Shown in pieces: positions 1 through 45,733 of a stretch of DNA of 45,733 nt. A program made the position numbers and the translations under genes. Below the pieces are notes generated by a model. That model was not told the DNA's origin, did not search any database, and saw only the letters and a program-made list of their open reading frames with translations. How positions within the stretch are numbered: position 1 is the stretch's first letter; every line of letters starts with the position of its first letter. Source of the DNA: an uncultured Gammaproteobacteria bacterium (GTDB lineage Bacteria; Pseudomonadota; Gammaproteobacteria; Poriferisulfidales; GCA-002705445); NCBI GenBank assembly GCA_913065025.1, contig CAJYAP010000006.1:1-45733 (forward strand). The letters are read 5' to 3'.

Positions 1-4
1 GTTT

Positions 5-146
5 TGGCTAGTTGACAATAAAGTTTAGTTTTTTCTCCTCCACTCAGTAAGAGCTAAACTTTTAAACGAATGATTTGAAGAAATTCTCCTTGTTCTTTTC
101 ATTCTTAAGATTTTAAACTTCAGTGTCAGCTAGCCATTTTTTCTTA
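5..146 (+). other. Imperfect ~24-nt inverted repeat flanking a ~90-nt AT-rich segment; possible structured ncRNA
   Basis: TGGCTAGTTGACAATAAAGTTTAG (5-28) pairs with CTAAGTTT-like right arm ...TTTAAACTTCAGTGTCAGCTAGCCA (about 113-136); followed on + strand by ATTTTTTCTT; nested AAGTTTAG/CTAAACTT. Confidence 0.35.
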
Positions 147-207
147 AAGAGTTAAAATTTTAAATAGTTATATATAGTTTTTTTTAAATAATGTTTTAAA
201 GTAAATT

Positions 208-714
208 ATGAAAAAGTTTTTAACAACCATATTAATATTTTCTCTGTTTGTCTCTGTTCAAGCTTCAGATGATATCTTAGATCAAAAAAAATATTTAAAG
301 TCAGCGCTTGGGGTCAGTGTTCTACCTATGCATAAATATTTAATCATCAAAGATGAAGTTGAAGATGGCATCTACGAGATTCTGAAAGATTCGTATCATA
401 CCCCTGTGATTAAATACTGGAAAGTAGGCGATAAAGTTGCTTTTATTCTTGAAGCAATTGGCAAACACGAATTTATAACAACTGGTTATTTAGTTGAGAA
501 TAATAAAATATCAGATGCTAAAGTAATTACTTATAGAGAGAACTATGGTTATGAAGTAAAATATGATTATTTTATAAACCAAATTAAAGGGAATTCATTG
601 AAGACAAGCAACAAGTTGTCCAAAAAACTTGCAAATATTTCAGGTGCTACAATGTCTGTGAATTCTATGAGAAAACTTTCCAAACTATCATTATTTTTGT
701 ATACAAAGATTTAG
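208..714 (+). CDS. Exported FMN-binding (FMN_bind) domain protein
   Basis: Signal peptide; C-terminal ISGATMSVNSM resembles the S-G-A-T flavinylation motif; convergent with apbE-like gene. Confidence 0.8.
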   Translation: MKKFLTTILIFSLFVSVQASDDILDQKKYLKSALGVSVLPMHKYLIIKDEVEDGIYEILKDSYHTPVIKYWKVGDKVAFILEAIGKHEFITTGYLVENNKISDAKVITYRENYGYEVKYDYFINQIKGNSLKTSNKLSKKLANISGATMSVNSMRKLSKLSLFLYTKI

Positions 715-1694
715 TCACTCAAATATTTCGAAAATTCAGTAGAGTATCTTTTTTCTAGCTTCCCATTTTTCATTACAGTTAACATAGAAGCTATGCCATT
801 TGAATTTGAAAAATTAATAATCTTTTTAGGATTCATGGCTATAAGTCCTGTGGCAAGACCATCAGCAATAGCGCACTCTTTGTGAATCACTGAAACAAGA
901 ATATTTAAGTTAGACACATTCTGAAGTGTCTTAGGATTTGTAATATGGCTTATTTCTAAACCCTCAAAATTAATAGTATCTATATATGTTCCAGATGTAG
1001 CAATAGAATTATTGTTCAGCAATACCTCTTCAATATATTGTTGATTATTAGTCGGGTCGTCGATAGCGATAGCTATGGCGTCTTCATATCTACTATAAGT
1101 TTTTATTTCACCACCAACATTAATTACAAAATTAGATATATTTTTTGATAGTAAATAATTATAAACGAGATCAACCGCATACCCCTTTGCTATTCCGGAT
1201 AAATCAATATTTACATGGGAAAATGGTTTTTTAATAAGATTATTACCTGATAAGACAATATCTTTGTAGGTATAATTCCTCTTTATATTTTTATTTCTAT
1301 TTTTTTTATCCAAGTAAAAACCTTTGGAAATTTTTATATCACCTAGTGTTATATCAAAGTACCCATTTGTTATATCGCCAACAATTTTTGCCTTATGAAT
1401 AATATTAAATAAATTAGAAGAAACAGATTTAAAAGTATTACCTTTAAATTCATTTAGAGCAGAGATCTCAGAAGTATTTTTATAGTTTGAAGCTGAATTA
1501 TCAATAATATTAAAAATATATTTAATATCTGAATGAATTTCACTTGGGTTTATAATTTTATCATTTTCTATAGAGATGTAATAAATTGCTCCAAAAGCAT
1601 TACCTCTTAATTCATAGTATTTATTAGCGCTGCATGCCATTAGGTGAGAAAAACAAAAAATTAAAAGAAATATTTTAAGCTTGTAGTAAGTCAT
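711..1694 (-). CDS. apbE: FAD:protein FMN transferase, ApbE family lipoprotein
   Basis: Lipobox-like MACSA; INVGGEIKTYS, SIATSGTY, ISHITNPKT, CAIADGLATGL motifs typical of ApbE. Confidence 0.88.
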   Translation of the reverse strand: MTYYKLKIFLLIFCFSHLMACSANKYYELRGNAFGAIYYISIENDKIINPSEIHSDIKYIFNIIDNSASNYKNTSEISALNEFKGNTFKSVSSNLFNIIHKAKIVGDITNGYFDITLGDIKISKGFYLDKKNRNKNIKRNYTYKDIVLSGNNLIKKPFSHVNIDLSGIAKGYAVDLVYNYLLSKNISNFVINVGGEIKTYSRYEDAIAIAIDDPTNNQQYIEEVLLNNNSIATSGTYIDTINFEGLEISHITNPKTLQNVSNLNILVSVIHKECAIADGLATGLIAMNPKKIINFSNSNGIASMLTVMKNGKLEKRYSTEFSKYLSD

Positions 1695-1779
1695 ATTTTT
1701 AAAATAATGTTATTGAATTAATTATAGCAAAATAGCCAAGAAGTATCTTTTTTATATAATACAAATTATAATTATATCT

Positions 1780-2391
1780 ATGATAATAAAAATACATAGA
1801 TTTCTTGGCATAACGCTGGTCTTATTTGTAATAGTTTTATCTATCACTGGCACATTACTTCAACATGCCGATGATTTTAATATAAGGCAGAAATATGCAT
1901 CTAGCTCAATTGCTAAAAGTTTTTATAACATTCAACCATGTGAAATTAAATCATTTCAATTAGAAAATAAATGGCTATCAATATGCAATAGTAATTTATA
2001 TTTTGAGACTAAGAAAATTGCAGATAATATTAACTTAGTAACAGCAGCTTATGTAAAGAATGGGAAATATCATATTCAATATGATAATCATGAAGTAGTC
2101 GTGAATAAAGATTCAGAGATATTAGGAATCAAGCATGTTGATGCCAACACAATAGATTCAAAAAATAAGGTAACCTTAAGTACAAAAAATATTCCAGAAA
2201 AACATAAAAACATTATTGAAAATAAAAGCATTGGTAAAACAATAACTTATGAAAGGATCATTGTTGATATTCACTCTGGTAGATTGTTTGGAGCAGTTGG
2301 CGTTACATTAGTTGATCTAGTAACCATAGGTATAATAATATTATCATTAACTGGAACCATAACGTGGTTTCGCCATAGAAAAGTATTCTAA
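1780..2391 (+). CDS. PepSY-associated TM helix domain protein
   Basis: N-terminal HRFLGITLVLFVIVLSITGTLLQH and C-terminal DLVTIGIIILSLTGTITWFRHRK, typical of short PepSY_TM proteins. Confidence 0.75.
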   Translation: MIIKIHRFLGITLVLFVIVLSITGTLLQHADDFNIRQKYASSSIAKSFYNIQPCEIKSFQLENKWLSICNSNLYFETKKIADNINLVTAAYVKNGKYHIQYDNHEVVVNKDSEILGIKHVDANTIDSKNKVTLSTKNIPEKHKNIIENKSIGKTITYERIIVDIHSGRLFGAVGVTLVDLVTIGIIILSLTGTITWFRHRKVF

Positions 2392-2439
2392 ACTATGTGG
2401 CACTATAAATTACTATTATATTAGGATAAAATATTTACT

Positions 2440-3006
2440 GTGAAAGAAGAAAATAATATATCAGATGTAGAATTATCACTGATCTCAGCTATATCTAGTT
2501 TAGACAATAAACTTGAAGAGCTAGACCATAATATATCCTTATTAGCTAAGAGTAGTAAAGATGCCTCATCAGTTTTTGATGAAAAAGAAATGAGTAATAA
2601 GATCAAAGATCTTGAAAACAAGATTTCAGATTTAAGTGTCAAAGTAAATAATGAGAATAAAGGTAAAACAAATCAAAAATATTTAAATACAACGCCTTCT
2701 AATAAAGGAAGGTCCTTAAATCAGAAAAAAGGTTATGCTATAGCAGAAAATCTTAGATTGAAAAGAATTGATGCTATTGAAAAATCGTTAAATGATTTAA
2801 TTAATAGGTTTGATATTTATAATGCTTCAAACTTAGATAACACTATGACCGCGCCAAGTGATCAAGTAGTGAATACTGATCAATCACATTCTTCTACTGA
2901 AGAATTTTATATGAGGTCAAAAGGAATTTTTTTCGGGTTCCTTTTTTCTATAATTCTTGTATTTTTATTAATAATTGTGTCAACGGGTACTAATATTTTT
3001 AGTTAG
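2440..3006 (+). CDS. Hypothetical protein with coiled-coil region and C-terminal TM helix
   Basis: ORF with heptad-like N-terminal region and hydrophobic C-terminus; no family recognised. Confidence 0.6.
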   Translation: MKEENNISDVELSLISAISSLDNKLEELDHNISLLAKSSKDASSVFDEKEMSNKIKDLENKISDLSVKVNNENKGKTNQKYLNTTPSNKGRSLNQKKGYAIAENLRLKRIDAIEKSLNDLINRFDIYNASNLDNTMTAPSDQVVNTDQSHSSTEEFYMRSKGIFFGFLFSIILVFLLIIVSTGTNIFS

Positions 3007-3023
3007 AAATTAGGAAAATATTT

Positions 3024-3212
3024 GTGAACTTTATTCTAAATTTTTTATTATTTTTTATAGGATTATTTGTAAAAATGTTCTCTTATACTTTATTGACACT
3101 TTTATTTATATTTTTTGGTTTAATATTTTTAGTTTATATATATTTCGGTAATGATATTACTTTCATTATAGAGAAATTTCATGAAACAATTCCTCAAGCT
3201 ATAGCTATCTAG
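3024..3212 (+). CDS. Small hydrophobic membrane protein, unknown
   Basis: Short ORF with two hydrophobic stretches, abutting rpoD stop. Confidence 0.45.
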   Translation: MNFILNFLLFFIGLFVKMFSYTLLTLLFIFFGLIFLVYIYFGNDITFIIEKFHETIPQAIAI

Positions 3213-5060
3213 TTATTCTAAATCAAGAAAGCTTTTTAATTGTTCAGAGCGACTTGGGTGCCTCAATTTTCTCAAAGCTTTGGCTTCTATTTGCCTAATT
3301 CGTTCTCTTGTTACATCAAATTGTTTACCTACTTCCTCTAAAGTATGGTCAGTATTCATGTCAATTCCAAATCTCATTCTCAGAACTTTGGCTTCACGAG
3401 GAGTTAATGAACCAAGAATACTTCTCGTTGCTTCACCAAGGCTTTCATTAGCAGCTGATTCCATAGGCGTTAGAATATTTCCATCTTCTATAAAATCTCC
3501 TAAATGAGAATCTTCATCATCACCAATTGGTGTTTCCATAGATATTGGCTCTTTAGCTATTTTAAGAACCTTGCGAATTTTGTCTTCTGGCATTGCCATT
3601 TTTATAGCAAGTTCTTCTGGAGAAGGTTCTTTTCCATTCTCTTGCGTCATCTGTCTAGAAATTCTATTAAGTTTATTTATAGTTTCTATCATATGCACAG
3701 GTATTCTGATAGTTCTAGCTTGGTCAGCTATAGATCTTGTTATTGCTTGTCTTATCCACCAGGTAGCGTACGTTGAAAATTTATATCCTCTTCTGTACTC
3801 AAATTTATCTACTGCCTTCATTAAACCTATATTACCTTCTTGTATTAAGTCTAAAAATTGTAAACCTCTATTCGTATATTTTTTAGCGATAGATATAACT
3901 AGTCGTAAATTAGCTTCAATCATTTCTTTTTTAGCACGTTTTGATTTTGCTTCACCAATAGACATCTTTCTATTTATTTCTTTAATTTCAATAACTGTTA
4001 AATTTGTTAGATCTTCTATCCTTTTAAGTTTTTTCTGAAACTTTTGTATTTCATCTTTGCTTTTTTTCAGTTTTGCAGAGTACTTTGGTTTTCCTTTAAG
4101 TCTATTTTGTACCCACGATAAGTTTGTGCTGTGTTCAGTAAAACTTTTTATAAATTCCCTTCTTGGCATTCCTGCTGAAGTAGCTAACTTTGCTATTTGC
4201 TTTTCATAATCTCTAATTTTTGATACAACCAATTTTAAATCATGTTTTAATTCTGTAAGTAATACTGGGACTATTCTAAATCTCATAAAATAATCAGCTG
4301 TTTTTTCTCTAGCTTTCAAAAGTTTTTTAGGGTCATTTTTTACAGCTGGTTGATTTGTCTTTTTATATAGTTTAATTAAAGAATCAAAGTGTAATTTTGC
4401 TTCCTCAGGATCAATACCAGTATCAACTTCTACCTCTTCCTCTTCCTCTTCCTCATCATCATTAGGGTCTTTGATTGTGTGGCTAGCTATCACTTCGTTG
4501 TCAGCATCAGGGTCAATAAATCCATTTAATAGATCGCTTAATTTTAATCTTTCAATTTCTTCATCATCATCATCGTCAGCATCGGGCTGGTCAATGACTA
4601 GAGCGTATGATGTTAAAAGTTTTTCTATCGTATTTGGGTAAAATGCAAGCGCGTGCGTTACTTGATTTAATCCCTCTTCAATTCTTTTGGCTATACTGAT
4701 CTCACCTTCTCTTGTTAGAAGATTTACAGTCCCCATTTCACGCATATACATACGAACTGGATCCGTGGTTCTTCCAAATTCCTGATCTACTGTAACAAGT
4801 GCCTGAGCCGCTTCTTCAGCCGCATCATCATCTGTTGATTGATTATCATCGCTTAAACTCAAAGAATCCTCATCAGGTGGTTGCTCTTGAACAATAATGC
4901 CCATTTCTGTAATCATATTGATAATATCTTCAATTTGATCAGAGTCCACGATTCCTTCAGGCAAATGATCATTCACTTCAGCATACGTAAGGTATCCTTG
5001 CTCTTTTCCTTTGGAAATAAGCTCCTTAATTTTTGTTTGTTGATCTTGATTAATTGCCAT
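3213..5060 (-). CDS. rpoD: RNA polymerase primary sigma factor (sigma-70)
   Basis: Region 1.1, acidic linker, [59 protein letters not shown]-terminal [23 protein letters not shown]. Confidence 0.98.
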
Positions 5061-5130
5061 TTATACAGATTCGAATGTAATAAACATATTTTTAGGGAAA
5101 AGGATTATACCATATAAAGTAAGATATATT

Positions 5131-6843
5131 TTAATAATTCTTTGCTTCCTCCTCAATTTCTCTTATTTCTTGCTGGGCAGTTGAAAACTCTTTTAAATTT
5201 GAAGGGTCAATATCCTTTAATTTAGATTTTAAGAAGTTTTTGATTGTTAGGCAAAGACATGCATTTAATTCTTTATCAGGATAATCATAATCAGTAATAG
5301 GCATTCTGCTAATTTTCTCCAAAGAAAGATAAGCTTGCTTATCATCTCTAAAATTTTCAAGTATTCCCCCTAATTTCATATTTTTATTTCTTTTTATTAA
5401 ATCAAGAATAGATTTAAGCAAAACAATTCCCTGATTATCTTTAATACGAAAATCATTTATTAAGTCTTCATTTATCTTGATATTCGGATTATGTAATAAA
5501 ATTAGTATAGCTTTTTGCAGAGGTGAAGTTGTTTTATATTGCTTATTATTAACAATAGTTTTTTGTTTATGATTTTCAGCGATATATTTAACTCCAACTT
5601 TTTCTTTTAAAAATTCATAAATAATATCTTTGAGAATTTTTGCATTTAATTTATTTAAAAGTGCATCTGCTTTTTGTAAATATTGTGTTTTTCCAGCAGC
5701 TGTATTTAAGTCTGTTTCCTTAGAAAATTTTATATAAATGAATTCTTCAATACTGATCTTTTTGTTAACACATTCATTCCATAATTTAATACCACCTTTC
5801 TCAATAATATTATCTGGATCATGATTTTCCGGAAGAAAAACAAAACTTATTGCGTCGCCATCTTTAATAACTGGCATAATATTTTCTACACCTTGCCACG
5901 CAGCTTTCTCTCCAGCTTTATCTCCATCAAAGCAACAAATAATTTCCCTAGTATATTTAAAGCACTGTATAAGGTTTTCTTGCGTTACTGCTGTTCCTAG
6001 AGTTGCAACTGAATTTTTAATGCCTGCTTGGTATAACTTAATAACATCCATATATCCTTCAACAATATATAAAAATTCTTTAGAGTCTTTGTCTTGTTTT
6101 GCTAAATGCAGGTTATATAAAACTCTTTTTTTGCTAAATAAAGAGGTCTCGGGAGAATTCATATACTTTGCCATAGGTTTTTCTTTATCTTCTTTTAATA
6201 TTCTTCCCCCAAATGCTATTATATTTCCAGATTGATCATGTATTGGAAACATGATTCTATCTCTAAATTTATCGTAAGAATTTTTATCTTTTTTTACAAT
6301 TAACCCTGCATCTAACAAGTTAGATTCTGTGTAAGCGTCACTCAAAGATTTATTTATAACTTGAAAATCGTCTTCCGCATAGCCAATTTGAAATTTTTTT
6401 GCAGTTTCCCCTGAGATCTTTCTTTCTTTAAGGTAGGAAATTGCATTTTCGGAATTTTTTAACTGATTTTCAAAAATTTTCTTTGCATCGTTTAACGAAT
6501 CTTTTAGAATTTTTCTAGCTTCATATATTTTACTGGTCTCTTTATCCCTAGGAATCTCAATTCCTAGAGTATTGGCAATAGATTCTATGGCCTCTGGGTA
6601 AGTTTTGTTAGTATGGTCCATGACAAACCCAATAGCATTTCCATGGGCTCCGCAGCCAAAGCAGTGGAAAAATTGTTTGTTTTCACTAACACTAAAAGAA
6701 GAAGTCTTTTCACTATGGAATGGGCATCTAGCCCAATAGTCGTTTCCTTTTTTTTCTAACTTTATATAATTACCGATTATGTCTACAATATTTGCTTTAT
6801 CTATTAAGCTGTCTATAAAATCCTTCGGTATACTTTTAGCCAT
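5131..6843 (-). CDS. dnaG: DNA primase
   Basis: CHC2 zinc finger CPFHSEKTSSFSVSENKQFFHCFGCGAHG; Toprim VEGYMDVIKLYQAG. Confidence 0.97.
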   Translation of the reverse strand: MAKSIPKDFIDSLIDKANIVDIIGNYIKLEKKGNDYWARCPFHSEKTSSFSVSENKQFFHCFGCGAHGNAIGFVMDHTNKTYPEAIESIANTLGIEIPRDKETSKIYEARKILKDSLNDAKKIFENQLKNSENAISYLKERKISGETAKKFQIGYAEDDFQVINKSLSDAYTESNLLDAGLIVKKDKNSYDKFRDRIMFPIHDQSGNIIAFGGRILKEDKEKPMAKYMNSPETSLFSKKRVLYNLHLAKQDKDSKEFLYIVEGYMDVIKLYQAGIKNSVATLGTAVTQENLIQCFKYTREIICCFDGDKAGEKAAWQGVENIMPVIKDGDAISFVFLPENHDPDNIIEKGGIKLWNECVNKKISIEEFIYIKFSKETDLNTAAGKTQYLQKADALLNKLNAKILKDIIYEFLKEKVGVKYIAENHKQKTIVNNKQYKTTSPLQKAILILLHNPNIKINEDLINDFRIKDNQGIVLLKSILDLIKRNKNMKLGGILENFRDDKQAYLSLEKISRMPITDYDYPDKELNACLCLTIKNFLKSKLKDIDPSNLKEFSTAQQEIREIEEEAKNY

Positions 6844-6844
6844 T

Positions 6845-9800
6845 TTATGCAGCTACACTATCTTTATTAAATATCTCTTCAATTTTAATAGCTTTAGGTT
6901 TTACTATTAAAAATTTTTCAATATAATCATCAAAATTTTCTAGTATATTTCTTGCCCATTCGCTATTTGTTTTGTCTAAGAAATCCATAATTGAATTCTT
7001 CAAAAAAGTTTCTTGATAAGGGTTTTTGTTTCTATTAATTTTTAGCGTTTCAACTAACTCAGGATTATATCTATCTTTAAATGTTCCATCTTCGTCTAAA
7101 ACTATTGCGAATCCTCCAGACATACCTGCTCCAAAGTTAACTCCAGTTTTACCAAGAACTATAACAATCCCATTCGTCATGTATTCGCACCCATGATCCC
7201 CAACACCTTCAACAATAGCTGTGGCTCCAGAATTTCGAACAGCGAATCTTTCTCCAGCAATACCCGCAGCATAAAGTTTTCCACCGGTAGCTCCATACAT
7301 ACATGTATTACCAATAATAACTGATTCATTAGATTTATAACTAACATCTTTTGGAGGATATATAACTATTTCTCCAGCAGCCATACCTTTACCTACGTAA
7401 TCATTTGCATCGCCTTCTAAAGTTAGGTTTAATCCTCCTGCATTCCATACCCCAAAACTTTGACCAGCTGTCCCCTTGAAAGCAATATTTATAGGGTTTT
7501 CAGCCATACGATAATTCCCATGTATTTTTGCTATGGAACCTGAGATACTTGCTCCAACAGATCTGTCAGTATTTTTTATATTATAGCTAAAACTACCGCC
7601 TAATTTTTTTTGGATCACATCTTTTGTATCTTTATCAATTTTTCTAGATAGGTCAGCTTTATCCCAAGGTGTATTATTTTCAACTTCACATATATGAGAA
7701 ATATCTTTATCAACATTAGCATCTGAAATAATTGGATCTACAATTAAATTTTTTAATTTACCATTTTCAAATTTTTTAACTTCGAGATTACTAGTCTGCC
7801 CAATAATATCAGATAATTTCTTGTACCCTAAACTTGCTAAAATTCCTCGAGTTTCTTCTGCAATAAATTTAAAATAATTCATAACCATTTCGTCTTTGCC
7901 TATAAAATGATATTTTCTTAGTACTTGGTTTTGTGTTGCAACCCCAGTTGCACAATTATTTAAGTGACAAATTCTTAAATATTTGCAACCCATTGCTATC
8001 ATTGGGCCAGTACCAAAACCAAAACTTTCTGCACCAAGGATGGCTGCTTTAACTACATCTACCCCAGTCTTTAAACCACCATCTGCTTGCAACCTTACAT
8101 TCTTTCTTAGATTATTAGCTCTTAATGTTTGATGTGTTTCTGATAATCCCATTTCCCAAGGTCCCCCAGCATATTTTATGCTTGATAAAGGACTTGCTGC
8201 AGTACCGCCGTCATATCCAGATATTGTTATGAAATCTGCGTAAGCCTTGGCAACTCCAGCCGCTATTGTTCCAACTCCAGCCTCAGCTACTAATTTAACT
8301 GATACAAACGCAGTAGGGTTTACTTGTTTCAAATCAAAAATTAGTTGCGCTAAATCTTCTATAGAATAAATATCATGATGAGGTGGCGGTGATATTAATG
8401 TTATTCCAGGATTAGCATATCTTAAAGTTGCTATTAGTTTGTCAACTTTATCACCAGGAAGCTGTCCACCTTCTCCAGGCTTTGCTCCTTGAGCAATTTT
8501 AATTTGAATAACTTCTGCATTCACTAAATAGTGTGGAGTCACACCAAACCTGCCTGAGGCAACCTGCTTAATTTTTGAATTTTTATCAGTGTTAAACCTT
8601 TTTTGATCTTCACCACCTTCACCAGAATTTGATCTTCCACCCATTTTGTTCATAGCTTGAGCTAAAGTTTCATGAGCATCAGGTGATAACGCGCCTAATG
8701 ACATTCCAGCAGAATCAAATCTTAAGAGAATATTTTCTATAGGCTCAACATCTTGCAAGGGTATAGGTTTTCTAGAGCTTTTAAAATCCAACATATCTCT
8801 TAAAACCATTTTTTCTCTAGAGTGAACTATATCGCTATATTTTCTATAATCTTCATATTTGCCGCTTTTTACAGCATCTTGTAAAGTCTTAACAACATCT
8901 GGGTTATAAGCATGGAACTCTTCTCCATGAACATATTTTAATAAGCCACCTTGTTTAATATTTTTTCTTTGGCTCCAAGTATTTTTTGCTAACTGCATTT
9001 GATCACTCTCTAGGTCACGAAATGTTGTCCCAGAAAGTCTATTTGTTGTATCGCAGAAGCATAAGTCCACGATTTCTTGATTTAATCCAACGCATTCAAA
9101 CAACTGAGATCCTCTATAACTAGCAATAGTTGAAATCCCCATCTTAGAGAGTATTTTATAAAGACCTTTATTTATTCCTTGTCTATAATTTCTAGTTGCT
9201 TGGAAAAATTCTGCGTTATCATCTGATTTTTCGATTATCATACTATTTAAGGATTGATAAGCTAGATAAGGATAAATAGCTGTCGCTCCATAGCCAATTA
9301 ATGCAGCGCAGTGATGAGAATCTCTAGCTGTAGCAGTTTCCACTATGATATTTGCTTTTGTTCTTAAGCCACTTTTAATTAATGCATGATGAACTGCGCC
9401 AGTTCCTAGTAAAGCGTGAATAGGAAGTTTTCCTTTCTTAATTTCTTTATCACTTAAAATTATAAATACTTTATTGCTCTTCACAGCTTCGATTGCTTTA
9501 CGAGTCAGGTTGCTAATAGCATCCTCAAGTTTTATATCAGCATCATAGTTTAGATCTAGTACTTTATAAGTAAATTTTTTGTTCTTAAGTTCTTGAAGTT
9601 GTCTAAACTTCCTGTAAGACAAAATTGGAGATTCTATTGTTAATCTATGAGCGTGCTTTGAGCCTTCTTCAAATATATTTAAATCTGGACCAAGGTAGGT
9701 TTCTAATGACATCACATTGCTTTCTCTGATTGGATCAATAGGAGGGTTGGTTACTTGAGCAAACTGCTGTCTAAAATAATCGTACAAAGATCTTATCTCG

Positions 9801-11332
9801 TTTGATAGAACAGGGAATGGCGTATCGTCTCCCATAGAACCTATTGCTTCTTGGCTTAGATTTGAAAGAGGTTTGAGAATTTGATCTTTTTCTTCATAAG
9901 AAACATTAAACATTTTTTCATATTGTTTAACTCTAGTTTCATTAAAAAATTCTAGTTCTGGAAATTTATCTGGGATTATTTTGCGCATGGATTCAGCACC
10001 AGTATCCATCCATTCCTTATAAGGGCATCTTTTTTTAAGCATATTATCGATATCATGAGAGTATAAAACGTTGCCTTCTTGTGTATCCACGGCAATAATT
10101 TGGCCTGGACCTAGTTTACCTTTTTCAATAACATCCTTATCATCATATTCGTAAACTCCTATCTCAGAAGCTACTGTAATATGTCTATCTTTAGTAATTA
10201 TATATCGTGCTGGTCTTAAACCATTCCTATCAGTCACACATGCTGCATATCTCCCATCTGTTAAAACTATACCAGCTGGTCCATCCCAAGACTCCATATG
10301 TTTAGCGTTATATTCATAGAATGCTCTTAAATCAGAATCAGTGTCTGGTATACTTTTCCATGCTGGAGGAATAAGTAGTTTAATAGCTTTAAATAAGTTT
10401 ATTCCGCCAACAACTAAAACTTCTAGCATATTGTCTAGGCTTTTTGAATCTGAACCATTCATTGAAACTAGTGGTTTTAATTTTGCAAGCTCAGGAATTT
10501 TAGATGTTTTGAATATACTTGATCTAGCTTGAGACCAATTTCTATTTGCTCTTATAGTATTTATTTCCCCATTATGTGCTAGCATCCGAAATGGTTGAGC
10601 TAGGCTCCATTGTGGCGTTGTATTTGTAGAAAATCTTTGGTGAAAAACACATAGTGAAGTTTCAAGTTTTTTGTTAGATAAATCTAAATAAAACATTGCG
10701 AGATGTTTTGGCATTATCATACCCTTATACAAAATTACTTTTGAAGATAGGCTGGTAATGTAAAATACGTCGTCTTCTGTTTTAGAAATTAATATTTCTA
10801 TTTTTCTTCTAATGATAAGAAGTTTGGACTCAACGTCACTATCGCTTACTTTTTCTGTTGGATTTATAAAAGCTTGGGTAATATAAGGAAGTGTTTTTAG
10901 TGCGTCCTCTCCACAAATATTTTTGTTTGTTGGCACTTCTCTCCATCCAGCTAAAATAAAGTCATGCTCTCTTACAACATCTTCAACAATTTTCATTGAA
11001 GATTTTCTTTTCTTTTCGTCGGTATTTAAAAAGAACATACCAATAGCAAAATTCTTTGCCACATTAATATCTTGTTCATTTGCTATTGACCTAAAATAAA
11101 ATTCTGGGATTTTAAATAAAATTCCACACCCGTCACCAGAAGTTCCATCAGCCCCAACAGCTCCCCTGTGAGCTAGTCTTTCAAGGGCGGTAATAGCAGT
11201 ATCAATCAGCCAATGACTAGGTTTATCATCAATATTCGTAATTAGACCAAAACCACAGCTGTCTTTTTCAAACTTCTTATCGTATAAACCGGTAATTTCT
11301 TTATTTTTGTCTTTCATACTCAATAAGTCCAA
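6845..11332 (-). CDS. gltB: Glutamate synthase large subunit; start may be ATG at 11317 instead of TTG at 11332
   Basis: N-terminal CGFGLITNID glutaminase Cys, central FMN domain SGYDGGTAASPLSS, C-terminal GXGXG repeat region. Confidence 0.97.
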   Translation of the reverse strand: MDLLSMKDKNKEITGLYDKKFEKDSCGFGLITNIDDKPSHWLIDTAITALERLAHRGAVGADGTSGDGCGILFKIPEFYFRSIANEQDINVAKNFAIGMFFLNTDEKKRKSSMKIVEDVVREHDFILAGWREVPTNKNICGEDALKTLPYITQAFINPTEKVSDSDVESKLLIIRRKIEILISKTEDDVFYITSLSSKVILYKGMIMPKHLAMFYLDLSNKKLETSLCVFHQRFSTNTTPQWSLAQPFRMLAHNGEINTIRANRNWSQARSSIFKTSKIPELAKLKPLVSMNGSDSKSLDNMLEVLVVGGINLFKAIKLLIPPAWKSIPDTDSDLRAFYEYNAKHMESWDGPAGIVLTDGRYAACVTDRNGLRPARYIITKDRHITVASEIGVYEYDDKDVIEKGKLGPGQIIAVDTQEGNVLYSHDIDNMLKKRCPYKEWMDTGAESMRKIIPDKFPELEFFNETRVKQYEKMFNVSYEEKDQILKPLSNLSQEAIGSMGDDTPFPVLSNEIRSLYDYFRQQFAQVTNPPIDPIRESNVMSLETYLGPDLNIFEEGSKHAHRLTIESPILSYRKFRQLQELKNKKFTYKVLDLNYDADIKLEDAISNLTRKAIEAVKSNKVFIILSDKEIKKGKLPIHALLGTGAVHHALIKSGLRTKANIIVETATARDSHHCAALIGYGATAIYPYLAYQSLNSMIIEKSDDNAEFFQATRNYRQGINKGLYKILSKMGISTIASYRGSQLFECVGLNQEIVDLCFCDTTNRLSGTTFRDLESDQMQLAKNTWSQRKNIKQGGLLKYVHGEEFHAYNPDVVKTLQDAVKSGKYEDYRKYSDIVHSREKMVLRDMLDFKSSRKPIPLQDVEPIENILLRFDSAGMSLGALSPDAHETLAQAMNKMGGRSNSGEGGEDQKRFNTDKNSKIKQVASGRFGVTPHYLVNAEVIQIKIAQGAKPGEGGQLPGDKVDKLIATLRYANPGITLISPPPHHDIYSIEDLAQLIFDLKQVNPTAFVSVKLVAEAGVGTIAAGVAKAYADFITISGYDGGTAASPLSSIKYAGGPWEMGLSETHQTLRANNLRKNVRLQADGGLKTGVDVVKAAILGAESFGFGTGPMIAMGCKYLRICHLNNCATGVATQNQVLRKYHFIGKDEMVMNYFKFIAEETRGILASLGYKKLSDIIGQTSNLEVKKFENGKLKNLIVDPIISDANVDKDISHICEVENNTPWDKADLSRKIDKDTKDVIQKKLGGSFSYNIKNTDRSVGASISGSIAKIHGNYRMAENPINIAFKGTAGQSFGVWNAGGLNLTLEGDANDYVGKGMAAGEIVIYPPKDVSYKSNESVIIGNTCMYGATGGKLYAAGIAGERFAVRNSGATAIVEGVGDHGCEYMTNGIVIVLGKTGVNFGAGMSGGFAIVLDEDGTFKDRYNPELVETLKINRNKNPYQETFLKNSIMDFLDKTNSEWARNILENFDDYIEKFLIVKPKAIKIEEIFNKDSVAA

Positions 11333-11344
11333 TAATATTAACTT

Positions 11345-11376
11345 CTAGAGTTTGATGATATCTCACCAAACTCTAG
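11345..11376 (-). promoter_or_regulatory. Expression-platform hairpin 2 in gltB leader
   Basis: Perfect CTAGAGTTTG/CAAACTCTAG 10-bp stem, extended through a G-U and 3 bp to a GATA loop; overlaps hairpin 1. Confidence 0.75.
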
Positions 11377-11390
11377 ATATAAGTTTGGTG
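11364..11390 (-). promoter_or_regulatory. Expression-platform hairpin 1 in gltB leader, alternative to hairpin 2
   Basis: CACCAAACT...AGTTTGGTG 9-bp stem immediately 3' of aptamer P1. Confidence 0.7.
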
Positions 11391-11442
11391 CGTTCCTTCA
11401 GCTTTTAGCTTACTTCCGTCCTCAGTTCAAGGATGAACGTAT
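11388..11442 (-). promoter_or_regulatory. glnA-type glutamine riboswitch aptamer upstream of gltB
   Basis: Minus strand ACGTTCATCC...GGACGGAAGTAAGC...GAAGGAACGCACC carries the conserved glnA/Downstream-peptide RNA core. Confidence 0.85.
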
Positions 11443-11448
11443 GATTAC

Positions 11449-11477
11449 ATTATAGGACTAGGAATCTATTCATTCAA
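11449..11477 (-). promoter_or_regulatory. Sigma70 promoter for gltB
   Basis: Minus strand TTGAAT (11477-11472), 17-nt spacer, TATAAT (11454-11449); same architecture before gltD. Confidence 0.8.
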
Positions 11478-11518
11478 TAAATATCGAATATTTATGCATT
11501 GGAAATAACTTATATTGC

Positions 11519-12658
11519 TTAAAATAGCTTTTTATACTCTTGTTGAGCAAATCTATCAGTCATTCCTGCAATATAGTCACAAATTACTCTTTCTTTAAAA
11601 CCAGAATTAATTTTATCTAAATTATATTGATAGAAGTCATTTGAAAGTAATTTAATATCACTAGTATAGGCAGCAAAAAGATTTTTGATAATAAGATCGG
11701 CTTGGTTAGTCATCTTCACAACGTCAGGATGTTGATATAGATTTGCATAAAGAAATCTTTTTAATTCCATACTAAGTTTTTTTATATCATCAGAAAAACT
11801 AACGATCAGAGCATTGAAATTTTTTACGTCACTAACGCATGAGATAGATTCATTTTTAATATTTTTTTTTGTATTATTTATTAAATCTGTTACCAATAAA
11901 TTTATGATTAGTCTAACTGTTTCATTTACAATTTTTGATCCAGATAGTTTTGGGTATTTTTTTAGAATTATTTTCATTTGATCAGAAAAAATAGATAGAT
12001 TTTCTAACTGTTCGATAGAGATTTTTTTAGCTCTTATTCCGTCTTGGATATCATGGTTATTATATGCTATTTCATCGCAGACATTTGTTAACTGCGCCTC
12101 AAGAGAAGATTGTTTTTTATTAATAAATCTTTCTGCAACTGCCCCTAATTTTTTTGCACGAGCTATGCTGCATTTTTTTAGCAAACCCTCTCTGGTTTCA
12201 AAACATAAATTAAGGCCAGAGAAACTAGCATATCTATTTTCTAATTTATCAATAATCCTCAAAGATTGTATATTATGTTCAAAACCTCCAAAGTCTTTCA
12301 TACATAAATTAAGTACATCTTGTCCAGCATGACCAAATGGGGTGTGTCCTAAATCATGCGCTAGCGATATTGCCTCTGTTAAATCTTCATTAAGCTTTAA
12401 GGCTCTAGCAGATGCCCTAGCAATTTGAGCAACTTCTATAGTGTGAGTCAATCTAGTTCTATACATATCTCCTTCATGGTTAACGAATACTTGAGTTTTG
12501 TATTCTAACCTTCTGAAAGCAGTTGAATGTATGATTCTTTCTCTATCTCTTTGAAACTCTGTTCGCAGCCTAGCTGGTTCTTCATGGAATAATCTGCCTA
12601 AGGTTTGAGAGGATTTGAGTGCATAGGGCGCAAGGTTTTGTTCAAAGTCATTTGACAT
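11519..12658 (-). CDS. dgt: Deoxyguanosinetriphosphate triphosphohydrolase-like protein (HD domain)
   Basis: RRLEYKTQVFVNHEGDMYRTRLTHTIEVAQIAR, LAHDLGHTPFGHAG, NNHDIQDGIRA. Confidence 0.93.
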   Translation of the reverse strand: MSNDFEQNLAPYALKSSQTLGRLFHEEPARLRTEFQRDRERIIHSTAFRRLEYKTQVFVNHEGDMYRTRLTHTIEVAQIARASARALKLNEDLTEAISLAHDLGHTPFGHAGQDVLNLCMKDFGGFEHNIQSLRIIDKLENRYASFSGLNLCFETREGLLKKCSIARAKKLGAVAERFINKKQSSLEAQLTNVCDEIAYNNHDIQDGIRAKKISIEQLENLSIFSDQMKIILKKYPKLSGSKIVNETVRLIINLLVTDLINNTKKNIKNESISCVSDVKNFNALIVSFSDDIKKLSMELKRFLYANLYQHPDVVKMTNQADLIIKNLFAAYTSDIKLLSNDFYQYNLDKINSGFKERVICDYIAGMTDRFAQQEYKKLF

Positions 12659-13727
12659 GATCTTTCAGTGCTTTAATTACAATATTTTTAGTAATTTTAT
12701 TTGTTATATATGCTTGGCCTATATTTTTAGGTAGCACATACACCATTTCATTATTTTTAACTTTTTTATCTAGTAACATTATTTTGAATAATTTTTCTAT
12801 ATTTATATTTTTCGGAAGTTTTGTTGGAAGGTTGAAATCTTTTAGCAAACTTTTTATTTTATTATAATCAGCAATATTCATTGTGTTATTTTGAATAGCA
12901 ACAGACGCAGCAATAAGAAAACCGCAGGCTATAGCTTCTCCATGAAGCCATTTCCCGTAACCTAGGTAGTTTTCAATAGCATGTCCAAATGTATGCCCTA
13001 GATTTAATAAGGCTCTAATATTTTTTTCTTTTTCATCAAGAGAAACTATATTTGCTTTAATTTCACATGATTTCTTAACAATTTTAATTATGCTTTCTGA
13101 GTCCTGTTTATTTATTTTTTCTTTATTCTTGGAGATCCAATCAAAGAAAACTTTATCTTTTATTATGCCGTACTTAATAACTTCTGCCATTCCGGCATTA
13201 AATTGTCTTTTTGGTAATGACTTTAGAATTTCAGTATCAATAATAACAGCAATAGGCTGATGAAAAGCTCCAATCATATTTTTCCCAAGCGGATGATTAA
13301 TACCTGTTTTGCCACCTACGGACGAATCAACCATAGATAATAATGTTGTCGGTATTTGAATAAAATTTATTCCTCTTTGATATGTAGCAGCAGCATACCC
13401 AGTTATGTCACCAATCACACCTCCGCCAAAAGCAACTAAGCAGCTATCTCTAGAATATTTATTTTTTAATAAATAATTGTATATCTTATTAGTACTCTCT
13501 TGATTTTTATATTTTTCACCATCACTTAGTATAATTTTATTTTTCTTAACAAGTGAATTTTTTATTTTTGTTAAATGAAGAGATTTAATTTTTCTATTAG
13601 TAACTATGGCAAAATTTCTTTCATTAATGCCACTTAATAAACTTTTATTAGATAAAATATTTTTTCCAATAAAAATTGGGTATGATCTATTATTTAATTT
13701 AACAATTATTTTTTTCATATTTTTCAT
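12648..13727 (-). CDS. aroB: 3-dehydroquinate synthase
   Basis: DGEKYKN, FGGGVIGDITGYAAATYQRGINFIQIPTTLLSMVDSSVGGKTGIN, LNLGHTFGHAIE. Confidence 0.96.
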   Translation of the reverse strand: MKNMKKIIVKLNNRSYPIFIGKNILSNKSLLSGINERNFAIVTNRKIKSLHLTKIKNSLVKKNKIILSDGEKYKNQESTNKIYNYLLKNKYSRDSCLVAFGGGVIGDITGYAAATYQRGINFIQIPTTLLSMVDSSVGGKTGINHPLGKNMIGAFHQPIAVIIDTEILKSLPKRQFNAGMAEVIKYGIIKDKVFFDWISKNKEKINKQDSESIIKIVKKSCEIKANIVSLDEKEKNIRALLNLGHTFGHAIENYLGYGKWLHGEAIACGFLIAASVAIQNNTMNIADYNKIKSLLKDFNLPTKLPKNINIEKLFKIMLLDKKVKNNEMVYVLPKNIGQAYITNKITKNIVIKALKDHVK

Positions 13728-14235
13728 AATTCTTAATAATAATTTTTGATAATTTTACTGTATCATAATTATCAGTGCTTAATTTGATATTAGAAGTATT
13801 TTTGTAATATTTTTCTCGTTCTTTAAGAATTTCTATAATTTTAATTTCAGCGTCGCCATTTTTTATCAAGGGTCTATTTTTATCTTGTTCTGTTCTATAA
13901 ACTAATTCTTTTATGCTGGCAGTGAGATACACAATAAATCCCATATTTTTTATAATTAATCTGTTCTCCTCAGAAAGTATTATTCCGCCTCCAGTTCCTA
14001 CAATCGTATTCTCAATATTTGAAATACTCTCAAGAATTTTATTTTCTCTTTTTCTAAAGCCGGTCTCACCCTCATGCTCGAATATTGTTGAGATATCCAC
14101 ACCAGTTTTATCTTCAATTAAATGGTCAGTGTCAATGAAATCAAATTTCATCATTCTGGATAGTTTTTTCCCTATGGAAGTCTTTCCTGAACCCATTGGG
14201 CCAATTAGAATTATATTGTTTTTTAGTTTAGGCAA
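13699..14235 (-). CDS. aroK: Shikimate kinase
   Basis: Walker A GPMGSGKTSIGKKLS, DTDHLIE, GTGGGIIL. Confidence 0.94.
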   Translation of the reverse strand: MPKLKNNIILIGPMGSGKTSIGKKLSRMMKFDFIDTDHLIEDKTGVDISTIFEHEGETGFRKRENKILESISNIENTIVGTGGGIILSEENRLIIKNMGFIVYLTASIKELVYRTEQDKNRPLIKNGDAEIKIIEILKEREKYYKNTSNIKLSTDNYDTVKLSKIIIKNYEKYEKNNC

Positions 14236-14284
14236 GATAAATTTTGTTTTTATAGTATTATATAGATATTAACAAGAATTTTTA

Positions 14285-16756
14285 TTGCCACCAACAAGTA
14301 TGAGTATATTTTTTAATAAAGCTTTGAAACCACTTTACTATTTTATCGGCTTGATAATTATTTCACTTTTGGTTTTATATATAACTTTAGCTAGTAGCTT
14401 GCCTTCTGTAGAAGAAATACAGGATATGAAAATGCAAGTCCCAATGAGGGTTTACACCCAAGACAAAAAATTAATAGCTGTTTTTGGAGAAAAAAAGAGA
14501 ATTCCAGCAACATTTGAAGAAATACCTGATAGCTTGAAAAATGCTTTCATTGCCGCAGAAGATAATAGATTTTATAAACATAATGGAGTTGATTATCTTG
14601 GTTTATTAAGAGCTCTAAAAAGTTTTATTTCTACAGGTAAAGTTACTCAAGGAGGAAGCACAATAACTATGCAGGTGGCAAGAAATTTTTATCTTACTAG
14701 AGAGAAAAAAATTATTCGAAAGTTAAGAGAAATTTTGCTCGCTTATAAAATGGAAAGAAACTTAAGCAAGGAAAGGATTTTCGAATTATATATGAACAAA
14801 ATATATTTAGGTCATCGAGCATATGGAGTAGCAGCGGCGGCACAAGTATATTATGGGAAAAGATTATCTGAATTAAATCTACCCCAAATGGCCATGATTG
14901 CTGGTTTGCCAAAAGCACCATCAAGATATAATCCAATTGCTAATAAAAAAAGAGCGCTACAAAGAAGAGATTATGTCTTAAGAAGGATGTCAGAAAACAG
15001 CTTCATTTCTCAAAACGAGTATGTTGATGCGTACCTTGAGCCTGTGAGCGCTAGACTTAACACTGCAAATATAGAACTAAAAGCTCCGTATGTTTCTGAG
15101 ATGGCAAGAGTTGAAATGGAAGACAGGTTTGGCAAAAATGCCTACACAGAGGGCTATGATGTTTTTACAACTATTAATAGTAAGTTACAAGAAGCTGCGC
15201 AAAAATCTTTAAAAAATAATATAGAAAAATATGATATTCGTCATGGTTACCGAGGCGCGGAAGCAAAGATCGGCTACAGTAAATTACTAAATTCTGATTT
15301 TGAATATGATCTTGAGCTTTCTATGATCAATATAGATAAATATTTAAAAAGTTTTTACGAAATAAATAAGAATGTTCCAGCAGTCGTATTGAATGTTGAT
15401 TTAAAAAAAATAAAAGTATACACAAAAAATAATCAATTATTGGATATAGCTTTAAATGAAATAATTATAAAAAATCAATATTTTGATGTTAATTATAAAA
15501 AAAGAATTAAAGATTTTAATAAAATTTTAACTATTGGTGACGTAGTAAGAGTTAAAGAAACGAAAGGTAAATGGCGTCTTTCACAAATACCTAACGTAAA
15601 TGGAGCCTTAGTTTCTATTGATTCAAATAGCGGCGCGATATCAGCTTTGTCAGGTGGTTATGATTATAGATTAAGTAAATTTAATAGAGTGACTCAAGCA
15701 AAAAGGCAGCCGGGATCAAGCTTTAAACCCTTTATATATTCTGCAGCTTTGAACAAAGGATATACTCCTGCTTCAATAATAAATGATGCGCCAAAAGTAT
15801 TTAAAGAAAATACGGTAAGCGGCGCTTGGCGACCTAAAAATTACGGTGGGAAATTCTTTGGACCTACAAGATTACGTTATGGGTTAGCTAAATCTAGAAA
15901 TATGATATCCATAAGGCTATTGGATAGTATTGGGATTAAATACACATTAGACTACGTTAAAAATTTTAATATTTCTTCAGAAAAGCTTCCTAAAGACTTA
16001 ACACTGGCCTTAGGAAGTGGAGAAATTACCCCCATAGAATTATCTGAAGCTTATGCATATTTTTCAAATGGAGGACATGGGATTAAACCGTACCTCATCG
16101 AGCAAGTTAGAACTAGAAGTAACGAAATAATTTATGTTGAAAACCCTATTCGAGTTTGTAGTAATCCCTGCGACTACGTAAGCATGGACACCTTGCAATT
16201 TCCTTCTGCAGAATCAGTTGAAGAAATAACAGAGTTAAGAAAAAAAGCCGGGCTTCCAAGATTCGCATCCCAAACTATAGATCCTAGAAACATATATCAA
16301 ATGGTTAGCATGATGAAAGATGTTGTGAAGTACGGTACAGCAAGAAGAGCTAGAGTTTTGAAAAGAACTGATATAGCAGGAAAAACAGGAACAACAAATG
16401 ATCAAAAAGATGCATGGTTCAGCGGTTTTAATAGAGATATTGTCACTATAAGTTTTCTTGGTTTCGATAACCATTCGTCGCTTGGAAAAAATGAGTTCGG
16501 AAGTACAGCCGCTCTTCCAATGTGGGTAGATTATATGAAAGTAGCATTAAAAGGGATGCCTAAATCAAACATGGATGAGCCTGATGGTTTAGTAAGTGCA
16601 AAAATTGATAGCAAAAATGGCTTGTTGGCATCACCAAACTCAAAGAATTCTATCGTAGAAGTTTTTAGAAAAGAAAATATTCCAAAAACTTTCAGTAAAG
16701 ATATTAAGACAAATAATAAAAATGAAAAAGAATTAGAGATAGAAAAAATATTTTAG
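14285..16756 (+). CDS. mrcA: Penicillin-binding protein 1A
   Basis: GT51 AAEDNRFYKHNGVD, QGGSTITMQVARN; transpeptidase RQPGSSFKPFIY, AGKTGTTNDQKDAWFSGF. Confidence 0.95.
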   Translation: MPPTSMSIFFNKALKPLYYFIGLIIISLLVLYITLASSLPSVEEIQDMKMQVPMRVYTQDKKLIAVFGEKKRIPATFEEIPDSLKNAFIAAEDNRFYKHNGVDYLGLLRALKSFISTGKVTQGGSTITMQVARNFYLTREKKIIRKLREILLAYKMERNLSKERIFELYMNKIYLGHRAYGVAAAAQVYYGKRLSELNLPQMAMIAGLPKAPSRYNPIANKKRALQRRDYVLRRMSENSFISQNEYVDAYLEPVSARLNTANIELKAPYVSEMARVEMEDRFGKNAYTEGYDVFTTINSKLQEAAQKSLKNNIEKYDIRHGYRGAEAKIGYSKLLNSDFEYDLELSMINIDKYLKSFYEINKNVPAVVLNVDLKKIKVYTKNNQLLDIALNEIIIKNQYFDVNYKKRIKDFNKILTIGDVVRVKETKGKWRLSQIPNVNGALVSIDSNSGAISALSGGYDYRLSKFNRVTQAKRQPGSSFKPFIYSAALNKGYTPASIINDAPKVFKENTVSGAWRPKNYGGKFFGPTRLRYGLAKSRNMISIRLLDSIGIKYTLDYVKNFNISSEKLPKDLTLALGSGEITPIELSEAYAYFSNGGHGIKPYLIEQVRTRSNEIIYVENPIRVCSNPCDYVSMDTLQFPSAESVEEITELRKKAGLPRFASQTIDPRNIYQMVSMMKDVVKYGTARRARVLKRTDIAGKTGTTNDQKDAWFSGFNRDIVTISFLGFDNHSSLGKNEFGSTAALPMWVDYMKVALKGMPKSNMDEPDGLVSAKIDSKNGLLASPNSKNSIVEVFRKENIPKTFSKDIKTNNKNEKELEIEKIF

Positions 16757-17814
16757 TTTTGGTGGTATTTTTTACTATATTCTTTTACGTGATCAATTAG
16801 AACTCCAAGATTATCAGGATTAACATACTGATCAATACCATGGCCTAAATTAAAAATATGTCTATGGCCAAAACCATAACCATCTATAACTTTAGATGCC
16901 GCATCTTTTATAGATTGTTCTGTTCCATGTAATGCACAAGGGTCTAAATTTCCTTGTAAGCAAATATTTTCTCCAACTATTTTTCTGGCATCTGATATAT
17001 CCACTGTCCAATCAAGTCCTATTGCATTACAACCAGCTTCAGAAATTTTATTTAACCATCCACCACCACCTCTCGTGAATAGTATTATTGGTATATTTTT
17101 TGTAACTTCGTTGTTTCTTAAATTATTAATTATTTCTTTCATAGGATTAAGAGAGAAATGAACATAATTATTTGTATTTAATAACCCTCCCCATGAGTCG
17201 AATATCATTAAAATATTTGCACCAGCTTTGGCTTGCATAATTAAATATTCAGATATCGATTTAATAAGTTTCTTGGTGAGTTCATTTAGCATCTCTGGAT
17301 TATTAAAAACAATAGACCTTACCTTTCTAAATTCTTTAGTTGCTGCACCTTCAATCATATAGGTTGATAAAGTCCAAGGACTCCCTGAAAATCCAATTAA
17401 AGGTATTTCATTATTTAACTTAGTTTTCGTATGAATAATAGCTTCGGCAACATATTCCAAGCTATTGACATTATTACTTAGAGAAGAAACATCATTTAAA
17501 TTATCTAATGGATTATCAAAATAAGGGCCACGATTATCTTCAAATTTTAACTCAAGACCCATAGCATCAGGGATTGTTAATATGTCTGAAAAAATAATTG
17601 CAGCATCTAAATCAAACCTTCTTATTGGTTGTACAGTTACTTCAGAAGCTAATTCTGGTGTTTTACATAAATCTAAAAAACTGCCGGCCTCGGCTCTTGT
17701 CTTTTTATATTCTGGCAAATATCTGCCGGCTTGTCGCATTATCCAGACAGGTGTTTTATCGACTGGCTCACCACTTAAAACATCCAAGATTCTTCTATTT
17801 TTTATTACGCTCAT
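16753..17814 (-). CDS. hemE: Uroporphyrinogen decarboxylase
   Basis: TPVWIMRQAGRYLPEY, IIFSDILTIPDAMG, FNLGHGI. Confidence 0.96.
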   Translation of the reverse strand: MSVIKNRRILDVLSGEPVDKTPVWIMRQAGRYLPEYKKTRAEAGSFLDLCKTPELASEVTVQPIRRFDLDAAIIFSDILTIPDAMGLELKFEDNRGPYFDNPLDNLNDVSSLSNNVNSLEYVAEAIIHTKTKLNNEIPLIGFSGSPWTLSTYMIEGAATKEFRKVRSIVFNNPEMLNELTKKLIKSISEYLIMQAKAGANILMIFDSWGGLLNTNNYVHFSLNPMKEIINNLRNNEVTKNIPIILFTRGGGGWLNKISEAGCNAIGLDWTVDISDARKIVGENICLQGNLDPCALHGTEQSIKDAASKVIDGYGFGHRHIFNLGHGIDQYVNPDNLGVLIDHVKEYSKKYHQN

Positions 17815-17817
17815 AAT

Positions 17818-19221
<1,404 letters not shown>

Positions 19222-19225
19222 CTAA

Positions 19226-19257
19226 CTAGAGCTTGATGATATCTCACCAAACCTTAG
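19226..19257 (-). promoter_or_regulatory. Expression-platform hairpin 2 in gltD leader
   Basis: CTAAGGTTTG/CAAGCTCTAG stem with wobble and one mismatch; loop GTGAGATATCAT identical to gltB copy. Confidence 0.7.
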
Positions 19258-19271
19258 GTTAAAGTTTGGTG
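19245..19271 (-). promoter_or_regulatory. Expression-platform hairpin 1 in gltD leader
   Basis: CACCAAAC...GTTTGGTG directly 3' of aptamer. Confidence 0.68.
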
Positions 19272-19323
19272 CGTTCCTTCGGCATTTCGCTTACTTCCGT
19301 CCTTAAATTATAAGGATGAACGT
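19268..19323 (-). promoter_or_regulatory. glnA-type glutamine riboswitch aptamer upstream of gltD
   Basis: Minus strand ACGTTCATCC...GGACGGAAGTAAGC...GAAGGAACGCACC; same core as gltB leader. Confidence 0.85.
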
Positions 19324-19342
19324 GTGTCTATATAATACATTG

Positions 19343-19371
19343 ATTATAGGACTAACAGGTAAAGCATTCAA
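19343..19371 (-). promoter_or_regulatory. Sigma70 promoter for gltD
   Basis: Minus strand TTGAAT (19371-19366), 17-nt spacer, TATAAT (19348-19343). Confidence 0.8.
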
Positions 19372-19413
19372 TAGATACGCTAGATATGGGGTTGAATATA
19401 ACTTATATGATAT

Positions 19414-19881
19414 TTAGGATAGTTTTTCTTTGACAAGCTTACTTGCAAAACCCATGTCAGCTCGATTATTTGAACGTTTTTTTAGTTCGCCCATAACTTC
19501 CCCAATTTGACTCATTTGCTCAATAGACTTTTCTTTCATAATATCTTCAATCATTTTTTGTACTTCTTCTTGAGACATATCTTCCGGGAGATATTCTTTA
19601 AACACAGACAACTCAAACTCTTCTTGTTCTGCAAGATCAGTTCTATTTGCTTCATTGTAATGGGTTAAAGATTCTTTGCTTTTTTTAGAGAGTTTTTTGA
19701 GGATCTCAAAAATATTTTCGTCGGTAAGAGTTTTTCTGGTTTCAACTTCTTTATCTAAAATTGCTGCAAGAATTAATTTAACAGCGCCCAACCTTTTTTT
19801 GTCACCGCTCTTCATAGAAGACTTCTTATCTTCAGTGATCTTAATTTTTAAGGGTGAACTAGTTTCTTGAGGGTTCGACAT
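19414..19881 (-). CDS. yqeY: GatB/YqeY domain protein
   Basis: MKSGDKKRLGAVKLILAAILDKEVE, EFELSVFKEYLPEDMS, FASKLVKEKL. Confidence 0.9.
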   Translation of the reverse strand: MSNPQETSSPLKIKITEDKKSSMKSGDKKRLGAVKLILAAILDKEVETRKTLTDENIFEILKKLSKKSKESLTHYNEANRTDLAEQEEFELSVFKEYLPEDMSQEEVQKMIEDIMKEKSIEQMSQIGEVMGELKKRSNNRADMGFASKLVKEKLS

Positions 19882-20099
19882 TAATAAAGTTTAATTCTTC
19901 TACCAGTTGCAGTTCTATTAGTTCTTTTATGAACTCTTTTTACAGCTGCAGCTGCTTTTCTTTTTCTAACGGAAGTTGGTTTTTCGTAAAATTCCCTTTT
20001 TCTAATTTCTGTTAAAACTCCAGCTTTTTCACATGCGCGTCTAAATCTTCTGATCGCAATATCAAATGGCTCGTTTTCTTTTACTTTAATACTTGGCAT
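19881..20099 (-). CDS. rpsU: 30S ribosomal protein S21
   Basis: [42 protein letters not shown]. Confidence 0.97.
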
Positions 20100-20174
20100 A
20101 ATTTACCTTTAATTATTTAGTGGTGTGATTATACAGTTGTATGAACAAAAATCAAAACAAAGTGGGTATATAGT

Positions 20175-21197
20175 ATGCTGGTTTTAGGTATCGAGACATC
20201 TTGCGATGAAACTGGTCTTGCCCTTTATGATTCAGAAAAAGGTTTGTTAGCAGATGAGCTTTTTAGTCAAATCGAAATTCATCAGGATTATGGAGGAGTA
20301 GTACCAGAGTTAGCATCAAGAGATCATGCAGATAGAGTTTTACCTTTATTACAAAATCTTCTTAAAAGTACTGGTAAATCGCTAGATGATGTTGATTTAA
20401 TAGCTTATACAGCAGGGCCTGGATTAAAAGGGTGTTTATTAGTTGGCTCAACCTTTGCAAGGTCTTTAGCTTACATAACAGATAAACCAATTATTTCAGT
20501 TAATCATGTTGAGGCTCATTTGTTAGCACCATTTATGGAATATCCAGAATTATCTTTTCCATTTTTTGGCTTATTGATTTCAGGGGGCCACACCATGATT
20601 GTTGATGCAAAAAGTATTGGTGAATATGAAATTATGGGAGAAACACTAGATGATGCTGTAGGCGAGGCATTTGATAAAAGTGCAAAATTAATGGGTTTAG
20701 ATTATCCAGGAGGCCCATTAATTGAAAAGTTAGCAAAGGACGGAATTGAAGGTAGCTATAAATTTCCGAGACCAATTTTAAATAAACCTAATTGTGATTT
20801 TAGCTTTAGTGGTCTAAAAACACACATCATGCTTACATGGAAAGCAGCAGAAAAAACCGATCAAGACCGAAAAAATATTTCACTAGAATTACAAAACTCT
20901 GTTGCTGATTGTTTAGTAGGAAAATTAAAACGCGCTTATGATGAAAAGGGTTACCCTTCGATTGTTATCTCTGGTGGCGTTAGTGCCAATCAATTTATTA
21001 GGGAAAAAATAAGTAACTTTGCAAAATCAATTAATACCTCAGCTTATTATCCAACCAAAAAATTCTGTACTGATAATGGCGCAATGATTGCGTACGCAGG
21101 TTATAAAAAATATGAGGCTGGGCAAATATACGATTTGCAGGGTGAAGTGAAACCAAGATGGCCATTAGATCAATTAAATGAATATTTAAATGGTTAA
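20175..21197 (+). CDS. tsaD: tRNA N6-adenosine threonylcarbamoyltransferase
   Basis: MLVLGIETSCDETGLALYD, VNHVEAHLLAP, SGGHTMIVD, GGVSANQFIR. Confidence 0.97.
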   Translation: MLVLGIETSCDETGLALYDSEKGLLADELFSQIEIHQDYGGVVPELASRDHADRVLPLLQNLLKSTGKSLDDVDLIAYTAGPGLKGCLLVGSTFARSLAYITDKPIISVNHVEAHLLAPFMEYPELSFPFFGLLISGGHTMIVDAKSIGEYEIMGETLDDAVGEAFDKSAKLMGLDYPGGPLIEKLAKDGIEGSYKFPRPILNKPNCDFSFSGLKTHIMLTWKAAEKTDQDRKNISLELQNSVADCLVGKLKRAYDEKGYPSIVISGGVSANQFIREKISNFAKSINTSAYYPTKKFCTDNGAMIAYAGYKKYEAGQIYDLQGEVKPRWPLDQLNEYLNG

Positions 21198-21846
21198 TCA
21201 AGATTTTACTAAACGCATAGCTATTAATTCTGAGAAAGAAACTTGGCATAAATCACCATCTGATGGCGTCGAACGTTTATATCTTGAAAGAGATGATGGT
21301 GGAGAATCAGCGGTAGCTACGACAATCGTTCGTTTTGCTCCAGGTAGTAAATTTGATGAACATCTGCATGATGGTGGTGAAGAATTCATAGTTTTAGAAG
21401 GTACTTTTTCAGATGAGTTTGGTTCTTATCCAAAAGGAACTTATGTTAGAAATCCAAAGGGGTCATCACATAATCCTTATAGTGAGTCTGGCTGTGTATT
21501 ATTTGTGAAGCTGCGCCAGTTTCAAAGTGATGATCAAAAACCAGTTGTCGTTGATACCAATAAGGAACCTTGGTTACCCGGTTTAGTTGATGGGTTGTCT
21601 GTTATGCCATTACACAACTTTAATACAGAGCATGCGGCTTTAGTTAAATGGTCCCCGAACACAATATTTAATCCACATCAGCATTGGGGTGGCGAAGAGA
21701 TTTTGGTCTTAGAAGGTGTATTTCATGATGAGTTTGGCGCGTACCCAAAAGGCTCATGGTTAAGGAGTCCACATTTAAGTCAGCATACCCCTTTCACCAA
21801 AGATGAAGGCGCACTTATTTTTGTTAAAACAGGGCATCTGAATTAA
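21190..21846 (+). CDS. Two-cupin-domain ChrR-like protein
   Basis: Tandem cupin motifs ...GSKFDEHLHDGGEEFIVLEGTFSDEFGSYPKGTYVRNP... and ...NPHQHWGGEEILVLEGVFHDEFGAYPKGSWLRSP. Confidence 0.8.
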   Translation: MVNQDFTKRIAINSEKETWHKSPSDGVERLYLERDDGGESAVATTIVRFAPGSKFDEHLHDGGEEFIVLEGTFSDEFGSYPKGTYVRNPKGSSHNPYSESGCVLFVKLRQFQSDDQKPVVVDTNKEPWLPGLVDGLSVMPLHNFNTEHAALVKWSPNTIFNPHQHWGGEEILVLEGVFHDEFGAYPKGSWLRSPHLSQHTPFTKDEGALIFVKTGHLN

Positions 21847-22289
21847 GAGCATGATTTTTCTTCTTCTTTTTCCATATTAGGCGCGCAACAAACTCCAGTT
21901 TCTTCACTTGGTGATTCATTGAAAAAAGCAACATCATCCATGGTGTAATATGTTTCCCACGGTAAACCATTTGGGTCTTGTAACCATGTTTTATCTGAGT
22001 AAGCGTAACAACAGTTTGTTTCGCCTTCATTAAATGTATCTAAATCTGCACTTTTTATACGATCTCTAATCTGAGCCATTTCTTCTTCATTTTCAGCTTG
22101 CAAACCCAAATGATCAATGCCGGGCTTTGAACCACGCTCGGAAATTGCTAGATTAATATTTGGATTACTAAGCTCCCATTTTGCATAGTCAGCTTTTTGT
22201 TTAGATGGGTCACAATTAAATAGTGCAGTATAGAATTGGATAGATTTTTGTAAGTTGTCTACCGAGACATGTATATGCATTTTCGCCAT
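21843..22289 (-). CDS. ArsI/CadI-family VOC protein, putative organoarsenical C-As lyase
   Basis: MHIHVSVDNLQKSIQFYTALF, NCCYAYSDKTWLQDPNGLPWETYYT with vicinal Cys pair, C-terminal GVCCAP. Confidence 0.82.
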   Translation of the reverse strand: MAKMHIHVSVDNLQKSIQFYTALFNCDPSKQKADYAKWELSNPNINLAISERGSKPGIDHLGLQAENEEEMAQIRDRIKSADLDTFNEGETNCCYAYSDKTWLQDPNGLPWETYYTMDDVAFFNESPSEETGVCCAPNMEKEEEKSCS

Positions 22290-22430
22290 TTTTTTCTCCT
22301 AAAATTCTTGATTTTAATTAAATAGAATAACTTCTTTATTTTTCAAATTAATGACAAGATACCTTTAATTTTAGTATTTTTTAACTGTATTTTATTTGAC
22401 TTTGTGTATCAGTTAAGGTATTTTTTGATT

Positions 22431-22970
22431 ATGTACGTAATCAAAAATAAATCTGCAAAACATGGGGGCAAAAGGCCAGGTGCTGGACGTAAGAGTTCGT
22501 ATGGTGTTCCCACTAAAGCAATCCGTGTTCCAGAACACATGATTGTAGAAGTGAGAGATTTTATAGAATCGCAAAATGCAGCTGAATATGAACTTCCGCT
22601 ATTTGCTTCAAAAGTCGCTGCTGGATTTCCATCACCTGCAGATGACTTTATGGATACTAAACTTGATCTAAATACTCATTTAATTAAAACACCAAGCGCT
22701 ACCTTTTTTGTTCGCGTTTCTGGTGAATCTATGATTAATGCGGGAATTCATGACGGTGATCTATTAGTAGTAGATAGGAGTCTTGAACCACAAGTAGGAA
22801 AAATTGTAATTGCTGCCATTCAGCATGAACTGACTGTTAAACGTTACGTAAAAAAAGACGGCAAAGTTTATTTAGCGCCTGAAAATGATGCCTTTGAACC
22901 TATTTTAGTAAGTGAAGAAGATGAAGTTCATATTTGGGGTGTTGTTACCAATGTTGTGCATGCGGTTTAA
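22431..22970 (+). CDS. umuD: UmuD-like autoproteolytic DNA polymerase V subunit
   Basis: Cleavage site VAAGFPSP, catalytic GESMINAGIHDGDLLVVD and LTVKRYV; N-terminal GGKRPGAGRKS; ATG at 22431 preferred over upstream GTG. Confidence 0.9.
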   Translation: MYVIKNKSAKHGGKRPGAGRKSSYGVPTKAIRVPEHMIVEVRDFIESQNAAEYELPLFASKVAAGFPSPADDFMDTKLDLNTHLIKTPSATFFVRVSGESMINAGIHDGDLLVVDRSLEPQVGKIVIAAIQHELTVKRYVKKDGKVYLAPENDAFEPILVSEEDEVHIWGVVTNVVHAV

Positions 22971-22973
22971 CCC

Positions 22974-24251
22974 ATGTCTTCACTTAAGCCAGATCCAATT
23001 TATGCATTAGTTGATTGTAATAATTTCTACTGTTCCTGTGAGCGAGTCTTTAATCCTGCATTAGAAAAAAAACCAATGGCAGTTTTATCAAATAACGATG
23101 GATGTATCGTGGCGCGTTCAAATGAAATAAAGGCTCTTGGAATTCCAATGGGCGCACCCATGTTTCAATACAAAAAATTATTAGAGCAAAAAAAAGCAAT
23201 TATTCTTTCTTCAAATTATCAGCTGTATGGCGATATGTCGCAACGGGTAATGACAACCTTGCGTCAATTCACACCTGCCATGGAAGTATATTCAATTGAT
23301 GAAGCATTTTTACGTCTAGAGGAATTTAGCAGACTAGATATAAATAAGTATTCTTTAGAAATTAGAAAAACAGTTAAGCAGTGGACAGGAATTCCAGTTT
23401 CAATTGGCATAGCGCCAAATAAAACTTTAGCAAAGGTTGCTAATCATGTAGCAAAAAAACACACTAAGAGCGGTGTATTTAATATTTGTAAAAAAACAAC
23501 ACAAAATGAAATTTTAGCTAATTTTCCAGTAAGTGATTTATGGGGAGTTGGTCGACAACTATCAAAAAGATTAAGTGAGATGGGGATTAGTACGGCCTTG
23601 AAGTTAAGAGATGTTGATATTGTTTGGGCACGTAAACATTTTACGGTAGTGGGAGAAAGATTGGTTAGAGAATTAAGAGGTTTAAATTGCTTAGAGTTAG
23701 AAGAGGTAATGGCAAAAAAAAATATTACCTCTTCTAAGTCTTTTGGGAAATTAGTAACAGATAAAAAAGAAATGATGAGTGCAGTTGCAAATTATACAAC
23801 ACGTGCTTGTCATAAATTACGCTCACAAAAAAGTAAAGCTCAAGGGATTTATGTTTTTTTAAGAACTAATCCATTTCGTCGTCAAGACCCACAGTATGAT
23901 AACGGGATTACTTGTGGGTTTATGGAGCCAAGCGATGATACAACTTATATTATTCAAGCAGCACGTAAATGCTTAGAACAAATTTACTCTAAAGGTTATA
24001 AGTATCACAAAGCTGGGATCATGTTATTAGACATAGTACCTGCGTCTTATAAACAAATAGAAATGTTCAATTCAGAAGAAACTCAAGCACGTAGCCAGCT
24101 AATGAAAACCATTGATACAATGAATACTACCATGGGTCAAGATACGATTCGTTTCGCAGCCCAAGGAATTGATCATCCATGGGCAAGAAAATGTGAAAAT
24201 AGAACACCAAGATACACAACCAATTGGGATGAGTTGGTAAAAGTAATATAA
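22974..24251 (+). CDS. umuC: Y-family DNA polymerase V catalytic subunit
   Basis: YALVDCNNFYCSCERVFNP, VLSNNDGCIVARSNEIKALGIPMGAP, VYSIDEAFL. Confidence 0.95.
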   Translation: MSSLKPDPIYALVDCNNFYCSCERVFNPALEKKPMAVLSNNDGCIVARSNEIKALGIPMGAPMFQYKKLLEQKKAIILSSNYQLYGDMSQRVMTTLRQFTPAMEVYSIDEAFLRLEEFSRLDINKYSLEIRKTVKQWTGIPVSIGIAPNKTLAKVANHVAKKHTKSGVFNICKKTTQNEILANFPVSDLWGVGRQLSKRLSEMGISTALKLRDVDIVWARKHFTVVGERLVRELRGLNCLELEEVMAKKNITSSKSFGKLVTDKKEMMSAVANYTTRACHKLRSQKSKAQGIYVFLRTNPFRRQDPQYDNGITCGFMEPSDDTTYIIQAARKCLEQIYSKGYKYHKAGIMLLDIVPASYKQIEMFNSEETQARSQLMKTIDTMNTTMGQDTIRFAAQGIDHPWARKCENRTPRYTTNWDELVKVI

Positions 24252-24273
24252 AATAATAAAGGGAGCAAAAATT

Positions 24274-24591
24274 ATGGCGAAAAAATCTAAGACAAAAGAT
24301 GAAAAGTTACATATGAGATCAGTCGCAGAATTAGGCTGTATTATTTGTGATAAGATGGGTTTTCCAGGAAGCCCAGCAGAGTTGCACCATATTATTAGTA
24401 ATACAGGCATGGGTAAAAAAGCAACTAACTATGAAGTTATACCTCTTTGTCCTCATCACCATAGAAACAGCGAAGATTCTTATCATCATTCTCCAAAAAA
24501 TTTTGATGATAAATGGGGAAGCCAAGAAGACTTATTAAAAGAAACGCTAGAGAAAAAAATTATGCAAGAAGAGTTGCAGAGAGTTTTTTAA
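24274..24591 (+). CDS. Ref-like RecA-dependent nuclease (HNH/zinc)
   Basis: LGCIICDKMGFPGSPAELHHIISNTGMGKKATNYEVIPLCPHHHR...FDDKWGSQEDLL matches the P1 Ref-type nuclease pattern; 22 nt after umuC. Confidence 0.78.
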   Translation: MAKKSKTKDEKLHMRSVAELGCIICDKMGFPGSPAELHHIISNTGMGKKATNYEVIPLCPHHHRNSEDSYHHSPKNFDDKWGSQEDLLKETLEKKIMQEELQRVF

Positions 24592-24615
24592 AAATTGCTT
24601 AAATTATGCGAGTAA

Positions 24616-25167
24616 TTATTTCCATTTAATTGAACACCCAACGCTAGGATTTTGTTCAATTGGCCCTTGCCCTGTTTCAGAAATCTGTATCATTGCTTCT
24701 AATAAATCCGACTTAAGATCATCATTGGTTTCTGTCATGCGCGTTGCATCTAAACGCCCTCTATACTGAAGTTCTAAAGAAGTGTTGTAACCAAAAAAAT
24801 CTGGCGTGCATACTGCACCATATTTTTTAGCAATTTCTTGGGTTTCGTCATATAAATAAGGAAAAGAAAATTTATTTTTTTTGGCAATCTTATCCATATT
24901 CTCAAATGAGTCTTCTGGATAATCATTGATATCATTGGACATAATTCCAACAGAATTTATACCATGATCTATTAGAGTATTGGTTACTTTTACAAGTTTT
25001 GGAATGATGGCTTTTACGAAAGGGCAGTGATTACAGATGAAAAAAATCAATAATCCCCGCTCGCCTTTAAGTCTATCCAAGGTCCAAATCTTATTATTTG
25101 TACAACTTAAACTAAAGTCGTATGCATTTTGTCCATATTCGCATATAGGAGTGGTTTTTTCAGACAT
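24616..25167 (-). CDS. Thioredoxin-fold protein of the AhpC/TSA-like group
   Basis: GLLIFFICNHCPFVKAIIPKLVK, YGAVCTPDFFGYN. Confidence 0.82.
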   Translation of the reverse strand: MSEKTTPICEYGQNAYDFSLSCTNNKIWTLDRLKGERGLLIFFICNHCPFVKAIIPKLVKVTNTLIDHGINSVGIMSNDINDYPEDSFENMDKIAKKNKFSFPYLYDETQEIAKKYGAVCTPDFFGYNTSLELQYRGRLDATRMTETNDDLKSDLLEAMIQISETGQGPIEQNPSVGCSIKWK

Positions 25168-25295
25168 TATAAATTTTACTTATAGTTGATTAAAATTTTG
25201 CTATTAGCATTCTTTTACTCTTGTGGAGTATAGTATATAGCATACTTAAAGGTGCAGGAAGACACCTATTAATTTGGGTCATAACAGGAGGGGAT

Positions 25296-26096
25296 ATGCC
25301 AATGTTTGTAAATATAAATCCATTTGTGGAATTATCAAATTCAATTCCAACAGTTGCATTACAAGGGTTTTTACTTTGTATGGCAGCACTAACAGCTGGT
25401 GGAGTAATCTTAGATATCATACATAAGAAGAATGTTAAGTACTTCTTCGATAACGCAAAGAAAGCAAAAGAAAAAGCGAAAACAAATGTTCCTACAGGCA
25501 AGAAGGTTGGTATCATTGTTAATACAGTAGCTCATGATGTTTTAATCTCTGGTGAGTTTTGTGGATGGAAAAGACAAGTAGCACATTTACTGGGCATGTA
25601 CGGAACAATAATTTTTTGGGTAACATCTGCAATATTGGTATTCAAGTACGCAACACCTACTTCAGATACTCCAGTAATCATTTCACAATTATGGCACCTA
25701 GGGGCAGCAATGACATGTCTCGGCGCATATTGGTTCTGGTTCTTTTTAAGAGTAGATGTAGCTGCAGAAGGACACAAATGGTATCGAGTGGTATTCACTG
25801 ATATGTTTGTTCTGTCATTAGTAGTTACTTCAACATTTGGTTTAGCTTGGTCTTACTTGCAGTTTGCAGGATCAGCTTGGAGTCAATTATTTTTAGTATT
25901 ATTTATACTATCTAATATAATTTTATTTGGTGGAGTATATTGGTCTAAATTTGCACACATGTTCTACAAACCTGGAGCAGCAATTCAAAAACATTTAGCT
26001 GAAGCAGATGGATCAAGAGATAGTTTACCAGAACCAGCTGATGCGCCAGAACAATTTGGTTTAGGAATTAAACGTGAGGCACCAAGACACTATTAA
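25296..26096 (+). CDS. aprM: Adenylylsulfate reductase-associated membrane anchor protein
   Basis: Multi-TM protein directly upstream of aprBA; GGAGG before ATG at 25296 favours this start over TTG 25221. Confidence 0.82.
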   Translation: MPMFVNINPFVELSNSIPTVALQGFLLCMAALTAGGVILDIIHKKNVKYFFDNAKKAKEKAKTNVPTGKKVGIIVNTVAHDVLISGEFCGWKRQVAHLLGMYGTIIFWVTSAILVFKYATPTSDTPVIISQLWHLGAAMTCLGAYWFWFFLRVDVAAEGHKWYRVVFTDMFVLSLVVTSTFGLAWSYLQFAGSAWSQLFLVLFILSNIILFGGVYWSKFAHMFYKPGAAIQKHLAEADGSRDSLPEPADAPEQFGLGIKREAPRHY

Positions 26097-26161
26097 TAAG
26101 TGATAGTATTGAGAAAAGAATTTTTAATTAATTTATTTGAGTAAGTAATAGGAGAAAAATT

Positions 26162-26662
26162 ATGTCAACATTTGTATATATGACCCGTTGTGATGGTTGC
26201 GGACACTGCGTAGATATCTGCCCTTCTGATATCATGCACATCGATCCAAAAATTAGGCGTGCTGTTAACATTGAACCAAACTTTTGTTGGGAATGTTATT
26301 CATGCGTTAAAGCTTGTCCTCAAAATGCTATTGATGCTCGTGGGTATGCAGATTTTGCTCCTATGGGTCACAAAGTAAGAGTGCTAAGAGAAGAAGAAAA
26401 AGGAACTATCTCTTGGAAGATTACATTTAGAAATGGAACTGAGAAAAACTTTGTATCACCTATTACTACAAAGCCTTGGGGAAAACATATCCATAAAGTT
26501 GCTGATGCTGAAGTTCCAGATGAAGCAGCTCATGACTCTCAACTACTTTTCAATGAGCCAGATTATTTAAAAATTGGTGATAACAGAGATGCTAAATTAA
26601 TTAACGATGATGGTCTTCCAAGTCGCGAAAAAGATACATTTAAACAAGGAGTTTACTACTAA
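26162..26662 (+). CDS. aprB: Adenylylsulfate reductase beta subunit
   Basis: Two 4Fe-4S motifs RCDGCGHCVDICPSDIM and CWECYSCVKACPQNAI; followed by aprA. Confidence 0.95.
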   Translation: MSTFVYMTRCDGCGHCVDICPSDIMHIDPKIRRAVNIEPNFCWECYSCVKACPQNAIDARGYADFAPMGHKVRVLREEEKGTISWKITFRNGTEKNFVSPITTKPWGKHIHKVADAEVPDEAAHDSQLLFNEPDYLKIGDNRDAKLINDDGLPSREKDTFKQGVYY

Positions 26663-28512
26663 TGGCTAATCATAAAACAGTTTACGAGGATTGCGATATT
26701 CTTATAGTCGGTGGTGGTATGGCTGGTACTGGTGCAACATTTGAGTCCAGATACTGGGGCCGTGATATGAACATTGTGTGTGTTGAAAAAGCTAACATAG
26801 ATCGAAGTGGAGCTGTTGCTCAAGGTCTTTACGCTATTAACTGCTATATGGGAACACGTTGGAATGAAAACCAACCAGAAGATCACGTGCGTTATGCAAG
26901 AAATGATTTAATGGGAATGGTTAGAGAAGATTTAGCTCTTGATATGGCTCGTCACGTTGATTCATGTGTGCACATGTTTGAAGAGTGGGGCTTGCCACTA
27001 ATGAAGAATAAAGAAGGTCGTTATCAAAGAGAAGGTAAATGGCAAATCATGATTCATGGTGAAAGCTATAAGCCAATTGTTGCAGAAGCTGCAAAGAAGT
27101 CTGCGAGCAAAATATATAACCGCGTAATGATTACTCATCTTTTAAAAGATGAAAGTAAAGACAACCGTTGTGGTGGTGCTGTTGGATTTAATATGAGAAC
27201 AGGTGATTTTCATGTGTTCCGTGCAAAAGCTACTATCATATGTGCAGGTGGTGCTTCTCACATATTTAAACCAAGAGCTGTTGGTGAAGGTATGGGAAGA
27301 ACATGGTATGCGCCTTGGAGTAATGGTTCATGTTATGCATTACCAATCCTATTGGGCGCTAAGATGACTCAAATGGAAAATAGAATTGTTCTATGTAGAT
27401 TTAAAGATGGATATGGTCCAGTTGGGGCATATTTCCTACATCTTAAAACGTATACACAAAATACATACGGTGAAGAGTACGAATCAAAATGGTATGACCA
27501 AACTAAAGAGATGGTTGGAGATTACATTGACCATCATCCAACACCAACATGTTTAAGAAACCATGCTTTCTTGGAAGAAGTGAAAGCTGGAAGAGGTCCA
27601 ATACATATGGTGACAATGGAAGCTTTCCAAGATCCTCATTTAGAAACTATTGGATGGGAAAATTTCTTGGGCATGACCGTAGGTCAGGCTGTGGTATGGG
27701 CTTCACAAGACATTGATCCAAAATATCAAAACCCAGAATTAACTACATCAGAGCCATATGTTATGGGTTCTCATGCAACATGTTCTGGAGCTTGGGTAAG
27801 CGGACCATCAGATTTATCTCCAAAAGAATATTTCTGGGGATATAACAGAATGATGACTGTTGATGGTGTTTTTGGTGCAGGTGACACAGTAGGTGGAACA
27901 GCACACAAATTCTCTTCAGGGTCATTTACTGAAGGACGTCTTGCGGCTAAAGCTGCTGTTCAATATATAAAAGATATGGAAACAAAACCTAGTGTAACTG
28001 AGAAGCAAATAAGCAACTTTAAAGAAGAAGTTTTCAAACCACTTGAAAATTATACTGTAGGCCGTAACGAAATAACAGCTGGTACAGTTTCTCCAAGTTA
28101 TATATTGCCAATTCAAGGTTTACAAAGATTGCAAAAAATCATGGACGAGTACTGTGGTGGTATAACAGTTGGTTACCAATGTAATGAAAATCAATTGAAG
28201 AAAGGCTTAAAAGATTTGGGTATTCTTCAAGAAGATTTAGAAAATATTGGAGCCGAGGATCTTCATCAATTAATGAGAGCATGGGAGTTAAGACATCGCG
28301 CACTAGTTTCGCAATGTGTAACAGAACATACATTATTTAGAGAAGAAACTAGATGGCCAGGATACTATTACAGATCAGATAAAATGAAGTTAGATGATGA
28401 AAACTGGCACTGCTTAACATTGTCTAGAAGAGATCCAGAAACAGGTAAATTTACCATGGAAAAAGCGCCGCTTTATCATATAGTAGATGAGGAGCAAAAA
28501 AAGGCGGGGTAA
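26662..28512 (+). CDS. aprA: Adenylylsulfate reductase alpha subunit
   Basis: DILIVGGGMAGTGATFESRYWG, HATCSGAWVSGPSD, GVFGAGDTVGGTAHKFSSGSFTEGR. Confidence 0.97.
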   Translation: MANHKTVYEDCDILIVGGGMAGTGATFESRYWGRDMNIVCVEKANIDRSGAVAQGLYAINCYMGTRWNENQPEDHVRYARNDLMGMVREDLALDMARHVDSCVHMFEEWGLPLMKNKEGRYQREGKWQIMIHGESYKPIVAEAAKKSASKIYNRVMITHLLKDESKDNRCGGAVGFNMRTGDFHVFRAKATIICAGGASHIFKPRAVGEGMGRTWYAPWSNGSCYALPILLGAKMTQMENRIVLCRFKDGYGPVGAYFLHLKTYTQNTYGEEYESKWYDQTKEMVGDYIDHHPTPTCLRNHAFLEEVKAGRGPIHMVTMEAFQDPHLETIGWENFLGMTVGQAVVWASQDIDPKYQNPELTTSEPYVMGSHATCSGAWVSGPSDLSPKEYFWGYNRMMTVDGVFGAGDTVGGTAHKFSSGSFTEGRLAAKAAVQYIKDMETKPSVTEKQISNFKEEVFKPLENYTVGRNEITAGTVSPSYILPIQGLQRLQKIMDEYCGGITVGYQCNENQLKKGLKDLGILQEDLENIGAEDLHQLMRAWELRHRALVSQCVTEHTLFREETRWPGYYYRSDKMKLDDENWHCLTLSRRDPETGKFTMEKAPLYHIVDEEQKKAG

Positions 28513-28863
28513 ATGGATCTTTTAAAAAAAACGGACGACGAAATATTTAAGATAGCAGATCCTTTTTGGGTAGATTTAGTTAAAGCTTCTAATCAGCAAG
28601 ATTACGGAAGCTTTACTAAAAATTTTTCAGAAACTATGTTAATGGGTGCACACGAAGTAGAGATTGGCAAACAGTGGGCAAACAATAAGCTATTGTCTAC
28701 CTTAACAGAAGAAGCAAATCCATTGGGTTGTTTACGCAGAAACGACCATATAACTGTACTTTATAAACAAACCAGCACAGAATTTCCTGGTGATTATTTA
28801 GGGAGACTGGTTATAGGCTTGGAAGACGATGATGTTAAAGTCTTTGGTGCAACTATATTTTAA
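28513..28863 (+). CDS. Hypothetical protein abutting aprA
   Basis: ATG directly follows aprA stop (TAAATG); no family recognised. Confidence 0.7.
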   Translation: MDLLKKTDDEIFKIADPFWVDLVKASNQQDYGSFTKNFSETMLMGAHEVEIGKQWANNKLLSTLTEEANPLGCLRRNDHITVLYKQTSTEFPGDYLGRLVIGLEDDDVKVFGATIF

Positions 28864-28866
28864 ATA

Positions 28867-29385
28867 ATGAAAGGCGTTAGTTCTGTTTCAATAATTTCTG
28901 ATACACACGGGCTCATCGATAGTCATATTATTAATTATTTAAAAAATACAGACGTCATAATACATGCCGGAGATATTTGTAGCACGAAAATTATTTCAGA
29001 TTTAAATAGATATTGTGATGATGTTTATATGGTAGCTGGAAATAATGACATTCCTGAAAAGTTTAGCGATCAAAATGACAAAGCAATCATTTCTAATTTA
29101 AAAAAATCTCAAACAATTGAAATTAACAACCAACTTATTTCTGTAGAGCATGGAGATCGTTTTGGACATCATGCTGATCATAACGGATTAAGACAATCTT
29201 ACCCAGATTCAAAATTAATTATATATGGACACACGCACATTCAAGCTTGCGATCAAGAAAAAGATCCCTGGGTAATAAATCCTGGAGCATGTGGTCATAC
29301 AAGAAATAATGATGGCGGCCCTTGTTTCATGCAAATAGAAATCAAGAATGATAATTGGGATATTATACCTTATTGTTTTAATTAA
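28867..29385 (+). CDS. YfcE/MJ0936-type metallophosphoesterase
   Basis: ISDTHGLID, IHAGDIC, VAGNNDI, VEHGDRFG, IYGHTHIQ, INPGACGHTR. Confidence 0.9.
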   Translation: MKGVSSVSIISDTHGLIDSHIINYLKNTDVIIHAGDICSTKIISDLNRYCDDVYMVAGNNDIPEKFSDQNDKAIISNLKKSQTIEINNQLISVEHGDRFGHHADHNGLRQSYPDSKLIIYGHTHIQACDQEKDPWVINPGACGHTRNNDGGPCFMQIEIKNDNWDIIPYCFN

Positions 29386-29477
29386 TTTTTTGTATAAAAA
29401 ACTAAGATATAAATAATAAACAGCTTGCGAATGTTATATTTGTAATATACTTTTATTGTTTAATATGAGAAATATAA

Positions 29478-30290
29478 ATGGACGCAAATACTTTTAAATC
29501 AGAAGACTATATCATTCAAGAGGAACCCTATTATCATGCTGTGAGAGATGAAATAGAGGTATTCGAGAGTGCTTATAACAATCAACTACCCATATTACTC
29601 AAAGGGCCTACAGGGTGCGGAAAAACAAGGTTTATGGAGTATATGAGTTGGCGTTTAAAAAGACCTTTAATAACAGTATCGTGCCATGATGATTTAACAG
29701 CTTCAGATTTGGTAGGTAGATATCTTATATCTGGAAGCGACACTGTTTGGATAGATGGCCCATTAGCTAAAGCTGTAAGAGCTGGTGCAATTTGTTATTT
29801 AGATGAAATAGTTGAGGCAAGAAAAGATACTACCGTTGTTATTCATCCTTTGTGTGATGACAGAAGAGTATTGCCTATCGAGAAGGTTGGTGAGGTACTG
29901 GAAGCTACTCCAGAATTTTGTATGGCCATATCTTATAATCCAGGCTATCAAAGTATTCTTAAAGATCTAAAACAAAGTACAAGACAAAGATTTGTAGCCT
30001 TAGAATTTGATTACCCAGATGCTAAGGTAGAACAATCGATAATAGAAAGCGAAACTGGAATTGATAGTGAACTAAGTTCCTCGCTTGTTAAATTCGCTCA
30101 TATGACAAGAAACTTAAAAGGCAATGGTTTGGATGAAGGGGCAAGTACAAGACTTCTTGTACATGCGGCGAAGCTAATAGTTTCAGGTGTAAACCCTAAT
30201 ACTGCATGCAGATGTTCAATTTCTGAGGCTATTACAGATGACCCAGATATGCTTAAAGCAGTAAATGAACTAAGCTCATCTTTATTTTAA
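29478..30290 (+). CDS. CbbQ/NirQ/NorQ-type MoxR AAA+ ATPase
   Basis: [70 protein letters not shown]. Confidence 0.88.
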
Positions 30291-30359
30291 AAAAAATTAA
30301 GGCACTATTAGGATAAGGAGCGAACTTAATCGTAAATAGCACCTCAACTTCTTACTTAC

Positions 30360-30545
30360 TTAACTAACAATTTTTTTATAAGACAATCCTCTATAATTCA
30401 TAAGTAAATTATTACTTTTATTACCTGCATTATTAGATTTGAAATAAGAAATACCTCTATAATTAAGCTTTGAATCTTTTTTTATTTCCGAGGCAAGCGC
30501 TTTGAAGTTAGTATAAAAAACGCCTCTGTAAATTTGATTTTGCAT
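30360..30545 (-). CDS. 61-aa protein with three YRGxxY motifs (DUF4278-like)
   Basis: IYRGVFY, NYRGISY, NYRGLSY; strong SD GGAGG upstream of ATG on minus strand. Confidence 0.65.
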   Translation of the reverse strand: MQNQIYRGVFYTNFKALASEIKKDSKLNYRGISYFKSNNAGNKSNNLLMNYRGLSYKKIVS

Positions 30546-30702
30546 AACACCTCCACTAGATATTCAATAATCAATTTAAATAGTGAACTTGTTACGCAGG
30601 TTCTTGCGTGGTATAACCAGATTTAAATATAGCATTTATAATAAATTAATCAACCACTAGAAAATTTATATATATAAAACATATAGATAAGAGGTAATAG
30701 CT

Positions 30703-31257
30703 TTGACATCAACGTTTCAATTAAAGGATATTTTTGATGATAGTTTTTATAATTTATTGTGCGAAAAATATAACTTTAATGCTGAATATAAAGCCAATAT
30801 ATCTAAAGAAATTTCTAATGTATTTAGAGATTTTATAATTTTAATATTAAGTGAAAATAATAGTTATTCAGTAGAAGAAAGAAATAGATTATATAATGAA
30901 GCCATCTATAACTTACAACACACAAGTAAACTACTTAAGGGTATGCCGCATCCAGCTAGTTCAATGAGCTACAAATTACTCAAAATGTCTGAGACATTAA
31001 AAAAAGTTACAAGTGGTAGCAAAAAAGAAAAGTCTAAGGCAAATAGATTTATAGAAAAAAACTTAATTAGAAAATTTATATTATTTTGGGATACATATAA
31101 TGAAAAAAAGTTCTTATCCGCAGAAAACAAGATAAACTATAATGTTTGCGAATGTTTTTTAGATTGTTCAAATAAAATATCTTCAGTTTATCCTGAAATT
31201 GAATGGTTTAAATCTTGTGAGATAGAGTTTGTCGAAAGTATTTTTGAGAATATTTAA
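30703..31257 (+). CDS. Hypothetical protein, 184 aa
   Basis: Long ORF filling gap between two genes; TTG start proposed by track; no family recognised. Confidence 0.6.
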   Translation: MTSTFQLKDIFDDSFYNLLCEKYNFNAEYKANISKEISNVFRDFIILILSENNSYSVEERNRLYNEAIYNLQHTSKLLKGMPHPASSMSYKLLKMSETLKKVTSGSKKEKSKANRFIEKNLIRKFILFWDTYNEKKFLSAENKINYNVCECFLDCSNKISSVYPEIEWFKSCEIEFVESIFENI

Positions 31258-31727
31258 CTTTCAGACGCTTCGTTCATAGCATTAATTTCAGTTTCTGTAG
31301 CATCTCTAATACTAGTGATACTAACATTAAAATTTATTTTCATATTACTTAGAGGATGATTCCCATCCAAAATTATTTTTGTATCTGTAATTTCTGTCAC
31401 AGTAAATGGTTTGACATCTCCAGACTCATTTTGAAATTCCACAACTTTACCTAATTCACGATACTCTTCGGGAACATTTTTTAAGTCATCTTCAAATATT
31501 AAATCTTTATCAACTTTGCCAAATACTTCACCAGGTTCAAACGTAACACTTATTTGATCATCTACTTTTTTATTAGCAAGAGCATCTTCGAGTTTTGGCC
31601 ACAATCCCATTTTAGCGCCATGAACATAATTAACTGGCACTTCAACTTGCTCAATTATTTGCCCTTCATCATTTATTATTGAATAAGTGAATTCAACATA
31701 TTTATTTTTTGTAACGATTTCAGTCAT
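31254..31727 (-). CDS. slyD: SlyD-like FKBP-type peptidyl-prolyl isomerase
   Basis: VEFTYSIINDEGQIIEQ, VPVNYVHGAKMGLWPKLEDAL, FEPGEVFGKVD. Confidence 0.75.
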   Translation of the reverse strand: MTEIVTKNKYVEFTYSIINDEGQIIEQVEVPVNYVHGAKMGLWPKLEDALANKKVDDQISVTFEPGEVFGKVDKDLIFEDDLKNVPEEYRELGKVVEFQNESGDVKPFTVTEITDTKIILDGNHPLSNMKINFNVSITSIRDATETEINAMNEASES

Positions 31728-31731
31728 AAAA

Positions 31732-32988
31732 TTAAAAGTAGATTTTCATCATCATTCCAGTTAAGCCTAAAGTTAATAAGAGTGGTAAAACTCCAACCTT
31801 TGCTTTAATTAGCGCTAATAAACTTAATACGATTAGAATAAATAGATGTATATCAAAGTTCTCAGTACTACCATTATCTGTCCATAACGAATTATAAGCA
31901 AGTAAATAACCTAGATTCGCTATTAAACCAACTACTGCAGATGTAATAAAATTTAATGGAATTTCTAAAGCTTTATTTTTTTTGCTTAGTTCAATAATTG
32001 GAGCTCCAATAAAAATAAAAGCAAAAGACGGTAAAAATGTAAAAAAAGTTGCTATAGAGGCGCAAGCAATTGCGCCTAAAATGGGAGATCCAAGACCTAG
32101 GATATCATTGTACCATCCAACTATAAAACCCACGTATGTAACAATCATTATCAGCGGCCCAGGAGTAGACTCACCTAAAGCTAAGCCATCCATCATTTGT
32201 TGACTAGTTAACCAACCATGAGATTCAATAATATTTTGAAAAACGTATGGTAATAATGCGTATGCACCCCCGAACGTAACTAAAGCCGCCTGACTAAAGA
32301 ATAGGGATAGATTAATTAATATAGTTTCATTAGTAGAAACTATTAATAGAAAAATACCAGACCATATAGCTAAAGCTTTTAAAAATGTTATAAATGAATT
32401 TTTAATTACCTTATTTTCAATAAAATTCTTATCGTGATTTTTATCGTCTCTATTAAAATAATGAAATAATAAACCAAAGGCGCCAGCGGAAATGATAATA
32501 ATTGGTAAATTTATATCTAAAATGTTTATTGAAAAAAAAGCTGCAATAGCAGTTAACCAATAGTAAAATTTTCTCAATACTTTTTTTGCTATCTTAATAG
32601 ATGCTGCAAATATAATTGCTATTACTGCAGCTTTAATTCCATAGAGTATACCTTCTCCCCAAATATTATCTGAATAGTTAATGTAGATGTAAGTAAGTAA
32701 GCTTAGAATGAAAAAAGAAGGAAGTATAAATAAAGTTCCAGCAATTAACCCTCCAAGTCTTCCATGCATTAGCCATCCTATATAAGTTGCTAGTTGCTGT
32801 GCTTCTGGACCTGGAAGTATCATGGTAAAATTAAGTGCATGAAAAAAACTTTTGTCATCAATCCATTTTTTCTTTTCTACTATTTCGTCATGCATCATGC
32901 TTATTTGTGCAGCAGGCCCGCCAAAACTTATAAAACCAAGCTTCAGCCAATATAATGTTGCTTCTTTTATGGACGCTTTATTTCTCAT
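31732..32988 (-). CDS. chrA: Chromate transporter, long-chain type
   Basis: FGGPAAQISMMHDEIVEKKKWID, LPGPEAQQLATYIGW, second half FGGAYALLPYV, LGESTPGPLIMIVTYVGF. Confidence 0.92.
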   Translation of the reverse strand: MRNKASIKEATLYWLKLGFISFGGPAAQISMMHDEIVEKKKWIDDKSFFHALNFTMILPGPEAQQLATYIGWLMHGRLGGLIAGTLFILPSFFILSLLTYIYINYSDNIWGEGILYGIKAAVIAIIFAASIKIAKKVLRKFYYWLTAIAAFFSINILDINLPIIIISAGAFGLLFHYFNRDDKNHDKNFIENKVIKNSFITFLKALAIWSGIFLLIVSTNETILINLSLFFSQAALVTFGGAYALLPYVFQNIIESHGWLTSQQMMDGLALGESTPGPLIMIVTYVGFIVGWYNDILGLGSPILGAIACASIATFFTFLPSFAFIFIGAPIIELSKKNKALEIPLNFITSAVVGLIANLGYLLAYNSLWTDNGSTENFDIHLFILIVLSLLALIKAKVGVLPLLLTLGLTGMMMKIYF

Positions 32989-33058
32989 GTTTAAATTTCG
33001 TTGAACGCTTTATTTTTTTATTATAGAATTACCCCACATAAAAAATAGGGGTAATGAA

Positions 33059-33388
33059 ATGTCTGATGATATTGTATCAAAAAACGGAGAAGTTGTCGGT
33101 CAATGGAATGGTGAAAGTGTTGAAGATCTTAAGAAAATACTTTTAGGCGCCAGACAAAGTCTTAAAAAAAATAAAGATAAAGTTGAGCATACAGGGATAC
33201 CGCATAGTGATCAGTTCCCAGATGATCTTAAAAATTTCACTGCTTATATTCTCTGGGCGGTAGATAAAAGTGGAAAAGTATTAGTAGGGTCCGGAGCTAA
33301 TAGAACAGAAACAGTAGAAAGTATAAGAGAATTTTATGCAAATGATGAAGCGAAAGCTTCTATAGATAGGCATAACTTAGAAGAATAA
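33059..33388 (+). CDS. Hypothetical protein, 109 aa
   Basis: ORF with GGGGTAATG context start; no family recognised. Confidence 0.6.
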   Translation: MSDDIVSKNGEVVGQWNGESVEDLKKILLGARQSLKKNKDKVEHTGIPHSDQFPDDLKNFTAYILWAVDKSGKVLVGSGANRTETVESIREFYANDEAKASIDRHNLEE

Positions 33389-33397
33389 ATTAGGTTA

Positions 33398-33628
33398 TTA
33401 TTTCTCCCATTCTCTAAGTATGGGAGCATCTCTTTTCTCAAGAATTAACATCTCAGCTTCAAGCATATCTTCCGCAAAAACTACTTTGTACGCATTGGGG
33501 TCATTAGGAGATTTTTCTTTACGTAAATCCTTTAAAAGTGCTCTAGCTTCTTTATAGGTTTCAAAAGTCTCAATGTGGTCTACAGACCTAAATTTATTAT
33601 CTTGATATTTAAATACAAAGTATGGCAT
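33398..33628 (-). CDS. Small conserved-looking protein (start MPYFVFKYQ)
   Basis: ATG at 33628 avoids the overlap with rpiA implied by the longer track ORF. Confidence 0.65.
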   Translation of the reverse strand: MPYFVFKYQDNKFRSVDHIETFETYKEARALLKDLRKEKSPNDPNAYKVVFAEDMLEAEMLILEKRDAPILREWEK

Positions 33629-33669
33629 ATATGAATTATAATACAGTTTCATAATATAGTGAAAAATTA

Positions 33670-34338
33670 ATGAGTAACTCAGATCAAAAAAAACAAGCTG
33701 TTGCAAGAGCAGCAATAGAGTATGTCGAATATGATGATATCGTTGGAGTTGGCACTGGCTCAACTGTTGATTATTTCATAGAATATTTAAAGCCATTAAA
33801 AAATAAAATATCAGGAGCCGTTGCAAGCTCAATCTCAACCCAAGAAAAATTAGAAGCTAATGGAATACGAGTTTTAGATTTGAATGATGTAAGTGATATT
33901 CCAATTTATATAGATGGTGCCGATGAAGTGAATCCAAATTTACAACTTATTAAAGGTGGTGGTGGTGCATTAACAAGAGAAAAAATCATTGCCGGAGCAT
34001 CTAATAAATTTTTATGCATAGTAGATGAATCAAAGGTAGTAGATGTTTTAGGTAAATTTCCATTGCCAATAGAAATATTACCTATGGCAAGATCATTTGT
34101 TGCGAGAGAAATCATTAAAAATAAGGGTATGCCAGTTTGGCGAGAAAATTTTATTACAGATAATGGAAATTTAATTTTAGATATAAATCATATGGATATT
34201 ATAGAGCCAATAAAATTAGAAAAAGATTTAAATCAAATCCCGGGTATTTTAACAGTTGGCCTTTTTGCTGAAAGACCTGCTGACAAAGTTTTAGTTAGTA
34301 ATGAAAAAGAAGTAGTTGAGTTAAAAAAAGCTAATTGA
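33670..34338 (+). CDS. rpiA: Ribose-5-phosphate isomerase A
   Basis: DIVGVGTGSTVDYFIE, YIDGADEVNPNLQLIKGGGGALTREKI. Confidence 0.96.
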   Translation: MSNSDQKKQAVARAAIEYVEYDDIVGVGTGSTVDYFIEYLKPLKNKISGAVASSISTQEKLEANGIRVLDLNDVSDIPIYIDGADEVNPNLQLIKGGGGALTREKIIAGASNKFLCIVDESKVVDVLGKFPLPIEILPMARSFVAREIIKNKGMPVWRENFITDNGNLILDINHMDIIEPIKLEKDLNQIPGILTVGLFAERPADKVLVSNEKEVVELKKAN

Positions 34339-35023
34339 GAATTTTTTTGGCAACTAGTTTTTTAAATTCTCCTAACTCCATATTACTTACAGAATAATCA
34401 CCATAATGAGTTCTTATAATTCTGTTAACAACAAGATCTAGGCTTTCAAAAATTTTTCTAATTTCTCTATTTTTCCCTTCAACTAATTTCATAGTAAACC
34501 AATTATTGGTGTTTAATTTTTTTGTTAGCGTTATTTCTTCAACTTTATGTGTTACACCATCAATATTAATACCTTCTTTAATTTTTTGAATATCTGAATT
34601 TTGAATATTTCCATAGACTTTAACTTTATAAGTTCTACTTATTTTATTTTTTGGTAGCTCGTAAAATCTTGCATAGTCGCCATTATTAGTAAAAAGTAGC
34701 AATCCTTCTGTATTAAAATCTAATCTACCAATACTAATTAAATGTTTTTTATCATTTGGAAGAAGGTCATATACAGTTTTTCTATTTAACTCATCTTTTT
34801 TAGATGTAATGTAACCTTTTGGTTTATTTAAAGCATAAAGTTCAATTTCACTTTGTGCTTTTATATGGGTATCTCCCACATAAACTTTATCATTGCAATC
34901 TACTTGGTATGAAAAATCATTACAGATGTTATTATTAATAATAACTTTATTTTCTTTTATAAGTTTCTCTGCATCTCTTCTAGAGCAGTATCCAGCATGA
35001 GCTAAGAATTTTGATAATCGCAT
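34331..35023 (-). CDS. RsuA/RluB/E/F-family pseudouridine synthase
   Basis: S4 domain RLSKFLAHAGYCSRRDAEKLI; SIGRLDFNTEGLLLFTNNGD; EGKNREIRKIFE. Confidence 0.9.
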   Translation of the reverse strand: MRLSKFLAHAGYCSRRDAEKLIKENKVIINNNICNDFSYQVDCNDKVYVGDTHIKAQSEIELYALNKPKGYITSKKDELNRKTVYDLLPNDKKHLISIGRLDFNTEGLLLFTNNGDYARFYELPKNKISRTYKVKVYGNIQNSDIQKIKEGINIDGVTHKVEEITLTKKLNTNNWFTMKLVEGKNREIRKIFESLDLVVNRIIRTHYGDYSVSNMELGEFKKLVAKKILN

Positions 35024-36066
35024 TAAGGGGCTGGATTTGGCTGATTTGAATGAACAGATTCAATTTCTTCTAAAATATCTTGATCTAATTTTATATTTAT
35101 ACTTTCAATATTTTCTCTTAACTGATCTAAATTAGTCGCACCAATAATATTGCTAGCAACAAATGGTTGTTGATTTACAAACGCTAAAGCCAATTGAGTA
35201 GGTGTTAAATTATATTTTTTCGCTATTTCAACATACTTTATTGTGGCATCTTTTGAATTTTTATTACTATATCTATCAAATCTATTCCATAAAGAAAGTC
35301 TTGAGGATTTTGGAGGATTCTTTATATATTTTCCAGTTAAAACGCCAAATCCTAATGGCGAGTATGCTAATAATTTTACATTTTCAATTTCTGCAATTTC
35401 TGACATATTAATTTCGTAAATTCTATTTAACAAGCTATAAGGATTTTGAACACTTACGATTTTAGAAAATGATTTTTTTTTGGCAATTTCTAGAAATTTC
35501 ATAATGCCCCATGCAGTATCATTAGATAACCCAATCGATCTTATTATTCCTAATTCAACCAGTTCATTCAGTACTTCGTAACTCTCGAGAATATTATCTT
35601 GAATCTCTCTAGCATTATCTTCAGAATATTTATAATTTAGTTCACCAAAATAATTTGTCTGTCTTTGGGGCCAGTGAATTTGATACAAATCTATATAGTC
35701 AGTTCCCAGTCTTTTTAAGTTATTAACAATTGCAGATTTAATATTTTTTTTATCAATTCTCAGAGGGTTTCTGATGTAAGAGAAGTCTGGGGCCGGCCCT
35801 GTAACTTTAGACGCAATAATTACATCTTTTCTTGTATTGTATTTTTTTAACCACGAACCAATATATTTTTCAGTTAAACCTTGTGTTTTTGAATTAGGAG
35901 GAACCGGATACATTTCAGCTGTATCTATAAAATTGACTCCATTTTCTAGAGCAAAGTTTAATTGTGCATGCGCATCACTTTCAGTGTTTTGTTCTCCATA
36001 AGTCATAGTTCCTAAACATATTTTACTAACCTCTATATCTGTATGTCCAAGCTTCGAATAAATCAT
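35023..36066 (-). CDS. Aldo/keto reductase
   Basis: LGTMTYGEQNTESDAHAQLNFALENGVNFIDTAEMYP; DYIDLYQIHWPQR. Confidence 0.92.
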   Translation of the reverse strand: MIYSKLGHTDIEVSKICLGTMTYGEQNTESDAHAQLNFALENGVNFIDTAEMYPVPPNSKTQGLTEKYIGSWLKKYNTRKDVIIASKVTGPAPDFSYIRNPLRIDKKNIKSAIVNNLKRLGTDYIDLYQIHWPQRQTNYFGELNYKYSEDNAREIQDNILESYEVLNELVELGIIRSIGLSNDTAWGIMKFLEIAKKKSFSKIVSVQNPYSLLNRIYEINMSEIAEIENVKLLAYSPLGFGVLTGKYIKNPPKSSRLSLWNRFDRYSNKNSKDATIKYVEIAKKYNLTPTQLALAFVNQQPFVASNIIGATNLDQLRENIESINIKLDQDILEEIESVHSNQPNPAP

Positions 36067-36071
36067 ATGAA

Positions 36072-36290
36072 TTAGGTTTTTAATTTTTTCTCTGAAGATT
36101 TCTTTTCTTTAGTCTTGAAATCAGTTTCGTACCATCCAGTTCCTTTAAGCTTAAAACCTGCAGCAGTAACCAGTTTTTTTAATTTTGGCTCATTGCATTT
36201 TGGGCATATTTTCAGTTTATCATCAGAAACTTTTTGGATAATATCAAATTGGTGCCCACAAGATTCACATTGATATTCATATATTGGCAT
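36072..36290 (-). CDS. FmdB-family zinc ribbon protein
   Basis: MPIYEYQCESCGHQFDIIQKVSDDKLKICPKC. Confidence 0.93.
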   Translation of the reverse strand: MPIYEYQCESCGHQFDIIQKVSDDKLKICPKCNEPKLKKLVTAAGFKLKGTGWYETDFKTKEKKSSEKKLKT

Positions 36291-36335
36291 AATTTGTTCC
36301 TTTCAAAAAAAAAATAACAGTTTAAAATTGACACT

Positions 36336-36752
36336 ATGTTAAGTAATCAAAAATATACTAGCAAAACTTCGATATCCCTTATGCTTTTGGGTCTACTTCC
36401 ATTTATTTCTGCTATTTATTATTTGCAGACATACGATTTTGAGCGTGGACTAGCTATTTTTATACATTATAGTGCAATTATTTTATCATTTATAGGTGCA
36501 ATTAACTGGGGTAGAAATGATTTAGAAAAGTCCCCCAAGTTGTTTTATTTAAGTGTCACTCCATCAATAATAGCTTTTTCAGCTTTTTTTCTAGATTTCC
36601 CAGATAATTTATCTTTGTTGGCAATTGGTTATCTTGTTGCTTGGCTGATAGATTTTTTCTTGTTAATTAAGAATAAAGAATTTCTAGCATACATAGGGAT
36701 GAGATCAATAATTACAATTAGCGTAATATATTTGCACATATATTTAATGTAA
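36336..36752 (+). CDS. DUF3429-like membrane protein
   Basis: Four to five TM helices, HYSAIILSFIGAINWGR. Confidence 0.65.
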   Translation: MLSNQKYTSKTSISLMLLGLLPFISAIYYLQTYDFERGLAIFIHYSAIILSFIGAINWGRNDLEKSPKLFYLSVTPSIIAFSAFFLDFPDNLSLLAIGYLVAWLIDFFLLIKNKEFLAYIGMRSIITISVIYLHIYLM

Positions 36753-36759
36753 ATAAATA

Positions 36760-37149
36760 TTATCTTTTTGAGAATTGGACGTCTTTTCTAGCTTTGCGAA
36801 GACCAACTTTTTTCCTTTCTACTACTCTTGAATCTCTTGTAAGAAATCCATTTTTTTTGAGTAAAGGTCTTAAAGTATCATCGTATTTAAGTAGGGCTCT
36901 TGCTATTCCAAGTTTAATTGCACCTGCTTGGCCAGAAGATCCTCCACCTTTAACAGTAATTTTAATATCTGTTTTATCAGTAGTTTCAGTTAGATCTAAA
37001 GCTTGCTTAACGACCATAATGTTTGTTTCGCGGCCAAAATATTTTTCTAATGAATCGGAATTAACTGTTATTTTACCTGTTCCTTTTGAAAGAAATACCC
37101 TTGCTGTAGATTCTTTTCTTCTTCCTGTTGAGTAAAAAACATTATCCAT
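36760..37149 (-). CDS. rpsI: 30S ribosomal protein S9
   Basis: [15 protein letters not shown]...[20 protein letters not shown]...[25 protein letters not shown]. Confidence 0.98.
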
Positions 37150-37151
37150 TT

Positions 37152-37589
37152 TTATATTTCCTTAGCTATTGGTTTTTGAGCATGATGATTGTGTTCAGAA
37201 CCTTTATAAACATGAAGTTTCTTAATCATTGCGCTACCTAATCTATTTTTTGGCATCATCCCTTTAACAGCTTTTTCGATAATGCTTTCAGGCTTCTTTG
37301 CTTGCAGTTTAGCAAAATTTGTAGATTTTAAATTACCTATATAACCGGTGTGCCTATAATACATTTTATCTTCAAATTTGTTCCCAGTTACTCTTACCTT
37401 TTCAGCATTAACAACAACGACATGATCACCTGTGTCACAGTGAGGAGTATAGCAAGGCTTATTTTTACCTCTTAGCATGTCTGCAATTTCTGTCGAAAGA
37501 CGGCCAAGAACCTTATCTGTAGCATCTATAACATACCAATCTCTCTCAACTGTTTCCTTTTTTGCACTAATTGTTGTTTTTGTCATCAT
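37152..37589 (-). CDS. rplM: 50S ribosomal protein L13
   Basis: [45 protein letters not shown]. Confidence 0.98.
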
Positions 37590-37599
37590 AATTTTTAAA

Positions 37600-37635
37600 C
37601 CTAAGTAAGGGTGGGAATAATACCCAAGAATTAGG
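37600..37635 (-). promoter_or_regulatory. Hairpin in rplM leader covering the SD-like AGG
   Basis: CCTAA...TTAGG enclosing GGGT...ACCC, ending ~11 nt before the rplM ATG. Confidence 0.5.
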
Positions 37636-37671
37636 ATATATACAACTTATAATCTACTAATAACCCAGTAT

Positions 37672-38328
37672 TTACTTCAATTTTTCAATATTATCTAAAA
37701 TTTGGGACTGAATATCATCTATGCTACCTATTCCATTGATTTCTACGTATGAAGTGGATGATTTGTCATTCGATACGCTCTTATAAAACTCAACTAAAGG
37801 GTAAGTTTGCTCATGATATATTGCCAATCTTTTTTTAACAGTTTCCTCGTTATCATCTGGTCTTTGAATAAGCGGTTCCCCAGTAGCATCATCTATGTTT
37901 TCTTGTTTAGGTGGATTATGCTTAATATGATAAGTTCTTCCTGAAGCTGGGTGAACTCTTCTTCCACTCATTCTTTGTATAATTTCTTCATCATTAACTA
38001 TAATCTCTATAACGCAATCGATACTTACTCCTTTTTCTTTTAAAGCGCCAGCTTGATCTAATGTTCTAGGAAAACCATCAAATAAAAAGCCATTCTCACA
38101 GTCTTTTTCATTAATTCTATCTTTAACAAGGTCTAAAATCAGCTCATCGGGAACTAATTCTCCTTTTTCCATTAATACTTTAGCTTTTAGCCCAAGCTCA
38201 GTTTTATTTGCTACTGCAGCTCTCAACATATCTCCGGTAGATATTTGAGGTATATCCAAATGTTTAGATATGAATTGAGCTTGAGTACCTTTGCCTGCTC
38301 CTGGAGCACCAAGTAATATGATTTGCAT
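37672..38328 (-). CDS. adk: Adenylate kinase
   Basis: [46 protein letters not shown]. Confidence 0.97.
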
Positions 38329-38506
38329 AATAGAATCCTCGAATGTTTATTATTATTTTGATAAAACAAATATAACCTTGTGGATAACAATTTTCAAATA
38401 AGTAACATGTATAAACCTATAAAAAACATTAAGTGAGTTTGCTTTCAAGAAAGTCTTACTATGCTAAAATATTAAAATAATTTAATTAATAACTTTATAG
38501 AATTCC

Positions 38507-39763
38507 ATGAAAATTGTTAAAAAAAATGCATTTTACGCTCAATCTGGTGGAGTTACCTCTGTAATAAATGCTAGCGCATGTGGCGTCATTGAGTCAGCAA
38601 GAAAACACAAAAAATACATTAATAAACTTTATGCTGGGAAAAATGGAATATTGGGTGCACTTAATCAGGATTTGATTGATACCTCTTATGAAAGTAAATC
38701 TGCTATAGCAAGACTTAAATATACACCAGGTGGAATATTTGGATCTTGTAGATATAAACTTGAAGACTATAAGAAAAACGAAACGGATTACGATAAGCTC
38801 GTAAATGTTTTTAAAGCTCATGATATTGGTTACTTTTTTTATAATGGTGGTGGTGACTCTCAAGACACAACTAATAAAATTTCAGAATATTGTTCAAAAA
38901 AGGGGCTAGACATAAAATGTGTTGGTATCCCTAAAACAGTTGATAATGATCTTCCACTAACAGATTGCTCTCCAGGTTTTGGTTCTGTAGCAAAATATAC
39001 TGCAATATCAACTTTAGAAGCAGGTCTAGATGTCAAATCAATGTGCGAGACTTCAACTAAAGTTTTTATTTTAGAAGTAATGGGAAGACATGCTGGTTGG
39101 ATTGCTGCTTCTTCCGCATTAGCTAGCGAGTCAAGACGAAATCCCCCACATATTATTTTATTTCCAGAAGTTGTCTTTAATGAAAAGTTATTTTTAAGCA
39201 AAGTTAAAGAAACTGTGTCAAGACATGGATATTGTGTTGTTGTTGCTTCCGAAGGAGCAAAAAATAAAAAAGGTAATTTTTTAGCAGAAAGTGGTCTTAA
39301 GGATGCATTTGGGCATTCCCAATTAGGTGGTGTTGCTCCATACATTGCAGAGCTAATTAAAGCTAAGAAAGGATATAAATGCCATTGGGCGGTTGCTGAT
39401 TATCTTCAAAGATCGGCAAGACATATAGCTTCAAAAACTGATGTAGAGCAAGCTTATGCTTTAGGATCTTATGCTGTGGATTTAGCAGTAAGCGGAAAAA
39501 ATGCAGTTATGACGAGCATTAAAAGAGTCTCAAGCAAACCATACAAATGGACGCTTACAACAGTGCCACTTAAAAAAGTTGCAAATATAGAAAAAAAAAT
39601 GCCAAAAAATTATATAAGTAGCGATGGCTTTCATATTTCAAATGCATGTAGAAAATACATGTCGCCATTAGTACATGGAGAAGATTTTCCATCATATAAA
39701 AATGGCATACCCCAATATACCTCTTTTAAAAATAAAAAAGTAAAGAAAATAAAAATCAAGTAA
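38507..39763 (+). CDS. pfp: Diphosphate-dependent phosphofructokinase
   Basis: QSGGVTSVINAS, YNGGGDSQDT, PKTVDNDLPLTDCSPGFGS, MGRHAGWIA. Confidence 0.9.
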   Translation: MKIVKKNAFYAQSGGVTSVINASACGVIESARKHKKYINKLYAGKNGILGALNQDLIDTSYESKSAIARLKYTPGGIFGSCRYKLEDYKKNETDYDKLVNVFKAHDIGYFFYNGGGDSQDTTNKISEYCSKKGLDIKCVGIPKTVDNDLPLTDCSPGFGSVAKYTAISTLEAGLDVKSMCETSTKVFILEVMGRHAGWIAASSALASESRRNPPHIILFPEVVFNEKLFLSKVKETVSRHGYCVVVASEGAKNKKGNFLAESGLKDAFGHSQLGGVAPYIAELIKAKKGYKCHWAVADYLQRSARHIASKTDVEQAYALGSYAVDLAVSGKNAVMTSIKRVSSKPYKWTLTTVPLKKVANIEKKMPKNYISSDGFHISNACRKYMSPLVHGEDFPSYKNGIPQYTSFKNKKVKKIKIK

Positions 39764-40486
39764 ATGACAGATTCTAAAAAAGATAATTTATACAAAAAAA
39801 AATTCCCTCAAAATCATAAATTTACATTTAATAACGAAGTAGCTAACGTATTTGAAGATATGGTAAATAGGTCAGTTCCAGGATACGATTTCCTGGTAGA
39901 AAACATTGGAGTACTGTCAAAAAAATTCTATCAGCCAAATACAGATATATATGACCTTGGCTCATCATTATGTTCATGCTCTTTATCTATTCTTGATAAA
40001 GTAGAAAATTTAAATGGAGATATATATGCAGTTGATACTTCGCAAGCCATGATTGATATATGCAAGGAAAATATTAAAAGAAAAGAGATTAAATATATTA
40101 ATGCAGATTTATTTGATATTAATGTAGAAAATTCATCAATTATCATTTTAAATTTAACTCTACAATTTATTGATATAAAAAAAAGAACTGATCTTTTGAA
40201 AAAATTATATTCACAATTAAATAAAAGTGGCATGATAATTATTACAGAAAAAATAACTTTAGATAGAAATTCTGACGATATCTTTTTTAAGAACTTTCAT
40301 GATTTTTTTAAAGAGAATAATGGCTATACGAAAGAAGAAATAGATAGAAAAAAAATAGCTCTTGAAAAGACAATGATAATTGAAAGCGAAGAGGTACATG
40401 AAAAAAGATTTATAAATGTTGGCTGCAAAAATTTTTATAAATGGTTTCAATGCTATAATTTTGTATCCTGGGTATTAATAAAATAA
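39764..40486 (+). CDS. cmoA: Carboxy-S-adenosyl-L-methionine synthase
   Basis: FNNEVANVFEDMVNRSVPGYDFLVENIGVL, YDLGSSLCSCSLSI; followed by cmoB. Confidence 0.93.
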   Translation: MTDSKKDNLYKKKFPQNHKFTFNNEVANVFEDMVNRSVPGYDFLVENIGVLSKKFYQPNTDIYDLGSSLCSCSLSILDKVENLNGDIYAVDTSQAMIDICKENIKRKEIKYINADLFDINVENSSIIILNLTLQFIDIKKRTDLLKKLYSQLNKSGMIIITEKITLDRNSDDIFFKNFHDFFKENNGYTKEEIDRKKIALEKTMIIESEEVHEKRFINVGCKNFYKWFQCYNFVSWVLIK

Positions 40487-41457
40487 ATATAATATCGTAC
40501 ATTAAAAATAAAAATTTATACTCAAAAGAAACTTTGAGTGAATATGATCTGTTATTTAAAATGTTCATAGAGAATAAAAATTTTTTTAACCACGGAAACT
40601 TAGAAAAATGGAAAAATATTTTAAATTTACTCCCCGAATCTAATTCTAATTTTATTGACTATACTAGTTCGCAAATAACTCTTGGTGAAAAATTTTCATT
40701 AACTCCTGCTGAAAAAAAAAATTTAGAAGATTTACTTATTAAACTAAGCCCGTGGCGAAAAGGTCCTTTTAATATCTGTGGAATTGATATTGATTCTGAA
40801 TGGCAATCTAATCAAAAGTGGGAAAGAGTAAAAAGTTTTTTGCCAAATATAAAAGGTATGAGAATTGGTGATATAGGCTGTAGTAATGGTTATTATTTAT
40901 ATAAATTGTTAGATTTTAACCCTGAATTAGTAGTAGGGATGGATAGGACAGCTTTATATATTATTCAATTTTTAGCAACAAAACATTATGCAAAGAAAAT
41001 TCAAAATCTCCTAACACTTCCTTGTTCGGTAGAAGATTATAATCCTAAAATCATGGATTTTGATCTTATATTATCTATGGGTATTCTATACCATGCGAAA
41101 AATCCAGTTGAGAATATTGATACTACAAGAAAATTAATAAAGCAAAATGGTTTCTTAGTTCTTGAAACAATAATTTCTAATCAGGGTGAAAATATAAATA
41201 TTAAAAATAATGAAACATATGCGGGTATGAAAAATATTGGAACTATTTTTAGTAAAAATAATATAATCAATTTATTAAGTGCTTCTGGATTTAAAAATAT
41301 AGAGCTAGTTAATAAAAGTTTTACAAATACTAATGAACAAAGAGCAACAAGGTGGATGGAAGGAAAAAGTTTTAAAGATTTTACATTACCAAGTGGTTAT
41401 ACCATAGAGGGCTATCCCCCCGTTTGTCGAGTTATATTTATAGCTCAAAAAAAATGA
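40474..41457 (+). CDS. cmoB: tRNA U34 carboxymethyltransferase; start codon unclear, possibly ATT at 40474 or CTG at 40468 rather than TTG at 40534
   Basis: [70 protein letters not shown]. Confidence 0.9.
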
Positions 41458-41497
41458 TTATGATATTATTTATGAAATTTATTTACTGAGCAATATT

Positions 41498-42664
41498 ATG
41501 AAATCATCGGTATTTACTTCAGAGTCAGTTTCAGAAGGACATCCAGATAAGCTATGCGATCAAGTCTCTGATGCAATATTAGATTCTGCATTATTGGAAG
41601 ATAGCAAAGCTAGGGTTGCCTGCGAAGCATTAGTTAAGTCTGAAGAAGGTTCTCCGGGTGTAGTTATATTAGCGGGTGAAATTACAACCACTGCAAATAT
41701 TGATTATGAAAATATAGTTAGAAGCACTATTGATAGAATTGGTTATAACTCAGAAGAATTAGGTTTTGATTGCAAAACAGTAGAATTTATAAATAAAATA
41801 GGCTTGCAGTCACTAGATATTGCTCAAGGTGTGGATAGAAAAAACAACGAAGACCAGGGGGCAGGCGATCAAGGCCTTATGTTTGGTTACGCAAATAATG
41901 AGACAGATGTTTTTATGCCAGCACCTATAACTTATTCGCATAGACTTGTTCATAAACTAGCACAATTAAGAAAAGTAGAAGATGTAAAGTGGTTGAGACC
42001 TGACGCAAAAAGCCAAGTAACTTTTAAATACGAATCTGGAAAAATACATTCTATTGATACAATTGTTGTTTCAACCCAGCACTCGCCAGATGTTACTCAA
42101 AAAGATATACAAGATTATGTTCGCGAGGCAGTTATAAAAAAAGTTTTACCATCGGAATATCTTACTAAAAATACAATAATACATGTTAATCCAACTGGCT
42201 CATTTGAAATTGGCGGGCCTGTTGGTGATTGCGGTCTTACCGGTAGGAAAATTATTGTTGACACATATGGGGGTATGGCCAGGCATGGTGGTGGAGCATT
42301 CTCAGGTAAAGATCCATCAAAGGTTGATAGGTCAGCTGCATATGCAGCAAGATATGTAGCTAAAAATGTTGTTGCGGCAGGCTTAGCTGATAAGTGTGAG
42401 ATACAAGTATCTTATGCTATAGGTGTTGCACAGCCAACTTCAATAAGAATTGACACATTTGATACAGCTAAAATTGATGAAGAAAAAATTGTACACATAA
42501 TAAATGAGGTATTTGACTTGCGCCCATGGGGAATAATCAATATGCTTGATTTATTAAAACCAATATACATTGACACTGCATCCTATGGCCATTTTGGTAG
42601 AAATGATTTAAATCTTTCTTGGGAAAAAACAGATAAGGTCGATAACATAAAAAGTTTAATTTGA
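41498..42664 (+). CDS. metK: S-adenosylmethionine synthetase
   Basis: [63 protein letters not shown]. Confidence 0.98.
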
Positions 42665-42675
42665 CGGAGTTATTT

Positions 42676-43986
42676 ATGAGTAAGGTAGTAGAAAAGATTG
42701 GACCAGATTACAAAATTGCAGATATTTCTTTAGCTGAATGGGGGCATAAAGAAATGAGAATTGCAGAAACAGAAATGCCAGGTTTAATGTCTCTAAGAGA
42801 AAAGTACGGAAAAGAAAAACCGTTACAAGGTGCACGCATTCTTGGTTGTCTTCATATGACGATACAAACTGCCGTTCTTATGGATACTTTAATAAGTCTT
42901 GGAGCAACCGTAAGATGGTCATCTTGCAATATATATTCAACTCAAGATCATGCAGCTGCAGCGATGGCAGAAAAAGGCGTCCCAGTTTTTGCTTGGAAAG
43001 GTGAAACTGAAGAGGAATACCTATGGTGTATTGATCAAACAATTATTGGTGAGCCATCATGGAAGCCAAATATGATATTAGATGATGGAGGAGATTTAAC
43101 ATCCATAATGCACGAAAAATACCCCGAATTACTCAAAGGGGTTAAAGGACTTTCTGAAGAAACAACAACTGGTGTTCATAGGCTATATGAGATGGTTAAA
43201 AAAGATGAGCTTAAAGTACCAGCTTTTAATGTTAATGATTCTGTAACAAAATCAAAATTTGATAACTTATATGGTTGTAGAGAGTCATTGGTAGATGGCA
43301 TAAAAAGAGCAACTGACGTAATGATATCTGGAAAAACTGCTTTAGTATGTGGTTTTGGAGATGTTGGTAAAGGCTCAGCCCAGTCCCTAAGAAATGCTGG
43401 TGCAATAGTATGGGTTACGGAAATTGATCCTATATGTGCATTGCAGGCCGCTATGGAAGGTTTTAAAGTCGTCACTATAGAATCAGTAATATCTGAAGTA
43501 GATATTTTTGTTACTGCAACAGGGAACGCTTCTGTAATTAGTTATAAACATATGGAAGCAATGAAAGATCAAGCGATAGTTTGCAATATTGGACATTTTG
43601 ATAATGAAATTGATGTTGATTCAATTAAAAAATGCAAATGGGATAATATTAAGCCCCAAGTTGATCATGTCGAATTTCCCGATGGAAAGAAAATCATATT
43701 ATTAGCAGAAGGTAGATTAATTAATTTAGGATGTGCTACTGGTCATCCAAGCTATGTAATGTCAGCCTCATTTACTAATCAAGTCCTAGCTCAGATGGAA
43801 TTATGGAGAAACTCAGCAAATTATAAAAACGATGTATATGTGCTCCCAAAAATTTTAGACGAAGAAGTAGCTAGATTGCACCTTGAGAAAGTGGGTGCAA
43901 AACTTACAGAACTTTCAAGTGAGCAAGCAGATTATATTAGTGTTAATCAAAAAGGGCCATTTAAAAGTGACACTTACAGATACTAG
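42676..43986 (+). CDS. ahcY: Adenosylhomocysteinase (ATG at 42676 preferred)
   Basis: [60 protein letters not shown]. Confidence 0.97.
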
Positions 43987-43994
43987 ATGAAGTT

Positions 43995-44729
43995 TTGCGA
44001 TTAATTAGATTATATACAGAAGAACCTTTAAATGAAGGTAAATCAGTATTCCTTAAGGATGGCGCAAATCATTATTTATCTAAAGTATTGAGAGTAAAAG
44101 AAAATCAAAATATAGTATTGTTTGATAATACTGGTTTTAATTATTATGGCTATGTAAAAAAAATAACTAAAAAGAATTTTGAGATTCATCTAGATAAAAA
44201 ATATTTCATAGAAAAAAAAATACACAATACAGAATTAGCATTTAGTATATGTAAGAATCCATGTGCTGATCTTATAGTACAAAAATTAACTGAGCTTGGC
44301 ATTCAATCTATACAACCAATAATTTCGAAAAATTCTATTTTTAATCAAAAAAAAATAGATTCCGTAAAAAAAATACAACATTGGAAAAATATTTCTATAA
44401 GTTCAAGCGAGCAATCAGAGAGATCATATTTGCCATTAATAAAAGATATTGTATCATTTCAAGATTATATAGATAACTGTAGATATGAAAAAAAAATTAT
44501 ATTAGATACAAAATCAAAATCTATGCTTAAGGATATATATAGCATGCCAAATGTTTCATGTTCATTACTTGTAGGGCCGGAAGGGGATTTTACAAATGAA
44601 GAGTATAGTTTCGCAAATGAATCAGGATTTTCATCTGTAAGTTTAGGTGATAACATCTTAAGAGTTGAAACTGCTGCAATAGCAGCATTTTCTTACTTGC
44701 AAATTATAAATAATATTGAAAGTGAATGA
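43995..44729 (+). CDS. rsmE: 16S rRNA m3U1498 methyltransferase, TTG start
   Basis: MRLIRLYTEEPL...HYLSKVLRVKE; LLVGPEGDFTNEEY, SLGDNILRVETAAIAA. Confidence 0.93.
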   Translation: MRLIRLYTEEPLNEGKSVFLKDGANHYLSKVLRVKENQNIVLFDNTGFNYYGYVKKITKKNFEIHLDKKYFIEKKIHNTELAFSICKNPCADLIVQKLTELGIQSIQPIISKNSIFNQKKIDSVKKIQHWKNISISSSEQSERSYLPLIKDIVSFQDYIDNCRYEKKIILDTKSKSMLKDIYSMPNVSCSLLVGPEGDFTNEEYSFANESGFSSVSLGDNILRVETAAIAAFSYLQIINNIESE

Positions 44730-45658
44730 ATAAAAAAATACTCATAATTATGGATCCAATAGAAACCATAAATATAAAAAAAGATACTACCTATCAGTTA
44801 ATAGTATCAGCTCAAGAAATTGGATATGAAGTTCACTATTTAATGCCAGAAACTTTAGCGATAAAAAATTTAAAACCAATAGGAATAGTCGGAAAATTAC
44901 AGGTTGATAAAAATAAAACTCCTTTTTTTCACATATCAGATACGAAGGAATTAGAGATAGAAAAATTTGATTACGTGTTAATGCGAAAAGATCCTCCCGT
45001 TGATAATAATTATATATATATGACTTATATTTTAGATTTGGTAGATAAAAAAAATACAAAAGTCATTAACTCTGGATTTTCGTTAAGAAATCAAAATGAA
45101 AAGCTAATCATATTAAACTTCCCCCGTCACATACCTGAAAGTCTTTTGACTTGCAATAAAGAAGATGTTGAGCAATTTAAAAATAGCTATAAGAAAATAA
45201 TTCTTAAGCCTTTAAACTTAATGGGTGGAAAATCAATTTATTTATTAGAAGAAAAAGATAAAAATTTTAATGTTATATTAGAAGATCTTACAAATATGGG
45301 GAAAAATTATATTTTAGTACAAGAATATATTGATGAAGCAGTTATAGGGGATAAAAGAATAATTGTAATTGATGGCGTGGTGAATGAAGAAGCTGTAATA
45401 CGTAAACCAGATTCTAAAGACCATAGAGCAAATTTAGCCTCTGGAGGAACCATTGAAAAATATATACTAAATGAAGATGAAAAAACAATTTGTAATGAAG
45501 TCGCAAGTTACCTTAAAAAAGAAAATATCTTATTTGCTGGGATAGATATGATAGGTAAAAAAATCACAGAAGTTAATATAACATCTCCAACATGTATTGC
45601 AGAAATAAATAAATTTCACAATATAGATTTGGGTAGAAAATTTTGGAATAAGATTTAA
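44726..45658 (+). CDS. gshB: Glutathione synthetase
   Basis: IIMDPIETINIKKDTTYQLIVSAQEIGYEVHY, ATP-grasp ILKPLNLMGGKSIYLLE, EVNITSPTCIAEIN. Confidence 0.96.
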   Translation: MNKKILIIMDPIETINIKKDTTYQLIVSAQEIGYEVHYLMPETLAIKNLKPIGIVGKLQVDKNKTPFFHISDTKELEIEKFDYVLMRKDPPVDNNYIYMTYILDLVDKKNTKVINSGFSLRNQNEKLIILNFPRHIPESLLTCNKEDVEQFKNSYKKIILKPLNLMGGKSIYLLEEKDKNFNVILEDLTNMGKNYILVQEYIDEAVIGDKRIIVIDGVVNEEAVIRKPDSKDHRANLASGGTIEKYILNEDEKTICNEVASYLKKENILFAGIDMIGKKITEVNITSPTCIAEINKFHNIDLGRKFWNKI

Positions 45659-45733
45659 TGAATTTAATAAAAGTCTTATCTATAGATTTTGGGGAAAAAA
45701 GAATAGGGTTTGCTATTGGAGATACTGAAAGTA
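45658..45733 (+). CDS. ruvX: RuvX/YqgF-family Holliday junction resolvase-like protein, 5' fragment
   Basis: Window-edge ORF MNLIKVLSIDFGEKRIGFAIGDTES; follows gshB. Confidence 0.85.
   Translation, partial: MNLIKVLSIDFGEKRIGFAIGDTES

Follow-up and report, generated by a model that had tools for sequence, protein, structure and literature searches.

Glutamate synthase is encoded in an uncultured gammaproteobacterium by two subunit genes, gltB and gltD, that lie apart, each behind a leader of its own. How did separated genes for one enzyme come to be preceded by closely similar leaders, and how might these leaders tie both genes to a single signal? We addressed these questions in the window, by which we mean the whole stretch of DNA analysed (45,733 nucleotides of contig CAJYAP010000006.1), where the two genes were identified by NCBIfam profile matches and the start codon of gltB was set from the alignment of relatives:

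6845..11317, minus strand: gltB, glutamate synthase large subunit (NF008730, 2429 bits), ATG at 11317
17818..19209, minus strand: gltD, glutamate synthase small subunit (TIGR01318, 719.8 bits)

The gltB block, with dgt, aroB and aroK upstream of gltB, is separated from the gltD block, with hemE downstream of gltD, by a penicillin-binding protein gene on the opposite strand, and the distance of 6.5 kb given in the original prediction proved correct. At 66 of 73 other loci, sampled with gltD and containing gltB, the two genes adjoin on one strand. Within the host's order they are apart wherever we looked, in three families: the gap is 6.5-7 kb in the window's family, and in the other two the genes are far separated or on different contigs. 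The draft genome of the host comprises 982,694 bases (0.98 Mb) and is 83% complete; its nearest named records are the unclassified Gammaproteobacteria SI036_bin62, cluster2_bin.221 and NAT271, together with a single cell filed as uncultured Thiothrix sp. (AG-390-O20). Judging from the small genome and the sources of these records, the host probably lives in the open sea.

Glutamine-I aptamers at both subunit genes

Covariance-model searches placed one glutamine-I aptamer (RF01739) in each leader:

19268..19324, minus strand: glutamine-I aptamer of the gltD leader, 57.7 bits
11387..11441, minus strand: glutamine-I aptamer of the gltB leader, 60.7 bits

The gathering score of the model is 35, and both matches span the whole of it (positions 1-53). 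They are the only above-threshold Rfam matches in the window, with genome-wide E-values of 1.5e-12 (gltD) and 2.2e-13 (gltB), and no third copy was found in the 83% complete draft; the earlier claim that both genes carry the same aptamer is thereby upheld. As many as nine species in the genus carry such aptamers directly upstream of gltB and gltD, on the same strand. Over 14 leaders, P1 and P2 were paired in 100% of cells and P3 in 95.2%, and compensatory changes were found in none of the three stems. Judged on sequence, model score, pairing and leader position together identify both as glutamine-I aptamers, and membership of this family would tie both genes to one ligand, glutamine.

A survey of copy number in related genomes, suggested alongside the original prediction, revealed species with one copy (at gltB only), with two and with none. 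RF01739 was matched in 9 of the 11 genomes of the genus, and both copies are present in seven (the window's and G002, G003, G005, G008, G009 and G011). G006 has the gltB copy only, its gltD being complete and the region upstream readable; in G007 the gltB copy is present and the start of gltD lies off the contig. G004, which is 98% complete, contains both genes and neither copy of the riboswitch, and in the incomplete G010 neither gltB nor gltD was seen. The riboswitch was absent from the other families of the host's order, and among 369 genomes drawn from the class, matches outside the genus came only from G050, with five copies, and weakly from G194. Separately, the gltB of G001 (L129, L130), a genome with a listed contamination of 6%, is spread over two reading frames (9866-12832 and 12853-14307), and another contig carries a second, partial gltD.

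The same aptamer is present in G050, likewise a gammaproteobacterium with a small genome, where it stands before other downstream sequences (L135:12155-12277, L135:3856-3961 and L136:4674-4726): one tandem pair precedes glnA, a second tandem pair a 45-aa open reading frame, and a single aptamer a Gcw_chp gene followed by amtB. G194 (L138:4947-5083), also a gammaproteobacterium, has a glutamine-I aptamer (42.3 bits) that contains a long insert. The protein encoded behind it, of 52 aa, resembles DUF4278, the domain of the cyanobacterial GS inactivating factor IF17, at 25.1 bits, just below the cut-off of 25.3.

Probable history of the duplicated leader

Upstream of the aptamers, the two leaders share the following elements:

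19343..19371, minus strand: gltD promoter, TTGAAT-17-TATAAT
11449..11477, minus strand: gltB promoter, TTGAAT-17-TATAAT
19392..19408, minus strand: ATATAAGTTATATTCAA element ahead of the gltD promoter; its counterpart at gltB, 11499-11515, has two mismatches

The match to the promoter consensus alone is not above shuffle expectation; common to both genes, as had been predicted, are the 17-nt spacing and a TAGTCC directly before TATAAT. Pairwise alignment found aptamer and platform to be 85% identical between the copies; GTGAGATATCATCAA is identical in the two leaders, and the GTGAGATATCAT segment reported earlier is indeed shared. Identity drops to 60% over the 90 nt upstream (alignment z 5.6) and to only 47% in the spacer that leads to the start codon. 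The likeness thus reaches the promoter and the platform hairpins and is not confined to the aptamer core, which supports the earlier reading of a duplicated leader.

A ATATAAGTTATATTCAA-like element lies a few bases past the stop codon of the upstream gene at both gltB and gltD, and is kept in most relatives and at the riboswitch-less gltB of G004. Its only exact match in the genome is the gltD site, and a role as a genome-wide regulatory site was rejected (48 matches with up to three mismatches, against 43 for the reversed control). In G003 (L141), the interval from dgt to the gltB promoter contains a short tandem repeat whose units resemble TTTTTAATGA.

Since gltB and gltD are apart throughout the order and the riboswitch is absent from its other families, the split of the gltB-gltD operon appears to be older than the riboswitch. 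In a tree of nine concatenated proteins, G006 branches off first within the genus (bootstrap 57 only), with G004 nested; the order of events that this suggests, weakly supported, is that the riboswitch was gained at gltB, later spread to gltD and was lost in G004. The promoters indicate the direction of copying. The promoter of the riboswitch-less gltB of G004 aligns with those of riboswitch-bearing gltD genes, the window's included (mean z 3.7, best 6.3). By contrast, the regions upstream of gltD in G004 and G006, where this gene lacks the riboswitch, are unlike them (mean z 0.4 and -0.5, respectively). Because the promoter of riboswitch-bearing gltD resembles that of gltB and not the native gltD upstream region, promoter and riboswitch would have been copied together, from gltB to gltD.

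The copies also appear to have exchanged sequence. Those of G003 are 98% identical in aptamer and platform and 61% identical in their promoters. Between G000 and G005, the cores are 92% and 95% identical when compared crosswise and 86% and 86% by orthology, whereas the promoters are 78% and 87% identical by orthology and 56% and 62% crosswise; cores that are homogenised while promoters follow orthology are a sign of gene conversion. A permutation test of within-genome pairing was, overall, only suggestive (66 of 720), and from these alignments gene conversion may be claimed for single cases, not as a rule. Furthermore, the gltB and gltD copies do not fall into two separate groups in the leader tree, a pattern that on its own would also be compatible with repeated origins, that is, with a glutamine aptamer acquired twice independently, once before gltB and once before gltD. 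However, platform and promoter are common to both genes as well, and within G003 the two copies of aptamer and platform resemble each other more closely than copies from different species do. Independent acquisition thus looks already largely refuted, and we regard it as very improbable. We propose instead that the module arose at or reached gltB, that it was duplicated together with its promoter in front of gltD, and that the copies still exchange sequence. The fuller account, in which copying of riboswitch and promoter re-established co-regulation after the split and recurrent gene conversion keeps the copies alike, as concerted evolution in a streamlined genome, is a real possibility that we would hold only tentatively.

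A phage source for the module was rejected: there was no match among annotated phages, and a 16-base search of IMG/VR yielded 19 matches, by estimate about the chance level; three of the 19 hold a tandem glutamine-I aptamer, but with a different leader. In these viral contigs (L197:755-858, L208:4426-4529 and L211:4662-4765), the tandem aptamers precede an open reading frame with a strong Shine-Dalgarno sequence, and the aptamer tail CACC is complementary to the GGTG of that sequence.

Alternative hairpins downstream of the aptamers

Downstream of the aptamers, the following hairpins can be drawn:

19245..19271, minus strand: hairpin A of the gltD leader (CACCAAAC..GUUUGGUG), first base 19271, the putative C60 equivalent
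11364..11390, minus strand: hairpin A of the gltB leader, first base 11390
19226..19257, minus strand: hairpin B of the gltD leader, which excludes hairpin A
11344..11377, minus strand: hairpin B of the gltB leader, 15 pairs
11318..11351, minus strand: hairpin C (proposed), gltB leader, ACUC..GAGU right ahead of the start codon, 5' arm shared with hairpin B

The boundaries of the stretch 19226-19371 coincide exactly with the 3' end of hairpin B and with the 5' end of the -35 box. CACCAAAC follows P1 (CGUUC/GAACG) directly, with no spacer, and pairs with GUUUGGUG to form hairpin A; hairpin B arises from a further pairing, of GUUUGGUGA with UCAUCAAAC and the bases flanking it. Over 14 leaders, 98.7% of cells are paired in hairpin A and 91.8% in hairpin B, where variation occurs through G-U pairs and on one side only. 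Compensatory double changes were found in neither hairpin over these leaders; strand 2 is common to them, which keeps both largely invariant. The two-hairpin platform that had been described is the same at both genes, but its hairpins share a strand and are mutually exclusive, so that they are alternatives and do not co-exist. The candidate hairpin C pairs ACUC with GAGU in the window's gltB leader, ACUCUA with UAGAGU in G006 and AACUUU with AAAGUU in G008. Against shuffled spacers it reached combined p values of 2e-4 (pairs) and 6.5e-4 (energy) over the 14 leaders, which are phylogenetically related; in the gltD leader of the window (z +0.27), as in some orthologues, it is weak. A plus C and B lie close in energy, the difference ranging from -6.5 to +3.0 kcal/mol.

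In the structure described in PMC6698751, the ligand of the glutamine-I aptamer contacts G59:C1, the end pair of P1, and according to PMC11477058 ligand binding inserts G23 into P1 and the linchpin pair G23-C60 forms. Mapped from the G59:C1 pair, the base after P1 (19271 in gltD, 11390 in gltB) would be C60. We propose that each leader combines promoter, aptamer and a switch of alternative hairpins, which would tie the separated gltB and gltD to one signal. With strand 1 (CACCAAAC) and strand 2 (GUUUGGUG) paired as hairpin A, strand 3 (UCAAACUC) would be free to pair with strand 4 before the start codon, so that hairpin C, if it forms in vivo, would mask the start; alternatively, strand 2 would pair with strand 3 as hairpin B and strand 4 would be freed. 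Binding of glutamine would draw the first base of hairpin A into the linchpin pair, disfavour A and favour B, expose the start and raise translation of both subunits. In the window (1-45733), a Shine-Dalgarno-like motif was seen at 1 of 20 gene starts examined, which makes masking of the start site plausible as a means of control; initiation in this genome may rely mainly on unstructured starts.

This coupling was explored with a partition-function model in which the C60-equivalent base was blocked in 14 leaders, with or without a coaxial stacking bonus. Every one of the 14 leaders then gained in hairpin B, and 12 of them in start accessibility. In the leader of the window's gltD, hairpin A fell from 0.65 (0.99 with the stacking bonus) to 0.02, and mean start accessibility rose from 0.53 (0.43 with the bonus) to 0.72. 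Not all leaders behave in this way: several show no switching in the model, and in the gltB leader of the window hairpin B is preferred even without ligand if coaxial stacking is left out of account. A link made by a single base pair would be slight.

The same duplicated riboswitch could also work in the opposite sense, the ligand stabilising P1, hairpin A stacking on it, hairpin C masking the start and GOGAT being repressed. Hairpin A follows P1 without a spacer, and stacking on a stabilised P1 is thus possible; switching off a nitrogen-assimilation gene at high glutamine would, moreover, be a familiar logic, which counts for such an OFF switch. Against it, the bound aptamer as described in PMC11477058 takes the first base of A for its linchpin pair, and the glutamine-I switch reported as tested in PMC6316151, that of gifB, is an ON switch in which glutamine binding activates expression. 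We consider repression unlikely, and control of transcription, with hairpin B as an intrinsic terminator and hairpin A as antiterminator, less likely again. A simple scan marks hairpin B of gltB as terminator-like, but not that of gltD, and 13 of the 14 leaders have at most four T in the eight bases past the conserved arm. A stem with a U tract conserved at both genes was not found, and hairpin B was rejected as a terminator, the T-rich stretch not being conserved across leaders. We give almost no credence to a leader peptide (GTG AGA TAT CAT CAA ...) coupled to gltB and gltD by translational overlap, with the hairpins incidental. In the window, its frame before gltD runs into the start of gltD, the two overlapping in ATGA; in relatives, however, it is broken or shifted (for example GTGAGATAA in gltD of G002), with an extra base in both G003 leaders and early stops in G008 and G007, and a frame not kept in this way refutes the peptide. 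As a whole explanation we lean towards a duplicated pair of glutamine-I riboswitches acting as translational ON switches through alternative hairpins. The model and the analogy with gifB favour the ON direction and the translational level, in which case more glutamine would give more of the enzyme that uses it.

Relation to known systems

Neither the aptamer class nor its ligand is new, and in environmental DNA a link with glutamate synthase genes is already known as well (PMC2864571). glnA RNAs (glutamine-I) were described with glutamate synthase among their associated genes in environmental sequences, and with a range given as cyanobacteria and marine (Weinberg et al. 2010, PMC2864571); a review describes glutamine riboswitches as restricted to cyanobacteria, with links to further nitrogen genes known only from uncultured environmental sequences (PMC6316151). 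The leaders described here share the glutamate synthase association of these environmental RNAs, with host genome, synteny, copy number and history now resolved. Like the glutamine-I riboswitches of Synechocystis gifB and Synechococcus elongatus, they have a full-length P1-P2-P3 with the conserved GGACGGAAGUA and GAAGGAACGC segments and stand in the 5' leader of a nitrogen gene (PMC2864571); they differ in their gammaproteobacterial host, their glutamate synthase target, the alternative hairpins directly on P1 and the two copies on separated subunit genes. The phages Melnitz and Mosig carry the same aptamer, linked to tmRNA or short open reading frames (PMC9004378). A limited literature search found no earlier report of a glutamine riboswitch in a free-living gammaproteobacterial genome, or on gltB and gltD together.

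The proposed switch also resembles trp-type attenuators in the exclusive pairing of four consecutive strands; in those leaders, pairing of 1 with 2 and 3 with 4 excludes pairing of 2 with 3. Here, in contrast, strand 4 would lie at the start codon and not in a terminator, and the sensor would be an aptamer and not a ribosome.

These leaders offer a concrete proposed switch, in which, on our mapping of C60, the first base of a platform hairpin would be the very base recruited by the ligand-bound aptamer. In this genus of gammaproteobacteria with small genomes, host, target genes and evolutionary steps are all legible: species with none, one and two copies, and an operon split that came before them. 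The genus would thus present a natural case of a metabolite sensor that spread from gene to gene and may have restored coordinated expression of the subunits of one enzyme.
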